Part shown: positions 1 to 64,000 of the stretch, in pieces
Numbering within the stretch: the first letter of the stretch is position 1
Layout of the letters: each line of letters begins with the position of its first letter
Assembly: GCA_900472675.1 (NCBI GenBank)
Contig: UCJA01000010.1
Location: 372,001-436,000, forward strand
Reading direction: 5' to 3'
Source of the DNA: Hyphomicrobiales bacterium
GTDB lineage: Bacteria; Pseudomonadota; Alphaproteobacteria; Rhizobiales; Rhizobiaceae
DNA length: 64,000 nt
Position numbers and translations under genes: made by a program
The notes under the pieces: model-generated
Database searches by the model: none
The model's input: the letters and a program-made list of their open reading frames with translations, nothing else
What the model was told of the DNA's origin: nothing

Positions 1-2
1 TC

Positions 3-761
3 ATGACGAAGATCACCGGCCATCGCGGCGCCCGCAATCTCTGGCCTGAAAATTCCCTCACGGGCTTTCGCAACGTGCTCGCGCTCGGCGTCGATGCGAT
101 CGAATTCGACGTGCATCTGACGGATGCCGGCGAACTGGTCGTCATCCATGATGCGACGCTCGATCGCACGACGGACAAGACTGGACCGGTCCGCGCTTTG
201 TCGCCGGCTGCCCGGACCGAAACGCATCTGCAGGCCTCCACGGATACCGTTCCGACGCTGTCGGAGGTGCTCGATATCCTGGCCGGGGCCGACGGCAAGC
301 AGTTGCATGTGGAAATCAAGTCGGACGAGGCCAAGCAGCCCTATCCGGGTATCACCGAAAAAGTGGTCGCGGAGATCGAGCGCTTCGGGCTTGCCGGACG
401 CTGCCATCTGACCTCTTTTGACGTCTCGGTCCTCGAAGAATGCCGGCGCGTGGCACCCCAGATCGCCCGCCTGGTTTCCGTCAATGCGGAATGGGCCGAT
501 GCACAGGGTGGCCTTCAAGCCTTTCTCGCAAGGGTCGATGGTCTCGTCGATATCGTTGCCATTCACCACGAGCTGATGGCGGCCGAATGGTCCATGATTA
601 CCGAAAAGCTGCCTCTCGAGCGCCTTTGCGTCTGGACGCTGAACGATGAGGCGCTGATCCGTCCCTGGCTTGCGCGCGGGATCGGGCACCTGACGTCCGA
701 CAGCCCGGACCTTGCCCTCAATCTCCGTCGCGAGATCCAATTCCAATCCGAACCTGCTTGA
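3..761 (+). CDS. Glycerophosphodiester phosphodiesterase family protein
   Basis: A 252-residue protein that looks complete, with its ATG at the very edge of the window, so its ribosome site is not visible. The N-terminus ITGHRGARNLWPENS carries the family HRG catalytic motif followed by the PEN motif. EFDVHLT and VIHD give the acidic metal ligands (E-x-D, then H-D), and LHVEIKSD gives the later E-x-K. This is the GP-PDE TIM barrel, which hydrolyses glycerophosphodiesters to glycerol-3-phosphate and an alcohol. There is no signal peptide, so it should be cytoplasmic. It lies 13 bp upstream of a sugar-isomerase gene on the same strand and is probably the downstream part of an operon that begins outside the window. 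The family call is firm; the substrate is unknown. Confidence 0.9.
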   Translation: MTKITGHRGARNLWPENSLTGFRNVLALGVDAIEFDVHLTDAGELVVIHDATLDRTTDKTGPVRALSPAARTETHLQASTDTVPTLSEVLDILAGADGKQLHVEIKSDEAKQPYPGITEKVVAEIERFGLAGRCHLTSFDVSVLEECRRVAPQIARLVSVNAEWADAQGGLQAFLARVDGLVDIVAIHHELMAAEWSMITEKLPLERLCVWTLNDEALIRPWLARGIGHLTSDSPDLALNLRREIQFQSEPA

Positions 762-774
762 AAGGAACATCTAC

Positions 775-1689
775 ATGAGCAAGATCATCGGCACGGGCTT
801 CAACGCCGGCTCCACCAATGGAGAGCTTGAGAGCCTCGAACAGGAACTGCGCGTTCTCGCAGACATCGGCGTCGACACCGTCGAACTCGGTCTGACCAGC
901 CTCGACCTGATCGCCGGCGGCCGGATCATCCCGGAGCGGGCCGATCGGCTGGTCGCCCTGACCAAGCAGTTCGATTTCCGCTACACGGTTCACGGCCTGG
1001 TCTCGTCCAATTTCATGGACCCGGAGACCTGCCGCTACCAGATCGATGCCGCCAAGGCGCTTGCCCAGGTCTGCGATCGGATCGGTGCCCGCATCCTCGT
1101 GCAGCACGGCGGTAGCTTGCGTGCTGAGCAGATCTTCGAGCGCGCCGATGCCGACAAACGCGAACGCGAAGCGCTTCTGGAACTGGCAGAATTCTGCAAG
1201 CCTTACGGCGTGCGGATCGCTTTCGAGAACATCTTCACCACGGAACTTGGCCAGTATCGCCAGACACCGACCCAGATCGCCGAGACGGTCAAGGCCGTCG
1301 GTCATCCGAACCTTGTGGCGCTGATCGACTTCAGCCACGCCTATATCGAATCCACCTATCGGGGCCTGAATTTCCGCGAGGAACTGCGCGCCATGGCACC
1401 GGTCGCCGGCCATCTGCATGTGCATGACAGCTTTGGCCGCCCGCAGGCCTTCTACAAGGCCTACCACGTGCAGGAGAACACGGCGCTCGGCATCGGCGAT
1501 CTGCACATGCCGCTCGGCTGGGGCGACATCGATTGGGAAGATATCTTCTCGGAACTGACATTCCTGCCGGAAACGGTTCTGATGATGGAAATCGGCCGCC
1601 GGTACCATGCGGAGCAGCCGGAGAGCCTTGCCCGCGCACGGCAGATCATCGCTCGGAGAAGCGAGCATGCTGTGATCGCAGCGGAATAG
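775..1689 (+). CDS. Sugar phosphate isomerase/epimerase-type TIM barrel
   Basis: A 304-residue protein of the xylose-isomerase-like / AP-endonuclease-2 TIM-barrel superfamily. I start it at ATG 775, because GAAAGGAAC at 760-768 is a good ribosome site; an upstream extension would overlap the preceding gene. Segments typical of the fold are VDTVELGLTSLD, RYTVHGL, RIAFENIF (Glu metal ligand), VALIDFSHAY (Asp and His ligands), GHLHVHDSF (His-x-His) and VLMMEIGRR (final Glu). These enzymes isomerise or epimerise free or phosphorylated sugars using a divalent metal. It is the last gene of the operon and is followed at once by a strong terminator. The reaction cannot be assigned from sequence alone. 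Confidence 0.78.
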   Translation: MSKIIGTGFNAGSTNGELESLEQELRVLADIGVDTVELGLTSLDLIAGGRIIPERADRLVALTKQFDFRYTVHGLVSSNFMDPETCRYQIDAAKALAQVCDRIGARILVQHGGSLRAEQIFERADADKREREALLELAEFCKPYGVRIAFENIFTTELGQYRQTPTQIAETVKAVGHPNLVALIDFSHAYIESTYRGLNFREELRAMAPVAGHLHVHDSFGRPQAFYKAYHVQENTALGIGDLHMPLGWGDIDWEDIFSELTFLPETVLMMEIGRRYHAEQPESLARARQIIARRSEHAVIAAE

Positions 1690-1700
1690 GCACTGCCAGG

Positions 1701-1740
1701 TTTAGTGCCGCCCGCATGCTTTGTTGCGGGTGGCACTAAA
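1701..1740. terminator. Strong, probably bidirectional terminator hairpin
   Basis: The arms 1701-1716 and 1725-1740 form a 16-bp stem with a single G-U pair around an 8-nt loop. The stem begins with TTTAG and ends in CTAAAA, so it has short T tracts when read in either direction. It lies 11 bp after the isomerase stop codon and separates that operon from the hipBA operator. Confidence 0.75.
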
Positions 1741-1755
1741 ACGGGCGGTGATTGG

Positions 1756-1803
1756 TGATACGTAAGCGGATCACTTTATCAAAAATGATCCGCTTACGTA
1801 TCA
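1756..1803. promoter_or_regulatory. Putative HipB operator, 18-bp perfect inverted repeat
   Basis: TGATACGTAAGCGGATCA at 1756-1773 is repeated exactly in inverted orientation at 1786-1803, with a 12-nt AT-rich spacer. Each arm contains the half-element TGATACGTA. A further partial copy, TACGTATCAT, lies at about 1835-1844 and GATAGGTATC at about 1863-1872, just before hipB. HipB-family antitoxins dimerise on inverted repeats upstream of their own operon, so an operator array is the natural reading. A hairpin in RNA is possible but less likely to matter, because the repeat lies upstream of the best promoter match. Confidence 0.65.
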
Positions 1804-1807
1804 TGCA

Positions 1808-1837
1808 TTGACATTCATAGCTCAGTTGACGCCTATA
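1808..1837 (+). promoter_or_regulatory. Candidate hipBA promoter
   Basis: TTGACA at 1808-1813 is a perfect -35 hexamer. CCTATA at 1832-1837, 18 bp further on, is a fair -10. The element lies between the large inverted repeat and a third half-site, which is where an autorepressor would act. No transcript data are available. Confidence 0.45.
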
Positions 1838-1875
1838 CGTATCATCTTTGCTGTGATGATCTGATAGGTATCTTG

Positions 1876-2184
1876 ATGACAACCGAATCCTACGCCCTGG
1901 TTGAGATCGGCCGCCTCTTGAAGACGGCGCGTATCGCCCAGGCAATGACTCAGGAGCAGGTTGCCGACCTGGCAGGCATCTCGCGCCCACGCTACCGCGA
2001 CATCGAGACAGGCAGTGCTGCAGCACGTGCGACAACGCTGATCAACATTGCCCGGGCGCTGGGCCTGGAGCTCATGCTCATCCCGCATGCCATGGTGCCG
2101 GCGGTCGGTGCGCTGCTGCGCCCCTATGAGGACGATGATCTTCCCGCCTTCGTGTCCAGTCCCGAGGGTGATTCCCATGGCTGA
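1876..2184 (+). CDS. hipB: HipB-like antitoxin, Xre-family HTH protein
   Basis: A 102-residue protein starting at ATG 1876. It has a classic Xre/Cro helix-turn-helix: IGRLLKTARIAQAMTQEQV, then ADLAGISRPRYRDIE, then TLINIARALGLEL. In type II HipBA modules the antitoxin binds HipA, neutralises it and represses the operon through the HTH. The C-terminal tail after the HTH is acidic (YEDDD) and about 35 residues long, consistent with a flexible toxin-contacting tail. It overlaps the following hipA by 8 nt, so translation is coupled. The upstream inverted repeats are its likely binding sites. Confidence 0.85.
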   Translation: MTTESYALVEIGRLLKTARIAQAMTQEQVADLAGISRPRYRDIETGSAAARATTLINIARALGLELMLIPHAMVPAVGALLRPYEDDDLPAFVSSPEGDSHG

Positions 2185-3430
2185 GAGGCTTCAGCGCCCC
2201 AGAAACCTCTCCTCACTCGACGTGCTGCTGAATGACCTCAAGGTCGGCACGATCGTCAGGACGCCTGGCGATTTCAACGCATTCAGTTTCGACGAAGCCT
2301 ATCGGGCGGCGGGGGGATTTCCGGTTCTTAGCCTGTCCTTTCGGGCAGCAACGGGAGGATTGCGCAAGGATCCCAAGCCCGTTTCGAGAGCATTGCCGGC
2401 GTTCTTTGCCAACCTGCTTCCGGAGGACAAGCTGCGCGAGGCCATGGAGAAGCACCATGCAGGTCATGTGCGCCCCGGAAACGACTTCGATCTCCTGGCG
2501 GCGCTGGGTTCTGATCTGCCAGGTGCTGTGCGCGTCCTCCCGAGCGAGGGGACAATCGCTGCTGTGGAGACGACGTCAGAACAGAGGCCGAAAGCCCGGT
2601 TTTCGCTTGCAGGCGTGCAGATGAAGCTGTCCGTCGTCAAGAACACTGGCAAGGGCGGTGGTCTGACACTCCCACTGGGCGACGAGCAGGGTTCCTACAT
2701 CGCCAAGTTTCCGTCCACGTCCTTTCCCGGCGTTTCGGAAAACGAGTATGCCAACCTTGCGCTGGCGGCGGCGATCGGCATGGAGGTGCCAGACCGGGAA
2801 CTGGTGGATCAGTCCGAATTCGAAGGGATCCCGGAGGAGTTCAGCACACTGTCGGACGGTAAGGTTCTGCTGGTGCGGCGCTTCGATCGCGGCGCCAGTG
2901 GCGAGCGTATCCATATGGAGGATTTCGCGCAGGTCTTTGGCGTCTATCCATCGCGGAAATATGAGGGTGCTGCCTATCATGATATCGCTGCTGCCCTTGG
3001 TATGGCGATATCTCCGGCTGCGGCTCTCGAATTCGTGCGTCGACTGGCGCTGGCCGTTATCACCGGCAACGGCGACATGCACCTCAAGAATTGGTCGGTG
3101 ATCTACCCGGGTGCCGGGCACAAGCCGGCACTCGCGCCCGTCTATGACCTGCTCTCGACCATTCCCTACATCCCGGCGGACGCGATGGCCCTGTCGCTTG
3201 CCGGAGAGCGGTCATTCAAGGCGCTTGGCGTGGAACGCTGGAAGGCCTTTGCCAATCGTGCGCGGCTGCCGGAGCCCGCCGTTCTGAAGGCAGTCGTCGA
3301 GGTGGCCGAGCGTGTCCACCAGAACTGGTGGAGACTGCCCGAACGCGCGTCGATCCCCGCAAGGGTGCTTGAGCGGATCGACGCCCATGTGCGTCTGATG
3401 ACGCCGATCCTCGCAAGCTGCGCCGACTAA
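2177..3430 (+). CDS. hipA: HipA-family serine/threonine kinase toxin
   Basis: A 417-residue protein with the HipA couple, N and C domains. ATG 2177 overlaps hipB by 8 nt and gives the conserved N-terminus LDVLLNDLKVGTIVR. SLAGVQMK (about residues 143-150) is the glycine/serine P-loop region and SYIAKFPS supplies the ATP-binding lysine. NGDMHLKN (about 298-305) holds the catalytic Asp and Asn, and APVYDL (about 320-325) holds the metal-binding Asp. All catalytic elements appear intact, so this should be an active kinase. Characterised HipA phosphorylates glutamyl-tRNA synthetase and induces dormancy; related HipT enzymes use other tRNA synthetases, so the target is not certain here. It ends 6 bp from the convergent dhaL stop. 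Confidence 0.88.
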   Translation: MAERLQRPRNLSSLDVLLNDLKVGTIVRTPGDFNAFSFDEAYRAAGGFPVLSLSFRAATGGLRKDPKPVSRALPAFFANLLPEDKLREAMEKHHAGHVRPGNDFDLLAALGSDLPGAVRVLPSEGTIAAVETTSEQRPKARFSLAGVQMKLSVVKNTGKGGGLTLPLGDEQGSYIAKFPSTSFPGVSENEYANLALAAAIGMEVPDRELVDQSEFEGIPEEFSTLSDGKVLLVRRFDRGASGERIHMEDFAQVFGVYPSRKYEGAAYHDIAAALGMAISPAAALEFVRRLALAVITGNGDMHLKNWSVIYPGAGHKPALAPVYDLLSTIPYIPADAMALSLAGERSFKALGVERWKAFANRARLPEPAVLKAVVEVAERVHQNWWRLPERASIPARVLERIDAHVRLMTPILASCAD

Positions 3431-3436
3431 AGCCCG

Positions 3437-4075
3437 TCAGGCCGCGGCAAAGTCGCTGAGCTTGCGCAGCAGAAGCGCACCGACGGTTGCACCAGCATCC
3501 TGCAGGCCGATCGTCTTTTCCTGAAAGGCTGCGGCCTTGCCGTGCTGGGCGACCAGGGTCTTGGTCGCTTCCAGCGCCGCGTCTGCGGCATCGGCCGCGG
3601 CGGCAAGGGCAGCCGGCAGGGCCATGCCCGCTGCCGTGGCTTCCTCAAGCCGGCGTGCGATCGGGTCAAGCACATCGACGATGGTCTTGTCGCCGACGCG
3701 CGCCTTGCCGCGTTCGGATATCCCGTCCCGGAACGCGACCCAGAAATCCGCCATCTCACCGGTGCCGAGGGATTCTGCGCCCTCCACGGACTTGCTCGCC
3801 CGCAGGAACCCGGTGGCCGTCAGCGTTCCCATGGTCGAGGGCGCGGTCCGCGCCATCGTGGCGCCTGCCGTGCGCAGCAGCTTGGAAATCCCGGCGGCCT
3901 CGCCTTCGGCAGCGACCGCTTCGGCAGCGGCGGCGAACGACTTGCTCATCGTTATGCCGAGATCGCTGTCGCCGACTTTGCCGTCGAGCGAAATCAGGAA
4001 TTCCCGCTGTTCGGCAAAAAGCTGCTTCCAGGCGTCGAACAGGCGGATCAGGTCCGAAGCGTTGATGGCATCCAT
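3437..4075 (-). CDS. dhaL: Dihydroxyacetone kinase ADP-binding subunit DhaL
   Basis: A 212-residue Dak2/DhaL-domain protein started at ATG 4075, 10 bp after the dhaK stop. DGKVGDSDLGITM places Asp31, Asp36 and Asp38, which match the three Mg-binding aspartates of E. coli DhaL with a shift of one. TMGTLTATGF and LQDAGATVGALLL are the other nucleotide-pocket segments. Together with DhaK it phosphorylates dihydroxyacetone or a related small ketose. No DhaM or other phosphotransferase component is nearby, so ATP rather than PEP-derived phosphate is the likely donor. It is the last gene of the reverse importer operon. Confidence 0.88.
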   Translation of the reverse strand: MDAINASDLIRLFDAWKQLFAEQREFLISLDGKVGDSDLGITMSKSFAAAAEAVAAEGEAAGISKLLRTAGATMARTAPSTMGTLTATGFLRASKSVEGAESLGTGEMADFWVAFRDGISERGKARVGDKTIVDVLDPIARRLEEATAAGMALPAALAAAADAADAALEATKTLVAQHGKAAAFQEKTIGLQDAGATVGALLLRKLSDFAAA

Positions 4076-4085
4076 GATGGTGTCC

Positions 4086-5087
4086 TCAGGCGGCAAAATG
4101 TTTGAAGAAGGGCGTGTTTGCTGCCGCGCCCACGAGACGATCGAGTTCGGCGTCAAGATGCAGGATCGACACGGATGCGCCGGCCATTTCCATCGAGGTC
4201 GCAAATTCCCCGACCCAGACGTGCTTGATCGTCACGCCACGGCCTTCCATCAGCTGTGCGACCCGGCGGAAGAGGACGTAGAGCTCCTCGAGCGGCGTTC
4301 CGCCGAGGCCGTTGACCAGCACCGCGACCTCGTCCCCGGACTTGTAGTCTTGCTCGGCGAAGATGCGGTCCATCATTTCGTCGATCACGGCATCCGCCGG
4401 CGCGAGCTTCTTGCGGCTGATGCCTGGTTCGCCATGGATGCCCATGCCGATTTCCATCTCGTCTTCGCCGATCGAGAAGGTAGCATGGCCGATTTCCGGC
4501 ACGACGCAACTGGAGAGCGCGACACCCATGGTGCGCGTGCGCAGCCGCGCCTTTTCGGCCACCCGGTGTACTTCGTCCAGCGAATGGCCTTCGGCCGCAG
4601 CCGCACCGGCGGCCTTGTAAACGAAATAGATGCCGGCCACGCCACGCCGCTTGTGCTCTTCGCCGACTTTGGAGGATGCGACGTCGTCATTGCCGACGCA
4701 CTGCTTGACCTCGATCCCGTCGAGGTCCGCCAGTTCCGAGGCCATGTCGAAGTTGATGATGTCGCCGCTGTAGTTGCCGTAGATGTAGAGGACGCCTGCA
4801 CCCTGGTCGATCGCCTTGGTGACCTGGTACATCTGCTCGGAGCTCGGCGATTGGAATACGCCGCCGACGGCTGCGCCGTCCAGCATGCCGTCACCGACAT
4901 AGCCGAGGAACAGCGGCAGATGCCCGGACCCGCCACCGGTCGCAATGCCGACCTTGCCGGTCTTCAGGCTGGAGCTCACCATGCAGCGCTTGTCGTCGGC
5001 CACATAGGTCACCTGTGGATGCGCCTTGTAGATGCCTTCCAGCATTTCATCGACGAAATCGACCGGATCGTTCAGGAATTTCTTCAT
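4086..5087 (-). CDS. dhaK: Dihydroxyacetone kinase substrate-binding subunit DhaK
   Basis: A 333-residue DhaK subunit with a strong ribosome site (GGGAGG) before ATG 5087. GGGSGH ends in His56, GNYSGD ends in Asp109 and GIHGEPG carries His218. These are the same residue numbers as the catalytic trio of E. coli DhaK, including the histidine that binds the substrate carbonyl covalently. The genes upstream encode a ribose-type importer, so the imported substrate or a product of it is probably the ketose phosphorylated. Members of this family also act as L- or D-erythrulose kinases in tetritol pathways, so dihydroxyacetone is not the only candidate. Confidence 0.9.
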   Translation of the reverse strand: MKKFLNDPVDFVDEMLEGIYKAHPQVTYVADDKRCMVSSSLKTGKVGIATGGGSGHLPLFLGYVGDGMLDGAAVGGVFQSPSSEQMYQVTKAIDQGAGVLYIYGNYSGDIINFDMASELADLDGIEVKQCVGNDDVASSKVGEEHKRRGVAGIYFVYKAAGAAAAEGHSLDEVHRVAEKARLRTRTMGVALSSCVVPEIGHATFSIGEDEMEIGMGIHGEPGISRKKLAPADAVIDEMMDRIFAEQDYKSGDEVAVLVNGLGGTPLEELYVLFRRVAQLMEGRGVTIKHVWVGEFATSMEMAGASVSILHLDAELDRLVGAAANTPFFKHFAA

Positions 5088-5118
5088 GGGGGTTCCTCCC
5101 AGGTATCAAGGGTTGTTT

Positions 5119-6153
5119 TTATTTCTTGCGCTGGCGCGTGACGAAGAAGGCAGCCGCCAGCAGGATGAAGACGCCGACCACCAGCCGCTGCCAGGTGCTC
5201 GGAATGCCGACCAGCACCAGCACGCTGTTGATGACGACGATCAGAAGTACGCCAAGCATGGTGCCGAGCACGGTGCCGGTGCCGCCGGTGATCTTGGCGC
5301 CGCCGAGAACGACGGCGGCAATGACGTTGATCTCGGTTCCGACCAGATCGAACGGGTTGGCCTGGCGGTTGGCACAGACATGGATGATCCCGGCGAGACC
5401 CGCCAGCGCTCCGGCATAGCCGAACAGGAAGACGTGCACCTTGCGCAGGTCATAACCCAGGCGGCTTGCGATATTCGCATTGCCGCCGACGGCGAAGATC
5501 GCCCGGCCCATCAGGGTGCGGTTGAGGATCCACCAGGTGATGACGGCGGCGATCGGCAGCACCAGGAAGTAGAAGGGCAGCGTCACCGTGGCGCCATTGG
5601 CGGATTCGAACTGCAGCAGCGGCAGGCGGCCGAAGGCGCCCATCTGCGGCGGTAGCGACATGATCCAGACCGTGCCGATGAAGGACAGGAGGAAGCCGCG
5701 GAACAGGTACTGCGTGCCGATCGTGACGATCAGCGAAGGCACCTTCAGATGATGGACGAGAAGTCCGTTGATGACGCCAAGCAGGGCACCGCCGACTGTT
5801 GCGACCAAGAGGATGACTGCGATTGGCATGCCGGGAAAATAGCTCTGCACCAGCACTGTCATCGAATACATGGTGAAGGCCGCGATGGCGGTGAAGGAGA
5901 CGTCGATCCCGCCGGCAGCGAGAATGATAAAGACGCCGAGCGCAAACAGCCCCATCACGACGCTGGCGCGTCCGATATCGATCAGTGTCGAGGGCTGCAG
6001 GAAGGCCGGATTGGCAATCGCAACCGCAATGCAGATGCCAACCAGCAGCGTGAAAGTGATCGTCTCCGGCCGTTTGCGGACCAGTTCGGCCAGGCTGAAG
6101 GGCGGGCGCACGGGCGCTGCCTGCTGCAGTTCTTCCAGTTGCGTCGGGCTCAT
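5119..6153 (-). CDS. Ribose-type ABC transporter permease
   Basis: A 344-residue inner-membrane permease of the RbsC/BPD_transp_2 family with about 9-10 hydrophobic segments. FALGVFIILAAGGIDVS is the family signature after the second helix, and AVVLGGAKITGGTGTVLGT is the conserved C-terminal loop. Its ATG overlaps the upstream ATPase stop codon (ATGA), so translation is coupled. The operon carries a second permease at 8844-9875, so the channel is probably a heterodimer rather than the usual RbsC homodimer. Confidence 0.88.
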   Translation of the reverse strand: MSPTQLEELQQAAPVRPPFSLAELVRKRPETITFTLLVGICIAVAIANPAFLQPSTLIDIGRASVVMGLFALGVFIILAAGGIDVSFTAIAAFTMYSMTVLVQSYFPGMPIAVILLVATVGGALLGVINGLLVHHLKVPSLIVTIGTQYLFRGFLLSFIGTVWIMSLPPQMGAFGRLPLLQFESANGATVTLPFYFLVLPIAAVITWWILNRTLMGRAIFAVGGNANIASRLGYDLRKVHVFLFGYAGALAGLAGIIHVCANRQANPFDLVGTEINVIAAVVLGGAKITGGTGTVLGTMLGVLLIVVINSVLVLVGIPSTWQRLVVGVFILLAAAFFVTRQRKK

Positions 6154-7754
6154 AGGGCTGTCTCCAGCTTGGTCGTCAGCATGGCTTGGTAGAGCTGATC
6201 TTCAGTGGCGGTTTCTGCATCGAATTGCGCGACCACGCGGCCGCTGTTCATGACCAGGATACGATCGACGTTCTGCAGCAGTTCGGGAAGGTCGTCGCTG
6301 ACGACGATCAGGCCGATGCCCTTTTCGGCCAGCGCCTGGATGGCGCGGTAGATCGTATCCTTGGATCCCACGTCGACCCCGACCGTCGGGCCGTGCAGCA
6401 CGAGAAGCTTGGGCTCGATGCTGAGCCAGCGGCCGATCAGCACGCGCTGCTGGTTGCCGCCCGACAGCGCTCCGACCGGAAGGTCGAGATCCGTGGTGTT
6501 CAGCCGCATTTCCTTGGACAGGCGCTCGGCCGTCGCGCGTCCCGCCTGCTTGTCGATCACGCCGAAGCCGTTGCTGAGCTGCGTCAGGATCAGTGCGATC
6601 TCGTTTTCGAGGATCGACTTGTCGAGGAAGAGGCCCTCGGCAAGCCGGTCTTCCGGAACATAGCCGATACCATGCCGGATCGCGTCGGCGGGACGGCGGA
6701 TTGCCACCGGTCGGCCGTCCAGCGTGATGCTGCCGGAGCGAGCAGGCGCAACCCCGGTGATCGCCATGGCAAGCTCGTTGCGGCCTGAATCCGCAAGTCC
6801 GGTGATGCCGAGGATTTCGCCCTTGCGCAGCGTAAAATTCATCCGGTCCACGCCGGAGACGCTGAGGTCGCGCACGGTCAGCAGTTCAGCCTGCGCCGCA
6901 TGTCCGCTGCGATAGCGCTCGGAGCCGATGCTACGGCCGGTCATCAGTTCGGCGATCTGTTTCTTGGTATAGGTCTCGATCGGACCCTGGGCCACGCACT
7001 GGCCGTCGCGGAAGACGATGGCATGGCCGCCGATCCGGTAGCATTCGTCCAGCTTGTGGGTGACGAAGAGCACCGCGACGTTTTCCTGGCGCAGCCTCTC
7101 GACCACGCTGACGAGATTATCGACTTCGCGGCGGGTGAGCGAGGTAGTCGGCTCGTCCATGATCACCAGCTTGGCGCGGGTGGCAATGGCACGGGCGATG
7201 GCCACCAGCTGGCGCGCGGCCAGCGGCAGGTCGGATATGGTGGTGTTGAGGAAGGCGCGGTCCGACGGCAGGCCGACGGCTTTTAGGGCGGTGGCGGCGG
7301 TCTCCTTCAGGCGGTTGCGGTCGAACACGCGGCCGAGCCTGCCCTTGCCGGACACTAGTTGCTCGCTCAGCGCGACGTTTTCGGCAACCGTCAGGTTCGG
7401 CAGCAGCGACAGGTCCTGGTAGACGGTCTCGATGCCGGCCGCGAGAGACTGGATCGGCGACATGGCCGAATGCCGTTCGCCTTCGACGATGATCTCGCCC
7501 TCGCTCGGGGCGATCGCGCCGGACATGATCTTGATGACGGTACTCTTGCCGCAGCCGTTCTCGCCCAGCAGATGGTAGGCTTGGCCAAGGTCGAGCTTCA
7601 GGTCGATGCCCCGCAAGGCATGCACGCCACCGAACCATTTCTGGATGTTGTGAAGTTCCAGAAAATGACCCGACGTCTCTCGACTGCCCGGGTGATCCGG
7701 AATGTTGGGTTTCGCCGACAATGGAGGATCCTCTATCAATGCGCTTGCTGCCAT
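6150..7754 (-). CDS. Ribose-type ABC transporter ATPase (two nucleotide-binding domains)
   Basis: An RbsA-type tandem ATPase of about 534 residues. The first domain has Walker A GENGCGKST and Walker [12 protein letters not shown], but a weak signature (LPLAARQLVAIARAI). The second has a degenerate Walker A (GLADSGRNE) and a good signature (LSGGNQQRVLIGRWL). That split is normal for the family. I prefer ATG 7754, because an upstream TTG at 7805 would put a stable hairpin (7767-7794) inside the coding region. TTG 7721, preceded by AGAGGA, is another possible start. It energises the importer encoded by the flanking permeases and binding protein. Confidence 0.86.
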   Translation of the reverse strand: MAASALIEDPPLSAKPNIPDHPGSRETSGHFLELHNIQKWFGGVHALRGIDLKLDLGQAYHLLGENGCGKSTVIKIMSGAIAPSEGEIIVEGERHSAMSPIQSLAAGIETVYQDLSLLPNLTVAENVALSEQLVSGKGRLGRVFDRNRLKETAATALKAVGLPSDRAFLNTTISDLPLAARQLVAIARAIATRAKLVIMDEPTTSLTRREVDNLVSVVERLRQENVAVLFVTHKLDECYRIGGHAIVFRDGQCVAQGPIETYTKKQIAELMTGRSIGSERYRSGHAAQAELLTVRDLSVSGVDRMNFTLRKGEILGITGLADSGRNELAMAITGVAPARSGSITLDGRPVAIRRPADAIRHGIGYVPEDRLAEGLFLDKSILENEIALILTQLSNGFGVIDKQAGRATAERLSKEMRLNTTDLDLPVGALSGGNQQRVLIGRWLSIEPKLLVLHGPTVGVDVGSKDTIYRAIQALAEKGIGLIVVSDDLPELLQNVDRILVMNSGRVVAQFDAETATEDQLYQAMLTTKLETAL

Positions 7755-7766
7755 GGGCAGCCGGTT

Positions 7767-7794
7767 CCGACCGGCGCTTGGGGGCGCCGGTCGG
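7767..7794 (-). other. GC-rich hairpin downstream of the binding-protein gene
   Basis: The arms 7767-7777 and 7784-7794 form a perfect 11-bp stem with a 6-nt loop. On the reverse strand it lies between the binding-protein stop codon (7810) and the ATPase ATG (7754). No T tract follows, so it is more likely a processing or stability element than a full terminator. It would leave more binding-protein mRNA than ATPase mRNA. Confidence 0.6.
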
Positions 7795-7809
7795 TTGGAG
7801 AGCAAGGAT

Positions 7810-8820
7810 TTAGAACATATGCTTCTTGTAGGATGCCTTGTCGGCCAGAACCATGCCGTTGCCGACGATCAGCATGCCTTCACCAGCACCCTTCTTGACC
7901 GTCACCTTGTTGTAGCCCTCGACGCCGAGGTCCATGCCATCGGTAACCGGCTTCTTTTCGAGCAGCAGCTTGGCAACTGCGTTCATCGCCATGCCGGCCT
8001 TCTGCGGATCCCAGAAGCCGATCGCGGTGATGGCGCCGGATTCGAGAAGATCAGCGGACGGGTTGGGCAGGCCGGTGCCGACCAGGCAGACCTTGCCGGA
8101 GAGGCCCGCTTCGTCGAGCGCGCGGCCAACGCCCAGCACGTCATTGCCGGCCGAGGTCTGGAAGCCCTTGATATCCGGGTGCTTGCGCAGGATTTCCTTG
8201 GCCTTTTCGTAGGTCGCATTGGCGTCGTCGAAGGATTCATTGTTCGGATCGACGAGCTGCATGTCGGGGTGCTTCTTGGCGTTGGCTTCGCCGGCACCCA
8301 CCCACTGCAGATGCGTGCGGCTGCCGAGCGAGCCGACGAAGGTCGTCCACTTGCCCTTGTTGCCCATGCATTCGGACAGGCGTGCGTTGAGCGCTGCACC
8401 GTAGTCGGCGTTGTCGAAGGCTTCGACGTCGGCCTGGGTGTTCTTCTGGTTGTCGGCTTCATGAGTGACGACGACGATGCCGCGGTCCATGGCGCGCTTC
8501 AGCGTGCCTTCGATCACGGCCGGATCCATCGGAACCACGGCCAGTGCGTTGACGCCCTTGGCGACCAGATCCTGGATGATCTGCAGCTGCTGTGCCGCGT
8601 CGGCCGTTGCCGGGCCGCTCTGGGTCGCGACCACGTCCGGGTTGGCCTTCTGGTAGGCGACGACCCCTGTGTTCATGCGGTCGAACCACGGAATGCCGCT
8701 GATCTTCACGACCGTGGCGATGACCGGCTTCTGCTGGGCCATCAGGGTTCCGGCGGTGCCGGCCATAAGGGCGGCGACCGCAGCGCCTGCGATGAGGATG
8801 TGCTTGGATGCTGTTTTCAT
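7810..8820 (-). CDS. Ribose-type sugar-binding protein
   Basis: A 336-residue periplasmic binding protein of the Peripl_BP_4 type. ATG 8820 follows GGAGGAGA and begins a clear Sec signal peptide (MKTASKHILIAGAAVAALMA, cleavage near GTLMA-QQ). The mature protein starts PVIATVVKISGIPWFDRM, typical of sugar-binding proteins in which an aromatic stacks on the sugar. VNALAVVPMDPA and FQTSAGNDVLGVGRAL are hinge and second-lobe segments. It delivers the substrate to the permease pair. The ligand is unknown, but the downstream DhaK/DhaL suggests a small ketose, a polyol or a precursor of one. Confidence 0.87.
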   Translation of the reverse strand: MKTASKHILIAGAAVAALMAGTAGTLMAQQKPVIATVVKISGIPWFDRMNTGVVAYQKANPDVVATQSGPATADAAQQLQIIQDLVAKGVNALAVVPMDPAVIEGTLKRAMDRGIVVVTHEADNQKNTQADVEAFDNADYGAALNARLSECMGNKGKWTTFVGSLGSRTHLQWVGAGEANAKKHPDMQLVDPNNESFDDANATYEKAKEILRKHPDIKGFQTSAGNDVLGVGRALDEAGLSGKVCLVGTGLPNPSADLLESGAITAIGFWDPQKAGMAMNAVAKLLLEKKPVTDGMDLGVEGYNKVTVKKGAGEGMLIVGNGMVLADKASYKKHMF

Positions 8821-8843
8821 TGTTGTCTCCTCCACGAGATCCC

Positions 8844-9875
8844 TCAGTTGGTGGGCTTCGGTGCTTGAGGGCCTGGCCCCGAAGATTTGTTCTGCCCTTT
8901 GAAAGGCATCAGGAAGCCGGCGACGTCGTAGCGGCCGACGGCAAGAAAGGTGAGGAGCAGGAGCCCCCAGGCGAAGTCGCGCACGAAGTTCGACAGGCCG
9001 CCGAAGTTCAGAAGGCTCGACATCAGCTGCAGCGCAATGGCGCTCAGGACCACGCAGATCACGCGCCCGTAACCGCCTTCAGGCTTCACGCCCGCCATGA
9101 CGACGACGAGGATGGCGATCAGCAGATAGGAGCTGCCGTAGTCGTATTTGACGTTGACGTTGCGCGCCGCGATGATCATGCCGGCGAGGCCAGACAGCGT
9201 GCCGCTGATGGCGTAGGTGGCGACGAGGATGCCGGTGCGCGGAAAGCCTGCGTAGACAGCGGCCTTGGGATTGGTGCCCATCAGCATCAGCCACAGCCCG
9301 TAAGGCGTGAACTTCAGCACGGCCGCAATCAGCGCTGCCACGACGGCGAAGATCAGGAAGCCGATCGGAACGCCGAGGAACATGTCATTGCCGATCCGCG
9401 ACAGCAGGTCGGGGCTGCCCACGGTGACGGCCTTGCCGCCGGAGACGACGACAGCCAGACCCATGAACGCCATCTGCGTGCCGAGCGTGCAGAGGATTGG
9501 CGTGATGTTGAGCTTGGAAATGAGCAGGCCGTTGATCACGCCACCGGCAAAGCCGATGCCGACGGTCATGGCCATAAATGCCAGGCTGAAGCCGGTTTCG
9601 CTGTCGGTTGCCGACAGGAAGGACGAGACGATGACTGCCGACAGAACGCCCGAGAGGTTTGCAAGCGCAATGCCCGACAGGTCGATGCCGCCATTGCCGG
9701 CGCACATGGCCAGCATGACGCCGATCGCGAGAAGCCCGATTTCAGGGACCTGGCTTGCCATGGACTGGAAGTTGAACAGCGAGAGGAAGGTGCCGCCGGA
9801 GATGGCAGCGCCGACTGCAAGCAGAGCGACGTTGATCACGACAAGCATGATCAGCTGTTCGCTAGTTTTGTGCAT
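8844..9875 (-). CDS. Ribose-type ABC transporter permease, first gene of operon
   Basis: A 343-residue RbsC-family permease with about 9 membrane segments. GLLAIGVMLAMCAGNGGIDLSG is the signature loop, with an unusual extra CAGN before GGIDLS. ATG 9875 has a good GGGAGG ribosome site. It is the first gene of the reverse operon, directly behind two TTTASTAAA operators, and its partner permease is at 5119-6153. Confidence 0.87.
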   Translation of the reverse strand: MHKTSEQLIMLVVINVALLAVGAAISGGTFLSLFNFQSMASQVPEIGLLAIGVMLAMCAGNGGIDLSGIALANLSGVLSAVIVSSFLSATDSETGFSLAFMAMTVGIGFAGGVINGLLISKLNITPILCTLGTQMAFMGLAVVVSGGKAVTVGSPDLLSRIGNDMFLGVPIGFLIFAVVAALIAAVLKFTPYGLWLMLMGTNPKAAVYAGFPRTGILVATYAISGTLSGLAGMIIAARNVNVKYDYGSSYLLIAILVVVMAGVKPEGGYGRVICVVLSAIALQLMSSLLNFGGLSNFVRDFAWGLLLLTFLAVGRYDVAGFLMPFKGQNKSSGPGPQAPKPTN

Positions 9876-9889
9876 GGTCTCCTCCCATG

Positions 9890-9919
9890 TTTAGTAAACA
9901 AGCGCGAGCTTTACTAAAG
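9890..9919. promoter_or_regulatory. Pair of TTTASTAAA operators before the importer operon
   Basis: TTTAGTAAAC at 9890-9899 and TTTACTAAAG at 9910-9919 share a 9-bp palindromic core with centres 20 bp apart, about two helical turns. The first lies 15 bp upstream of the permease start codon. This spacing and symmetry suit the LacI-family regulator encoded divergently at 10073, bound as a dimer at each site. Confidence 0.65.
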
Positions 9920-10020
9920 GGCTATCAAAGCCGATTTGGCTTAGCAAGCGGTTTTTTCGGCGGGCTTTGCCGTTGCACAAATCGTGATTTTGCCATAACC
10001 CTCAGAAATTGACCGCGGCG

Positions 10021-10029
10021 TTTACTAAA
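10021..10029. promoter_or_regulatory. Third TTTACTAAA operator, before the lacI-type gene
   Basis: This repeats the core found at 9910-9918, with a centre-to-centre distance of 111 bp. It sits 7 bp after TTGACC (10009-10014), a plausible -35 for the regulator gene, and 44 bp before its ATG. Binding at all three sites could loop the divergent promoter region and autoregulate. Confidence 0.6.
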
Positions 10030-10072
10030 CAAACTCTCGCGTGTCGCATTGATCCGGAACGCCCGACCCCGC

Positions 10073-11161
10073 ATGAAAACGCCCAAGAAACTGACAATCC
10101 GGGATATTGCCGAGGCGGCGGGTGTGTCTCCGTCGACCGTGTCGCTTGTCCTCAACGGCAAGGGTGACATCTCCGGGCTGACGCGCGCCCGCGTGCTGGA
10201 AGCCGTTGCCCGGACGAAATACGTGCCGCGCAACCTGAAGGGCGGCAGCGAGGGGACCGGCGATACGCTGCGCTTCCTCAAGATTTCCAAACACGGCCAC
10301 ACCGTAAACCGCGACCACAGCGTGTTCATCTCGGATTATATCGACGGCATGTCCGCCGAGGCGACCCGCCGGAACTACACGCTGGAGGTGGTGAGCTTCG
10401 AAGGCCAGCCGATCAGCGCCGTGGCGGAATCCTTGACTGGCGCACCGATCAGCGGTGTCGTGGCGCTCGGAACGGAGCTTTCCGAAGATGACATCCGGCT
10501 GATCCAGGCCGTCGGTCTCCCGACTGTCTTTATTGATACCTTCCACGACGTGGTCGATGCCAATTTCGTCGACATGAACAACGAGGACGCCGTCTACAAG
10601 GTGCTGTCGCGCTTCGCGAGCCAGGGCTTCAAGCGGATCGGCTTCGTCGCCAGCCATGTCGATACGACCAATTTCCGGCTGCGGCAGGCTGCGTTCTTCA
10701 AAAACATGGCGCGGCTGGGCTTAAAGGTGCGCGAAAGCGATGTGCTGTCGATCGAATCCACCCACGAGGGTGCTTACGAAGACACCCGCCGGCTGATGGA
10801 AGGCGGTTTCGATCCCGCCGAATGCTACTTCTGCACCAATGACATCATTGCCCACGGGTTCATGCGGGCTCTGAAGGAGTTCGGCATTCGCGTGCCCGAC
10901 GATGTGTCGATCATCGGCTTCGACAATCTGCCGCAAAGCGCCACCACCGACCCGCCTCTGACGACCATCGAGGTGTCGAAGCGGAAGATCGGCTACCTGG
11001 CCGTGACCATTCTCGACGATCTGATCACCGCCGCCGAACGCCAGCCTGCCGTAAAGGTTCTGGTCGGTGCAGATCTTGTTCTACGCTCAAGCGATGCGCG
11101 GGATGTGCCGCGCCGAGCTCCGGGCAAGTCACGGTCGAAACGGCAGGAGCCGGCGGAGTAA
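10073..11161 (+). CDS. LacI-family transcriptional regulator
   Basis: A 362-residue regulator started at ATG 10073, so that the N-terminus is the HTH: LTIRDIAEAAGVSPSTVSL followed by the hinge-proximal VLEAVARTKYVPRN. The C-terminal sugar-sensing domain ends with the typical FDNLPQSATTDPPLTTIEV. It is divergent from the importer/DhaKL operon and has three matching palindromes in the shared promoter region, so it very probably controls that operon and itself, with a sugar or sugar phosphate as inducer. Confidence 0.88.
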   Translation: MKTPKKLTIRDIAEAAGVSPSTVSLVLNGKGDISGLTRARVLEAVARTKYVPRNLKGGSEGTGDTLRFLKISKHGHTVNRDHSVFISDYIDGMSAEATRRNYTLEVVSFEGQPISAVAESLTGAPISGVVALGTELSEDDIRLIQAVGLPTVFIDTFHDVVDANFVDMNNEDAVYKVLSRFASQGFKRIGFVASHVDTTNFRLRQAAFFKNMARLGLKVRESDVLSIESTHEGAYEDTRRLMEGGFDPAECYFCTNDIIAHGFMRALKEFGIRVPDDVSIIGFDNLPQSATTDPPLTTIEVSKRKIGYLAVTILDDLITAAERQPAVKVLVGADLVLRSSDARDVPRRAPGKSRSKRQEPAE

Positions 11162-11226
11162 CCACGTCTCGTCTTGCGGGTGGAGGCTCGCGAGCAGGCG
11201 TTTGAAACAGCTTCAGGAGGAGCATC

Positions 11227-12288
11227 ATGGAATATCGCACGCTCGGCAAATCGGGCCTCAAGGTCTCGGCCATCGCCATGGGCACGTTTTCGTTCGGAGG
11301 CGTCGGCGCCTTCGCCAAGGTCGCCAGCCAGGACGTTCCGGACGCGAAGCGTCTGGTGGATGTCTGCATCGATGGCGGCGTCAACCTGTTCGACACCGCC
11401 AACATGTACTCGCTCGGCCGCTCGGAGGAAATCCTCGGCGAAGCGCTGAAGGGCAAGCGCGACGATGTGCTGATCTCGTCCAAGGCACGCATGCGCATCG
11501 GTGACGGGCCGAATGACGAGGGCGTCTCCCGCTTCCACCTGATCCGCGAATGCGAGCGAAGCCTGAAGCGGCTGCAGACGGACCATATCGACATCTACCA
11601 CATGCACGAATGGGATGGCGTAACGCCGCTCGAAGAGATGCTGTCGGCACTCGACAGTCTGACCCAGGCCGGCAAGATCCGCTATATCGGCTGCTCCAAC
11701 TATTCCGGCTGGCACCTCATGAAGGCCCTCGCTACGTCGGACCAGCGGCAGCTTCCCCGCTTCGTGACGCAGCAGATCCACTACACACTGGAGGCCCGCG
11801 AGGCCGAATACGAGCTGCTGCCGATTTCGGTCGATCAGGGGTTGGGGGTCACGGTCTGGAGCCCGCTTGCGGCAGGACTTCTCTCCGGAGCCTTCGGGCG
11901 CGACCGTGCGCCGGACAATTCGCGTCAGGCCGAAGGCTGGAGCGAACCGCCGATCCGCGACCAGGAGCGGCTGTGGCGCATCGTCGATGTGCTCGACGGG
12001 ATCGCTGCCGCACGCGGCGTCACTGCGGCGCAGATAGCGCTTGCCTGGACGCTGTCGCGGCCGGCGATCTGCTCGCTGGTGGTCGGAGGTCTGACGGAGC
12101 AGCATTTCCGCGACAACATCGCTGCTGTCGATCTGAAGCTGGATGCCGAAGAGCTCGAAAGGCTGAACCAGGTTAGCCGCGCACCCTACATCTATCCCTA
12201 TTGGCACCAGCACAACTTTGCCCGCGATCGCTTCAGCGCCGGCGACTGGGCCCTGCACGAGAGCTACCAGGATCTCGACATGATCTGA
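11227..12288 (+). CDS. Aldo/keto reductase
   Basis: A 353-residue NAD(P)H-dependent oxidoreductase with an AGGAGG-type site before ATG 11227. The catalytic tetrad is visible: Asp56 and Tyr61 (FDTANMY), Lys86 (ISSKAR) and His127 (YHMHEWD). IRYIGCSNYSGW and VTVWSPLAAGLLSG are conserved later blocks, and the C-terminus has the cofactor-contacting VVGGLTEQHFRDNI. It lies 65 bp after the LacI gene on the same strand and upstream of the dehydratase unit, so it could serve either pathway. These enzymes interconvert aldehydes or ketones and alcohols; the substrate is not predictable. Confidence 0.87.
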   Translation: MEYRTLGKSGLKVSAIAMGTFSFGGVGAFAKVASQDVPDAKRLVDVCIDGGVNLFDTANMYSLGRSEEILGEALKGKRDDVLISSKARMRIGDGPNDEGVSRFHLIRECERSLKRLQTDHIDIYHMHEWDGVTPLEEMLSALDSLTQAGKIRYIGCSNYSGWHLMKALATSDQRQLPRFVTQQIHYTLEAREAEYELLPISVDQGLGVTVWSPLAAGLLSGAFGRDRAPDNSRQAEGWSEPPIRDQERLWRIVDVLDGIAAARGVTAAQIALAWTLSRPAICSLVVGGLTEQHFRDNIAAVDLKLDAEELERLNQVSRAPYIYPYWHQHNFARDRFSAGDWALHESYQDLDMI

Positions 12289-12356
12289 GCTTCGGGCGCT
12301 CCAACTTCGGTGGGGAGCGCCACTCTTGCCAAGTCCCGCATCTCGCGTCGCCTCCC

Positions 12357-12385
12357 TTGACTGAGTTCTAGATGGGATCTAGAGT
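12357..12385 (+). promoter_or_regulatory. Promoter with overlapping GntR operator
   Basis: TTGACT at 12357-12362 and TAGAGT at 12380-12385 are separated by 17 bp. Between and over them lies the palindrome TCTAGAT-GGG-ATCTAGA (12367-12383). An operator in the spacer and -10 would block RNA polymerase, so the GntR gene 24 bp downstream is probably autorepressed. A 15-nt exact copy lies inside the dehydratase gene at 13206-13220. Confidence 0.6.
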
Positions 12386-12408
12386 TCAGCCTGGATGAGG
12401 ATGACCCG

Positions 12409-13128
12409 ATGCTTGCCAAGGGACTAATCGCCGACACTGTCCAGATGATGGGCCGCTCGATCGTGAGCGGCGAGTGGGAACCAGGCGCGGTGCTTCCCAC
12501 CGAGGACGACCTGGCGACGCGCTACGGCATCGGGCGCAATGCCATGCGAGAGGCGGTCAAGGTTCTGGCCGGCAAAGGCCTCGTGCGCACCGCCCGCCGC
12601 TACGGATCCCGCGTCGCCGAGCGGTCGCTCTGGAATAATCTTGACGTCGACGTTATCCGCTGGCGACTGCACGACCGTTCGTCGCATGCGCAATTCCGCC
12701 GCGAGGTGGCTCAGCTTCGCGAGTTGCTGGAGCCCGGCGCCGCCGCCATGGCGGCCACGAACGCCACGCCGCAGGAAAAGCGCCAGATCCTTGAGATCGC
12801 CCGCACGATGCAGGACGTGCCGTCGGCGGAAACCATCGAGCAGGACATCGCCTTCCACCTGGCGATCCTTGATGCCACCCACAACAGCCTCATCCAGGCG
12901 CTGCGCAACCCGCTGGAAGTGATGCTGCGGACGCTGTTTCATGCGGATCTTAAGCTGCACGAGAGTGGCCTCTCCTACGATCCGAACCCGATCATCCACC
13001 TTGCGCTTGCCAATGCCATTATGGGTGGCCGGCCCGAAGAGGCCAGGCATATCGCGACTGCGATCATCATCCGGGGCGCCGAGGGCGCCGACCAGCTGGA
13101 ACAATCCATTCAATCTGACGAAGGATAA
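12409..13128 (+). CDS. GntR-family regulator, FadR subfamily (FCD domain)
   Basis: A 239-residue regulator. The winged helix (about residues 15-75) reads IVSGEWEPGAVLPTEDDLA, RYGIGRNAMREAVKVLAGKG. The all-helical FCD ligand domain follows with the metal-binding pattern: ELLEPGAA, DIAFHLAILDATHN, and the late His positions in LFHADL and PIIHLALANAI. It lies 3 bp before the dehydratase gene, so the two are co-transcribed and it is almost certainly a pathway-specific repressor responding to a sugar acid, as in DgoR/UxuR relatives. Confidence 0.88.
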   Translation: MLAKGLIADTVQMMGRSIVSGEWEPGAVLPTEDDLATRYGIGRNAMREAVKVLAGKGLVRTARRYGSRVAERSLWNNLDVDVIRWRLHDRSSHAQFRREVAQLRELLEPGAAAMAATNATPQEKRQILEIARTMQDVPSAETIEQDIAFHLAILDATHNSLIQALRNPLEVMLRTLFHADLKLHESGLSYDPNPIIHLALANAIMGGRPEEARHIATAIIIRGAEGADQLEQSIQSDEG

Positions 13129-13131
13129 GCC

Positions 13132-14283
13132 ATGAACATCGAAAAGATCGAGTGCTTTACCCCAAGGGTAGGGCACAGGAACCAGTTGCTTGTCAAAGTG
13201 ACAACTCTAGATGGGATCTATGGATGGGGAGAGTCCGGCCTCACCGGCCGGGAATACGCGGTCATCGGTGCCATCAAGCACTACGAGCAGTTCCTGATCG
13301 GACGCGACGTGCGCCGGGCAGGGGCGCTGTGGCAGGAAATGTACCGCAGCCAGTATTTCGAAGGCGGGCGCGTACTGACGGCTGCGATCGGCGCGCTCGA
13401 TATTGCCTTCCATGACATCAAGGCGAAGGCGCTTGGCGTCCCGGTCTATGAACTGCTGGGCGGCAAGCACCGCGAAAAGGTTCCCGCGTTTGCGACAGCG
13501 CCTGCCAATCCGGGTCCGGAGATGCTGGAACAGGCCCGGACACTGTTCGATGCCGGCTGGAACTGCATCCGCTTCGTGCCCGCCGGACAGCATTCGACCG
13601 ACATCTTCGAGCCGCGCGAATCCATTGCCCAGACGGCGCCCTGGATGGTCAAGGCGCGCGAGGAGCTGGGGCCGGAAGCGGTACTCGGCATCGACTACCA
13701 TCACCGGCTGAGCGTCGCGGAGGCTGCCTCCTTCTGCCAGAAAATGCCGTCGGGCACGCTGGATTTTATCGAAGAGCCGATCCGGGACGAGACCCCCGAG
13801 GCCTACGAAGCCCTGCGCCGGATGACGGATATCCCGTTTGCGATCGGCGAGGAGTTCTCATCCAAATGGCAGTTCCTGCCGTTTATCGAGCGCGACATCC
13901 ACCAGTTCAACCGGCTCGATCTCTGCAACATCGGCGGCTTCACCGAAGCGATGAAAGTCGCCGGCTGGAGCGAGGCGCATTACGTCGACCTCATGCCACA
14001 CAATCCGCTGGGGCCGATCTGCACCGCGGCCACCGTCCATCTTGCCGCGGCCATCCCGAATTTCTCGTGGCTCGAATGCCGTGCCTCGCCGGTCGAGCAG
14101 CTCGGCTTCGATTCCCGCGAGTTGTTCCCTGAGCAGGCGGAACTGGTCGGCAGCTACTACGACATCCCGGAACGGCCCGGTCTCGGCGTCGACGTCAACG
14201 AGGATGCGCTGACCAAGCTGGACTTCCAGTACTTCGAGCCGCCGCACCTGCGCCGCCGCGACGGAAGCTTCACCAACTGGTGA
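13132..14283 (+). CDS. Enolase-superfamily sugar-acid dehydratase, galactonate dehydratase type
   Basis: A 383-residue mandelate racemase/muconate-lactonising-type enzyme. Asp188, Glu214 and Glu240 (in GIDYHHR, DFIEEPI, AIGEEF) are the metal ligands, and His190 and His290 (LMPHNPLG) are the acid/base pair. From what is known of E. coli galactonate dehydratase (Asp183, His185, Glu209, Glu235, His285), every position is shifted by exactly five, so the chemistry of dehydrating an aldonic acid to a 2-keto-3-deoxy acid is well supported. The stereochemistry of the substrate is not. The genes downstream and upstream (MFS carrier, GntR) fit uptake and sensing of that acid. An operator copy lies within codons 25-30. 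Confidence 0.83.
   Translation: MNIEKIECFTPRVGHRNQLLVKVTTLDGIYGWGESGLTGREYAVIGAIKHYEQFLIGRDVRRAGALWQEMYRSQYFEGGRVLTAAIGALDIAFHDIKAKALGVPVYELLGGKHREKVPAFATAPANPGPEMLEQARTLFDAGWNCIRFVPAGQHSTDIFEPRESIAQTAPWMVKAREELGPEAVLGIDYHHRLSVAEAASFCQKMPSGTLDFIEEPIRDETPEAYEALRRMTDIPFAIGEEFSSKWQFLPFIERDIHQFNRLDLCNIGGFTEAMKVAGWSEAHYVDLMPHNPLGPICTAATVHLAAAIPNFSWLECRASPVEQLGFDSRELFPEQAELVGSYYDIPERPGLGVDVNEDALTKLDFQYFEPPHLRRRDGSFTNW
13206..13220. promoter_or_regulatory. Intragenic copy of the GntR operator
   Basis: TCTAGATGGGATCTA repeats positions 12367-12381 exactly, 75 nt into the dehydratase gene. It encodes Leu-Asp-Gly-Ile with the codons CTA and GGG, which look unusual beside the CTG/CTC and GGC that dominate here. 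This suggests that the DNA itself is under selection. It may be a second binding site for looping or a transcriptional roadblock. Confidence 0.5.
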
Positions 14284-14315
14284 AGCCGTAATTTCAGGAG
14301 GAGGATCAACCCCAT

Positions 14316-15620
14316 ATGACAATTCCCGCTTCGCTGGCGACCCCCAGCCGAACACGCTACATCATCACCGCGCTGCTGTTCATCACCGGCGTCATCAACT
14401 ATCTGGACCGCACCAACCTTTCGATCACCGCGCCGTCGCTCTCCGGCGAGTTGAAGATCGATCCCGTCACCATGGGCTGGCTGTTTTCCGCCTTCGGATG
14501 GACCTATACGGCCATGCAGCTTCCTGGCGGCTGGCTGGCAGACCGGGTGCATCCGCGCGTGATCTATCCGCTGACCATCCTGGTCTGGTCGATCGCGACG
14601 CTCAGCCTCGGTTTTGTGGCCGGCATCTACAGCCTGTTCATCCTGCGGCTGGCCGTCGGCGTCTTTGAGGCGCCGAGCTACATCGTCAACAACCGCATCG
14701 TCACCACCTGGTTTCCGGAGCGCGAGCGGGCGACCACGATCGGCATCTACATCTCGGCGCAGTACGTGGGCCTTGGCTTCCTCACCCCGGTGCTGATCTG
14801 GATCGAAGGCGTCTACGGCTGGCGCTCGGTCTTCATGCTGACCGGGGTCCTCGGTATCATCGCCGCCATTCTCTGGGCGGTCGTCTATCGCGATCCGGGC
14901 AAGTTCAAGGGCATTAACGAGGCGGAACTGAAGCTGATCAAGGACGGCGGCGGGGTTCCCGAACTCAGCTCCCGTCTGGCCGAGGAGCAGGCCGGCCGGA
15001 AATCCTTCTCCTGGGTGGACCTCAAGGTGGTGCTCAGCAAGAAGAAGCTCTGGGGCCTCTACATCGGCCAGTTCAGCTACCTGGCGTCTGCCAACTTCTT
15101 CCTGACCTGGTTCCCGACCTATCTCGTCCAATACCGGCATATGGATTTCATCAAGGCCGGCCTTTATGCCTCCGTGCCCTTCCTCGCAGGCTTTGCCGGC
15201 GTGCTGGTCTCGGGCTTCCTGTCAGACGGGCTTCTGAAGTCCGGCTACAGCCTCAGTGCATCCCGCAAGATCCCGGTGCTGACCGGCATCGCTCTGTCAG
15301 TGCTCATCGTCGGTGCGCAGTTCGTGGAAAATCCTGCGCTGATCATCATGTTCCTGGCGATTGCCTTCTTCGGCACGGGCATGGCCTCCATCACCTGGTC
15401 CTTCGTCTCGGCGATCGCGCCGGAACGGTTGATCGGGCTGACCGGCGGCGTCTTCAACCTGTTCGGCGGGCTCTCCAGCATCGTCATCCCGATCGCCATC
15501 GGCTACCTGGTCCAGGGCGGCGGCTTCGGACCGGCGCTGGCGCTCTGCTCCTGCCTGGCGGTGGTCGCGGCCTGCAGCTACATCTTCCTGGTCGGCAAGA
15601 TGGAGCGGGTACAGGAATAG
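14316..15620 (+). CDS. MFS transporter, anion:cation symporter (sugar acid) type
   Basis: A 434-residue, 12-helix major facilitator. NYLDRTNLSITAPSL is the ACS-family signature of hexuronate, galactonate and glucarate carriers, and GWLADRVHPR is the conserved loop 2-3 motif. A soluble loop (about residues 200-235) separates the two six-helix halves. The AGGAGGAGG site precedes ATG 14316 and the gene lies 32 bp after the dehydratase. It probably imports the acid that the dehydratase consumes, by proton symport across the inner membrane. Confidence 0.87.
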   Translation: MTIPASLATPSRTRYIITALLFITGVINYLDRTNLSITAPSLSGELKIDPVTMGWLFSAFGWTYTAMQLPGGWLADRVHPRVIYPLTILVWSIATLSLGFVAGIYSLFILRLAVGVFEAPSYIVNNRIVTTWFPERERATTIGIYISAQYVGLGFLTPVLIWIEGVYGWRSVFMLTGVLGIIAAILWAVVYRDPGKFKGINEAELKLIKDGGGVPELSSRLAEEQAGRKSFSWVDLKVVLSKKKLWGLYIGQFSYLASANFFLTWFPTYLVQYRHMDFIKAGLYASVPFLAGFAGVLVSGFLSDGLLKSGYSLSASRKIPVLTGIALSVLIVGAQFVENPALIIMFLAIAFFGTGMASITWSFVSAIAPERLIGLTGGVFNLFGGLSSIVIPIAIGYLVQGGGFGPALALCSCLAVVAACSYIFLVGKMERVQE

Positions 15621-15644
15621 CTGCCACGATAAGATATTCAAGAA

Positions 15645-15677
15645 CAAGCCCCGCACGATTCCGTCGTGCGGGGCTTG
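15645..15677. terminator. Bidirectional terminator hairpin between convergent genes
   Basis: The arms 15645-15658 and 15664-15677 form a perfect 14-bp GC-rich stem with a 5-nt loop. It lies between the MFS stop codon (15620) and the stop codon of the reverse LacI gene (15692), which suits termination from both sides. Confidence 0.8.
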
Positions 15678-15691
15678 GCCGTTTCGATACG

Positions 15692-16714
15692 TCAGAGATT
15701 TTCCTTCAGCAAAATCTCGATGCGGATCTTCTCCTGTGATGCGATCGGTTCGCGCATGTCGGCGCGGGCGCGCATGATGCGGATCGCGCTGCGCACCGCA
15801 TGCCCCGGGTCCTGCGCAATGATGGCGTCGATCACGTCGTCCCGAAGACATTCCTCGCTGAACGGCGTGCGTTCATGCACCACCATCGTAAGACCGTGCT
15901 TGGGCCTGTGGCGGGCGATCACATCCACCGACGCCCGGCACTCTGAACCGAGGATATAGGCGGCGCGGATCGTCGGATTGTGCTCGAGAAGCTGACGGAT
16001 GACCGTCTCGCCGCGGCGTTCGTCGCCATGGGTTTCCACCGAGGGCAGGCAGGTGAGGTGCGGAAACTGGGCGTTGAGGATGCTGTCGAAGCCGCGACGG
16101 CGCTCGATGCTGTCGCGGGCCACCATGGTGTCGGCAATGATCATGATGCGTGCGGGTTCTTGGGGCAAGAACCGGCCGATGATCTTGCCGGCGGTTGCCC
16201 CTGCGGCAAAGTTGTCGATGCCGACGAAGTCCGCCGTATCCAGCTTCTCCTGGCCGGACAGGAACTGGACGATGTGGACGCCGCGCGCCCGCAGGCGGCT
16301 CAGCGTATCGCGCACCTGCGGTGATTCAGGTGCCATGACCGCAAGGCCGTCGACCTCGGCCGGATCGATATGCCCGAGGTAGCGGGAGAGCTGGTAGGGA
16401 TCGTCCGTCGCGATCTGTTCGACGGACACCTCCGTCAGGTCCGATCGCAGGGTCGCCCGGGCTTCCTCGACGCGACGCAGAAGCTCCTGCAGGTATTGAT
16501 CACCCTTGCGCGGCAGCACGAAACGGAACCGGTAGATCTTGTTGCGGGCCAGCACGACGGCAGCCGGGTTGCGCACGAAGCCTATCCGGTCGATCGCCTC
16601 GTTGACCTTCTGCGCCGCCTTTCGGCTGACGTTCGGCCGCTCGTTCAGCACGCGGTCGACGGTGGCGAGGCTGACGCCTGCTGCCTCTGCAAGGTCCTTG
16701 GCTGTGGGTCTCAT
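15692..16714 (-). CDS. LacI-family transcriptional regulator
   Basis: A 340-residue regulator. Tandem ATGs at 16717 and 16714 are both possible; the second puts RPTAKDLAEAAGVSLATVD at the N-terminus as the HTH, followed by the hinge helix region RNPAAVVLARNK. The sensor half is of the periplasmic-binding type (FVGIDNFAAGATAGKIIG) rather than the classical LacI core. It is divergent from the maltose-type importer operon, and the space between them holds a 21-bp perfect inverted repeat made of two GTGCGCAC-centred operators, so it probably represses that operon and itself. Confidence 0.87.
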   Translation of the reverse strand: MRPTAKDLAEAAGVSLATVDRVLNERPNVSRKAAQKVNEAIDRIGFVRNPAAVVLARNKIYRFRFVLPRKGDQYLQELLRRVEEARATLRSDLTEVSVEQIATDDPYQLSRYLGHIDPAEVDGLAVMAPESPQVRDTLSRLRARGVHIVQFLSGQEKLDTADFVGIDNFAAGATAGKIIGRFLPQEPARIMIIADTMVARDSIERRRGFDSILNAQFPHLTCLPSVETHGDERRGETVIRQLLEHNPTIRAAYILGSECRASVDVIARHRPKHGLTMVVHERTPFSEECLRDDVIDAIIAQDPGHAVRSAIRIMRARADMREPIASQEKIRIEILLKENL

Positions 16715-16785
16715 CATGCGGATTCGGCACTCTTTGCATCGGGTTGGCACGCCGACCTTTCATCATTCAGACCACGAATGCAAGA

Positions 16786-16837
16786 AATTGACGTGCGCAC
16801 CTCAAAAATAGCTTGCTTTGAGGTGCGCACGTCAATT
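16786..16837. promoter_or_regulatory. Twin LacI operators in a 21-bp inverted repeat
   Basis: Positions 16786-16806 and 16817-16837 are perfect inverted copies with a 10-nt spacer. Each arm is itself nearly palindromic around GTGCGCAC (form TTGAsGTGCGCACsTCAA), so each is a complete LacI-dimer site. The two centres are 30 bp apart, close to three helical turns. The rest of the 289-bp gap to 17004 holds no gene that I can support. Confidence 0.75.
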
Positions 16838-17003
16838 AGATAGGCTCAACAACGATGGTGGGCACGTCATGAGCCCTTGGGAGCCGTTCGTTGGAGGGAG
16901 GAGCGTCCCTTAGGGACACACCTGAAGATCGTCGGCGCTCCGTGCAGAGGGCGCGAGGACCCCGTTCCGGAGGAGACGGACGGCGTCCAAGGGGGAGATC
17001 ATC

Positions 17004-18341
17004 ATGAGCATGCGCAAACTGAAATCCGTACTGGCTGCCGGTGCCCTCACCGGGATCCTCGCCTGCGGCGCGGCGACGTCCGCACAGGCCGAGGACCTGA
17101 CTTTGTGCTGGGCCGCCTGGGACCCGGCGAACGCACTTGTCTCGCTCAGTAAGGATTACGAGGCCAAGTCCGGCAATAAGATGCATTTCGAATTCGTGCC
17201 CTGGCCGAACTTCGCCGACCGCATGCTGAACGAGCTGAACTCCGGCGGAAAGCTCTGCGACCTGATGATCGGCGACAGCCAGTGGATCGGCGGCGCGGCG
17301 GAAAACAAGCTCTACATCAAGCTCAATGATTTCTTCGACAAGGAAGGCATCAAGATGAGCGACTTCATCCCGGCCACGGTGACCGGTTATTCCGAATGGC
17401 CGAAAGGATCGCCGAACTACTGGGCGCTTCCGGCCTTCGGCGATGTCGTCGGCTGGAGCTATCGCAAGGACTGGTTCTCGCGCCCGGAACTGAAGGCCGA
17501 GTTCAAGACCAAATACGGCCGTGATCTCGCCGTGCCGAAGACCTTTGCAGAGCTCAAGGACATCGCCGCCTTCTTCCAGGGCCGCAAGATCGACGGCAAG
17601 ACGGTCTATGGTGCTGCCATCTACACCGAGCGGGGGTCCGAGGGCATCACCATGGGCGCCATGGACGTGCTCTACAGCTTCGGGTTCGAATACGACAATC
17701 CGAAGAAGCCCTACGAGCTCGAAGGCTTCGTCAACTCCGCCAAATCCGTGAAGGGCCTGGAGTTCTACAAGCAGCTCTACGACTGCTGCGTGCCGCCCGG
17801 CTCGTCCGATGCCTACATGTCGCAGAACATCGACGCCTATAAGTCCGGCCAGGTGGCGCTGCAGATGAACTTCGCCTTCACCTGGCCGGGCATCAACGCC
17901 GATCCCAATATCGGCGGAGAGAAATCCGGTTACTTCCCCAACCCGGCCGGTCCGGACGGAAAGCAGTTCGCGCAGCTTGGCGGGCAGGGGATTTCCGTGG
18001 TGGCCGCTTCCACGAAGCAGAAGGCGGCGCTCGAATACATCAAGTGGTTTGCGCAGCCCGAAGTCCAGGCCAAGTGGTGGCAGATGGGCGGCTATTCTGC
18101 CCTTCGGGCCGTGGTCGAAGATCCGGGCTTTGCCAAGAGCCAGCCCTATGCACAGACCTTCCTCGACTCCATGGCGATCGTGAAGGACTTCTGGGCCGAG
18201 CCTGCCTACGCCTCGCTGCTGCAGGCCTCCCAGAAACGCTTCCACAACTATGTGGTCGCAGGCAATGGCACGGCCAAGGAAGCGCTGGATGGGCTGGTGT
18301 CCGACTGGAAGGACATTTTCGAAGACGAAGGCAAATACTAA
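17004..18341 (+). CDS. Maltose-type (family 1) sugar-binding protein
   Basis: A 445-residue periplasmic SBP_bac_1 protein. The signal peptide is MSMRKLKSVLAAGALTGILA with cleavage near AQA-EDL, followed by TLCWAAWDPANALVSLSKDY. LPAFGDVVGWSYRKDWF and GQGISVVAASTKQKAALEYIKW are typical lobe-closing and C-terminal segments. It is first in an operon with two permeases, a small membrane protein, two ATPases and a DhaK-DhaL kinase. A hairpin after its stop codon should keep it in excess. The ligand is unknown; the terminal kinase suggests a small ketose or polyol. Confidence 0.88.
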   Translation: MSMRKLKSVLAAGALTGILACGAATSAQAEDLTLCWAAWDPANALVSLSKDYEAKSGNKMHFEFVPWPNFADRMLNELNSGGKLCDLMIGDSQWIGGAAENKLYIKLNDFFDKEGIKMSDFIPATVTGYSEWPKGSPNYWALPAFGDVVGWSYRKDWFSRPELKAEFKTKYGRDLAVPKTFAELKDIAAFFQGRKIDGKTVYGAAIYTERGSEGITMGAMDVLYSFGFEYDNPKKPYELEGFVNSAKSVKGLEFYKQLYDCCVPPGSSDAYMSQNIDAYKSGQVALQMNFAFTWPGINADPNIGGEKSGYFPNPAGPDGKQFAQLGGQGISVVAASTKQKAALEYIKWFAQPEVQAKWWQMGGYSALRAVVEDPGFAKSQPYAQTFLDSMAIVKDFWAEPAYASLLQASQKRFHNYVVAGNGTAKEALDGLVSDWKDIFEDEGKY

Positions 18342-18380
18342 CGTCCCACCGCGATCGTTTCGGCGATAGCGCAGATCTGC

Positions 18381-18411
18381 GCAGGACCGGCATCACTCCG
18401 GCCGGTCCTGC
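18381..18411 (+). other. Hairpin between binding-protein and permease genes
   Basis: The arms 18381-18391 and 18401-18411 form a perfect 11-bp GC-rich stem with a 9-nt loop and no T tract. The position matches stability elements found after binding-protein genes in operons such as malEFG. It is the second of three such hairpins in the window. Confidence 0.6.
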
Positions 18412-18443
18412 CCTCCATTCCGCAGATGTTCTAGGGAAATGCC

Positions 18444-19391
18444 ATGCTCGATACATCGATCGACCGGGCTGCGCGGGCAACACCGCCAGCCGTCGCCAGG
18501 CGCATCCGGGGACTTTCCGACAGGGCGATCGCCTGGATCTTCGTGGCGCCGTCGATCTTCCTGCTGCTGGCGGTCAACATCTTTCCGCTGATCTGGACGA
18601 TCCGGCTGAGCTTCACAAACTTCCGCGTCAACCGGCCGAATGCCGAGGTCGAGTTCGTTGGCCTCAAGAACTACATCAGCGTGCTCACCAACGGCGATAT
18701 CTGGCTGACGATGCAGGCGACCGCGCATTTCCTGATCGCGACGCTCGTGCTGCAGGTGCTGATCGGCTTTTCGCTCGCCTATCTCATCAACAAGAAATTC
18801 CGCGGCAACGACCTGTGGACCACGATCATCGTCCTGCCGATGATGCTGAGCCCCGCTGTCGTCGGCAACTTCTGGACCTTTCTCTACCAGCCGCAAATCG
18901 GTCTCTTCAACTACGCGGTCGGCTTCCTGACAGGCACCGATCCCTCGTCCTTCTCGATGATCGGCGATGCCTCGCTTGCCCCCTGGGCGATCGTCATCGT
19001 CGACACCTGGATGTGGACGCCCTTTGTGATGCTGATTTGCCTCGCCGGACTGCGCTCTATCCCGAACAGCATCTATGAGGCGGCGGAATGCGACCGCGCC
19101 AGCAAATGGCGCCAGTTCTGGACCATCACCATCCCGATGGTGCTGCCCTTCCTGATGCTGGCGATCCTGTTCCGGGGCATCGAGAATTTCAAGATGTTCG
19201 ATCTGGTGGTCCAGCTGACCGGCGGGGGTCCCGGCTCGATCACCGAGCTCACCTCCATCAACCTGAAGCGGGAAGCCTTTGAGAAGTGGCGCACGGGCTA
19301 TGCCTCCGCCTATGCGGTCATCCTGTTCGTCACCGTCTTCGGACTCGCGTCGATCTACGTCAAAGCCCTGAACAAGGTGAAACAGAGATGA
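18444..19391 (+). CDS. Maltose-type ABC permease (MalF-like)
   Basis: A 315-residue inner-membrane protein with six predicted helices. The EAA coupling loop reads YEAAECDRASKWRQFWTITIP (about residues 210-230). The N-terminus up to FVAPSIFLLLAVNIFPLIW is typical of this family. Its stop codon overlaps the next permease start (ATGA), so the two channel halves are translationally coupled. Confidence 0.88.
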   Translation: MLDTSIDRAARATPPAVARRIRGLSDRAIAWIFVAPSIFLLLAVNIFPLIWTIRLSFTNFRVNRPNAEVEFVGLKNYISVLTNGDIWLTMQATAHFLIATLVLQVLIGFSLAYLINKKFRGNDLWTTIIVLPMMLSPAVVGNFWTFLYQPQIGLFNYAVGFLTGTDPSSFSMIGDASLAPWAIVIVDTWMWTPFVMLICLAGLRSIPNSIYEAAECDRASKWRQFWTITIPMVLPFLMLAILFRGIENFKMFDLVVQLTGGGPGSITELTSINLKREAFEKWRTGYASAYAVILFVTVFGLASIYVKALNKVKQR

Positions 19392-20326
19392 GCTATTCCG
19401 TCACGGATCCTTCCGGCCGGCAAAAATGGATCGCCGCGACACTGGTGACGCTCTACGCCGTGATCACCATCCTGCCGCTGCTCTGGATCATCGGCACCAG
19501 CTTCAAGTCGCCCTCCGACGCGATCGCCTATCCGCCAAAGACCCTATTCACGCCGACGCTCGAGGGCTATGTCAACCTCTTCACCACCCGCACCCGCGCC
19601 TCCGAGGAAGAGCTGAAGACGCTCGGCGAGCCGACCACCTGGTACGACCGCATCGTGCGCCGCGACGGCTTCATCATCGCCGGGCCTTCGCGCTTTCCCG
19701 AGCGCTTCACCAACTCCATCATCATCGGCTTCGGCTCGACGGTGCTCTGCATCGTGCTCGGCACGGCGGCGGCCTATGCCTTCTCGCGCTTCAAGGTGCC
19801 GCTCAAGGACGACCTGCTGTTCTTCATCCTGTCGACGCGGATGATGCCGCCGGTCGCGGTCGCCATCCCGATCTTCCTGATGTTCCGCCAACTCGGCCTG
19901 AACGACACGCATGCGGGCATGATCCTGCTCTATACTGCGGTCAATCTGTCGCTGGCAGTCTGGCTGCTGAAAGGGTTCATCGACGAGATCCCGATCGAAT
20001 ACGAGGAGGCGGCGCTCATCGACGGCTACACGCGCTTCCAGGCCTTCTACAAGGTGGTCATTCCCCAGGCGATGACGGGCATCGCTTCGACCGCCATCTT
20101 CTGCCTGATCTTTGCCTGGAACGAGTATGCCTTCGCGGTCCTGCTGACCTCGGGCACGGCCCAGACGGCGCCGCCCTTTATCCCGACGATTATCGGCGTC
20201 GGCGGCCAGGACTGGCCGGCGGTGGCTGCCGGCGCAACCCTGTTCCTTGTCCCGGTGATGATCTTCACGATCGTCCTCCGCAAGCATCTGCTGCGCGGCA
20301 TTACGTTTGGAGCTGTCCGCAAATGA
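19388..20326 (+). CDS. Maltose-type ABC permease (MalG-like) with periplasmic insert
   Basis: A 312-residue permease started at ATG 19388, overlapping the previous stop by 4 nt. The EAA loop is YEEAALIDGYTRFQAFYKVV, followed by IPQAM. Between helix 1 and helix 2 there is an unusually long hydrophilic stretch (about residues 60-105, including TRASEEELKTLGEP and TTWYDRIVRRDG) that should lie in the periplasm, where it could contact the binding protein. The final segment FGAVRK is the usual short cytoplasmic tail. It is coupled to the following 62-residue gene by ATGA. Confidence 0.87.
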   Translation: MSYSVTDPSGRQKWIAATLVTLYAVITILPLLWIIGTSFKSPSDAIAYPPKTLFTPTLEGYVNLFTTRTRASEEELKTLGEPTTWYDRIVRRDGFIIAGPSRFPERFTNSIIIGFGSTVLCIVLGTAAAYAFSRFKVPLKDDLLFFILSTRMMPPVAVAIPIFLMFRQLGLNDTHAGMILLYTAVNLSLAVWLLKGFIDEIPIEYEEAALIDGYTRFQAFYKVVIPQAMTGIASTAIFCLIFAWNEYAFAVLLTSGTAQTAPPFIPTIIGVGGQDWPAVAAGATLFLVPVMIFTIVLRKHLLRGITFGAVRK

Positions 20327-20511
20327 CCGATTTCATCAAGGGACTGCGCAACTTCCGCCGCGGCGCCTGGGAGATGGTGGCATCGGCGTTGATCGCCGCC
20401 GGCGTCGTCATGCTGATGCAGCCTTTCGCGCTGGCGCTGTTCTCCTGGTCCTTCGTCGTCACGCTGACCGGCACGGTGATGTTCATCATCGTCAGCCACT
20501 TTCCGGAGTAG
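20323..20511 (+). CDS. Small two-helix membrane protein within ABC operon
   Basis: A 62-residue protein whose ATG overlaps the permease stop codon (ATGA) and whose stop is 4 bp before the ATPase start, so it is locked into the operon. After a basic N-terminus (TDFIKGLRNFRRGAWEM) there are two hydrophobic helices, about residues 18-36 (VASALIAAGVVMLMQPFA) and 40-58 (LFSWSFVVTLTGTVMFIIV). I do not recognise the family. The rhizobial glycerol importer (GlpSTPQUV) also carries a small membrane protein of unknown role, so an accessory transporter subunit is a reasonable inference. Coding is supported by position, coupling and the clear membrane topology. Confidence 0.72.
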   Translation: MTDFIKGLRNFRRGAWEMVASALIAAGVVMLMQPFALALFSWSFVVTLTGTVMFIIVSHFPE

Positions 20512-20515
20512 GTCC

Positions 20516-21613
20516 ATGGCCCAGATCAGGATCAATAACCTGCGCAAGGAATTCGGAGCTTTTACCGCCGTCAAGTCCTCCACGTTCACGGTCGAAGACG
20601 GCGAGTTCTTCATGCTGCTTGGCCCCTCCGGCTGCGGCAAGACAACGACATTGCGAATGATGGCCGGTCTGGAGCTGCCGACCAGCGGGGAGATCTTCAT
20701 CGACGGCGAGGAAGTGGCCCAGAAGCCGGCCAGCCAGCGGGACATCGCCTTCGTCTTCCAGATGTTTGCCCTCTACCCGCACATGAATGTCCGCAAGAAC
20801 ATCTCCTATCCACTCGTCAGCCAGGGCGTGGAGCGGGCTGAGGTCAGGGCCCGGGTCGCGGAGGTAGCCCGTATCCTCAAGATCGAAAGCATTCTCGATC
20901 GGTCGGTCGGCGGGCTTTCGGGCGGCGACCGGCAGCGGGTGGCGCTCGGGCGGGCGATCGTACGGCGCCCCAAGGCATTCCTGATGGACGAGCCGCTCGG
21001 TGCGCTTGACGCGGAGTTCCGCGAACACATGGCCGAAGAGCTGCGTGCGCTTCATGATCGGATCGGGGCGACCACCGTCTATGTCACCCACGACCAGCTG
21101 GAAGCCATGCAGATGGGTGACAAGATCGTCGTCATGAATCACGGAAGCGTCGAGCAGTTCGGCAGGCCGCAGGAGATCTACGACTGGCCAGCCACCAAGT
21201 TCGTCGCCGGCTTCATCGGCTCGCCGGCCATGAACTTCTTCGACTTCAACGGCGCCATCAGCCCCGGCGGCGAGAGCATCGAGCTTTCCGGCAATCCCGT
21301 CGGCGTTCCCCAGGCACGGCAGGGAGCGACGGGAAAGCTGACCCTTGGCGTCCGGCCCGAGCATATCCGCTTCAGCGACCAGTCCGCTTACCGGGGCCGG
21401 GTGGTGGCCACCGAATATCTCGGCACCACGCAGATCATCACGCTGGACACGCCGAACGGCGAGGCCAAGGCGCGCACCTCGGCACGGCAGGCCATCCGGG
21501 AGGGCGAGATCGTCGGGCTGGATTTTAATCCGACGACGGTGACCATCTTTGAAGGCTTGAAGGGGCAGGCCCTGCTGTCTGCCGGAAACGAGGGAGTTCT
21601 GCATCATGGCTGA
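20516..21613 (+). CDS. ABC transporter ATPase (MalK/UgpC type), first of two
   Basis: A 365-residue ATPase with Walker A GPSGCGKTT, signature LSGGDRQRVALGRAI, Walker B FLMDEPLGALDAE and H-loop YVTHDQLEAM. A C-terminal TOBE region follows (TLGVRPEHIRF). Its gene overlaps the second ATPase gene by 8 nt. Operons with two distinct ATPases probably build a heterodimeric motor, as in the rhizobial glycerol transporter with GlpS and GlpT. Confidence 0.9.
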   Translation: MAQIRINNLRKEFGAFTAVKSSTFTVEDGEFFMLLGPSGCGKTTTLRMMAGLELPTSGEIFIDGEEVAQKPASQRDIAFVFQMFALYPHMNVRKNISYPLVSQGVERAEVRARVAEVARILKIESILDRSVGGLSGGDRQRVALGRAIVRRPKAFLMDEPLGALDAEFREHMAEELRALHDRIGATTVYVTHDQLEAMQMGDKIVVMNHGSVEQFGRPQEIYDWPATKFVAGFIGSPAMNFFDFNGAISPGGESIELSGNPVGVPQARQGATGKLTLGVRPEHIRFSDQSAYRGRVVATEYLGTTQIITLDTPNGEAKARTSARQAIREGEIVGLDFNPTTVTIFEGLKGQALLSAGNEGVLHHG

Positions 21614-22601
21614 GGTGGTTCTCGACACTGTCACCAAGACCTTCGGCGGACGTCCGGCCCTTGATGGCGTCTCGCTGAGGATCCCGAACGGCTCCTTCGT
21701 CGTGCTCCTTGGACCAACCGGTGCCGGCAAGACGACGACGCTGCGCATGGTCTCCGGCCTTGACAGGCCAGACAGCGGCGACATCTATTTTGCCGGACGG
21801 CCGGTTCGCGACCTGACGCCTGCCCAGCGGAATGTCGCCATGGTCTTCCAGCAATACTCGCTCTATCCACACCTGACGGTTCGCCAGAACCTTGAGTTTC
21901 CCCTGAAATCGCCGCTGCTGAAGACACCGCGGGCGGTGATCGACAGCAAGGTCAACGCAACGGCCGAGATGCTGCAGATTTCCCACAAGCTCGACAGCAA
22001 GGCGACGACGCTCTCGGGCGGCGAGATGCAGCGCGTGTCCATCGGTCGGGCCCTGGTGCGCACGCCGCAGATCTACCTGATGGACGAGCCGCTGAGCTCT
22101 CTCGACGCCAAGCTGCGCGCCGACCTGCGCATCGAGTTGAAGAACATCCAGGCCCATTCGGGTGCAACGCTTCTCTATGTCACCCACGACCAGATCGAGG
22201 CGATGACGATGGCAACCCACATCGGTGTGCTTCACGAGGGCCGGCTGGTTCAGTTCGGCTCGCCGCGGGATGTCTACGAGCGCCCGGTCAGCCTCTATGC
22301 CGCAACCCGCCTCGGCCAGCCCCGCATCAATATTCTCGCCGCCGACACGTTTCCCGGCGCTCCGCCCGGTGCCGTCAGCATCGGCCTCCGGTCCGAGCAC
22401 CTGCTGCATGGCGACGGGCAGGAGGCGGTCGTGCGGCGGGTGGAACATCTCGGCGACCAGACGCGTCTCCATCTCACCTTCAGGACGAACGACCTGATCA
22501 CGGTTACCGATGCCCACACGCGGCTGAAAAGCGGCGACATCGTCAAGATCCAGCCGGACAAGCCGCTCTATTTCGGTGCGGATGGCATGCGCTTACAGTA
22601 G
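21606..22601 (+). CDS. ABC transporter ATPase (MalK/UgpC type), second of two
   Basis: A 331-residue partner ATPase with Walker A GPTGAGKTT, signature LSGGEMQRVSIGRAL, Walker B YLMDEPLSSLDAK and H-loop YVTHDQIEAM. The C-terminal TOBE domain is shorter than in the first ATPase. Both sites look catalytically competent, so the two proteins are not an active/inactive pair. It overlaps the preceding gene by 8 nt and is followed after 10 bp by the kinase gene. Confidence 0.9.
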   Translation: MAEVVLDTVTKTFGGRPALDGVSLRIPNGSFVVLLGPTGAGKTTTLRMVSGLDRPDSGDIYFAGRPVRDLTPAQRNVAMVFQQYSLYPHLTVRQNLEFPLKSPLLKTPRAVIDSKVNATAEMLQISHKLDSKATTLSGGEMQRVSIGRALVRTPQIYLMDEPLSSLDAKLRADLRIELKNIQAHSGATLLYVTHDQIEAMTMATHIGVLHEGRLVQFGSPRDVYERPVSLYAATRLGQPRINILAADTFPGAPPGAVSIGLRSEHLLHGDGQEAVVRRVEHLGDQTRLHLTFRTNDLITVTDAHTRLKSGDIVKIQPDKPLYFGADGMRLQ

Positions 22602-22611
22602 GGAGGCCCCA

Positions 22612-24285
22612 GTGGCACAGTTCATCAACAAAAGAGAAGACGTCGTTACCGAAGCGATCGATGGCCTGCTTGCCCTGAGCAATGGCGCGCTGGTGCGGCT
22701 TGACGGCTATCCGCATATCCGCGTCGTCCTGCGGGGCGACTGGGACAAGTCGAAGGTCGCGCTGGTCTCGGGCGGAGGCGCCGGGCATGAGCCTGCCCAC
22801 GCCGGTTTTGTCGGGCCGGGAATGCTGACGGCCGCGGTCTGTGGCGATGTCTTTGCGTCGCCGAGCGTCGATGCGGTGCTTGCCGGCATCCTTGCGGTGA
22901 CCGGGCCGGCCGGCTGCCTGCTGATCGTGAAGAACTACACCGGCGATCGGCTGAATTTCGGCCTGGCGGCGGAACGGGCACGGGCCTTCGGCCTCAACGT
23001 CGATATGGTCATCGTTGGCGATGACGTGGCGCTGCCCGAACTGCCGCAGGCGCGCGGCCTTGCCGGCACGCTGCTGGTCCACAAGGTAGCGGGTGCGGCA
23101 GCCGAAGGCGGTGCAGATCTGGAGACGGTTGCGACGGCCGCACGACGCGTGATCGCCGGCACGAAAAGCATCGGCATGTCGCTCGATACCTGCCGGGTTC
23201 CCGGCTCGCCGAAGGAGGAGCGCATTCCCGAAGGCATGGCCGAACTCGGCCTCGGCATTCATGGCGAGGCAGGTGTTGAGCAGATCGCGTTCCGCGACGC
23301 CCGAAGCGCGATCGAGGCTGTCATTGGCAAGCTGTCTTCCACCCTGAAGGACCAGCCGCATGTCGCGCTGATCAACAACCTTGGCGGCACCTCAAGCCTC
23401 GAGATGTCGGTGCTTGCCCATGAACTGCTCGGCTCGTCGATCGGCCGGCGCATCAGCCATGTGATCGGCCCGGCGCCGATGATGACCTCGCTCGACATGC
23501 ACGGGTTTTCCATCTCCCTCTACCCGGCCGATGCCGCGGACCTGCAAGCGCTGGGAACGCCCGTCCCCATGGCGGCCTGGCCGGGCCTGTCGACGGTGAA
23601 GCCCATTCGCATCGAGACGGTGCCGGATGGCTTGACGCCGATCATGCCGCAGCCGTCCGAGCACCAGGGTACGCGGGCCTTCATCGTGGATTGCTGCAAG
23701 GTGCTGATGGCGTCCGAGCAGGATCTGAATGCGCTCGACGCGAAGTCGGGCGACGGCGACACCGGCTCGACGCTTGCGGAGGCCGCCCGTGCCCTCATCA
23801 GTGCGCTCGATCGTTTGCCGCTCTCCGATCACACCCAGCTTTACCGGGCGATCGGCCAGGAGCTCAGCCAGACGATGGGCGGGTCATCCGGCGTGCTTCT
23901 GGCGATCTTCTTTGCAGCGGCGGGCGATGCAGCATCGAGCGGACTACCGATGACCGGGGCGCTCAAGGCGGGTCTCCTGCGGATGCAGGAAATCGGCGGC
24001 GCGAATATCGGGGACCGGACCATGGTCGATGCGCTTTCGCCAGCGCTGGATGCACTCGACCAGGGCATGGAGGCCGCGGCAGGGGCGGCGCGGGAAGGCG
24101 CGAACCTGACCGCGACACTGCTGCACGCCAAGGCCGGCCGCGCCGCCTATATCAATGCCAAACAACTGGAAGGGCATATCGATCCGGGCGCCGAAGCCGT
24201 GGCCCGCCTGTTCGAATACCTGGCGCAGCGGGCAGGCGGACTGGCGCGAGACGCGGATGCCGCCGGCCAGCGCCTTACGGTCTGA
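22612..24285 (+). CDS. Single-chain dihydroxyacetone kinase (DhaK-DhaL fusion)
   Basis: A 557-residue ATP-dependent Dak-type kinase started at GTG 22612, with GGGAGG 5 bp upstream. The N-terminal DhaK domain (about 1-330) has GGGAGH (His59), NYTGD (Asp112) and GIHGEAG (His217, covalent substrate binding). The C-terminal DhaL domain (about 360-557) has SGDGDTGSTL near residue 380, with the Mg-binding aspartates, and TMGGSSGVL. The domain order matches eukaryotic and Citrobacter-type DHA kinases. Its place at the end of a sugar-import operon suggests that it phosphorylates the imported ketose or its oxidation product; erythrulose is an alternative to dihydroxyacetone. Confidence 0.9.
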   Translation: MAQFINKREDVVTEAIDGLLALSNGALVRLDGYPHIRVVLRGDWDKSKVALVSGGGAGHEPAHAGFVGPGMLTAAVCGDVFASPSVDAVLAGILAVTGPAGCLLIVKNYTGDRLNFGLAAERARAFGLNVDMVIVGDDVALPELPQARGLAGTLLVHKVAGAAAEGGADLETVATAARRVIAGTKSIGMSLDTCRVPGSPKEERIPEGMAELGLGIHGEAGVEQIAFRDARSAIEAVIGKLSSTLKDQPHVALINNLGGTSSLEMSVLAHELLGSSIGRRISHVIGPAPMMTSLDMHGFSISLYPADAADLQALGTPVPMAAWPGLSTVKPIRIETVPDGLTPIMPQPSEHQGTRAFIVDCCKVLMASEQDLNALDAKSGDGDTGSTLAEAARALISALDRLPLSDHTQLYRAIGQELSQTMGGSSGVLLAIFFAAAGDAASSGLPMTGALKAGLLRMQEIGGANIGDRTMVDALSPALDALDQGMEAAAGAAREGANLTATLLHAKAGRAAYINAKQLEGHIDPGAEAVARLFEYLAQRAGGLARDADAAGQRLTV

Positions 24286-24290
24286 CGTCG

Positions 24291-24467
24291 TCAGCTGTTC
24301 GCGGTATTCCTGTTCGGCAGCGACTTGGCGTGAGCGACCGCTTCGCCGGAATAGGGGAAGTCGTCGCCCAGCTGGCGATCACCCTCGAACACCTTGAAGG
24401 CTGGCCCTTCCACTTCAACGATCTTGTAGCCGTTGACGAATTCGACTTTCGGTGTTTTCCAACCCAT
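24291..24467 (-). CDS. Small hypothetical protein
   Basis: A 58-residue protein started at ATG 24467, because AGGAG lies 8 nt upstream; a GTG at 24476 has no room for a ribosome site. It begins GWKTPKVEFVNGYKIVEVEG and has a central FKVFEGDRQLGDDFPYSGEA. The composition is that of a soluble, beta-rich folded protein. It is convergent with the kinase gene, 5 bp from its stop codon. I do not recognise a function. Confidence 0.55.
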   Translation of the reverse strand: MGWKTPKVEFVNGYKIVEVEGPAFKVFEGDRQLGDDFPYSGEAVAHAKSLPNRNTANS

Positions 24468-24560
24468 GGCGAGCACTCCTGTTCAAGGTCCGGTATCTCT
24501 GCTCGGGAAGATGGTGGCCGAGGGCCGCACTTACCAGTCGTTCGAGCGTAGCATTCGGTT

Positions 24561-24592
24561 GGCGCGAGAGCTGAGACACCAACTCTCGCGCC
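24561..24592. terminator. Hairpin downstream of the reverse aldolase/kinase operon
   Basis: The arms 24561-24570 and 24583-24592 form a perfect 10-bp stem (GGCGCGAGAG) with a 12-nt loop. It lies about 55 nt beyond the stop codon of the HAD gene (24647) on the reverse strand and upstream of the small hypothetical gene. It is plausibly the terminator of the 27820-24647 operon. No long T tract is present. Confidence 0.45.
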
Positions 24593-24646
24593 CCATGTCT
24601 AGCAGGTGCCGGAGCAAAATACGAATCTCCCGGATCCGTGCCTGGG

Positions 24647-25477
24647 CTATCGGAAGCCCGGCATCAGGTATGTCGGCCGTCGATCCGCAGTCATCAGGCT
24701 GGCCCGCTCGGAAGGCGACAGGTTCGCGAGGATGCCGGTCTCAACCAGTACGGAGGCGAGGCCCGCCTGGCGTGCGCCGAAAATGTCGTGGTCGATGCTG
24801 TCACCGATGCACACCACGGTGTTGGCGGCCGGCTCGCCGGTGAGGCGCAAAGCCAGCGTGTAGATGTCGCCATAGGGCTTGCCGAACCAGCGCACGGAGC
24901 CGCCGAGCTGTTCATAGAGCTGTGCAATGCTGCCGGCCCCGGGCGCAACCGTGCCGCCCGCCAACTTGTGGATGTCCGGATTGGTGCAGATCGCTGGAAT
25001 CTTGCGCTCAGCTCCCGGCCGCAACCTGTCCGCATAGACCTCCATGGGGATCGTCTCGGCTTCGCTGCCGGAAATGATGACGAGATCGGCCTCGGCGGCA
25101 TCGTCGGTGCTTGCCAGTCCCAGCCGTTCAGCAAGGTTGCGGTCGCCGCCGCTGGAGATGGTCAGGCACTGGGATCCGGCCGGCAGTGCCATCTCCCGCG
25201 ACAGCACCGCATAAGCTGTATCGCCGGAGGTGACGAAGCGGTCGAAACTGTCGCGCCGGAAGCCGAGGCCTGCGAAGCGGTCAGCATTGTAGTCACCGCT
25301 GCGGCCCGAGTTCGAGAGAATAACGACGGTCTTGCCCGCCGCCTTCAGCCGCTGCAGCGCCTCCACCGCGCCGGGATAGGCGCCTTCGTCGTCGCGCAGC
25401 ACGCCGAACTGGTCGACAAAGAAGATGTCGTAGCGGTCGATCAACGCGCCGAGGCTCGTCTGTGGAATGTCGCTCAC
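24647..25477 (-). CDS. HAD-IIA (NagD-like) sugar phosphatase
   Basis: A 276-residue HAD hydrolase. Motif I is FFVDQFGVL with nucleophile Asp22; the second motif-I acid is replaced by Phe24, a variant known in one HAD-IIA branch that has D-x-W/F-G-V. Motif II is ILSNSGR, motif III is FGKPYGDIY and motif IV is CIGDSIDHDI. The cap of type C2 lies between motifs II and III. It overlaps the upstream FGGY kinase gene by 4 nt. A phosphatase next to sugar kinases may remove unwanted sugar phosphates or act as a pathway step. Confidence 0.82.
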   Translation of the reverse strand: MSDIPQTSLGALIDRYDIFFVDQFGVLRDDEGAYPGAVEALQRLKAAGKTVVILSNSGRSGDYNADRFAGLGFRRDSFDRFVTSGDTAYAVLSREMALPAGSQCLTISSGGDRNLAERLGLASTDDAAEADLVIISGSEAETIPMEVYADRLRPGAERKIPAICTNPDIHKLAGGTVAPGAGSIAQLYEQLGGSVRWFGKPYGDIYTLALRLTGEPAANTVVCIGDSIDHDIFGARQAGLASVLVETGILANLSPSERASLMTADRRPTYLMPGFR

Positions 25478-26742
25478 GCCTGTCTCCTTGCCAGAACCAG
25501 AGAGGCAGCCCCGACGGCTGCTTCCACCGAGCGTGCGGGCAAGAAATCGACCCCGAGCGCCGACCGACGCATCGCCGTCCAGGCAGGGTTGCGGGCGCCG
25601 CCACCGACAGTCCGCACCGAGCGCAGCGGCGGCGCGCCAAGCGTCCGCAGCCGCTCAAAGCCCTGGCGCTCGATCGCGGTCATGCCCTCCAGAAGCCCCT
25701 GGAAGAAGACGGCGTCGTCGGCGGGGCGCGGCGAAAGCCGTGGCGGATAGGCCGGATCGTTGATGGGGAAGCGTTCACCCGGCTTCAGCAGCGGGTAATA
25801 GTCGAGACCCGTGGGCTGGTCGGGGTTCAGCCGCGCGGTCAGATCCTCCAGCCTGTCGTCCCCGAGAAGTGCGCGGATGACGGCGCCGCCGCTGTTGGAG
25901 GCGCCGCCCACCAGCCAGAAATCCAGAACCCGGTGCGCATAGATGCCGTAGTCCGCGGCGTTGACCGGATGGCTGGAGGCAAGCTTTAGCACCATGGTGG
26001 ATCCAAGCGCCGTCACGCCATCGCCGATCTGGCTGGCGCCGGTTGCGAGAAAGGAGGCGCAGCCGTCCGTCGTTCCAGCGTGGACCCGGCAGCCGGGCGA
26101 AAGGCCAAGCGCCATAGCGGAAGGGCCGACGACGCCCACGGGCTCACCGGCGCGGCGAACCTGCGGCAGACGCTCGATCGGCATGCCCGCTTCGACGATC
26201 CAGTCCGGCCAGCGCTCGGTGGCGAGGTCGTATCCCGTCTTCAGCGCATTGTTCTCATCCGTGATTGACACCGTCAGCCCGAGCTGGCGGGCAATCCAGT
26301 CCGCCTGGTGCAGGATCATGGCTTCGGGCGATGCACGCAACAGATGGATGGCGCGGGCGAGCGCGGAGTTTGCACCCCGCGCCGGGCTGTCGGCGGGAGA
26401 CAGGGTAGCGATCCGTTCCACCAGCGCGGCATCCGGGCAGGGGTCGTTGTACATCAGCACGCCGCCGAGAGGCTGTCCCTTTGCATCGACGGAGAGAACC
26501 GTGCCGGATGTCCCGTCGATCGCCAGTCCCTCGACCTGCGCCAGCGACGTTGCGTCGCCAAGCGCCGCCAGGCATTCGCGGACGCGGGTCCACCAGGCAG
26601 CAGGGCTTCTGCTTTCGGCCGGATCGGCAAAGGGTGAAGCTGCGAAGCCAACCACATCGCCATTGGCCGAAAGGGCCGCAGCCCGTGCGCCCGAGGTGCC
26701 GAGGTCGATGCCGACCGCCACTGCAGGATCCGGAAGCGTCAT
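25474..26742 (-). CDS. FGGY-family carbohydrate kinase (ribulokinase/XK1-like)
   Basis: A 422-residue kinase. GIDLGTSGARAAAL is the N-terminal phosphate loop, LAIDGTSGTVL and GTTDGCASFLATGA are FGGY core blocks (the second with the catalytic Asp), and GSTMVLKLAS and TVGGGARNPAW form the adenosine site. The short length and the TTDGCASF/GSTMVLK blocks resemble the D-ribulose kinase branch (plant XK-1, cyanobacterial SePSK) more than xylulokinase. It is encoded 4 bp after the class II aldolase gene. Substrate specificity is inferred, not proven. Confidence 0.82.
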   Translation of the reverse strand: MTLPDPAVAVGIDLGTSGARAAALSANGDVVGFAASPFADPAESRSPAAWWTRVRECLAALGDATSLAQVEGLAIDGTSGTVLSVDAKGQPLGGVLMYNDPCPDAALVERIATLSPADSPARGANSALARAIHLLRASPEAMILHQADWIARQLGLTVSITDENNALKTGYDLATERWPDWIVEAGMPIERLPQVRRAGEPVGVVGPSAMALGLSPGCRVHAGTTDGCASFLATGASQIGDGVTALGSTMVLKLASSHPVNAADYGIYAHRVLDFWLVGGASNSGGAVIRALLGDDRLEDLTARLNPDQPTGLDYYPLLKPGERFPINDPAYPPRLSPRPADDAVFFQGLLEGMTAIERQGFERLRTLGAPPLRSVRTVGGGARNPAWTAMRRSALGVDFLPARSVEAAVGAASLVLARRQA

Positions 26743-26746
26743 GCCT

Positions 26747-27820
26747 TTACCGTCCTGCCGCAGTGCGATCCAGAGCCTGCCGATACTGCTCAGCCTCCCA
26801 ATGGGTCAGCTCGTATTCGGCATCGGCGCCGATATAGGCGATGGTGGCTTCATCCGGAATGCGGGTGACCACATCGGCAAGACAACGGGCCATGACCTCG
26901 CCCCCCGGCGTCAGCGTCTCGGACATCAGCACGCCCTTGCCCGGCACGATCACCATCTTCGGCATCGGCGTGCCGTGCTGCTCGTAGACCCGGGCAAGCT
27001 CGGACATCGTGCTGCCCGCCGTCAGGATGCCGATCTCGGCTCCGAGAAAGATGACGTGGTCGGGGTAGAGCGACCCGCCGGTCGACGCCCCCAGGGAGAT
27101 CGGGTCAAGCGCGGCGCGATGGCTGACCGGATCGTCCGCCGGCTTGAACCCGGAGCCCTCTGCAAGCCTAGCCAGGGCATCCATGTCAGCGACCGCGTCC
27201 TGTCGCGGCTCGATCGCAAGCGCTGCGGTCACCCGCTCGATCCGCTCCGCAACCTCCTCGACAGTGTTGCCGCAGACGATGATGCCGTGGTTGAAAAGCA
27301 CCAGCACGTCCGGGCGGGTGTCCGCCACCTTTTCGATCTCGCGCGCCAGCGGCACGCCCGGACGGCGGTAGGGGATGGTCGTCCAGTTCAGGTCCCGAAC
27401 ACGCGCAATTCTCTCCGCAAGCCGGGCTTCCCGGTCTTCCAGCACCGCATGGGCGAGCGTGTTGACGCAATGGTAATGCGCCACGACCGGGCTCTGCAGC
27501 GCCGCATGAAAGCTCGCCTCGATCGACGGCCGCAGATTGCCGGCGTTGAGCGCGCCGACGACGAAATCCGTGGCCTTCTCTGCGCGGGAATCGCCGGCCC
27601 GAAGCGCCTCAACCAGCGGCGCAACCTCGACCGGCACCATGATATCCTTCGAGCCTGCATCGGAAAGCCAGGTGCCGGATGCCTTCACCCACATCACGCC
27701 GTCCTGCTTGATGGAGGTATTGCCGCCCGCACCCTGGGTCTTCAGGATGTCGCGGCCGATCCGGCGCGACAACGCAAGGAAGTGCTCGAAGCCTTCCGGC
27801 CGAGAGATGGGTGCTGGCAT
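26747..27820 (-). CDS. Class II aldolase/epimerase-type protein
   Basis: A 357-residue protein started at ATG 27820, with GGGAGG 6 nt upstream. GAGGNTSIK (31-38) binds the substrate phosphate, SIEASFHAAL has the catalytic Glu101, and VAHYHC (His115, His117) plus LFNHG (about residue 188) give the three Zn-binding histidines, the same pattern as L-fuculose-1-phosphate aldolase. About 150 further residues follow the aldolase domain, more than in FucA, reminiscent of the N-terminal half of the long rhamnulose-phosphate aldolase/dehydrogenase proteins. It leads the reverse operon and is divergent from the DeoR gene. It probably splits a phosphorylated ketose to DHAP and an aldehyde. Confidence 0.83.
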   Translation of the reverse strand: MPAPISRPEGFEHFLALSRRIGRDILKTQGAGGNTSIKQDGVMWVKASGTWLSDAGSKDIMVPVEVAPLVEALRAGDSRAEKATDFVVGALNAGNLRPSIEASFHAALQSPVVAHYHCVNTLAHAVLEDREARLAERIARVRDLNWTTIPYRRPGVPLAREIEKVADTRPDVLVLFNHGIIVCGNTVEEVAERIERVTAALAIEPRQDAVADMDALARLAEGSGFKPADDPVSHRAALDPISLGASTGGSLYPDHVIFLGAEIGILTAGSTMSELARVYEQHGTPMPKMVIVPGKGVLMSETLTPGGEVMARCLADVVTRIPDEATIAYIGADAEYELTHWEAEQYRQALDRTAAGR

Positions 27821-27909
27821 GTCGTCCTCCCGTTCGCGCATGCAGCGATACAACCCATCGACCAGCGTCGAAATGCTGCACTGCATGATGCAAGTTTAGC
27901 AGTAATGTT

Positions 27910-27937
27910 ATTGTCGTGAGCATGTTGCGTCAACAAT
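27910..27937. promoter_or_regulatory. Candidate operator in the aldolase/DeoR divergent region
   Basis: The 208-bp gap between the divergent aldolase and DeoR starts is AT-richer than its surroundings. It contains ATTGT (27910-27914) and ACAAT (27933-27937) flanking GTTG-CGT-CAAC (27924-27934). A DeoR regulator would be expected to bind here, but the match is weak and no second copy is evident. Confidence 0.3.
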
Positions 27938-28028
27938 GATGTTTTTACATCGGATCTCTTGCAGAGCGCAAATCCATATGATTATAGTCCATCATCAATG
28001 CCTGAGGAGCATTGGGGAGGGAATTCAC

Positions 28029-28841
28029 GTGAGTGACGCGGATCGGCATAGGATCATCACAGATCTGTTGAGGGAACGTCCCTTCGCGTCCGTGCGCGAT
28101 CTGCAGGAGCGCCTCGGCGTCTCCGCGGCCACGATCCGGCGCGACATCGACAAGCTGGACGAGATCGGCAAGGCGCGGAAGGTCTATGGCGGCATTTCCG
28201 CAAGCGAGGGTGCCAGCACCCACCGCATCGCGGCACGCTCCTATGATGAGAACCGCGACATTGCCGTGGAAGCCAAGCGCGCGATCGCCGAGATGGCGGC
28301 AAGCCTGGTGCGTGACGGCGACTCCATCATCGTCCACGCCGGTTCGACCTGCTACCAGCTCGGCCTGCTTTTGGCGCGCCGCAACGTGCGGATCTACACC
28401 AATTCCATGCCGCTTGCGGCTTATCTCGGCGAGAACGGCACCTGCCAGCTGACGCTCGCAGGCGGTGACCTTTATCGCGAGCCGCGGATCATCCACGATG
28501 CCACCGCCGGCGCGCCGAACTTCTTCGCCTCCCGCTTTTTCGTCGGCACGCAGGGCATTGCCGGGGAAGGCCTGCTGGAATCGCATCCGCTGCTGGTCAA
28601 GGTGATCTCGGAGCTTGCCAGCTGCGCGGACGAGATCGTGCTCCTCGCCGACAGCCGCAAGATGTCGATCCAGCCGCGCAACCTGGTCCTGCCCCTGTCG
28701 CGCATCGGCACCATCGTCATCGACGATGGCCTGTCCGATGCCAATGCCAAGATGCTGGAAGATGCCGGCGTGACGATCCTGATCGCCAATGCGGGCGCTG
28801 TATCCACGGCCGGACTGTCCGGGAACGGAGGCTCCCATTGA
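28029..28841 (+). CDS. DeoR-family transcriptional regulator
   Basis: A 270-residue regulator. I choose GTG 28029, because GGGGAGGG lies 7 nt upstream and the DeoR HTH then begins at once (RHRIITDLLRERPFASVRDL, then GVSAATIRRDIDKLDEIG). The sensor domain has the sugar-phosphate-isomerase-like fold with IIVHAGSTCYQL, YTNSMPLAAYL and VLLADSRK. DeoR proteins usually sense a phosphorylated intermediate, here perhaps the product of one of the two FGGY kinases. It overlaps the next kinase gene by 4 nt. Confidence 0.88.
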   Translation: MSDADRHRIITDLLRERPFASVRDLQERLGVSAATIRRDIDKLDEIGKARKVYGGISASEGASTHRIAARSYDENRDIAVEAKRAIAEMAASLVRDGDSIIVHAGSTCYQLGLLLARRNVRIYTNSMPLAAYLGENGTCQLTLAGGDLYREPRIIHDATAGAPNFFASRFFVGTQGIAGEGLLESHPLLVKVISELASCADEIVLLADSRKMSIQPRNLVLPLSRIGTIVIDDGLSDANAKMLEDAGVTILIANAGAVSTAGLSGNGGSH

Positions 28842-30244
28842 CCGGCTCGTCTCCCGCACCCGCCATTGCCGTCTTCGATCTGGGAAAGACGAACTCCAAG
28901 CTTCTGGTGTTTTCCGCAGAAGGGAAGATCACCGCTGAGGCGCGCACCCGGCCGCTGTGGCGGCAGGAGGATGGCCTGCGGGTACTCGACGACGCGCATC
29001 TTCTCGACTGGATGCAGGCACAGCTCGAGGCGGTCGTGGACAGCCACGGCGTTTCCGGTGTGATGGTTTCCGGCCACGGCTGCACCTTCGCGCTGATCCG
29101 CGACGGACATCTCGCGGCGCCGATCCTCGACTACGAACAGGAGCCGCCGGCTGATGTGGCGGCCAGGATCGACGCGCTTGTTCCGGACTTCCAGGAGACC
29201 TTCTCACCGAAGCTGCCGCTGGGCTTGAACTACGGCCGGCATATTCTCTGGCTCCAGGATCGCGATCCCTCGCTTCTGGAAAGTACCGACACCATTCTCG
29301 CCTATCCGCAGTTCTGGCCATGGCGCCTCTGCGGCAGTCCTGTCAGCGAAGTCTCCTACCTCGGTTGCCATTCGCACCTCTGGGCGCCGCTTGCCGATGA
29401 TTACAGCAGCCTGGTCGATACCCAGGGCTGGCGCGCCAAGATGCCGGAGATGATGCGGGCCGGCGCTGCGATCGGGACCTGGCGGACGAAGACCTCCCGC
29501 GAGGTCACGGTCTATAATGGCGTCCACGACAGCAATGCTGCACTCTACTATTACCGCTCGATTGGGCTTTCGGATGTCACGCTGGTCTCCACCGGCACCT
29601 GGGTCATCATCTTCAATTCGCCCTGCCCGCTCGATGCGCTCGATCCGGACCGCGACATGCTCGCCAACGTGACGGTGGACCACCAGCCGACGGCGACCAT
29701 CCGGTTCATGGGCGGACGTGAATACGAGATTGCCAGCGGCGGCTGGACGAAACCCGTTGCGCTAAGCGCCGTCGCTTCTGTGATTGCGAGGGGCATCGTC
29801 GCCCTGCCGTCCTTTGCAGCCGGCGGCCCCATGGCAGGCCTGGAGGGTGGCTTTGTCGGCCCGCTTCCGACGGACGAGGAACGCGCTGCAGCGGCGCTTC
29901 TCTACGTGACGCTGATGACCGACCTGTCACTCGATCTGATCCGGTCGGCCAATGACATCGTCATCGATGGCGGTCTCGTGAAGACCGGGCTGTTTGCCGG
30001 CCTGCTTGCGGCGTTGAGGCCAGATCAGGTGGTGCTGACCAGCGCCAATCCGGAAGGCAGCGCCTATGGTGCTGCGGCGCTTGCCTTCGAGCAGGTGGGG
30101 CTTTCGCCGTTCGCCAGCGAATGCCGTGCGGCCGAGCCGCTCATGGTCGAGGGACTTGCGGCCTACCGTGACCGCTGGACGGCTCTTGCCGAGAGCCGAA
30201 GCGGCGAAAGTTCTGCACGAACCTATCGGGAGGTGAGGGGATGA
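28838..30244 (+). CDS. FGGY-family carbohydrate kinase (rhamnulokinase-like)
   Basis: A 468-residue kinase. [13 protein letters not shown] is the N-terminal phosphate loop, [10 protein letters not shown] follows, [11 protein letters not shown] holds the catalytic Asp and [10 protein letters not shown] the adenine-side loop. [15 protein letters not shown] and [10 protein letters not shown] complete the C-terminal domain. This branch includes the rhizobial RhaK needed for rhamnose uptake and use. A DeoR gene immediately upstream and a ribose-type importer downstream also resemble the rhamnose locus, but the mutarotase gene is absent and the gene order differs, so another sugar is likely. Confidence 0.83.
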
Positions 30245-31812
30245 CAGCCCAGCAACAGGCCGTTCAGGCAGGCGCTCCCGTGCTGGAGATGCGCAATATC
30301 TCGAAAACTTTCGGCAATATCCGCGCTCTGGCGAACGTCTCCCTTACTGTGCATGCGGGCGAAGTGCATGCCTTGATGGGCGAAAACGGCGCAGGCAAGT
30401 CGACGCTGATGAAGGTACTTTCGGGCGCCTACAAGGCCGATCCGGGCGGCGAAGTGCTGATCGACGGCGTGCCCGTGGTCACCGGCGATCCGATCAAGGC
30501 AAAGGAACACGGCATCGCGGTCATCTACCAGGAGCTGTCGCTGGCGCCCAATCTGACCGTGGGGCAAAACATGTTCCTCGGCACCGAACCGTCGCGCTTC
30601 GGCATTATCGATCGGTCTGCCACCCGCAAGCGTGCTGACCCCATCCTGAAGCGCCTCGGCCTTCACTTCGACACCGATCAGATCGTCGCAACCCTGTCGC
30701 TGGGCGAACGCCAGATGGTCGAGATCGCCCGCGCCATGACGACCAATGCCCGCATCATTGTGATGGACGAACCGACGACCTCGCTGACGACGCGCGAGAC
30801 CGACCGCCTGTTCGAGGTGATTGCCGGTCTCAAGAGCCAGGGCATCGCGATCATCTACATCAGCCATCGCATGGAGGAGATCTACCAGCTGGCGGATCGC
30901 GTCAGCGTGCTGCGCGACAGCGGCTACGTGGGCACGCTCGATCGTGCCGATCTTTCGGCGTCCAAGCTCGTCTCGATGATGGTCGGGCGCGACCTATCGT
31001 CCTTCTACAAAAAGGAACACCGGGCTCCGGCCGGGCAACCGAAGGCAGTCCTGTCGGTGCGCGGCATCGGCGATGACCGCCGCGTTCACGACTGCTCCTT
31101 TGATGCGCATGCCGGAGAGGTTCTCGGAATTGCAGGCCTGGTCGGGTCCGGCCGCACCGAGCTTGCCCGCCTGATCTTTGGCGCCGACCCGAAGACAACA
31201 GGCAGCGTTGTGCTGGACGGCCGCGAACTGACGATCGGCGGCCCCCGCGATGCGATGGACGCCGGCATTGCCTACCTGACCGAGGATCGCAAGGGGCTTG
31301 GCCTCTTCCTCGATATGTCGATCAGCGAAAACATCAACGTCGCCGTGATCGGCAAGGATGCAGGTTCGCTTGGGATCCTGGACTTCGCCAGCGCCCGCAA
31401 GCGGGCGGACAGGGCCGTCTCCGCTCTTTCGATCCGCACCGGCAGCACCAGCATCAATGTCGGGGCGTTGTCGGGCGGCAACCAGCAGAAGGCTCTGATC
31501 GCACGGCTGCTGGAGACCCGTCCCAAGGTGATCATCCTCGACGAGCCGACGCGTGGCGTCGATGTCGGCGCAAAGTCCGAAATCTACAGGATCATCGACG
31601 AACTCGCCCGCGAGGGCATCGCCATCGTGCTGATCTCCAGCGACCTGCCGGAAATCATCGGCGTCGCCGACCGGGCGCTGGTCATGCGCGAGGGACGGAT
31701 CGTCGGCGAAGTGACGTCGTCGCCCGGCGCACCGATCGCCCAGGAGGCGATCATGACGATGTCGACCGGTGCAGTCGGCGAAGCACGGCAGGAGGAAAGG
31801 GCAGGACCATGA
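30241..31812 (+). CDS. Ribose-type ABC transporter ATPase (two domains)
   Basis: A 523-residue RbsA-type protein. Domain one has Walker [10 protein letters not shown], signature [15 protein letters not shown] and Walker [12 protein letters not shown]. Domain two has a degenerate Walker A ([10 protein letters not shown]) but signature [15 protein letters not shown] and Walker [14 protein letters not shown]. Both gene junctions are ATGA overlaps, with the kinase upstream and the permease downstream. It energises import of the sugar handled by this locus. Confidence 0.9.
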
Positions 31813-32792
31813 CAACGATCAACAGCGAAAACAAAGCCACGGACAAGATGAAGCTGCGCTCGACCGTGACTGCGCTCGGAATGCTGCCGGTTCTGGTCAT
31901 TCTGGCCCTCGGCTTCCACTTCCTCAGCGGTCGCTTCCTGTCCGTCAACAACCTGTCGATCGTCATGCAGCAGGCATCGATCAACACGGTGCTCGCAGCC
32001 GGCATGACCTTCGTCATTCTGACCGGCGGCATCGACCTGTCGGTCGGCTCCATTCTTGCAGCTTCGGCCATGGTTGGCGTCATTGTCTCGCTCTATCCCG
32101 ATATCGGCATGCTCGGCGTGCCAGCCGCAATCGGCGTCGGGCTGCTGTGCGGTCTGGCGAACGGCGTCATCATCGCCTTCCTGAAACTGCCGCCGTTCAT
32201 CGTCACCCTCGGCTCGCTGACAGCCATGCGCGGCATTGCCCGGCTGCTCGGCGGCGATACCACGGTCTTCAACCCGGACCTGCCGTTCGACTTCATCGGC
32301 AACGGCAGCCTGTTCGGCATCCCCTGGCTGGCGATCATCGCGCTCGTGACGATCGTGATCTCCTGGTTCATCCTGAAGCGCACCGTGCTCGGCACCTGGA
32401 TCTATGCGGTCGGCGGAAACATCGAGGCTGCGCGGCTGACCGGCATCAAGGTGCCGCTCGTCCTTTTGTTCGTCTACGCCATGTCCGGCCTGCTGTCTGG
32501 CCTCGGCGGTGCCATGTCTGCGGCGCGTCTCTATGCCGCCAACGGGCTGCAGCTCGGCCAGGCCTATGAACTCGACGCGATCGCGGCGGTCATTCTCGGC
32601 GGCACCAGCTTCGTCGGCGGCGTCGGCTCGATCTGGGGCACGCTGATTGGCGCACTGATCATTGCAGTCCTGTCCAATGGCCTCATTCTCGTCGGGGTCT
32701 CGGACATCTGGCAGTACATCATCAAGGGTCTCGTCATCATCGTTGCGGTCGGGCTCGATCGCTACCGGTTGAAGGGGCTGAGCCGCACCTGA
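31809..32792 (+). CDS. Ribose-type ABC transporter permease
   Basis: A 327-residue RbsC-family permease with about 9-10 membrane segments. [18 protein letters not shown] is the family signature, and [20 protein letters not shown] the C-terminal loop that contacts the ATPase. It is the only permease of this importer, so a homodimeric channel is expected. Confidence 0.9.
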
Positions 32793-32876
32793 GCGGCCGG
32801 GGGAATCCGGAGTTTCGATCCGAAATTTTCGGCAAGGGTGACGCCGGGAGCGTCATGACAAAAGGAGGAAGAGACC

Positions 32877-33815
32877 ATGCGCATGCTTTCCAAACTTATG
32901 CTCGGCACGGCAGTTGCCGCTGCCCTGGCCATGCCGGCTTCGGCAAAGGACCTGAACAAGATCGGCATTTCGGTCGGCCTTCTGGGCAACCCGTTCTTCG
33001 TCGCCACCATCAAGGGTATTGAAGACGCGGCCAAGAAGATCAACCCGAAGGTCCAGGTGACCTCCGTTTCGGCGGATTACGACCTCAACAAGCAGGTGTC
33101 GCAGATCGACAGCTTCGTCGCTGCGGGCGTCGACATCATCATGCTCAACGCCGTGGATGCCAAGGCGATCGCGCCAGCCGTCAAGAAGGCCACTGCTGCA
33201 GGCGTCGTGGTTGCTGCCTTCGACGTGTCCGCTCCGGGCGCCGACGTGACGGTCATGACCAACAACGTCAAGGCCGGCGCTGAAGCCTGCCAGTACCTGG
33301 TCGACAAGCTCGGCGGCAAGGGCGACGTGGTCATCATCAACGGCCCAGCGTCGTCCTCCATCATCGACCGCGTCAAGGGTTGCAAGGACGTGCTGGCCAA
33401 GGCAACCGGCATGAAGATCCTGTCGGACGATCAGAATGGCCAGGGTTCGCGCGACGGCGGCCTTGCCGTCATGCAGGGCCTTCTCACCCGCTTCCCGAAG
33501 ATCGACGGCGTGTTTGCCATCAACGACCCGACCGGCATCGGTGCGGATCTCGCTGCCAAGCAGTTGAACCGCAACGAGTTCATCATCACCGCGGTCGATG
33601 GTGCACCGGATATCGAAAAGGCGCTTTCGGGCGGCAAGGGCCTGATCAAGGCCTCCGCCTCGCAGGACCCCTACACCATGGCCGGTCAGGCGCTGCAGCT
33701 CGGCGTCGACGTGTTGAACGGTAAGAAGCCTGCCGAGCCAGTCGTACTGCTTGATCCGCAGCTGATCACCGCCGACAACCTCAAGGACTACAAGGGCTGG
33801 ACGGCTGCTCGCTGA
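32877..33815 (+). CDS. Ribose-type sugar-binding protein
   Basis: A 312-residue periplasmic protein. The signal peptide is MRMLSKLMLGTAVAAALAMP, cleaved near ASA-KDL. IGISVGLLGNPFF opens the first lobe, GVDIIMLNAVDAKAI and VFAINDPTGIGADLA are ligand-pocket segments with the Asn/Asp pattern of RbsB, and FIITAVDGAPDIEKAL follows. AGGAGG lies just before ATG 32877. A strong hairpin follows its stop codon. The ligand is probably a hexose, pentose or ketose. Confidence 0.89.
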   Translation: MRMLSKLMLGTAVAAALAMPASAKDLNKIGISVGLLGNPFFVATIKGIEDAAKKINPKVQVTSVSADYDLNKQVSQIDSFVAAGVDIIMLNAVDAKAIAPAVKKATAAGVVVAAFDVSAPGADVTVMTNNVKAGAEACQYLVDKLGGKGDVVIINGPASSSIIDRVKGCKDVLAKATGMKILSDDQNGQGSRDGGLAVMQGLLTRFPKIDGVFAINDPTGIGADLAAKQLNRNEFIITAVDGAPDIEKALSGGKGLIKASASQDPYTMAGQALQLGVDVLNGKKPAEPVVLLDPQLITADNLKDYKGWTAAR

Positions 33816-33831
33816 TCCAGGCTTATCGTTC

Positions 33832-33865
33832 GATCCCGGGCCGGGACCTGTTCCGGCCCGGGATC
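33832..33865 (+). other. Strong hairpin after the binding-protein gene
   Basis: The arms 33832-33844 and 33853-33865 form a perfect 13-bp GC-rich stem with an 8-nt loop, 17 nt after the stop codon of the binding-protein gene. A CTTTTC run follows about 8 nt later, so partial termination is possible before the epimerase gene. It is the third binding-protein hairpin in the window. Confidence 0.65.
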
Positions 33866-33891
33866 CGCATCCCTTTTCATCTTCTGAAACA

Positions 33892-34800
33892 ATGGTAGCT
33901 GCGATGGCTGGAATTGGTGTTCACTCCTATGTCTGGAGCGCCGGATCGTCCAAGGACGAACTCGAAAAGGCGCTGGTCAACTCGCACGAGCTGGGGTTCG
34001 ACCTGATCGAATTTTCCTATCTCGATCCGGCCGCAGTGGATGTGCAATGGCTGGCCGGACGTCTGAAGGCGCTGAAGCTCGACGTCGCGATCAGCATGGG
34101 CCTGCCGCCGGCGGGCGATATTTCCAGCGATGATCCGGCCATCGTGAAAAACGGCGTCGAGATCCTCCACAAGGCGATTGCACTGACGCGCGATCTCGGC
34201 GGCACCAAGCTCGCCGGCATTCTGAGCTCCGCGCACGGCAAGCAGGAAACCGCGCTCACCCGCAAGGCCTGGGATACCAGCGTCTCCGCCTTCAAGAAGG
34301 CCGCGGAAACCGCGAAATTCGCCGGCGTCACGATGAACCTGGAGGTCGTCAACCGGTTCGAGAGCAACATGCTCAACACGGCGGCTCAGGGCCTGGCCTA
34401 TATCGCCGATGTGGGTGCTCCCAACGTTTTCCTGCATCTCGATACCTTCCACATGAACATCGAGGAAGCCGATGTCGGTCTTGCCATCCGGCATGCCGCC
34501 GACAAGATCGGTTATGTCCATATCGGCGAAAGCCATCGCGGCTATCTCGGCACCGGCAACATCGACTTCGCGGCCATTTTCGACGCCCTGGTGGCGATCG
34601 GCTGGCAGGATTACGTGACGTTCGAATCCTTCTCGTCCGCCATCGTCGATCGCGACCTGTCGCTAAAGACGGGCATCTGGCGCGACCTGTGGACCGACAA
34701 CGTGGCGCTCGCCCGCCATGCGCGCGCCTTCATCACGCTGGGTCTGGAAACTGCGCGGCTGAAGGCGGAGCTGACCCGCAAGGCACATCTCCCCGCGTAA
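33892..34800 (+). CDS. D-tagatose/D-allulose 3-epimerase-family enzyme
   Basis: A 302-residue TIM-barrel ketose 3-epimerase homologue. With the ATG at 33892 the metal ligands fall at Glu151 (NLEVVNRFE), Asp184 (LDTFHMNIEE), His210 (VHIGESHRG) and Glu245 (TFESF). Pseudomonas D-tagatose 3-epimerase has Glu152, Asp185, His211 and Glu246, so the site is shifted by one and fully conserved. ATG 33904 is an alternative start; neither has a good ribosome site. It is the last gene of the forward sugar operon. It should invert C3 of a free ketohexose or ketopentose, giving a substrate for a neighbouring kinase. Confidence 0.86.
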   Translation: MVAAMAGIGVHSYVWSAGSSKDELEKALVNSHELGFDLIEFSYLDPAAVDVQWLAGRLKALKLDVAISMGLPPAGDISSDDPAIVKNGVEILHKAIALTRDLGGTKLAGILSSAHGKQETALTRKAWDTSVSAFKKAAETAKFAGVTMNLEVVNRFESNMLNTAAQGLAYIADVGAPNVFLHLDTFHMNIEEADVGLAIRHAADKIGYVHIGESHRGYLGTGNIDFAAIFDALVAIGWQDYVTFESFSSAIVDRDLSLKTGIWRDLWTDNVALARHARAFITLGLETARLKAELTRKAHLPA

Positions 34801-34821
34801 CCGAAGCCGTCGTCAGGTGCG

Positions 34822-35571
34822 TTAGCCGATGGCGCGGCTGATCTGGAGGGCAGCTTCGCGCACCATCAGGATCAGGAGTTCACGCCGAGCAACGAAGCGC
34901 GGCGTGACCGTGCCGAGGTTGAGAGCGGCCACCACCGTCCCGCCGCGGTCCCAGACCGGCGCGGCAATGCCCGTCGAGCCGGTGATGAATTCCTGGTCGT
35001 TGACCGCATAGCCGTCGCGACGGATTTGGTCGAGCAGGCTGCGCAGCCGCGCAGGATCCGTGATGGTATAGGGCGTAAAGCTCAGAAGCTTCACGCGCGC
35101 CAGGTAGTTGTCCCGCACCTCGGGTGAAGCGTTGGCGAGCAGCAGGCGGCCGGTGGCGGTGCAATAGGCCGCGATCGCCGCATCCATGTTGACGTCGTAG
35201 CGGATCGCCTCCCGGCTCACATATTTGGCGAGGCGGCGGATATCACCGTGCGCGTTCATGGTGGCGAGCAGCACCGTTTCGCCGGACTGATCGCGCAGCT
35301 GCTTCATGGCGGGGCGGGCGGCCGCCACCAGCGGTTCCTCGTGCGCCTTGAACGGAAAGCCGTGCCGGCTGCCCTCCACAAGGCTGTAGCGGCCCGCCGG
35401 ATCCTGCGCCAGATAACCGCGAGCGATCAGGGTCTGGATCAGGCCGTGGGTGCTGGACTTGGGAATCGTCAAATCACGCACAATCTGCGACAACGAAACC
35501 GGCTCTCTCTGCAAGGAAAGATATTCCAGCAGATCGAGGATTCGCCCGGCACTTTTTACCTCGAAGTTCAT
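34822..35571 (-). CDS. IclR-family transcriptional regulator
   Basis: A 249-residue regulator. The winged helix is SAGRILDLLEYLSL, LSQIVRDLTIPKSSTHGLIQ, TLIARGYLAQDPAGRYSLV. The C-terminal effector domain carries AAIAAYCTATGRLLLA, GYAVNDQEFITGSTGIAAPV and the dimer/ligand segment VVAALNLGTVTPRF. It is divergent from the peptide-type importer operon and probably its regulator. A small inverted repeat overlaps its own start codon. Confidence 0.88.
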   Translation of the reverse strand: MNFEVKSAGRILDLLEYLSLQREPVSLSQIVRDLTIPKSSTHGLIQTLIARGYLAQDPAGRYSLVEGSRHGFPFKAHEEPLVAAARPAMKQLRDQSGETVLLATMNAHGDIRRLAKYVSREAIRYDVNMDAAIAAYCTATGRLLLANASPEVRDNYLARVKLLSFTPYTITDPARLRSLLDQIRRDGYAVNDQEFITGSTGIAAPVWDRGGTVVAALNLGTVTPRFVARRELLILMVREAALQISRAIG

Positions 35572-35581
35572 GTATGTGAAC
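35566..35581. promoter_or_regulatory. Candidate IclR operator
   Basis: GTTCA-TGTATG-TGAAC at 35566-35581 is an inverted repeat with 5-bp arms that overlaps the start codon of the iclR-type gene. It lies in the 100-bp region shared with the divergent deacetylase operon. Short arms make chance possible; CGAAACC also occurs twice nearby (from 35581 and about 35634). Confidence 0.35.
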
Positions 35582-35671
35582 GAAACCGTGGTTGCTGTCT
35601 ATTTCTTAAGCTTGTACCAAATTACGTGCATCGACGAAACCTTCGCCGGTTCGTGAGAACGGGAATTTCAT

Positions 35672-36592
35672 ATGTCTGCCACACGCGATCATGATCAGCA
35701 TCAACCTTGGCTTTGGTCGCAGGAAACGTGGGAGCAGAAACTCAACAAGGCGCGCGCCGGACGTTCGTTGAAACCGGCGAAGTGGAAGAACGGCGCCCAG
35801 ATGGCCGTGGCCGTTTCCTTCGATTCCGATCACGAAACCTTCGAGCTGCGCAATGGCGGCGAGTCTATCAGCCGTCTCAGCCAGGGGCAGTATGGCGCCC
35901 GCCGCGGCATGCCACGCATTCTAGCGCTGCTGGAAAAATACGATGTGCCGGCATCTTTCTTCATGCCAGCCGTCTCGGCCATGATCAACGCAGAAGAAGT
36001 GAAGACCGTTGTCTCTGCCGGCCACGAGCTTGGCATGCATTCCTGGATCCACGAATTCAACTCGCGCCTCGACCACGATACGGAGCGGGACCTTGCCCTG
36101 CGCGCCGCCGATATGCTGGAAAAACTGTCCGGACAGCGGCCGGTCGGCATGCGCACCGCCTCCTGGGACTTCAGCCCCTTCACGCTCGCGATCGCCCGGG
36201 AAATGGGCCTTCTGTACGACTCGTCGCTGATGGCGGACGACGATCCTTACGAGCTTCTGGAAGACGGCGAGCCGACCGGTATCGTCGAGATCCCGGTGGA
36301 ATGGATCCGGGACGACGCACCCTATGTGGCCATGGACCGCATGACGGGTGCACGCCCCTATGGCGGACCAGTCATGGTGGCCGACATCCTCAAGCGCGAA
36401 ATGGACGTGGCATGGGAAGAGGGCGGCCTGTTCCAGGTCACGCTGCATCCGCACCATGTCGGCCATCGCTCGCGCATCTTCATCCTGGAGGAGGTTCTCC
36501 GGCATGCGCGAGATAAAGGTGACGTCTGGTTTTGCACGCATGCGGATCTCGCGCGTTACTGCGCTGAGGAATGCGGGCTGACGAAGCCCTGA
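35672..36592 (+). CDS. Polysaccharide-deacetylase-family hydrolase (PuuE/HpPgdA-like)
   Basis: A 306-residue NodB-fold enzyme of the cytoplasmic branch, without a signal peptide. AVSFDSDHETFEL holds the catalytic/metal acids, HELGMHSWIHE holds the two metal histidines (H-x3-H), TASWDFSPF is motif 3 and LHPHHVGHRSR is the late histidine motif typical of the HpPgdA/PuuE group. Members include peptidoglycan deacetylases and cyclic-amide hydrolases such as allantoinase PuuE. In this operon of peptide-type importer and amidases, cleavage of an amide or N-acetyl group is likely. It is the first gene of the operon, divergent from the IclR gene. Confidence 0.82.
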   Translation: MSATRDHDQHQPWLWSQETWEQKLNKARAGRSLKPAKWKNGAQMAVAVSFDSDHETFELRNGGESISRLSQGQYGARRGMPRILALLEKYDVPASFFMPAVSAMINAEEVKTVVSAGHELGMHSWIHEFNSRLDHDTERDLALRAADMLEKLSGQRPVGMRTASWDFSPFTLAIAREMGLLYDSSLMADDDPYELLEDGEPTGIVEIPVEWIRDDAPYVAMDRMTGARPYGGPVMVADILKREMDVAWEEGGLFQVTLHPHHVGHRSRIFILEEVLRHARDKGDVWFCTHADLARYCAEECGLTKP

Positions 36593-36652
36593 CCGCGTTA
36601 CGCCGCTCCGGCGACGTCTGAATTTTGGGACAAGAGGAAGAGGGTGAACCAC

Positions 36653-38146
36653 ATGAAATTTGCACTGGCACTTATTGCAGCGTCGGCTATCAGCCTTGTC
36701 GCGTCAACGGCATCGGCACAGACCAAGGAGACGCTGACGATCGACCTGCCCAATGATGCGGCGACGCTCGATCCGCATCTGCAGTGGAACACGGACAGCT
36801 ATTCGATCTACCGCAACATCTTCGACAACCTCATCACCCGCGATGCCTCGGGCACGATCGTTCCGCAGATCGCCACCAGCTGGAAATACCTCGACGACAC
36901 GACGATCGAGTTCAAGATCCGTGACGACGTGACCTTCCAGGACGGTTCCAAGCTGACAGCGGAAGACGTCGCCTTCTCGATCAAGCGCATTGTCGATCCG
37001 GCGCTGAAGAGCCCGCAGCTTTCCCAGTTCGACCAGATCAAGTCTGCCGAGGTGACCGATCCGGTGACCGTGAAGATCACCACCAAGTCCGCCTATCCGG
37101 CGCTTCTGGCCCAGCTCGTCAAATTGTCGATCGTGCCGAAGGCTTACGTCGAAAAGGTCGGCAATCAGGAATTCAACCAGAAGCCGATGGGCAGCGGGCC
37201 CTACAAGCTCACCGAATGGAAGAAGGGCATCGAGACCGACCTCGAAGCCTATGGCAGCTACTGGCGCGGCAAGCCGCCCTTCCAGAAGGTCGTTTTCCGC
37301 GCCGTGCCCGACGTGTCCACCCGCATCGCGGACCTGAAGACCGGCAAGGCCGACCTCATCCGCGACGTACCGCCCGATCAGGCGTCGAGCATCAAGGATG
37401 GCAGCAGCACGCAACTGTTCTCAGGCCCGACGGAACGTGTGGGCTATCTCTACATCAATGCCGAGTCCGGTCCGACCAAGGACGTCCGCGTTCGCCAGGC
37501 GATCGCCTACGCGATCGACAAGCAGGGTCTGGTCGATGCGCTGCTGGAAGGCTACGGCGCGGCGGTGAACGTCGTCGGGGCGGAGCCGGTCTTCGGCTAC
37601 ACGGACAAGGTTGCCGGCTACGACTACGATCCGGAAAAGGCAAAGGCGCTGATCAAGGAAGCCGGTGCCGAGGGTGCGACGCTCGAGTTCCTGACGTCGC
37701 CCGCCTATAGCCGCGCTCTGGTGGAAGCCATGCAGCAGATGCTGAACGATGTCGGCTTCAAGGTCGATATCGCCTCCAGCGACCAGGCGACCTTCCTGAA
37801 GCGCCGTCAGGGCGATGCCGCCAATGCCGGAAGCCTCGCCTTCGGTGCCTGGTCTTGCGCCTGCCAGGATGCGGACGGGATCATCTTCCCGCTGTTCCGT
37901 AGTGGCAGCATCTGGGCCAAGTACAAGAACGACAAGTACGATGCCCTGGTCGACGAAGCGCGCTCGATTCTCGACGAAACCAAGCGCAAGGAACTTTACG
38001 CGCAGGCCTACGAGATCCTGCGCCAGGATGTCCCCGGCCTTGGCCTCTACCAGGTCTATGCGCTCTACGGTGCCGCAAAGAAGCTGAAGTGGGAACCGAC
38101 TGCCAACGAAGCCCTGTTCGTCATGGACATGAGCTGGCAGCAGTAA
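36653..38146 (+). CDS. Oligopeptide/dipeptide-type (family 5) binding protein
   Basis: A 497-residue periplasmic SBP_bac_5 protein. ATG 36653, after GAGGAAGAGGG, begins the signal peptide MKFALALIAASAISLVASTA (cleavage near ASA-QTK). TLDPHLQWNTDSYSIYRNIF is the hallmark N-terminal segment, and KPMGSGPYKLTEW and DVRVRQAIAYAIDKQGLV are family blocks. Such proteins bind peptides, but also opines, glycosides and other amide-bearing compounds. It supplies the permeases encoded directly downstream. Confidence 0.9.
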   Translation: MKFALALIAASAISLVASTASAQTKETLTIDLPNDAATLDPHLQWNTDSYSIYRNIFDNLITRDASGTIVPQIATSWKYLDDTTIEFKIRDDVTFQDGSKLTAEDVAFSIKRIVDPALKSPQLSQFDQIKSAEVTDPVTVKITTKSAYPALLAQLVKLSIVPKAYVEKVGNQEFNQKPMGSGPYKLTEWKKGIETDLEAYGSYWRGKPPFQKVVFRAVPDVSTRIADLKTGKADLIRDVPPDQASSIKDGSSTQLFSGPTERVGYLYINAESGPTKDVRVRQAIAYAIDKQGLVDALLEGYGAAVNVVGAEPVFGYTDKVAGYDYDPEKAKALIKEAGAEGATLEFLTSPAYSRALVEAMQQMLNDVGFKVDIASSDQATFLKRRQGDAANAGSLAFGAWSCACQDADGIIFPLFRSGSIWAKYKNDKYDALVDEARSILDETKRKELYAQAYEILRQDVPGLGLYQVYALYGAAKKLKWEPTANEALFVMDMSWQQ

Positions 38147-38171
38147 AGCCTGCCGGGCGAGGAGGACGGAT

Positions 38172-39092
38172 ATGGCCCAATACGTCGCACAGCGATTGCT
38201 CCAGGCAATCATCGCGATCTTCGGCGTGTTGACCATCGTCTTCGTCGTCATGCATCTCTCGGGGGATCCGACCCTGCTTCTGGTCCCCCAGGATGCGTCC
38301 GCCGAAATGATTGCCCAGCTGCGCAGCCAGTTGGGCTTCGACCGGCCGATCGGGGTCCAGTACCTCGATTATCTCGGCGGCCTCGCGCATCTGGATTTCG
38401 GCGATTCCATCGTCCAGCGGGTGCCGGCGCTCGATATCGTCCTTTCGCGTCTGCCCTATACGATCCAGCTGGCAGCCGGCGCGCTCGTCGTGGCCATCGG
38501 GTTCGGCATTCCGGCCGGCGTGCTAATGGCCACCAACCGCGGCGGGATCATTGCGCGCATTCTCTCCGCCGTCGTCGTGACCGGCCAGAGCGTGCCGACC
38601 TTCCTGTCGGGCATCCTTTTGATCTTCGTGTTCGGCGTCACCCTGCGCTGGCTTCCGACATCCGGCTCGGGCGATTTCGCGTCCATGATCATGCCATCGA
38701 TCGCGCTTGGTGCGCTGTCTATGTCGACCTTTGCCCGCATGACCCGCATCTCCATCATCGACGAACTTGGCAAGGATTACGTCCGGGCCGGACGGGCGCG
38801 GGGATTGTCGCTCTCGCAGGTCGTCGCTCGCCATGTGCTGCGCAATGCTTCGATCCCGGTGATCACCATCGCGGCGCTCGAGATCGGCAACCTGCTTGCC
38901 GGCGCAGTCATCATCGAGACGGTGTTTGCCTGGCCGGGCATCGGCCAGCTCGCCATCCAGTCCATCCAGTCGCGAGATTTCCTTGTCGTCCAGGTCATCG
39001 TCCTTCTGATTTCATTCGTCTATGTGCTGACAAGCGTGCTTGCGGATCTGGTCTACGTGATCGTGGATCCGCGCATCCGGCTGGTCCGTTGA
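38172..39092 (+). CDS. Oligopeptide-type ABC permease (DppB/GsiC-like)
   Basis: A 306-residue permease with six predicted helices. It starts with the conserved amphipathic YVAQRLLQAIIAIFGV. The EAA loop is LGKDYVRAGRARGLSLSQVV (about residues 198-217), and NLLAGAVIIETVFAWPGIG is the C-terminal signature. It is followed 10 bp later by the second permease. Confidence 0.9.
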   Translation: MAQYVAQRLLQAIIAIFGVLTIVFVVMHLSGDPTLLLVPQDASAEMIAQLRSQLGFDRPIGVQYLDYLGGLAHLDFGDSIVQRVPALDIVLSRLPYTIQLAAGALVVAIGFGIPAGVLMATNRGGIIARILSAVVVTGQSVPTFLSGILLIFVFGVTLRWLPTSGSGDFASMIMPSIALGALSMSTFARMTRISIIDELGKDYVRAGRARGLSLSQVVARHVLRNASIPVITIAALEIGNLLAGAVIIETVFAWPGIGQLAIQSIQSRDFLVVQVIVLLISFVYVLTSVLADLVYVIVDPRIRLVR

Positions 39093-39102
39093 GGAGGTGC
39101 CG

Positions 39103-39966
39103 GTGAACATTCGCATGCAAGCTTTCCGCCGCAAAACGGCCCGCCTGCCGGTGTCGGTGATGATCTTCTCCGCAATCCTCGCGCTGATCGTCATCCTGGC
39201 GATCCTGGCGCCCTATATCGCGCCCTTCGACCCCAACAAGCAGGCACTGCTTGCACGGCTGAAGCCGCCGGGCTTTGCCTATCGGGGCGAAACCTTCTGG
39301 CTCGGCACCGACGATCTCGGCCGTGACTTGCTGACCCGCACGCTCTACGGCGCAGGCGTCTCGCTCGGCGTGGCGGTGCTGTCGGTGGTCGTTTCCAGCC
39401 TCGTCGGCGTATCGCTCGGCATGCTCGCCGGCTGGTTCCGCGGCTGGACCGAAACCATTATCATGCGTCTCGTCGATATCGTCATGTCGATCCCGGCCAT
39501 CCTGCTGGCGGTGCTGACCGTTGCCGTGCTTGGCCCCGGCTTCCTGAAGCTCGTGCTGGTGCTCGGCCTTACCCGCTGGCCGCGCTATACCCGCGTCGCC
39601 TACGCGCAGACCCTGCAGGTTGCCAACCTGCCGTTCATCAAGGCCTCGGAACTCTCCGGCGCCGGCGCCGCGCGCATCCTCTTCCACCATATCCTGCCCA
39701 ACATCGCCGGGCCTATCCTGGTCGTCGCGACCGCGGAATTCGGCCTGATGATCCTGATGGAATCAGGCCTGTCCTTCCTCGGCCTCGGCATCCAGCCCCC
39801 CTCGGCAAGCTGGGGCTCGATCATGAGCATCGGTCGCCAGTACATCGAGCGGGCCTGGTGGATCGTGCTGGTGCCCGGCGCCTGCCTCTTCCTACTCGTC
39901 TTTTCCGTCAATGTGCTCGGAGACTGGCTGCGCGATCAGCTTGATCCGCGCTCCCGTTCCCGCTGA
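39103..39966 (+). CDS. Oligopeptide-type ABC permease (DppC-like)
   Basis: A 287-residue partner permease. I use GTG 39103, because GAGGAGG (39091-39097) lies 5 nt upstream; GTG 39097 would be inside that site. The EAA loop is FIKASELSGAGAARILFHHI, followed by LPNIAGPILV. FWLGTDDLGRDLLTRTLYG is the family signature in the first periplasmic loop. With DppB-like 38172 it forms the import channel. Confidence 0.9.
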   Translation: MNIRMQAFRRKTARLPVSVMIFSAILALIVILAILAPYIAPFDPNKQALLARLKPPGFAYRGETFWLGTDDLGRDLLTRTLYGAGVSLGVAVLSVVVSSLVGVSLGMLAGWFRGWTETIIMRLVDIVMSIPAILLAVLTVAVLGPGFLKLVLVLGLTRWPRYTRVAYAQTLQVANLPFIKASELSGAGAARILFHHILPNIAGPILVVATAEFGLMILMESGLSFLGLGIQPPSASWGSIMSIGRQYIERAWWIVLVPGACLFLLVFSVNVLGDWLRDQLDPRSRSR

Positions 39967-39973
39967 GGTGCCA

Positions 39974-40762
39974 ATGCAATTCCAAGATAAGACCATGGTC
40001 ATCACCGGTGCGGCGGGCATTTTCGGCAGCTGGACCGCCGCCTATTTCGCCAAGCAGGGTGCCAAGCTCTGCCTCAGCGATATCCGCATGGATGCGCTTG
40101 AAAAGGTGGCCGCCGATCTGGTCCTCGACCCGAAGACGACGCTCTTGCATGCCACCGAGCTCACCAGCGACGCGTCGATGCTGGAACTCGTCGATCTCGT
40201 GCGCCGTGAATGGAAGGCACCCGACATCCTGGTCAACAATGCCGGCATCTACACCCGCTTCGGCCTGCTGGAGATGGAGATCGCCGACTGGGACCGCGTC
40301 TTCGGGGTCAACCTGCGCGCCCCCTTCGTGCTGACGCGCGAAGTGGCCAAGCTGATGATCGCCGAAGGCAGGCAAGGTTCGATCATCAATATTTCCTCAG
40401 GCGCAGCCCGCAAGATGAACCAGAACTCGGTGCCCTACTGCACCTCGAAGACCGCCATCGAGCGCCTGTCCAAGGGCTTCGCCATGGAGCTTGCCCATCA
40501 CGGCATCCGCGTCAACGTGGTCGAGCCGGGCTTTGCGCCGGGCAGCGAGGTCTCCGCGCTCACCGACGAATACGTGACCAACATGCTGAAGAACATCCCG
40601 CTCGGCCGGTCCAGCGGCCCGGAGGATGCGCCGGGTGCCATCGCCTACCTCTGTTCGGACCAGGCGGCCTTCATCACCGGTGCGGTGATAAGCGTCGACG
40701 GCGGCAATTCGATCGGCAACTACAAGCGTCCCGAGCCCGAAGCATCGACGGGCGCAAGCTGA
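39974..40762 (+). CDS. Short-chain dehydrogenase/reductase
   Basis: A 262-residue classical SDR started at ATG 39974. TGAAGIFG (11-18) binds the nicotinamide cofactor. Asp36 after the second strand (CLSDIR) favours NAD over NADP. VNNAG (87-91) is conserved, and the catalytic residues are Ser141/142, Tyr155 and Lys159 (YCTSK). It sits between the permease and ATPase genes of one operon, which implies a catabolic oxidation of the imported compound or of a product released from it. Confidence 0.88.
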   Translation: MQFQDKTMVITGAAGIFGSWTAAYFAKQGAKLCLSDIRMDALEKVAADLVLDPKTTLLHATELTSDASMLELVDLVRREWKAPDILVNNAGIYTRFGLLEMEIADWDRVFGVNLRAPFVLTREVAKLMIAEGRQGSIINISSGAARKMNQNSVPYCTSKTAIERLSKGFAMELAHHGIRVNVVEPGFAPGSEVSALTDEYVTNMLKNIPLGRSSGPEDAPGAIAYLCSDQAAFITGAVISVDGGNSIGNYKRPEPEASTGAS

Positions 40763-40773
40763 GGAGCCATAGG

Positions 40774-41769
40774 ATGAGCGCGGATCCGATCCCCTTGCTG
40801 TCGGTGGAAAACCTGACGATCGAGATCGGCGGCGCAAGCGTCGTCGACGATGTCTCCTTCCATGTCGCCCCAGGCCGGGTCATGGCGCTGGTGGGCGAAT
40901 CCGGCTGCGGCAAGTCGCTGACCTCCTACGCCATCCTCGGCCTGTTGCCGGATGCGGCGAAGCGGACCGGCGGCCGGATCCGGCTGCATGACCTCGACCT
41001 GTCCGCGCTGTCGGAGCGCGAGTTTCGCAAGGCGCGCGGCAAGGATATCTCGATCATTTTCCAGGAGCCGAGCGCCTCCCTCGATCCTCTGACGACGGTC
41101 GGTTCGCAGATCGCCGACGCCTATCGTACCCATAACAAGGTCTCGCGCGCGGAGGCCTATGACAAGGCCCGGCAGATGCTGGCGGACGTCGGCATCCCGG
41201 ATCCGGATCGCCGGCTGCACCAGTATCCGTTCGAACTGTCGGGAGGCATGTGCCAGCGCATCATGATCTCGATCGCGCTGATCTGCAGCCCGCGCGTGCT
41301 GGTGGCCGACGAGCCGACCACCGCGCTCGACGTGACGATCCAGGCGCAGATCCTCGATCTGATGAAGAAGCTCGTGTCCGAGCGCGGCACCGCGATCGTG
41401 CTCATCACCCATGATATGGGCGTGGTCGCCGATATCGCCGACGATGTGGCGGTCATGTATGCGGGCCGCGTGGCGGAGATTGCCGGCGTTCATTCGCTGT
41501 TCGCCAAGCCGTGCCATCCCTATACAGCGCTGCTGCTCGCCAGTGTCCCGACACTGGACGACGCACCGAAGTCCGATCTGGCCACCATCGAGGGCCGCGT
41601 TCCGACGCCGGACGAGTTCGGAGAAGGCTGCCGTTTTGCCAGCCGCTGTCCTCTGGTCACCGACAAATGCCGGATCGAGCAGCCACCGCTGTTTGATTGC
41701 GGCGACGGCCATCGGTCCGCCTGCTGGCACATCGACCGGATGCCCGAACTCATGGAGGCAGCCGCATGA
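40774..41769 (+). CDS. Oligopeptide-type ABC ATPase (DppD/OppD-like)
   Basis: A 331-residue ATPase. Walker A is GESGCGKSL, with Leu where Thr is usual, the signature is [15 protein letters not shown] and Walker B is [12 protein letters not shown]. The C-terminal oligopeptide domain has the cysteine pattern [15 protein letters not shown]. The gene overlaps that of the second ATPase by 4 nt. It pairs with OppF-like 41766-42746. Confidence 0.9.
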
Positions 41770-42746
41770 GCGATCCCAACGGCCCCGTTCTGGAACTGAA
41801 AGACGTCGCGGTGCATTTCGGCGGGCGCGGCGGCCTCTTTGCCTCGCCCGGTCCCGTCGTGAAGGCCGTCAACGGCGTCGATCTGACGATCGGCCGCGGC
41901 GAGACCGTGGCGCTGGTCGGCGAATCCGGTTGCGGAAAATCGACGCTTTCCAACACCATCGTCGGTCTGCAGGCGCCGGTCTCCGGCAGTATCCGGGTCG
42001 CGGGCGAAGAGGTTGTCGGGGCCGACCGGCGCAAGCTCAACGACATTCGCCGCCATGTGCAGATGATCTTCCAGGATCCGGCACTCTCGCTCGATCCGCG
42101 CTCGACCATCGGGGCGACGGTCGGTGAACCCCTCAAGGTGCGAGGCGTCGCAAAGGGCGAGGCTCTGAAGCAAAGGGTCGGGGAACTGCTGACCCAGGTC
42201 GGTCTGCGCGCCGAGCATGCTGATCGCTATCCGCACCAGTTCTCGGGCGGCCAGCGGCAGCGCGTGGTGATCGCCCGGGCGCTGGCGCTCGAGCCGGGTC
42301 TCGTCATCTGCGACGAACCGGTCTCGGCGCTCGACGTCTCGGTGCGGGCGCAGATCCTCAACCTGCTTGTCGCCCTGCAGAAGCGCACCGGCGTCTCCTA
42401 TCTGTTCGTGTCCCATGACCTGAGCGTCGTGCGGCACATCTGCGACCGCGTCGTGGTGATGTATCTCGGACGCTTCGTCGAAATGGCTGACCGCGCCACC
42501 TTCTTCGCCAATCCCAAGCACCCCTATACGCGGGCGCTGATGTCGGCCGTGCCGCAGGCGGATCCGGTCGTGCAGCGCGGCAAGGAGCGCTACGTGCTCT
42601 CGGGCGAATTGCCGAGCCCCGCCAACATTCCCTCCGGCTGCGCCTTCCACACCCGCTGCCCGCTGGCGACCGAGATCTGTTCGCAGGTGCGGCCCGAGCT
42701 GACACCACGCCCGGACGGTGCCCTCGTCGCCTGCCACCATGCCTGA
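41766..42746 (+). CDS. Oligopeptide-type ABC ATPase (DppF/OppF-like)
   Basis: A 326-residue ATPase with Walker [10 protein letters not shown], signature FSGGQRQRVVIARAL and Walker B VICDEPVSALDVS. The C-terminal domain ends with the cysteine cluster GCAFHTRCPLATEIC. The start overlaps the previous stop (ATGA). The acylase gene begins within its last codons, so the transport and hydrolysis genes are translated together. Confidence 0.9.
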   Translation: MSDPNGPVLELKDVAVHFGGRGGLFASPGPVVKAVNGVDLTIGRGETVALVGESGCGKSTLSNTIVGLQAPVSGSIRVAGEEVVGADRRKLNDIRRHVQMIFQDPALSLDPRSTIGATVGEPLKVRGVAKGEALKQRVGELLTQVGLRAEHADRYPHQFSGGQRQRVVIARALALEPGLVICDEPVSALDVSVRAQILNLLVALQKRTGVSYLFVSHDLSVVRHICDRVVVMYLGRFVEMADRATFFANPKHPYTRALMSAVPQADPVVQRGKERYVLSGELPSPANIPSGCAFHTRCPLATEICSQVRPELTPRPDGALVACHHA

Positions 42747-45123
42747 GAAGAACGAGACAAGTGCCATGACCGACCCGCAGACAGAAGAAACCATCAGCGT
42801 CAGCGGGCTGGCAGGGCCGGCCGAGATCGCCGTCGACCGCTGGGGCATCGCCCATATCCGGGCCGACAGCGAGGCGGACCTATTTTTCCTGCAAGGGTTC
42901 AACGCGGCCCGCGACCGGCTCTGGCAGATCGACCTGTGGCGCAAGCGCGGGCTCGGCCTGCTGGCCGAAGACTTCGGCCCCGGCTACCTGGCACAGGACC
43001 ACGCCGCCCGGCATTTTCTCTATCGCGGCGACATGGCGGCCGAATGGGTCTCCTATGCCGAGGATACGCAGGCCATCTGCACGGCGTTCGCCGCCGGTGT
43101 GAATGCCTACATCGCGGTCTGCGCCCGCGAGCCCGAGCGTCTGCCGCCGGAGTTTCTCTTGTTCGGCACGCGGCCGAAATCCTGGCAGCCGGAAGACGTG
43201 GTGCGCATCCGCAGCCACGCGCTGACGCGCAACGGTATCTCGGAAATCCTGCGCGCCAACGTCATGGCGCTTGCCGATGCGGAGACCGATCTGTTGCGGT
43301 TCGAGCTCGATCCGCCGGTCGAGCCGAAGCTCGCGGACGGATTGTCGCTCAGGGATATCCCGCTCGAAGCGACACGCCTGTTCAAGCTCGCAACCGCTCC
43401 CGTTACCTTCGAACCCTCGCGCCTGTCGGCGACACTCGACGAGGCATGGAACTGGACCGAGGTTACCGATCTCGGCGAGGTGGTGCAGCGGGCCGCAGAG
43501 GAGGGCTCCAACAACTGGGCCGTCCACGGTTCGCGCACGGTGAGTGGTCGGCCGATTCTTGCCAGCGATCCGCACCGGGCGCATGCCGTTCCCTCGCTGC
43601 GATATCTGGTGCATCTCGAAGCACCGGGGCTGAACGTCATCGGCACCGGCGAGCCCAGCGCGCCCGGTGTCTCGATCGGACATAACGGCAGCACCGCCTT
43701 CGGCCTCACCATCTTCGGCGCCGACCAGGAGGACATCTACGTCTACGAGACGAAGGAGGGGTCTCCCGATCTCTACCGCCATGCGGATGGCTGGGAGAGT
43801 GTCACACGCGAAGAACAGGCTTTTGCGGTCAAGGGCCACGCGGATCAGCGGCTGACGCTGTCGTTCACCCGCCACGGCCCCGTGCTGCACGAGGATGAGA
43901 CGCGTCGCCATATTATCGCCATGCGCACCGTCTGGCATTCTCCCGGATCGGCTGCCTATCTTGGCAGCCTTTCCTATATGCGCAGCCGCTCGACGCAGGA
44001 ATTCGCCGGCCACATGGGCCGCTGGGGCTCGCCCTCGGTAAACCACGTGAGCGCCGACCTCGACGGCACGATCGGCTGGTTCACGGCAGGCTTCACGCCC
44101 GTCCGCCGAAACTGGCACGGTCTCTTGCCGGTGCCGGGCGATGGAAGCCACGAATGGGACGGTTTTCTGCCGGCAACAGACCTTCCGCGGACCGTCAACC
44201 CGCAGCGTGGTTTCGTCGCCTCGGCCAATGAGATGAACCTGCCGGCCGACCGGGATCCGAACGCCCCGTCGATCGGCCACGAATGGGCCGAGGTCAGCCG
44301 CGCGCAACGCATCGGCCAGGTGCTCGCAAACGATACCGCCCACACGTTCGCGGCCTCCATGGCGCTGCAGACGGATGTCTATTCGCGGCCGGCGGCGATC
44401 ATCACCGGACTGCTGGCAGAAATCGCCGGACGGTTGCCCTTGGACCAGCGCCAGTCTCCATCGCTTTCGCTGTTCGAAGGCTGGGATCATCAGCTTGACG
44501 TGGGGAGCGCCCCGGCAGCGCTGTTCGAGGTCTGGTGGATGAAGCATCTGCGGCCGGCGATGCTGGCGCGCTTTGCACCCGATGACACGGTGCGTCAGCT
44601 TCTGCTGCCCGGCGATTTCGACCGGCTTCTCGCGCTTCTCCAGACACCTGACCCTGCCTGGAGCGCGCAGGAGCGGGATGCGTTGATGATCTCGACCCTG
44701 GAGAAGGGCTGGGCGGACTGCACGTCGAGGCTTGGCCCGGATCCTGCCAAATGGCGCTGGGGCGATCTGCACAAGGCACTGTTTGAACATGCCGCCAGCC
44801 GCGTCAAACCGACAGTGGATGACGACTGGAACGTGGGTCCGTTACCCGTCGGCGGCAGCCGCTCGACGCCGATGCATGCCGCCTACCGGATGAGCGACTT
44901 TGGCGTCAATGCCGGCGCCTCTGTACGGCTGGTCATGGATGTGGGCGACTGGGACAACTCGGTCTGCGTCAACACACCGGGCCAATCCGGCGATCCGCGC
45001 TCCCCGCATTACGGCGATCTGTCACAGATCTGGGCACAGGGCGCGTACGTGCCGCTCCTCTACAGCCGCGACAGGGTGGATGCCGCAATCACCCACCGCA
45101 TCCGCCTCGTCCCATCCTCCTGA
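42739..45123 (+). CDS. Penicillin-acylase-family amidase (Ntn hydrolase)
   Basis: A 794-residue protein if started at ATG 42739, which overlaps the ATPase gene; ATG 42766 would give 785. Ser257 in EEGSNNWAVHG is the expected N-terminal nucleophile exposed by autocleavage, giving alpha (about 256 residues) and beta subunits. IAVDRWGIAHIRA and FNAARDRLWQIDLWRK are alpha-chain signatures; SIGHNGSTAFGLT, FVASANEMN and DVGDWDNSVCV are beta-chain blocks. Most relatives are exported, yet no signal peptide is visible from either start, so this one should act in the cytoplasm on the imported substrate. Family activities include cleavage of penicillins, acyl-homoserine lactones and other N-acyl amides. 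Confidence 0.87.
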   Translation: MPEKNETSAMTDPQTEETISVSGLAGPAEIAVDRWGIAHIRADSEADLFFLQGFNAARDRLWQIDLWRKRGLGLLAEDFGPGYLAQDHAARHFLYRGDMAAEWVSYAEDTQAICTAFAAGVNAYIAVCAREPERLPPEFLLFGTRPKSWQPEDVVRIRSHALTRNGISEILRANVMALADAETDLLRFELDPPVEPKLADGLSLRDIPLEATRLFKLATAPVTFEPSRLSATLDEAWNWTEVTDLGEVVQRAAEEGSNNWAVHGSRTVSGRPILASDPHRAHAVPSLRYLVHLEAPGLNVIGTGEPSAPGVSIGHNGSTAFGLTIFGADQEDIYVYETKEGSPDLYRHADGWESVTREEQAFAVKGHADQRLTLSFTRHGPVLHEDETRRHIIAMRTVWHSPGSAAYLGSLSYMRSRSTQEFAGHMGRWGSPSVNHVSADLDGTIGWFTAGFTPVRRNWHGLLPVPGDGSHEWDGFLPATDLPRTVNPQRGFVASANEMNLPADRDPNAPSIGHEWAEVSRAQRIGQVLANDTAHTFAASMALQTDVYSRPAAIITGLLAEIAGRLPLDQRQSPSLSLFEGWDHQLDVGSAPAALFEVWWMKHLRPAMLARFAPDDTVRQLLLPGDFDRLLALLQTPDPAWSAQERDALMISTLEKGWADCTSRLGPDPAKWRWGDLHKALFEHAASRVKPTVDDDWNVGPLPVGGSRSTPMHAAYRMSDFGVNAGASVRLVMDVGDWDNSVCVNTPGQSGDPRSPHYGDLSQIWAQGAYVPLLYSRDRVDAAITHRIRLVPSS

Positions 45124-45140
45124 ACCAAGGCCGCATTCCC

Positions 45141-46304
45141 ATGACCTCCCCGACGACGCTTACGATCACGCCCGACGATATCGATCTTGGCGCGCTTCTT
45201 TCGGAGCTGCACCGGTGGGTGGAGATGGAAACGCCGAGCCCTGATGCGGTGGCCGTCAACCGGCTTGTGGATCATGTCGAGGGATACGCGAAAGCAGCAG
45301 GCCTCGAGACTGAGCGCCGGGCCGGTACACTGTCGTTCGGAGACATCCTCATCGCGCGGACACCGCGCCTGGAAGGCACCAATGCCCGGCGGATCCTGAT
45401 ACTTGCGCATCTGGACACCGTGCATGCGACCGGCACGTTGGCCGGCCCCTTGCCTCTGCGGCAGGAGGGCGACCGGCTCTACGGTCCCGGCATCTACGAC
45501 ATGAAGGCTGGCGTGCTGATGGCGGTAGAGGCGATGCGGCTTGCGGTCCGCGCCGGCACCCATCTGCCTGTTGACCTCTTGATCGTCCCGGACGAGGAGG
45601 TCGGCTCCAAATCATCCCGGCCGGTCATCGAGGAACTGGCCCGCGACGCTGCCTATGCGCTGGTCGTCGAGCCGGCGCGCGACGGCGGCAAGATTGTCAC
45701 CGCCCGCAAGGGCGTCGGCATGTTCGACATTACGGTTCGCGGAAGAGCTGCCCACGCCGGGGTGCGGCCGCTGGATGGCCGGTCCGCGATCCGTGCCGCA
45801 GCGCAGCTGGTGCTCGATCTTGAAGCACTCAACGATCCCGCCCGCGGCATCACCGTCACCACGGGGATGATCCAGGGCGGCACGGGCCGCAACACCGTGC
45901 CGGCGGAATGCCGCCTGCAGCTCGACCTTCGATTGCCCGATGCGGCGACTGCCGCCGAAATCATCGGCAAGATCGAGTCGTTGCGTCCGACGGATCCCGA
46001 CATCAGCTTCGAGATCAGCGGTGGTCTCAACCGGCCGCCATTTGCCCAGAGTGCAGAGGGACGCAAGCTGTTCGACCAAACGGCAGCGATTGCAGCCGAA
46101 CTCGGCATTGCGCTTGAGGGCATGGCCACCGGTGGCGGCTCGGACGGGAACTTCACGGCGGCGCTCGGCGTTGCGACGCTGGACGGTCTCGGGGCCGATG
46201 GTGCCGGTGCCCATACCTACGAGGAACACATTCTGGTCGGCAGCCTCTTGCCACGTACTGCGCTTCTCGCCAATCTGCTGGTTTCGCTCGACGGAACCTC
46301 ATGA
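45141..46304 (+). CDS. M20 family metallopeptidase (carboxypeptidase G2-like)
   Basis: A 387-residue two-zinc hydrolase. ILAHLDTVH and GPGIYDMKAG provide the His and bridging Asp, PDEEVGS the catalytic Glu pair, VVEPARDG the next Glu, and GAHTYEEHI the final His. The dimerisation lid runs from about residue 185 to 295 (GRAAHAGVRPLDGRSA). The closest pattern is CPG2/ArgE/DapE, which remove C-terminal glutamate or acyl groups from amides. It follows the acylase gene by 17 bp, so the pair would break an acylated amino-acid conjugate in two steps. Confidence 0.87.
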   Translation: MTSPTTLTITPDDIDLGALLSELHRWVEMETPSPDAVAVNRLVDHVEGYAKAAGLETERRAGTLSFGDILIARTPRLEGTNARRILILAHLDTVHATGTLAGPLPLRQEGDRLYGPGIYDMKAGVLMAVEAMRLAVRAGTHLPVDLLIVPDEEVGSKSSRPVIEELARDAAYALVVEPARDGGKIVTARKGVGMFDITVRGRAAHAGVRPLDGRSAIRAAAQLVLDLEALNDPARGITVTTGMIQGGTGRNTVPAECRLQLDLRLPDAATAAEIIGKIESLRPTDPDISFEISGGLNRPPFAQSAEGRKLFDQTAAIAAELGIALEGMATGGGSDGNFTAALGVATLDGLGADGAGAHTYEEHILVGSLLPRTALLANLLVSLDGTS

Positions 46305-46348
46305 CGCGACGGACGGGGTCGTCTTCGCGGTCAAAATTGCTAGCGGGC

Positions 46349-46390
46349 GGAACTTAAGCGGCACGACTCTAGTTCCTTCCTTAGCCGCTT
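46349..46390 (+). other. Potential H-type pseudoknot in the leader of the FAD enzyme gene
   Basis: GGAACT (46349-46354) can pair with AGTTCC (46371-46376). AAGCGGC (46356-46362), inside that loop, can pair with GCCGCTT (46384-46390). The two perfect stems of 6 and 7 bp interlock as an H-type pseudoknot with loops of 1, 8 and 7 nt. The palindrome ACCTTAAGGT (46400-46409) follows and the ATG is at 46421. The position in a 5' leader suggests a regulatory RNA, but chance pairing is possible and no known riboswitch class is recognised. Confidence 0.3.
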
Positions 46391-46420
46391 GGCATCTCCA
46401 CCTTAAGGTCCGTTCGACAT

Positions 46421-48094
46421 ATGACATCAAAGATTGCGATCGTTGGCTCCGGCCCAACGGGGATCTACACCTTGATGGGTCTCGTCAGTAGCGATCAGCC
46501 GCTGTCCATCACAATCTTCGAAAGTGAGGCAGAGCCTGGCAAGGGGACGCCCTACCATCCCGATCTGAACGACCGTGCCATGCTGTCCAATATCGCCAGC
46601 ATCGAGCTGCCGCGGATCTGCGAGACGCTGACCGAGTGGATGTCCCGCCAGACGGATGAGGAACTGCAACTGCTGGGCGTCACCCGGGCGATGATCGGCG
46701 ACCGTGAATTCTATCCACGCATAGTGCTCGGCGAGTTCTTCCAGGACCAGATGAACATGCTGGTTACCGGCGGCCGCGCAAAAGGACATGAGATCGACGT
46801 CAAGGCATCGCATCGTGTCACCGACATGGAACTGCGCGCCGATGATATCGGGCTGACGCTCATGTCGCCGGACGACGGCGTGCAGCATTATGCCTTCGAC
46901 CATGTGGTCATGGCGACTGGACATGCCTGGCCCGAAAAAACAGAGACAAAGCCCGGGTATTTCGTATCTCCCTGGCCGGCCCCGACGCTAAAGACCATCG
47001 AGCCCTGCAAGGTCGGCATCCTCGGCACGTCCCTGAGCGGCATCGACGCGCTCATCACGGTTGCGACCGCGCACGGGACCTTTCTTCTCGATGAGCAGGA
47101 CGGCCTGGAATATCATCCAAAGCCGGGCACCGAGGCGCTTCACGTCACCATGATGTCGCGCAAGGGGATCCTTCCCGAGGCGGACTTCTATTGCGAGATC
47201 CCCTACCGACCTCTCCAGATCTGCACCGAGGCAGCCGTGGAAGATGCGATCGAAAACCGGCAGTTCGATCTTCTCGACGCGCTGTTCAGTCTCTTCCAAG
47301 CGGAGCTCGCCGCTTGCGATCCGGAGTACGCAGCCTCCATCGGCCTTTCCCTGCTGACGGTCGAAACCATTGCCCCGGCGTATTTCAGGAGCCGTGAGAC
47401 CAGCGATCCGTTCTCCTGGGCAGCGCTCAATCTCGCTGAAGCAGCGGCCAACAAGGAGCGCCGCTACACGATCGAATGGCGCTACGCGATCCTGCGGATG
47501 CACGAGGTCATTGCAGCCGCAATCCCGCACCTGCACGAGAAGGACCTCAAGCGGTTCCACAAATATTTCAAGACGGTGTTCGTCGACGACTATGCGACCG
47601 TGCCGCATGAATCGATCCGTCGCCTGTTGGCGCTGCATCGCGCCGGCAAGCTTGACGTCGTTGCACTCGGCAACGAGAACGAGATCGACAACAAGACGGT
47701 CGCGCGTGGCGCTGTCGTCCACTTCGAGGGCAAGAGCCTGGAGTTCGGCGCCTTCATCGACGCGACCGGTCAGCATGCGCTGTCTGCCCGCGACATCCCT
47801 TTCCCGACGCTCGCCAGCCAGGGCGTGCTGCGCAAAGCCGCGACACCGGCCGAGCCATCCCTGATTGGCGAGGAGCCGGCAGTCGTGCGGACCGGAGGCG
47901 TCGATCTCGACGACGCGTTCCGGCCAATCTTCCAGGACAATCTGTCGAACCGCCTGTATTGCGGCGCCATCTCGTTTCTCCTCCACAAACTCCCGTTCGT
48001 GCAGGGGATCACCAGCGCCCGCGATATCGGTAAGGTCATTTCAGATGCGATCCTGTCAGAGGAAAACCCGACGCCCGTGCTTCTGGTCGCCTGA
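46421..48094 (+). CDS. FAD/NAD(P)-binding oxidoreductase-like protein
   Basis: A 557-residue protein that begins with a Rossmann dinucleotide site IAIVGSGPTGIYTLMGL (GxGxxG near residues 9-14), followed by the acidic strand end TIFESEAEPGKG. HVVMATGHAWP is the second flavin-contact motif and VGILGTSLSGIDAL a second GxGxxG-like site for NAD(P). GAFIDATGQHAL near residue 450 closes the FAD domain. This is the FAD-NAD(P)-binding group of uncharacterised proteins (NAD_binding_9 type). It stands alone, with a 116-bp leader and convergent to the MOSC gene. I cannot name its substrate. Confidence 0.8.
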   Translation: MTSKIAIVGSGPTGIYTLMGLVSSDQPLSITIFESEAEPGKGTPYHPDLNDRAMLSNIASIELPRICETLTEWMSRQTDEELQLLGVTRAMIGDREFYPRIVLGEFFQDQMNMLVTGGRAKGHEIDVKASHRVTDMELRADDIGLTLMSPDDGVQHYAFDHVVMATGHAWPEKTETKPGYFVSPWPAPTLKTIEPCKVGILGTSLSGIDALITVATAHGTFLLDEQDGLEYHPKPGTEALHVTMMSRKGILPEADFYCEIPYRPLQICTEAAVEDAIENRQFDLLDALFSLFQAELAACDPEYAASIGLSLLTVETIAPAYFRSRETSDPFSWAALNLAEAAANKERRYTIEWRYAILRMHEVIAAAIPHLHEKDLKRFHKYFKTVFVDDYATVPHESIRRLLALHRAGKLDVVALGNENEIDNKTVARGAVVHFEGKSLEFGAFIDATGQHALSARDIPFPTLASQGVLRKAATPAEPSLIGEEPAVVRTGGVDLDDAFRPIFQDNLSNRLYCGAISFLLHKLPFVQGITSARDIGKVISDAILSEENPTPVLLVA

Positions 48095-48099
48095 CCGAA

Positions 48100-48121
48100 G
48101 GAGGCCGGTCAGCCGGCCTCC
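48100..48121. terminator. Hairpin between convergent genes, overlapping a stop codon
   Basis: The arms 48100-48108 and 48113-48121 form a perfect 9-bp stem (GGAGGCCGG) with loop TCAG. The stop codon of the reverse MOSC gene (48109-48111) lies in the loop, and the forward oxidoreductase stops 6 nt before. It probably terminates the forward transcript. Confidence 0.55.
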
Positions 48122-48852
48122 ACCACGGCCGGGTCTCCGATCGATATCGCACCGTCTACCGTGACAGTGCAGTAGATGCCGAGATTTCTTCGGTTGTGCC
48201 GTAAGATCGTCCGCAGAATTTCCGGCTGTTCTTCGAGCCCCGGCTGCGCGATCAGCGTCATGCCGCAGCGCTTGGCTTCCTCTGACACCTGCAGCACAGC
48301 CGATCCCATGCGGATCGGTTTGCCCATCCATGACGGTTCTTCGAACTGCGCGCCAGGCGTAGTCTGCAGCAAGACTGTCGGCCGGAAGCGGCGGCTGGAG
48401 ACATCACCCGTGCCGAGTAGCGATGAGAGGTGAACGAGAGTCCCGGTCGTGACCAGATGCACCGGGCTTGGCTCATAGCGGTTGACGGCCGGTGCGAGAT
48501 CCGGACTGTCGTCGGTTGCCTCGCCATAGGGACGCGCCACCACGTCAAACCCGAAATGCTCGGAAAGCCGGGTCCGCATTGCTGCGGCATCGACGGTTAG
48601 CCAGCTGCCGTCGGGAAAGCCGATCTCCGGGAGATCGCGCTGCAGTCTAGCCTGAAGAAACAGGGCAGGGCGCCAACGCGGCTCCTTTTCAGGTGCAGCA
48701 GGCTGGAGCGAATGGGCTTCGGTCAGGCACCATCCGCGGTCGCCGGCAATTCCGGTTTCACTCAGCTCGATCGATGTCAGCAGTTCGCCCCCAAGCGAGC
48801 TGATCGGATAGCGCCATATCTCGGCGATCGTTCCTGCAGTTTGCGCTGGCAT
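48109..48852 (-). CDS. MOSC-domain protein
   Basis: A 247-residue protein with an N-terminal MOSC_N beta-barrel (AEIWRYPISSLGGELL, GIAGDRGWCL) and a MOSC domain (RFRPTVLLQTT, then PIRMGSAVLQVSEEAKRCG). The conserved cysteine lies in AKRCGMT. MOSC domains occur in molybdenum-cofactor sulfurases and in reductases that use the cofactor, such as YcbX/YiiM and mARC. It lacks the ferredoxin domain of YcbX and the partner domains of sulfurases, so it would need a separate electron or sulfur partner. Confidence 0.82.
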   Translation of the reverse strand: MPAQTAGTIAEIWRYPISSLGGELLTSIELSETGIAGDRGWCLTEAHSLQPAAPEKEPRWRPALFLQARLQRDLPEIGFPDGSWLTVDAAAMRTRLSEHFGFDVVARPYGEATDDSPDLAPAVNRYEPSPVHLVTTGTLVHLSSLLGTGDVSSRRFRPTVLLQTTPGAQFEEPSWMGKPIRMGSAVLQVSEEAKRCGMTLIAQPGLEEQPEILRTILRHNRRNLGIYCTVTVDGAISIGDPAVVEAG

Positions 48853-48946
48853 TGGTCCCCAATCTCATGGTGTCGACGCTTGGGAACTCTGCCGCCGCCC
48901 ACTGGTTCCCACGTCTGCAGGATGCCGATTGTCCGCCGCGTCCACA

Positions 48947-51289
48947 TCACAGCATGCGGATGCTGGCCGGGCGGGCTTTGCGTTCCGGGTGAGCAAGGTG
49001 CATCTGCGCCTCGAAGGCCTCGCGCGGTACCGGACGCGACAGGAGGAAACCCTGTAGATCGGTGCAGCCGGCGGCCACGAGGAAATCTCTCTGCCCTTCC
49101 GTCTCGACGCCTTCTGCGGTCGTTGCCTTGCCGAGTGTGCGGCTGAGGCCGAGGATGGCGGACACGATGGCCGCCCCTTCCGCCTGCATGCCCAACAGCC
49201 GCACGAACGAGCGGTCGATCTTGATGCGATCGATGTTCAGCTGCACGAGGTGGCTGAGCGAGGAGAAACCCGTGCCGAAGTCGTCAAGTGCGATTCTGAT
49301 GCCCAGCGCCCTCAGCCGGCCGAGCGTGGCCTGTGACCTGTCGTCGATGTTGAACAGGGCAGCCTCTGTCAGTTCCAGCTCTAGCCGTGACGGCGCAAGC
49401 CCGCTCTCCTTGAGAAGCGCAACGACCTTGCATTCGAACTCCGCATGGCGGATCTGGGACGGCGACACATTGACGGCGATCACGAGATCCGCGGGCCAGC
49501 TGGCGGCAGCTTGTGCGGCATTGCGCATCACCCATTCGCCAAGCTGCTGGATCAGCCCGACTTCCTCGGCAATCGGAATGAAGCGGTCCGGCGACAGCAG
49601 GCCAAGCGTCGGATGACGCCATCGGACAAGGGCCTCGGCGCCGGAGAGTCTTGCCTGCCGGTCGCCGCGGTGGATGCCCTGATAGAAGATCTCCAGTGCC
49701 CCGACCTCGGCCGCGTGTGACCGTTCGCCTGCGTCGCCTTTGGGCGTGGTGTCCTGCAGAAGGATGCGCAGGTCGCGTTTCAGGTTCTCCCGGAGCTCGA
49801 TGCGGTGATCAAGGGCGGGATGGTATTCCACCACCTGTCCGCGGCCGTGGGTCTTTGCCTCGTAAAGGGCAAGGTCAGCGCGGCGGAAGAGTTCGCCGGT
49901 GGTTTCGGACGCATCGCGGATAACGGTGACGCCGATCGAACATCCGATGCGCACGGATAGATCGCCGCCCTGGAGAAGGAAGGGCTTGCTCATCTCTTCG
50001 ATGATGGTGCTGCAGATCCGTGTGTGCCGCGTGGCGGCATCGGAGAGTTCCGGAAGAAGAAGCGCAAACTCATCGCCGCCGGTCCTGGCGAGGGTATCGG
50101 TGGGCAGCAGGAGCGCACCCATCCGGGCCGCTGCGGCACGCAAGAGTTCGTCGCCGGCGCCGTGCCCGTAGGTGTCGTTGACCTCCTTGAACTTGTCGAG
50201 GTCGATCATGGCAACAACCGCCTGGCTGCGACGGGAGGCGACCGTCGTCAGGCACTGCTCCAGGCGCGATGTGAACAAGGCCCTGTTTGCCAGCCCCGTC
50301 AGCACGTCGTGAACCGACAGGTGGCGGGCATGATGCTCGCTCGCGCTCAACTCCCGCAAGCTGACGCGCAACCGCCTGATCAGCGCGAAGAACAGAATGG
50401 CGATGATGATGCCGGCGCCCGCCAGCACGGGCACGAGGCGCCCGATGACACGCGAACCGGGCAGTTCCGGCTTCCAGATGATGAAGCCGATGGGTTCGCC
50501 GGTCGTCGTGGCCTCGATCTGGTAGGCCACTTCATGATGCTCCTGGTCTGCGGTTCGGGCATAGCGGGCGCCGGCAAGCCCCTGTTCCCGGCTGATCGCA
50601 TCGAGCGCGGCGCCATCCAGGAACCGGAAGGCCACCAGATAGAGATGCACCGCGTCGTCTTTCGCGTGATCCAGTGCGACGGCTGCAGCCAGCGGCGAGA
50701 TCCTCACGATGCCGGCAACCGAGGGACGACCTTCCAGCCGCATCAGCTCCACGCGGATGGGTTCGTTTCCGGAGCCAGGCTGACCTGCGGGAAGCGGCTT
50801 GCTGCCGCCAAGGTCTCGAAGCAGAGGCATGAGCAGCGGTCGCACCCACTTGAAACGGCGGGTGGTTTCCGTATCGGCAGAGAGCGCCAGCGTGCCTTCC
50901 TGCGTAATCAGAAAGGCTGCATTATAGCCGAAGACCGTGCTGGCGATTTTCTCAAACGCCGCTGCGGGAGCGATCTCCCGCAGGACCGTGCGTCTGGAGG
51001 GATCCTCGGGCGCGATGCTCGGATCCGTCATCAGCAGCGAGGCGAAGCCCGCTCCCATCAGCCGGATTTCCTGTGACACGCGCTGAACCTGATCCTGGAG
51101 GCGTCCGGTGACCAGGCTGCGCTGCCGGTCGAGTGCCGCGCCATCGCTTGCCGCGGCCGCCCAGATTGCGGCGAAAAAGACCAGACCCAGGATGGCCAGC
51201 CCGCTGACGGACAGCAGGGCCAGGATCAGGCTGGAGGATGTCCAGCTCTTTCCGGTAATGGCGACCCTCCAAGGTAAAGCAGCAAGCAC
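48947..51289 (-). CDS. Membrane-bound GGDEF-EAL cyclic-di-GMP protein
   Basis: About 780 residues from GTG 51289, which has GGGAG 8 nt upstream. Helix 1 (LILALLSVSGLAILGLVFFA) and a second helix (VLAGAGIIIAILFFAL) bracket a periplasmic sensor of about 250 residues that I do not recognise. GGDEF (RTGGDEFALLLPE, near residue 403) is intact. The RxxD inhibitory site upstream is replaced by LPTD, so product inhibition is probably lost. The EAL domain (from about 530) keeps EALVRW, NVSPSQ, ELTEAAL, DDFGTGFSS, KIDRSF and AEGVETEGQ, so phosphodiesterase activity is also possible. Its entrance (LLQDTTPKGDAGERS) is longer than usual. It is near exopolysaccharide genes, a common output of c-di-GMP. Confidence 0.88.
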   Translation of the reverse strand: MLAALPWRVAITGKSWTSSSLILALLSVSGLAILGLVFFAAIWAAAASDGAALDRQRSLVTGRLQDQVQRVSQEIRLMGAGFASLLMTDPSIAPEDPSRRTVLREIAPAAAFEKIASTVFGYNAAFLITQEGTLALSADTETTRRFKWVRPLLMPLLRDLGGSKPLPAGQPGSGNEPIRVELMRLEGRPSVAGIVRISPLAAAVALDHAKDDAVHLYLVAFRFLDGAALDAISREQGLAGARYARTADQEHHEVAYQIEATTTGEPIGFIIWKPELPGSRVIGRLVPVLAGAGIIIAILFFALIRRLRVSLRELSASEHHARHLSVHDVLTGLANRALFTSRLEQCLTTVASRRSQAVVAMIDLDKFKEVNDTYGHGAGDELLRAAAARMGALLLPTDTLARTGGDEFALLLPELSDAATRHTRICSTIIEEMSKPFLLQGGDLSVRIGCSIGVTVIRDASETTGELFRRADLALYEAKTHGRGQVVEYHPALDHRIELRENLKRDLRILLQDTTPKGDAGERSHAAEVGALEIFYQGIHRGDRQARLSGAEALVRWRHPTLGLLSPDRFIPIAEEVGLIQQLGEWVMRNAAQAAASWPADLVIAVNVSPSQIRHAEFECKVVALLKESGLAPSRLELELTEAALFNIDDRSQATLGRLRALGIRIALDDFGTGFSSLSHLVQLNIDRIKIDRSFVRLLGMQAEGAAIVSAILGLSRTLGKATTAEGVETEGQRDFLVAAGCTDLQGFLLSRPVPREAFEAQMHLAHPERKARPASIRML

Positions 51290-51457
51290 GACGAATTCTC
51301 CCAACCGTGCCGACAATAGCCCAGATTGTTTACAGAATTCTTTTCAAGCAAAGTCAAAATCAATTGGAACAAATGCGGTAAACTTAAGGGTTGTATGGTT
51401 GTCTGGAGGGAGAAATCGTCGTGGGCCGCTTGGCGGGTATTGGGGGATGGGTTCGAC

Positions 51458-52261
51458 ATGCTTGGTTTCGGTTACAGTAATTCTGCAAGAGGCGTCGGTC
51501 TCGCCCTCATCCTGTCTCTCGCCGGCATCGGCGCCGCGACGATGAGCGCCGCCGCCGATTCCGGCGTGGTGCGGATCGCGGTCGAGGGCGCCTTTCCGCC
51601 ATTCAACTACGTCGATTCCAACGGCCAGCTGCAGGGCTTCGATGTCGACGTGGCGCGCGCCCTGTGCGAAGCCGCAGAGATGAAGTGCGAGTTCGTCATC
51701 CAGGAATGGACGGGGATGATCCCCAATCTTCTGGGCCACCGCTACGATGCGATCATCTCATCGCTGTCGATGAGTGCGGAGCGCCGCCAGAAGGTTGCCT
51801 TTTCGCCGAAGTACTACGACAGCCCGTCGGTCTTCATCGTGCGCAAGGGCTCTGGCCCCAAGGGCGTCTTGCCGAACGACCTGAAGGGCCTGAGGCTCGG
51901 CATCACGTCGGAAACCTCGCAGGAAGCCTATATCAAGAGGTTCTACACCGAGGTGCCCACGACAGTGTTCCACGCCTCTCCCGACCTCTACAAGGGGTTG
52001 GCCGACGGCAGCGTCGACATCATCATCGAGGATAAGCTTGCCATCTATGACTGGCTGGCCAACACCAAGGATGGAAGCTGCTGCGAATTCACCGGCCCCG
52101 ACATCAAGGACGTCGAGTATTTCGGAGACGGCGCCGGCATTGCCCTTCGTCCTGCCGACAGTGCGCTGCTCGCCCGCTTCTCGAAGGCGCTGGACGCCAT
52201 CCAGTCCAACGACGTCTACGACACCATCAACGCCAAGTATTTTCCGTTCAGCATCCGGTGA
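51458..52261 (+). CDS. Amino-acid-type (family 3) periplasmic binding protein
   Basis: A 267-residue protein started at ATG 51458 so that it opens with a signal peptide (LGFGYSNSARGVGLALILSL, cleavage near SAA-ADS). ATG 51395, with AAGGG upstream, is an alternative that would bury the signal. VRIAVEGAFPPFNYVDSNGQ and GFDVDVARALCEA are the SBP_bac_3 signature. KEWTGMI-like QEWTGMIPNLL and SSLSMSAERRQKVAFS follow, with the Arg that holds the amino-acid carboxylate. No permease or ATPase gene is nearby, so it is an orphan that serves a distant transporter or a sensor. Confidence 0.87.
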   Translation: MLGFGYSNSARGVGLALILSLAGIGAATMSAAADSGVVRIAVEGAFPPFNYVDSNGQLQGFDVDVARALCEAAEMKCEFVIQEWTGMIPNLLGHRYDAIISSLSMSAERRQKVAFSPKYYDSPSVFIVRKGSGPKGVLPNDLKGLRLGITSETSQEAYIKRFYTEVPTTVFHASPDLYKGLADGSVDIIIEDKLAIYDWLANTKDGSCCEFTGPDIKDVEYFGDGAGIALRPADSALLARFSKALDAIQSNDVYDTINAKYFPFSIR

Positions 52262-52371
52262 GGGGATGAGGTTTGCCGACAGTCGGCATCGGCAGGCGCG
52301 GTGATACGCCGCGCGTGCGGAACCAAAGGCAGCAGCAATCGCTTCCCATCCTGAACAATGGAGAGAGCGAC

Positions 52372-52683
52372 ATGTCCGACGAAAGCGTGAAAACCATCCA
52401 GGCGAGCTTTGCCACCCGCGTAGCTGCCGACCTGGCCATCGAACACCTGACCCAGCAGTACGGCATAGACCGCACCAACGTGTTCGTTCAGGCCGCAGGT
52501 TCAGCCAACACCGCGGGAACGGAGATTTCCGGGGGAGATGCTGCGACCAAGCTGGAAGAGGCTCGGGACGATGGAGCCCAGCGGGGTGAGATCGAGGTGT
52601 CGGCCGACGTCAGCGAAGCTCAGGCTGACGATGCAAGGCGGGCCATGGAAGAAGCGGGCGCTGTGCGGGTGTCGTTCGCCTGA
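52372..52683 (+). CDS. Small hypothetical protein, predicted ferredoxin-like fold
   Basis: A 103-residue soluble protein with GGAGAG before ATG 52372. The pattern is strand-helix-strand twice: KTIQASFATRVAADLAIEHL...NVFVQAAG, then GEIEVSADVSEAQADDARRAM...AVRVSFA, separated by a flexible Gly/Ala/Thr linker. This suggests a ferredoxin-like sandwich. The composition, acidic and low in Cys and Trp, recalls small stress-induced proteins, but I cannot assign a function. It converges on the polymerase gene with a 7-bp gap. Confidence 0.65.
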   Translation: MSDESVKTIQASFATRVAADLAIEHLTQQYGIDRTNVFVQAAGSANTAGTEISGGDAATKLEEARDDGAQRGEIEVSADVSEAQADDARRAMEEAGAVRVSFA

Positions 52684-52690
52684 TACTGTA

Positions 52691-54229
52691 TCACTGATTG
52701 ACCGAAGCGTCGGCATACTCTCTCTGATCGAACTGTCTAAAGTGCCCGCCAAGCAGGGCGCCGACGAGCAGCATGCAAAGGCCAAGAGACAGGGGCGCGA
52801 AATACGCCTCCTCCTGGAAGAAGGCATTGGCCGTGATCACCGAGGGGGCGACGAAGCCGAATACAAACAGGCTTGATCGCGTCTGAAGGAAATAGGTCCA
52901 ACACCTGCGGCCGAGTGCAAGCACTGCACCGAAAATGGCAAAGGCGGCGATCCCCATCTGGTAGAGCAGAACGCCGACCGTGCTTTCCACCGGTACGGTT
53001 GTGGCGCCGCTTGCCTGCGCTGCCTGCCAGTCCACCGTCTGGCCCTGCGCGGACACGACGCCCCCGCTGCCCAGTCCGTGACCGGCTGGGTTGGAGATGA
53101 ACTCGCGCAGCCCGCTCATCAGGCCGAGCACGTGATAATCCTGCGAGCGTATGCCGAGAATGGTCGTGCCGACGATGTAGACCAGAAGCATGCCGCCGAA
53201 GGGCAGCAGCAGCTGTCGCGGACGGATGATCCGGGTCCCCACATACATTAGCGTGAACAGGAAGAAGAGCACCAGCGCGCCCTTAGCGCCCACGAAGATC
53301 ATTACCGGCAGCGCCAGCAGAGGTAGCCAGACCACACCCTGTGCCATGCACCAGATGCCGAGGATCGACAGCGCATACCCATAGCTGATCGGGTGGAAAT
53401 TCGGGCCGCTCAGCCGGAAGATGCGGATTGCATTCTCGCCGGCACCCGTAATGTTGAACAGGGGAACCGTCATATAGTCCTCAATGCCGCGCAGCACGAA
53501 GCCTGTCTGTTCCATCTGCTTCTGGAACGCCCCTGACAGGATCTCGTCGTACATGCGCAGATGGATGTAGCGATCACCGTTGAAGAGCGACAGGAATGAG
53601 GTCGTGAAGAACAGCTCGCAATAGCCGTAAAGAACGATCGCCAGCATGAAGACGGCCACTGTGGGGAGCAGCGCAAGGCGAAACCGGTAGCCGCAGACCA
53701 GCGACACATAGAAGCAGGCGAGCGGCGTGCAGAGGTTCCGGAAGTAGATGATGGCGTCGCGTCCATTACCCACCGCCAGCCCCAGGGCCATGTAGACCAT
53801 GATCAGACCAAGCGTCAGCCAGAGCAGTCTAATATAGCGCAGAACCGCGGCCGAATACTGCTGCGGCTGCAGGATGGTAGACAGCATAGCGCTTCCGAAT
53901 GCCGTCATCAGGATCACGAAGTTCAGCGCCCGCATCGTGTCGAAGGTCGAGGTGTCATCGACCATGCCTGTCATGAAGGCGACGAATGAGTTCTGGAAGA
54001 GCATCGAGAACAGGATGAGCGCGGGCAGCATGCGCGCGTGCAGAAAGGCAAGGGCCAGTGTCGCGAGCATGGCAAGGCCGAAGCCAAGGAGGATATTGCC
54101 CGGCATCAGCAGGACGCCAAGCAGCATGATCGCGGCGCTGCCGAAGAAATCGGTCAATACGCTGCGGGTGCCTTGTGCGAGCCCGGTAGCGCGTGCTCGA
54201 GGCAGGCTTTCCGCGCTGACGGCGCTCAT
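52691..54229 (-). CDS. Wzy-like polysaccharide polymerase / O-antigen-ligase-type membrane protein
   Basis: A 512-residue protein with about 11-12 hydrophobic segments and a long periplasmic loop in the second half (about residues 370-420, GLRSQDYHVLG-like GIRSQDYHVLGLMSGLREF, then NPAGHGLGSGGVV). The loop motif with HGLGSGG is typical of Wzy/WaaL proteins such as those with the O-antigen-ligase domain. It would join lipid-linked repeat units in the periplasm. Its start overlaps the flippase stop (ATGA). I cannot separate polymerase from ligase by sequence alone, but the Wzx and chain-length neighbours favour polymerase. Confidence 0.75.
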   Translation of the reverse strand: MSAVSAESLPRARATGLAQGTRSVLTDFFGSAAIMLLGVLLMPGNILLGFGLAMLATLALAFLHARMLPALILFSMLFQNSFVAFMTGMVDDTSTFDTMRALNFVILMTAFGSAMLSTILQPQQYSAAVLRYIRLLWLTLGLIMVYMALGLAVGNGRDAIIYFRNLCTPLACFYVSLVCGYRFRLALLPTVAVFMLAIVLYGYCELFFTTSFLSLFNGDRYIHLRMYDEILSGAFQKQMEQTGFVLRGIEDYMTVPLFNITGAGENAIRIFRLSGPNFHPISYGYALSILGIWCMAQGVVWLPLLALPVMIFVGAKGALVLFFLFTLMYVGTRIIRPRQLLLPFGGMLLVYIVGTTILGIRSQDYHVLGLMSGLREFISNPAGHGLGSGGVVSAQGQTVDWQAAQASGATTVPVESTVGVLLYQMGIAAFAIFGAVLALGRRCWTYFLQTRSSLFVFGFVAPSVITANAFFQEEAYFAPLSLGLCMLLVGALLGGHFRQFDQREYADASVNQ

Positions 54230-55509
54230 GGCGTGGCGCCCTTCAACCGGAACGATGGGACGGCGCCGCGATAGCTCCGGTACATGCTGACGAGACCGGC
54301 AAGATAGGCAATGCCCACAGAGATGACGGCGCTATTGGCGTCGAACCGACCCAGCGCCAGCGCGGCAAGCACCACCACGGCCATCACGGCCATGGAGACT
54401 GCATTGGCATGGGCAACCGCGCGGCTTTGCCGCATCACGGTCAGCGCCGCCTCGAAGGGGGAGGAAAATACCACAGGCACCAGGGCGAGCGCCCAGAGGC
54501 GGGCCGTGGTGGTCGCCGACAGGCCGTTTTCGCCATAGAGTAGCCAGAGCAGCGGCTCGGTGATGAGCAGAATGACAATCAGCGGAAGGGTGCAGGTGAC
54601 GAGCAGGGTGCCGTGCATGACGCGGACCCTTTGCCCGATTGCCTGCTCACCCTCTTCGGCAATGATGCGCGCCATCCGCGAGCGTTCCGTGTCCACGACC
54701 GCATGCTGCACGAGCGTCAGCGGGCGGATCAGCGTCCGGGCGAAGGAAAAGACGGCGACGGCTGCCGGTCCGGACACGATGCCGAGCAGCACCTGCGCGC
54801 CATTGGTGGCGATGTGGAGCGCGACACTTGCGGTGGCAAATTCCATCATCGTGCGGCGCAGTTCGAACAGCTTGGCGAAGGCAGCGCGGGAATATCGCGC
54901 CCGCGATGCCACCCAGATCATGAAGGCTGCAGAGGAAATGCCGTAGCCGAGACTGATGACGGTGGCACCCACGACTGCATCGGCGTGGGGCGCCAGCCAC
55001 ATCAAAAACAGGCCTCCCAGCGTCACGACGGCGATGCAGATGGCATTGGCAAGCGCCAGCACCGGTCGCCCAAGCAGATAGAAGGCCTGGCGCAGGAAGA
55101 GGAAGAGCGAGCCGCAGAAGCTGACTGGCGCCGCCAGCATGGTGGCGAGCCCCATGGCCGGATCATAGGGCCGCAACAGCAGGCCAGCCACGAAAAGGAC
55201 GAGCGCGCAGATCGCGGTGGTCGCGATATTCAGCGCAATGAAGCTGCCGAAAGTTTCGAGATCGGTTTCCGGCCTCGGGCAGGTTGCCGTCAGCGGCAGC
55301 ACCACGATGGCGCGCTGCAAGGCCTCGACCAGCATCCAGAGCACAAGGCTGGAGGCGACGATGCCGACCTCGTCCAGGCCGATCTGGCGCGACATGATGG
55401 CAAGCGAGGCAAGGCTGGTGGCCGCCACGATCGCCTGTTCGGTCACGCCGATCAGCCATTGCTGGGCGCGGATGCGCTGGATGATCGCGCCGAGAGAAAA
55501 GCGCCTCAT
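54226..55509 (-). CDS. Wzx-like polysaccharide flippase
   Basis: A 427-residue polytopic protein started at ATG 55509, with about 12 helices. The N-terminus WLIGVTEQAIVAATSLASLA, then MSRQIGLDEVGIVASSLVLWML, is typical of the MATE/MOP-fold polysaccharide exporters. LVQHAVVDTERSRMARIIAEEGE is a conserved cytoplasmic loop. It should flip undecaprenyl-linked repeat units across the inner membrane. It overlaps the GH5 gene upstream by 4 nt and the polymerase gene downstream by 4 nt. Confidence 0.8.
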   Translation of the reverse strand: MRRFSLGAIIQRIRAQQWLIGVTEQAIVAATSLASLAIMSRQIGLDEVGIVASSLVLWMLVEALQRAIVVLPLTATCPRPETDLETFGSFIALNIATTAICALVLFVAGLLLRPYDPAMGLATMLAAPVSFCGSLFLFLRQAFYLLGRPVLALANAICIAVVTLGGLFLMWLAPHADAVVGATVISLGYGISSAAFMIWVASRARYSRAAFAKLFELRRTMMEFATASVALHIATNGAQVLLGIVSGPAAVAVFSFARTLIRPLTLVQHAVVDTERSRMARIIAEEGEQAIGQRVRVMHGTLLVTCTLPLIVILLITEPLLWLLYGENGLSATTTARLWALALVPVVFSSPFEAALTVMRQSRAVAHANAVSMAVMAVVVLAALALGRFDANSAVISVGIAYLAGLVSMYRSYRGAVPSFRLKGATP

Positions 55510-56648
55510 GGCTTTCTCCCCAGAAGCGCATCGATCATCAACGGATCGACGGTAGCGGGCCTGTTCCTGTCCGTCATGAAACCGAACCCCTGGTCGATCT
55601 CCCAATGGGCCCAGCCGAAGCCGCCATCCTCGGCGCCGGTGCGCAGGGCCTTGAGCCAGAGCGCCCGGTCGCTGGGCTTGGCGCCGCTGCGAAACACGCC
55701 GAACTCGTTGACCGTGACCGGCCAGCCGGTCTTGACCGACCAGTCCTTGAGGCGGGCCATGTCCTTGCCGACCCGGGCGGGCGTCCAGTCGGTCTCTGTC
55801 TCCTTGTCGATGAGCGCTACCGCATCCGGATGCCCCTTGACCTGCATCCGCTGGCGCAGGCCACGGACACTGTCGAGATTGCGCGAGGAAGGAAAAGGAA
55901 AGCCGCTGATCGCCTTCAACGGCCCTTCGGACCAGGTCTGCGCCTGATGGGTGAAGATCATCGGGTAGTAATAGTGGACGGCGACGATCGCATTGTCGTC
56001 CTTGGGGCCTTTGTCGGCCAGGGTCTCTTCCACCGTCTGGTAGTTGGCGGCACCCCAGACGAGCGTATGCGCCGTCGTGCTGCGGCGGATCGTTTCGACC
56101 AGCGTCTGTCGCAGTTTCGGCCAGAGATCTGTGGGCAGCGCCGGCTCGTTCAGCATTTCCAGCATCACGGCGTCGGCCGGTTGGTCGGCGCAGAGCGGCA
56201 AAAGCGTCCGCCATGCCTCCACAATCATGTCTGCACCCTGGTCGGGATGCTGGCGAAGCAAGTCTGCGCTCTTCGGGCCCGGATGCATGTCGAGCGTTAC
56301 GGTAAAGCCCGCTGACAGGAACTGGCCGACTGCAAGATCAATCGCCGCCAGGAACAGCGAGGTCTGGCGGGCGTCCTGGCGCAGCAGGGCAGGCTCGATC
56401 GGCAGCCGGATGCTGTCGAAGCCGAGCCTGTGCAGAGCCGCCAAAGCCTGGGATTCGATCCGGCGCATCTCCGCCAAAGGAGTGTCGCCGATGCCCGGCA
56501 GGTTGAAGCCCCGCCGTGCCTTGCCAAGCCGTCGTGCCGCCGTGGTGGCGCCATCGCTGGCGCCTTGGCTCGGGCCGGCCGCGCTCGCGAAGGCGCCAGT
56601 GCCCAGAGCGGCGAGCAACGTCCTCCTCGATAGCGTCAAAAGGGTCAT
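55506..56648 (-). CDS. Secreted GH5-type glycoside hydrolase
   Basis: A 380-residue protein with an export signal that starts TLSRRTLLAALGTGAFASAA; the twin arginine suggests possible Tat export. The (beta/alpha)8 barrel has the GH5 acid/base Glu168 (EMLNEP), HYYYP, and nucleophile Glu315 (VTVNEFGVF), with RLPIEP and LDMHPG earlier. This is the cellulase-like clan A pattern. It sits between chain-length and flippase genes with a 4-nt overlap, so it probably trims or releases the polymer made by this cluster in the periplasm rather than degrading plant cellulose. Confidence 0.82.
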   Translation of the reverse strand: MTLLTLSRRTLLAALGTGAFASAAGPSQGASDGATTAARRLGKARRGFNLPGIGDTPLAEMRRIESQALAALHRLGFDSIRLPIEPALLRQDARQTSLFLAAIDLAVGQFLSAGFTVTLDMHPGPKSADLLRQHPDQGADMIVEAWRTLLPLCADQPADAVMLEMLNEPALPTDLWPKLRQTLVETIRRSTTAHTLVWGAANYQTVEETLADKGPKDDNAIVAVHYYYPMIFTHQAQTWSEGPLKAISGFPFPSSRNLDSVRGLRQRMQVKGHPDAVALIDKETETDWTPARVGKDMARLKDWSVKTGWPVTVNEFGVFRSGAKPSDRALWLKALRTGAEDGGFGWAHWEIDQGFGFMTDRNRPATVDPLMIDALLGRKP

Positions 56649-56693
56649 TCGAAGGCTTTCGTGGCCTGGAGCATCATGATCCGGCTGGGCTGA

Positions 56694-58280
56694 TTATCGC
56701 AATCCCGTCCCGGTACCGAAGCGTCGCGGATGGCGTGATGCGTCGGGCAGGGCGGGGTCGTCGGGAGGAATCTGGCTGAGCAGGCTCGGAACAGGTGGCC
56801 GGGCCGGGCGTCGCCGGACCGGTTCCGGTTCCCGCTCCGGCTCGACAGCGCGGGTGACCGTCGGCGCAGCCATGCCGCTGCGCAGAAAGGCCAGCACGAT
56901 GCCGCCGGCAAGGCCGACAAAGCCGGCCAGTGCCAGTACGACGGTGCCCTTGGGCCAGGTCGCCTTGGAGGGCGGCACGGCCGCCGTAATGACTTCCGCA
57001 TCCGGACGGGCCATGCTTGCCTGTTCGCCCGTCTCGCGCGACCGCTGCAGGTATTCTTCCAGTACCTTGCGCCGTGCATCCGCTTCGCGCTCGAGGGCGC
57101 GCAGCTGCACTTCTGCCTGGCGCATGCCGCGGATGGTCTGCACCAGCTGATCCACCTTGGCCTTGGTCGTGGCCAGATTGCTCTTGGCCACATTCAGGTC
57201 CAGCTTGGCGCCGTCGACGACGCGGTCGGCTTCCCGCTGCATCTGCCGCTGCAGCTCGTTCATCTCGAGCTTCTGGCTCTGGATATTGGGGTGCCGTGCA
57301 CCCAGCGTATTCGTGAGGCGTTGCAGCTCTGCTTCCCGCGCATTGTACTGCGAGCGCAGCTGGGCGGCCGTCACGGAATCGATCGCGCCGAAGTTCTGCG
57401 GTCCGCCCTTGGCCGCTGTGATCAGCTGTTTGTAGCGGGCTTCCGCCGCGCTCTGGTTGGCCGTGGCCGTGGACAGCTGCTGGCTGGCCTGCATGAGTTC
57501 CGATTCAAACAGCGCCGGTCCCTGGCTGAAACCGTCGAAGCCTTCGGATGCCTTGAAGTCCTCCACCTGGCGTTCCGCCTGGTCGACGCCGGCGCGCAGC
57601 TCGATCAGGCGCCCTTCCAGCATGGAGGTGGCGTCGCGGGTGGAGCCGCTCTTCTTGGCGATCTGTTCGGAGACGTAGCGTTCCGCAATCGCATTGGCGA
57701 GCCGTGCTGCCTTGTCCGCATCCTTCGACTTGACGGCGATCGTCAGGATGTAGGTGAGGCCACGTCGCTCGACCTTCAGCGCATCGGTAAATTTGTCGAA
57801 GGCGTCCTGTTCGGCATGCGGGTTGTCGGCGTGCCAACCGATGAGGCGCGCGAGCAGGCCGCCGCCTGAAAATTCGCTGTCTTCGGCAAGCTTCAGATTC
57901 TGGAACAGCGGAAACAGCAGCTGTCGGGACGTGATGATTTCCACCTGGCTTTCCAGCATGGCGGCATCCTGGCCCACTCCATCCGCAACGGCCGCGGAGG
58001 GCACGATATTCGGCACCTTCGGGTCGATCAGCAGCACGGTTTCCGCTTGGTAAGTCTTCGGAGTGACGGCAAGATAGGCGGCGCCGCACAGCAGCGACAG
58101 GATCAGCGTCAGGCCGATGGTCTTGTAGCCGGAACGCAGCGTGCCGAGGATCTGGCGCATGTCAAGGAGGCCGGCATCCTGGTCCTGAGGCCGCCGTTCG
58201 CTGGATACGGGATGTGCGTGATCGTCTCGTATTGTGCTCAAAGAACCGAAGCCTCGTGCTGGTGGCGCAGATATAGTCAC
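56694..58280 (-). CDS. Polysaccharide co-polymerase (Wzz/Wzc-type chain-length protein, no kinase)
   Basis: 528 residues from GTG 58280; this start has no good ribosome site and a later TTG or ATG 58160 is possible. Helix 1 is IGLTLILSLLCGAAYLAV, followed by the Wzz segment YQAETVLLIDPKVPN. A long coiled-coil region lies in the periplasm (about residues 215-430, e.g. QLRSQYNAREAELQRLTN). Helix 2 is TVVLALAGFVGLAGGIVLAF. A short proline/arginine-rich tail ends the protein and there is no Walker-type kinase domain. It controls chain length and export, and may pair with a separate kinase elsewhere. It leads the reverse exopolysaccharide operon. Confidence 0.83.
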   Translation of the reverse strand: MTISAPPARGFGSLSTIRDDHAHPVSSERRPQDQDAGLLDMRQILGTLRSGYKTIGLTLILSLLCGAAYLAVTPKTYQAETVLLIDPKVPNIVPSAAVADGVGQDAAMLESQVEIITSRQLLFPLFQNLKLAEDSEFSGGGLLARLIGWHADNPHAEQDAFDKFTDALKVERRGLTYILTIAVKSKDADKAARLANAIAERYVSEQIAKKSGSTRDATSMLEGRLIELRAGVDQAERQVEDFKASEGFDGFSQGPALFESELMQASQQLSTATANQSAAEARYKQLITAAKGGPQNFGAIDSVTAAQLRSQYNAREAELQRLTNTLGARHPNIQSQKLEMNELQRQMQREADRVVDGAKLDLNVAKSNLATTKAKVDQLVQTIRGMRQAEVQLRALEREADARRKVLEEYLQRSRETGEQASMARPDAEVITAAVPPSKATWPKGTVVLALAGFVGLAGGIVLAFLRSGMAAPTVTRAVEPEREPEPVRRRPARPPVPSLLSQIPPDDPALPDASRHPRRFGTGTGLR

Positions 58281-58325
58281 CGCGTTGGCAGTATTGCATG
58301 CGCTTTGTATCAGAGTGGTTAATGT

Positions 58326-58351
58326 GTTAAATCCAATACATTAGGATTAAC
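58326..58351. promoter_or_regulatory. AT-rich inverted repeat in the exopolysaccharide divergent promoter
   Basis: GTTAAATCC (58326-58334) and GGATTAAC (58344-58351) form an inverted repeat with one bulged base. It lies in the AT-rich gap between the divergent chain-length and GT26 genes. GGATTAACAA recurs at 62789-62798, upstream of the tandem-hydrolase gene of the same cluster, so it may be a shared regulatory element. Confidence 0.35.
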
Positions 58352-58434
58352 AACCTTTTACCAGCGCAGGCACTTCTGATTGATGTTAGGACACGTTGCG
58401 AAACCGGGCCTTGCGGCCAAACTGGGCATCACGC

Positions 58435-59178
58435 ATGACTAAGGCGATTGTAGCCGGAATTAACACGACGACAATGGGACGCGACGATCTAGAAGATTTC
58501 GTGTTTTTAAGCGTCCGTGGCGGCAGGGAAGGGTCCCGGCCGAAGCTGCTTTACGACATCAATGGGCACGCCATCAGCCTGTTCCGGTCCGATCACCGCT
58601 ACCGCGAGGCGCTCGAGGCTGCGGACCTCGTCCATGCGGACGGGCAGTCGGTCGTGGTGGCGTCGCGCCTGCTCTGCGCCCAACCGATCCGTGAACGGAC
58701 GGCGACCACGGACATGCTGCTGGACTATGCGGTGCGGGCGGAAAAGGAAGGGGTCAGCTTCTTTCTGCTGGGCGGCGACGAGGTCACCAACGCAGCCTGT
58801 GCAGCGCGGCTGCGCGAACTGTATCCGACCCTCAAGATCGCCGGTCGCCACCACGGCTATTTCTCGTCCGCCGAAGAGGCTTCCGTCCTGCAGGCGATCG
58901 AAGACAGCGGCGCCGACATCCTCTGGGTGGGACTGGGCAAGCCGCTGGAACAGATCTTCGGCGTGCGGGCGCGCGAACGCCTGTCGTGCAGCTGGATCAT
59001 CACCTGCGGCGGCTGCTTCAACTACACCACGGGCCGGTACCGCCGGGCTCCGAAGTGGATGCAGCGCTGGGGTTTCGAGTGGCTGCACCGGATGGCCACC
59101 GAGCCTGACAAGCTGTTCTGGCGCTATCTCTCGACGAACCCGATTGCCACGTTCTGGATCTTGAAGGATTCCCGATGA
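58435..59178 (+). CDS. WecG/TagA/CpsF-family glycosyltransferase (GT26)
   Basis: A 247-residue cytoplasmic enzyme started at ATG 58435. LVHADGQSVVVAS, FFLLGGDEVT, ILWVGLGKPLEQIF and RRAPKWMQRWGFEWLHRMATEP are the ordered GT26 blocks. These enzymes add the second sugar (N-acetylmannosamine, its uronic acid, or glucose) to an undecaprenyl-diphosphate-linked sugar. It overlaps the next glycosyltransferase gene by 4 nt. The initiating phosphosugar transferase is not in the window. Confidence 0.87.
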   Translation: MTKAIVAGINTTTMGRDDLEDFVFLSVRGGREGSRPKLLYDINGHAISLFRSDHRYREALEAADLVHADGQSVVVASRLLCAQPIRERTATTDMLLDYAVRAEKEGVSFFLLGGDEVTNAACAARLRELYPTLKIAGRHHGYFSSAEEASVLQAIEDSGADILWVGLGKPLEQIFGVRARERLSCSWIITCGGCFNYTTGRYRRAPKWMQRWGFEWLHRMATEPDKLFWRYLSTNPIATFWILKDSR

Positions 59179-60143
59179 CCACGGATACCACTGGCTCTGC
59201 CGCGGCCACACCGCTGTTCTCCATCATCATTCCCGCCTACAATCGGGCAAAGATCATCGAGCGGACTCTGCGGTCGGTGCTGGCACAGAGCTTTTCCGAT
59301 TTCGAGTGCCTGGTGATCGACGACGGTTCCAAGGATTCGGCAGAACTTGCCGCTCTCGTCGCATCCTTTCGCGATCAGCGGCTAAAATACTTCCGCCAGG
59401 AAAACGGTGGCGCCAGTGCTGCGCGCAACACTGGTGCAAGGGTCGCATCCGGAGAGTATCTCGTCTATCTGGATTCGGACGACCTCTTTCTGCCCGAAAA
59501 GCTCCGGGAAACGGAGGCGGTCCTGCGTGAGACGCCTGATATCGGCGTCTACAGCCGGGCCTATGTGGATCGCGGCGTCGGCAGATACTGGCTGCGGCCC
59601 GACCGCGCCATCGGCGATGACGAGGAGATGGGTGACTACCTGTTCATCCACAACCAGTTCATCCCCACCTCGACCCTGGTCGTGCCGCGCGAGATTGCCC
59701 GGCAGGTCCAGTTCGACGCCGACCTGCGCCACGTGGAAGACCCCGATTTTTGCTACCGCCTCTATGAAGCGGGGCTGCGGTTCAAGATGATCGAGACGCC
59801 GTTGACGCTCTGGAGCGATGTCAGCGGTCATGCCCGGCTGTCGCAGGAGCCCTCGTCCAACTCGCCGTCCGTCTGGCTCAGCAAGATGAAGGGCAGGATC
59901 CCGAAACGGATCGAACGCGGCTACCGGGTCACCATCCTGGCGAACTACCTTGCCTACCGTCAGCCGTTCACCGTGATGCGCGATCTTCTGGTCGGATGGA
60001 TGCTGGCCGGGGTGCCGTGGAAGATCGTGGCGCGTCAAGCGGTGCGCAGCTTCATGCCGAAGCCCCTCTACCGCCGGCTGGTCAACTCCTACCTGCGCCA
60101 GCACGGGCTGGTGTTGACCCTGCTGATCCCCGGGCTGCTCTAG
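59175..60143 (+). CDS. Family 2 glycosyltransferase
   Basis: A 322-residue GT-A enzyme. FSIIIPAYNRAKIIERTL and CLVIDDGSKDS form the nucleotide-binding half, QENGGASAARNTGA is conserved, and YLDSDDLFLP carries the metal-binding DxD. It lacks clear membrane helices except a hydrophobic C-terminus (LVLTLLIPGLL). It extends the repeat unit after the GT26 enzyme. Its stop codon shares four bases (CTAG) with the stop of the convergent deacetylase. Confidence 0.88.
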   Translation: MTTDTTGSAAATPLFSIIIPAYNRAKIIERTLRSVLAQSFSDFECLVIDDGSKDSAELAALVASFRDQRLKYFRQENGGASAARNTGARVASGEYLVYLDSDDLFLPEKLRETEAVLRETPDIGVYSRAYVDRGVGRYWLRPDRAIGDDEEMGDYLFIHNQFIPTSTLVVPREIARQVQFDADLRHVEDPDFCYRLYEAGLRFKMIETPLTLWSDVSGHARLSQEPSSNSPSVWLSKMKGRIPKRIERGYRVTILANYLAYRQPFTVMRDLLVGWMLAGVPWKIVARQAVRSFMPKPLYRRLVNSYLRQHGLVLTLLIPGLL

Positions 60144-60898
60144 ATCGCAGAGGGACGCTGCGGCGCCGACAAACGGTCGAGCGCCGCGTCGATCTTCAGC
60201 ACCTCGCATCCCAGGTCGAGCGCCCGTGCCACCAGTCGCTCCAGCGTTTCGGGTCGTGCTCCATAGGGGCTCGGCGAGGACGAGACGTCATGGGTGAAGT
60301 AGATCAGCCAGCCGGGATCGGCGACCGCATCGTCCAGCCAAGTGGCAAGGCCCGCATCCTCCGGCTGGCCGATCTCCACCGCACTCAGCTGAAAAGCCGG
60401 AACCCTGCCGCGATTGATGCCGCGATGGCCGCCCCGAGCCGTGCGAAAGCGCGACCGGAGCGCTGGCAGGCCGCCGATTGTGCCCTTGTTGAAGGGGTAG
60501 GCGAAGTTGGACGGCTTGAAGCCTGGCAGCATGCTTTCGAAGAAATCGGCATTCCGAGCAAGATCGTCCGCTCCCGCCGCGGCATTCATGGCGCGCAGCC
60601 CCCGGTGGCTGAAGGTGTGGCAGGCCAGTTCATGTCCGGCTGACGCCAGACGTTGCAGCGAATTGGTATCCGCAAAACCCTTTTCGCGACCCTCGGACGC
60701 CAATCCGCCGGCAATGTAGAACGTGCCCCTGACGCCCATCTGCTCCAGCAGGGTGGCACCGGTCGATGCAGCCGAGAGCGGAATGTCGTCGAAGGTGAAG
60801 CTCACGATCGGGCGGCTGGGCCGCACGCTGATGCGCGGGCTAAGAACATGGCGGATCAGCAGGTTGTCGCCGGCATGCAGCAAGGATGAGGCTGTCAT
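60140..60898 (-). CDS. NodB-type polysaccharide deacetylase
   Basis: A 252-residue carbohydrate-esterase-4 protein. VSFTFDDIPLSA holds the catalytic Asp pair, LACHTFSHRG the two metal histidines, FAYPFNKG motif 3 and IYFTHDVSS the late histidine. There is no signal peptide, so it may act on lipid-linked units in the cytoplasm. It overlaps the tandem-hydrolase gene by 4 nt. It is expected to remove N- or O-acetyl groups from the exopolysaccharide. Confidence 0.85.
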   Translation of the reverse strand: MTASSLLHAGDNLLIRHVLSPRISVRPSRPIVSFTFDDIPLSAASTGATLLEQMGVRGTFYIAGGLASEGREKGFADTNSLQRLASAGHELACHTFSHRGLRAMNAAAGADDLARNADFFESMLPGFKPSNFAYPFNKGTIGGLPALRSRFRTARGGHRGINRGRVPAFQLSAVEIGQPEDAGLATWLDDAVADPGWLIYFTHDVSSSPSPYGARPETLERLVARALDLGCEVLKIDAALDRLSAPQRPSAI

Positions 60899-62712
60899 GC
60901 CTGCATCCCGCTTTTCCTGGCGGCGACCTCTCGGGCCATTCTTGCGATTTCCACGGTCATCGCCGCGCGGGCGTTCGGTGTGAGCATGTTGTGCTCCGCA
61001 TCGGAGACAATCAAAAAGCCGACTTCAGGCAGACCGGCAAGATGACCACTGCTCGTGTCGAAATGGCGCTGGAGATAGTCGAGGCCGATGTCGCCTTCCG
61101 TGTACACGAAGGAAACAGCGGCGCCTCGTGCGGTGATCGAGCCCAGGGCATCGGTGATGGAGCATCGTTTGCCGTCAAAGATCTGCAGCCGGGCCAGAAC
61201 GGGTTTCAGCTTTGCCAGACCCTTGTGAAGGGCTTGCCTCGAGATATTGGTCAGACCGTTGCGGATCTTTACCTCGCCGGACAGGATCTTCCGCCAGCTG
61301 TGGAAAGTGAGGATCTTGGACGTGTAACTGCTCAGCCGCTGCGGCACGAACAGGAGAAGGTCCTGGAGGTTCTGGCGCGGATCCCATTCCAGCGTATAGG
61401 CATTGCCGACGACCGCGCCGGACAGGCGATGATCCTGAAGGACTGCGCGGAACGCGAGATAGGCGCCGCTGCAGCGCCCGGCGACAATCAACGGCCCGGG
61501 GCAGCGCGTCTCCATCAGGGTGATGGCAGCATCCACATCCGCCTGCTGGCTCTCGGTATAGAGCACCTGGTCCGGCGCGCCATCCCGCGGCAGGCTGTCC
61601 CCGACATTGGCCATGTCGAAGCGCAGCGAGGCGACGCCGTCCGCCGCCAGGTCACGGGCAAGGGTAACGACGGTGCGGCCCCAGCCGGCGGCCCTCTCAT
61701 AGGAAGGGTTGAGCAGGATGACGTGTGCCGAGCCAACCGGCTTTTGTTTTGGTTCGCAGAGAATGCCGTAAAGCCGGTCCTGATCCAGCCGCAGGTGCGT
61801 CTCGATGAAATGCGGGCCCTCGAGGCGGACTTCCGCGGGTGGCAGCGGCGGTACGGCTCTTGCGCCGCGGGGAGGGCCGGAGAGGGTTTCCGCCCATGCG
61901 GAAAGGTCGCCAAGCAAGCCTTCCGGGATGGCCTGCAGCGTCAGGTTCGAGACCAGTGCCAGATATTCGTCATAGACGCGGGTTTCCACTGAAACGCCCA
62001 GCGCCCGCAGCTGCACCGCGAGGTCAGTGGCCGCCGAATGATCCGGCCGGGGCGCCAGGAAGACGGCGGCCTCCATCTGCCGGGCCCTGATCTTCAGGCT
62101 GCGAATGTCTTCGGTCACCGGTTTGGCAATGACCTCGCCGCCAAGCACCAGGTGGTCCGCAACAAGCGATGCCGTCATCGGCTCGCTCATGCGCGACCAG
62201 ACGGACTGTTCGCGAAGGTAGGATCGGCCGTCGAGGACAGGGGCCAGAAGCGCCACACCCGCAAGGCCGGGCACGTCGGCCGAGGCCTCGTAGGCAAGTG
62301 CCGCGCCAAGGCCCTGGCCGACCAGAAGAATGCGCCTGCAGCCGGAGATCTCCCGCAGGAGGTCAGCAAAGGCCACAACGCTTGCGCGCCAGCAGCCAGG
62401 GGTAAAGGCCTCGGGCGCAAGATCGAGAGCGTCGCCGGTGCCGGGATAATCGAACCGCAGGCTTGGCATTCCGCGCGCAGCGAAGGACTCGGCCATCGCC
62501 CGATAGAACTTGCGCGCGCAGATCTCCTCAAAGCCGAAGGGGCTAACCAGCAGCACGGCGGTATCGGTGGAGCGGCTGCCGGGATGGGGCGGCTGGTAGA
62601 GTGCCGGCGTTTGGCCGTGAATAATCGGGATGGCAGCCGTCCGGGCGCGCGGCAGCACGGATTGTCCAACGGGAGTTTCCGCCTCTTTGTGCCTGTCGAT
62701 CGACAATGTCAT
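60895..62712 (-). CDS. Tandem alpha/beta-hydrolase with Gly and Cys in place of the nucleophile Ser
   Basis: A 605-residue protein started at ATG 62712, containing two alpha/beta-hydrolase domains in one chain. Domain 1 (about 45-265) has PFGFEEICARKFYRAM and FDYPGTGD, but its nucleophile elbow is G132-Q-G-L-G136, with glycine at the catalytic position and no late histidine, so it is probably inactive. Domain 2 (about 300-605) has FDMANVGDS and the elbow G412-R-C-S-G416 with Cys414, plus TEGDIGLDY and DAEHNMLTP for the acid and histidine. The overall pattern resembles the two separate hydrolases that accompany exosortase-A exopolysaccharide clusters, of which one has Cys in the elbow. No exosortase is seen here. 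Confidence 0.78.
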   Translation of the reverse strand: MTLSIDRHKEAETPVGQSVLPRARTAAIPIIHGQTPALYQPPHPGSRSTDTAVLLVSPFGFEEICARKFYRAMAESFAARGMPSLRFDYPGTGDALDLAPEAFTPGCWRASVVAFADLLREISGCRRILLVGQGLGAALAYEASADVPGLAGVALLAPVLDGRSYLREQSVWSRMSEPMTASLVADHLVLGGEVIAKPVTEDIRSLKIRARQMEAAVFLAPRPDHSAATDLAVQLRALGVSVETRVYDEYLALVSNLTLQAIPEGLLGDLSAWAETLSGPPRGARAVPPLPPAEVRLEGPHFIETHLRLDQDRLYGILCEPKQKPVGSAHVILLNPSYERAAGWGRTVVTLARDLAADGVASLRFDMANVGDSLPRDGAPDQVLYTESQQADVDAAITLMETRCPGPLIVAGRCSGAYLAFRAVLQDHRLSGAVVGNAYTLEWDPRQNLQDLLLFVPQRLSSYTSKILTFHSWRKILSGEVKIRNGLTNISRQALHKGLAKLKPVLARLQIFDGKRCSITDALGSITARGAAVSFVYTEGDIGLDYLQRHFDTSSGHLAGLPEVGFLIVSDAEHNMLTPNARAAMTVEIARMAREVAARKSGMQA

Positions 62713-62788
62713 CGGTCGTTCCCGTCGCCGCAGCGTGATGCTGTCCGCCGTCTCCCCTGGGTGTATATCCGCCCATAGAAACAGTATC

Positions 62789-62798
62789 GGATTAACAA
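62789..62798. promoter_or_regulatory. Second copy of GGATTAACAA in exopolysaccharide cluster
   Basis: An exact 10-nt copy of 58344-58353, located 77 nt upstream of the tandem-hydrolase ATG. The 145-bp gap (62713-62857) to the end of the GntR gene is AT-richer than its surroundings and otherwise holds nothing that I recognise. Confidence 0.25.
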
Positions 62799-62857
62799 GT
62801 CCTAGCTCAATGGCCTGGCAGCTGGAAATATAGGTTAAGGTTACCTGCGGTTGCGGC

Positions 62858-63529
62858 TCAGCTGTCCAGCCAGCGGCGTCCCGATGCGGTGAGGTGGAGG
62901 TACATCGCCGCCTGGGCCGCCAGCGGGTTGCGGTCCTCCAGCGCAGCAAGAATAGTTTCATGCTCCGCAAGCGCGAAAGCCCAGGTCTGCGGGGTCTCGA
63001 ACCGGCCGCGCATGTGGTCGGACATCGGGCTGTGCCGCTCGTCGAACAGGCTGGCGACGATCTTGGCAAGGATCGCATTGCCTGGAAGCTCGGCAATCGT
63101 CAGGTGAAACTGCCGGTCCTGCTCGATCGGCTTGCGACCTTCCTCGATCTCCGTGCGCATGGAGGCCAGCACTTCGCGCAGGTCCGCCAGGGTGCCGTCG
63201 GTAATGACCCCTGCGGCCTGCACGATGACCGCACTTTCGATCGTTGCGCGGGCCTCCATCAGCTCCGTCGGGCTTTCCCCAAGCGCCGGCGCCGACGGCG
63301 CGGCTTTGCCCAGCGACAGCACATAGATGCCCGACCCCATGCGGATCTCGATTGCACCTTCGATTTCGAGCGCGATCAACGCCTCTCGCAGGGATGGACG
63401 CGACACGCCAAGCTGCTGGGCGAGCTCCCGCTCCGCCGGCAGCCGCGACCCCGGGCCGTATTTGCCCTCCTGGATCAGCAACCGCACGCGATCCGCGATC
63501 TGTTGATAAAGCCGCCGGGTGTCTTGCAT
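62858..63529 (-). CDS. GntR-family regulator, FadR subfamily
   Basis: A 223-residue regulator. The winged helix reads YQQIADRVRLLIQEGKYGPG, SRLPAERELAQQLGVSRPSL, REALIALEIEGAIEIRMGSG. The FCD domain carries ELMEARATIESAVI, DRQFHLTIAELPGN and ALAEHETILAAL with metal-binding histidines. It is divergent from a ribose-type ATPase gene at 63693, with an ATTGG/CCAAT inverted repeat between, so it probably controls that importer and senses an organic or sugar acid. Confidence 0.88.
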   Translation of the reverse strand: MQDTRRLYQQIADRVRLLIQEGKYGPGSRLPAERELAQQLGVSRPSLREALIALEIEGAIEIRMGSGIYVLSLGKAAPSAPALGESPTELMEARATIESAVIVQAAGVITDGTLADLREVLASMRTEIEEGRKPIEQDRQFHLTIAELPGNAILAKIVASLFDERHSPMSDHMRGRFETPQTWAFALAEHETILAALEDRNPLAAQAAMYLHLTASGRRWLDS

Positions 63530-63613
63530 CGTGGTCAGGCCAATCGTCGCTGTGTTCCGGAATTGTCAAGGTTCCAAGCCATATCAATGCATGATCCAGC
63601 GCTCTCTGTCAAA

Positions 63614-63649
63614 ATTGGCTTGACCAATATCCGGGGCGGTTTTACCAAT
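63614..63649. promoter_or_regulatory. Candidate GntR operator sites
   Basis: ATTGG-CTTGA-CCAAT (63614-63628) is a 15-bp inverted repeat, and ACCAAT recurs at 63644-63649. The form TTGGnnnnACCAA-like is common for FadR-subfamily operators. It lies between the divergent GntR and ATPase genes, 65 bp before the latter's ATG. Confidence 0.55.
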
Positions 63650-63692
63650 GCGCACAGGGAGCCGAAGGTTGCCGCGCGAAGAGGAGATCGCG

Positions 63693-64000
63693 ATGGGAGG
63701 AGTAGCGGCGACTGCCGATGCGAGCGATGCAGCACAGGTGCTGCTGAAGCTCGATGGCGTTTCCAAGGAGTTTCCGGGCGTCAAGGCTCTGTCCAACGTG
63801 CATTTCGATTTGCGCGCCGGAGAGGTGCATGCCGTGTGTGGGGAGAACGGCGCAGGCAAGTCGACGCTGATGAAGATCATCAGCGGCGTCTACCAGCCAG
63901 ATGGCGGCACGATCATTTATAACGGCAAGCCGGCGAAGTTCACCTCGACATTGCAGTCTGAGGCAGCCGGCATTGCCATCATCCATCAGGAACTGAACCT
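63693..64000 (+). CDS. Ribose-type ABC transporter ATPase, 3' end beyond the window
   Basis: The first 102 residues of an RbsA-type ATPase, cut by the window edge. ATG 63693 follows [26 protein letters not shown] leads to Walker [10 protein letters not shown] (about residues 53-61), then [11 protein letters not shown] and the Q-loop IIHQELNL at the window's end. It is divergent from the GntR gene and likely starts a fifth import module. Nothing after the Q-loop can be judged. Confidence 0.88.

Follow-up and report, generated by a model that had tools for sequence, protein, structure and literature searches.

A cysteine-elbow tandem α/β-hydrolase that co-occurs with amino acid:[carrier protein] ligases: a candidate aminoacyl transferase for surface polysaccharides

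Introduction

Amino acid:[carrier protein] ligases are tRNA-synthetase-like enzymes whose family, according to PMC9437257, charges a carrier protein with an amino acid; the same paper states, as of 2022, that the role of this attachment is unknown. From gene neighbourhoods, Aravind and colleagues (PMC2922099, including its note in proof) proposed that the ligase system attaches the amino acid to a cell-surface sugar through the amino group of the latter, with Atu2574 as the amide-forming enzyme. Going by gene order, Atu2574 would correspond to DUF1839, a family that the consulted sections of PMC10318531 class as papain-like and for which they suggest glycan processing. These sections also cover BtrH-type enzymes, which stand for the carrier-protein acylation of amino sugars. 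The tandem hydrolase that is the subject of the present work is unnamed in the available text of PMC2922099 on the ligase system.

A further pair of described proteins are the exosortase-associated hydrolases 1 and 2 (TIGR03100 and TIGR03101; hydr1 and hydr2 in the following), whose label in NCBIfam is 'hypoth_equivalog' only. Esterases usually carry a Ser at the nucleophile elbow position. PHA synthase and dienelactone hydrolase, on the other hand, are Cys-nucleophile α/β-hydrolases with a G-x-C-x-G elbow accompanied by Asp and His.

Here, we describe a tandem hydrolase from a Hyphomicrobiales bacterium (assembly GCA_900472675.1, contig UCJA01000010.1). The whole stretch of DNA analysed, called the window in the following, comprises 64,000 nucleotides, and the features discussed are collected in Table 1. 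This work adds the tandem Cys enzyme as a strict partner of the ligase in our samples and its kinship with the exosortase-type hydrolase pair. Among the titles listed by our literature search, which left out most subscription journals, none points to the tandem enzyme together with the amino acid:[carrier protein] ligase or to the Cys in hydrolase 1.

Table 1. Features of the tandem hydrolase and of its polysaccharide neighbours; positions count from the first letter of the window.
Feature	Position	Strand	Basis
Tandem α/β-hydrolase, 605 aa	60895..62712	-	ORF + Pfam + NCBIfam
N-half, ~residues 32-280, hydr2/TIGR03101-like, without recognisable catalytic triad	61873..62619	-	
C-half, ~residues 300-600, hydr1/TIGR03100-like, Cys-Asp-His triad	60913..61815	-	
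First elbow G132-Q-G134-L-G136	62305..62319	-	
Second elbow G412-R-C414-S-G416	61465..61479	-	
Asp541 codon	61090..61092	-	
His574 codon	60991..60993	-	
Polysaccharide deacetylase (Polysacc_deac_1; nearest NCBIfam HfsH, 182.8 bits, below cut-off 400)	60140..60898	-	
Glycosyltransferase family 2, same polysaccharide cluster	59175..60143	+	Pfam
WecG/TagA/CpsF glycosyltransferase	58396..59178	+	Pfam + NCBIfam
Wzz chain-length determinant	56694..58280	-	Pfam + NCBIfam
Glycoside hydrolase family 5 (cellulase family)	55506..56648	-	Pfam

Architecture and predicted active site of the tandem hydrolase

The longest open frame of the tandem gene extends to a TTG at 63096. The ATG start, which gives the 605-residue protein, is supported by the nearest relative (65% identity), as this aligns from residue 1. 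The window's genome holds one copy of the gene. Pfam recognises Hydrolase_4 (best stretch 68-206) and Abhydrolase_6 (best stretch 333-465) in the protein—both above their gathering scores—and the profile matches are generic α/β-hydrolases, as are the fold matches of a low-confidence structure model (mean pLDDT 55.6, built from 3 sequences).

The alignment of tandem proteins comprises 51 rows, namely the query and 50 homologues; 10 rows had been dropped from it (3 duplicates, 7 shorter than 550 aa), and some near-copies remain. At the first elbow, Gly is found in 38/51 rows and Arg in 13/51, and at the second elbow, Cys is found in all 51. The partners of this Cys are kept as well, with Asp541 in 50 and His574 in 51 of the 51 rows, so that the nucleophile-Asp-His triad expected of a Cys acyltransferase of the α/β-hydrolase fold is conserved in the tandem enzyme. 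An earlier note on this DNA, made from the window's letters alone, had described elbows with Gly and Cys instead of Ser, and this is confirmed for G134 and C414. Its pre-set test, the search for Ser in close homologues, was run on the 51 rows and found Ser at neither elbow (0/51 each), by which both an ordinary Ser esterase and a one-off mutation in the window are out. Equally, the intact Asp and His that the note had placed beside Cys414 in the second hydrolase hold across the alignment.

The first hydrolase had been called apparently dead, and the alignment agrees with this: no triad is recognisable in the N-half, and no His, Ser, or Cys column there reaches 36/51 rows. The best one, Cys65 with 35/51, lies off the elbow, and neither of the Ser columns 161 and 173 (28/51 each) is located at it. 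With the commonest Ser, Cys, and His columns all off the elbow, the N-half looks non-catalytic.

Kinship with the exosortase-associated hydrolases

In NCBIfam, the best match of the C-half is hydrolase 1 (TIGR03100; residues 313-494, 78.5 bits, cut-off 168.45 missed), and the N-half matches hydrolase 2 (TIGR03101; residues 32-167, 73.2 bits, cut-off 202.75 missed). Since both scores are far under the curated cut-offs, the tandem protein is a homologue of these families and not a member, and true membership was not accepted. The suggestion of the earlier note that the protein resembles a fusion of the two exosortase-linked hydrolases hence stands for the match of the halves, but does not extend to membership. 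The order within the chain—hydr2-like, then hydr1-like—is the gene order of exosortase-type loci. The note was also right in that there is no exosortase here, as a search with PF09721 gave 0 matches in the window's own genome.

The parent family was sampled by a TIGR03100 search over 398 genomes of the phylum, 27 of which match at 1e-25 and 25 above the cut-off. All 27 hydr1 rows carry Cys at the elbow and His in the triad, and 26 of them carry the Asp. TIGR03101 matches 12 of these 27 genomes at 1e-20, with 7 above the cut-off; hydr2 rows were named via our own N-half profile, which provided 21 rows, some of them weakly matched, and none for six loci. The elbow of these named hydr2 rows—the weakly matched ones included—bears Arg in 21/21. 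Cys at the second elbow together with a non-Ser first elbow is, hence, the rule of the pair, and the missing Ser that the earlier note had pointed out is no departure from the exosortase-type proteins, but a feature that these have in common with the tandem enzyme. In the lineage of the window, the first-elbow Gly seems to have replaced an earlier Arg.

Exosortase is present in 26/27 hydr1 genomes versus 2/45 tandem genomes. Within the window's order, 0/199 genomes have a TIGR03100 match above the cut-off; a TIGR03101 search of 11 order genomes returned no match anywhere, with the controls equally blank, and hence carries no weight. A C-half tree places all 51 tandem proteins on one side of a single branch (99/93). 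One fused protein (genome G343, locus L090) groups with the exosortase-type proteins on a long branch, which suggests a second, independent fusion, and one unfused pair (G544, L091), from a genome without an exosortase match, adjoins the tandem group.

Of the 27 hydr1 neighbourhoods found, 12 were examined. A small carrier protein is encoded in 11 of them, the exception being G544, and it lies immediately upstream of hydr2 in at least 7. Genes that cluster with the TIGR03098 ligase, of which one representative was scored, occur in 9/12.

Co-occurrence with the amino acid:[carrier protein] ligase

Within 199 sampled genomes of the order, the tandem enzyme is found in 26 (E<=1e-25; at most 6 candidates scored per genome) and the ligase in 38. 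The latter comprise the same 26 tandem genomes, with ligases of at least 62% identity, and 12 others with at most 50%; stated the other way round, the 173 genomes without the tandem enzyme include 12 that carry a ligase, each of at most 50% identity. Fisher's test of tandem enzyme versus ligase gives 1e-23 for all 38 genomes and 4e-33 for the class split—a post hoc value, as the 62%/50% line was drawn after seeing the gap in the data—and both values are uncorrected for relatedness. A set of 60 relatives repeats the pattern: the same 23 hold both tandem enzyme and ligase, and one further genome (G050) has only a distant ligase. In the window's genus, 21/36 genomes have both and 15/36 have neither. 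That the tandem enzyme belongs to the pathway of the amino acid:[carrier protein] ligase is well supported. Because of this co-occurrence, we favour a carrier-bound aminoacyl group over acetyl as the acyl group handled. Polysaccharide acetylation as the default reading was lowered, the co-occurring donor system being an amino acid ligase.

Four genomes bear several tandem genes per single ligase match (three in G032, two each in G003, G034, and G045), as expected of a polymer-specific last step. This multiplication also bears on the possibility that the enzyme is a type II thioesterase, that is, a Cys hydrolase that hydrolyses wrongly loaded or stalled acyl groups off the carrier protein. The α/β-hydrolase fold, the intact triad, and the strict co-occurrence with the ligase would all suit such a function, and the fold matches of the weak structure model include a thioesterase domain at rank 7 and RhlA at rank 29, the latter entry being titled as thioesterase and acyltransferase. 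However, a proofreader is expected beside the carrier protein and once per genome, whereas the tandem gene is unlinked in 13/31 loci and multiplied with one ligase in the four genomes above, and none of the 12 stretches examined for the second ligase class contains such a gene. We regard the thioesterase as quite improbable.

The ligase cassette and DUF1839

Gene clustering over 42 stretches revealed a recurring cassette beside the tandem gene, whose representatives are a carrier protein (NF005480), an acyl-CoA-dehydrogenase-like protein, the ligase (NF005479, above cut-off), DUF1839, and a GH2-like protein. Outside the window, the ligase lies within the fetched stretch in 18/31 tandem loci, a few of these stretches having been chosen for holding the ligase. 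Conversely, 30 class-1 ligase loci were examined, stemming from 29 of 46 genomes of the order and relative samples plus locus L062; the rate of 18/30 with a tandem gene is biased because some stretches were fetched for their ligase. DUF1839 and GH2 are present in 30/30 of these loci, the carrier protein and the dehydrogenase-like gene in 29/30 each, where locus L141 starts inside the cassette and L062 is without a dehydrogenase match. For the second ligase class, 12 stretches of 8-15 kb show no match to DUF1839, GH2, or the tandem enzyme, which means that all three go with the class-1 branch; the dehydrogenase-like gene is kept in 10/12. A GNAT-like transferase as a replacement in the second class was considered by eye—one cluster occurs in 6/10 loci—and rejected, its representative being without a Pfam or NCBIfam match.

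The window's genome carries an intact cassette at the end of contig C25 (L148), and the window lies on a different contig. The ligase of this cassette reaches full NCBIfam membership (517.5 bits, cut-off 357) and matches the solved ligases 4h2w and 3mey. The carrier protein reaches 115.1 bits (cut-off 72) and matches the carrier of 4h2w (119.7 bits) as well as the solved Atu2571 (119.6 bits), and DUF1839 and GH2-like domains are encoded as well. The tandem gene in the window is thus unlinked to the ligase cassette, an observation that counts against reading it as the transferase.

DUF1839 itself might be the enzyme that makes the amide bond. This papain-like Cys protein would then be the transferase, and the tandem hydrolase would do a second step, for example, by moving the product from a lipid-linked or otherwise intermediate acceptor to the polymer. 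In support of this, DUF1839 accompanies the ligase in every class-1 locus examined and is found in 0/12 stretches of the other class, the same as the tandem enzyme; its Cys is invariant (15/15 aligned), its papain-like classification is given in the consulted part of PMC10318531, and a neighbour of the ligase was already predicted to be amide-forming in 2010 (PMC2922099, available part). Against it, the 12 hydr1 neighbourhoods (L124-L135) contain no DUF1839 match, and 11 of them have a carrier protein together with the hydr2/hydr1 pair. Apparently, then, the hydrolase pair and a carrier protein can function together where DUF1839 is missing, and we consider this division of labour unlikely, while still giving it appreciable weight.

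Polysaccharide setting and the coupled deacetylase

In the window, the tandem gene is part of a polysaccharide cluster (Table 1), and the ATG of the deacetylase overlaps its stop codon by 4 bases (60898-60895). In the nearest relative (L104), all seven polysaccharide neighbours tested are found in unchanged order. Where the tandem locus has no ligase linked to it (13 loci), a homologue of at least one of these seven lies nearby in 9/13 and none in the other 4/13 (L108, L109, L116, and L118), the latter counting against reading the enzyme as the transferase. A homologue of a polysaccharide neighbour is found in 5 of the 18 ligase-linked tandem loci, and in 2/24 comparison stretches without a tandem match above 100 bits, in both cases the glycosyltransferase only.

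The deacetylase occurs in 20/199 genomes of the order, 10/26 with the tandem enzyme versus 10/173 others (E<=1e-25; Fisher 2e-5). Of the 10 tandem genomes with a deacetylase, 8 have it no more than 6 kb from the tandem gene (G000, G054, G100, G122, G136, G167, G195, and G219), and these belong to three genera, with six genomes from one. Since it was not found at E<=1e-25 in 16/26 tandem genomes, the deacetylase cannot be a general requirement, and as an obligatory partner it is out.

This setting would also fit an enzyme that cleaves acyl groups off the polysaccharide as an esterase or amidase, by a chemistry unrelated to the carrier protein—the co-occurrence with the ligase then reflecting shared regulation or co-transfer of surface-polymer genes—and MHETase as well as feruloyl/cinnamoyl esterases are among the top solved structures matched by the C-half profile. 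Yet the co-occurrence is specific for the ligase, judged by the one control that was run, the deacetylase with its 10/26 tandem genomes, and the residue that is usually Ser in esterases is an invariant Cys here. A trimming enzyme is, in our view, very unlikely.

Proposed function

We propose that the tandem enzyme is a Cys acyltransferase, which would receive an aminoacyl group from the carrier protein and hand it to a polysaccharide of the cell surface. We hold this reading to be about evenly balanced between right and wrong, and the transfer step itself is an inference. The ligase would activate a small amino acid and charge the small carrier protein with it at the phosphopantetheine arm; an oxidation by the acyl-CoA-dehydrogenase-like flavoprotein may follow. 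The aminoacyl group would then be taken up as a thioester by the Cys414-His574-Asp541 triad of the C-half and passed to the surface polysaccharide or a precursor thereof. At this locus, the neighbouring HfsH-like deacetylase may free the amine that serves as acceptor. The N-half, as a non-catalytic hydrolase fold, probably provides a docking site for the carrier protein or helps to shape the catalytic centre. Take-up from the carrier protein is the simplest reading because the tandem enzyme was not found without the ligase in our samples and its exosortase-type cousins are located near a small carrier protein in 11/12 neighbourhoods examined. A sugar polymer as acceptor is suggested by the polysaccharide genes, by the genomes with more than one tandem gene for a single ligase, and by the coupled deacetylase.

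On a more general level, the pair of a silent-elbow and a Cys-elbow hydrolase might be a module that takes activated groups off small carrier proteins and brings them to surface polysaccharides. In exosortase A clusters, separate genes would encode this module, and an AMP ligase would supply it. In the window's order, and in one Burkholderiales record or more, it would be a single fused chain supplied by an amino acid:[carrier protein] ligase of the tRNA-synthetase-like kind. This generalisation is tentative, and we place it somewhat below even. If true, it would provide a function for the class-1 ligases and the exosortase-associated hydrolases alike. The perfect co-occurrence in our samples, the conserved triad, and the polysaccharide setting together offer one concrete, testable reaction for both the ligases and the exosortase-type pair.

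Comparison with known systems

Hydr1 (TIGR03100) is homologous to the C-half of the tandem enzyme, and the Cys elbow, Asp, and His are common to both. In contrast, hydr1 is a separate gene in 26/27 rows where the tandem form is fused, the tandem genomes are mostly without exosortase, and the tandem score remains under the cut-off. Likewise, hydr2 (TIGR03101) is homologous to the N-half: both have an elbow without Ser, E62 and D88 are conserved in both, and the order of hydr2 followed by hydr1 is kept in the tandem chain. It differs in its Arg at the elbow (21/21, versus Gly in the window's protein) and, again, in a score under the cut-off. With PHA synthase and dienelactone hydrolase, the C-half shares the G-x-C-x-G elbow with Asp and His, a likeness at the motif level; entries of these names are absent among the 40 profile matches listed.

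With respect to the amino acid:[carrier protein] ligase pathway (NF005479/NF005480; 3mey/4h2w), the ligase and carrier protein of this genome score above the NCBIfam cut-offs and match the solved proteins, whereas the published accounts, in the parts consulted, name no tandem hydrolase as a component.

NodB and NodA follow the logic of an amine that is first freed and then acylated. For the tandem enzyme, no sequence relation to these proteins or to BtrH is claimed, and the acceptor here is a candidate only. The proposed logic is like that of BtrH and NodB/NodA: a free sugar amine would meet an acyl group delivered from a carrier protein.

An N-terminal cysteine and neighboring genes

The tandem hydrolase carries a cysteine, Cys65, which follows the conserved F-E-E-I stretch of its N-terminal half and is shared by 35 of the 51 aligned tandem proteins. 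This position is distinct from the elbow. In one genome (G016; L022, L027, and L030), the tandem matches are broken across open frames at two places—which may reflect sequencing error or decay.

On the strand of the tandem gene, the window also encodes a GGDEF-EAL protein, a possible cyclic-di-GMP link to the polysaccharide cluster. Two further products are, judged by place and look, candidates for the polymerase and the flippase.

Features of the window
Feature	Position	Strand	Pfam
Cys65 codon	62518-62520		
GGDEF-EAL protein	48947-51316	as tandem gene	GGDEF-EAL
Polymerase/flippase candidate	52691-54229		no match
Polymerase/flippase candidate	54226-55509		no match; scanned only as part of a longer frame

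Ligase cassettes

The window's genome bears its own amino acid:[carrier protein] ligase cassette (L148), intact, at the extreme end of contig C25. A Burkholderiales record (L062) holds the tandem gene, ligase, carrier protein, DUF1839, and GH2-like gene, with no match for the dehydrogenase-like gene. A second ligase class (≤50% identity) occupies 12 stretches (L162-L173); the dehydrogenase-like gene is present in 10 of these, and DUF1839, GH2-like, and tandem matches are absent from all.

Comparison with exosortase-associated hydrolases

G544 (L091/L133) encodes hydrolase 2-like and hydrolase 1-like proteins as separate adjacent genes in the window's order, adjoined by a 2106-codon open frame; no exosortase match was found in this genome, nor a carrier protein among the clustered genes near the pair. 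In G343 (L090/L132), a genome with an exosortase, hydrolases 2 and 1 are fused in one protein. In the tree, this protein groups with the exosortase-type proteins, so the fusion probably arose independently.
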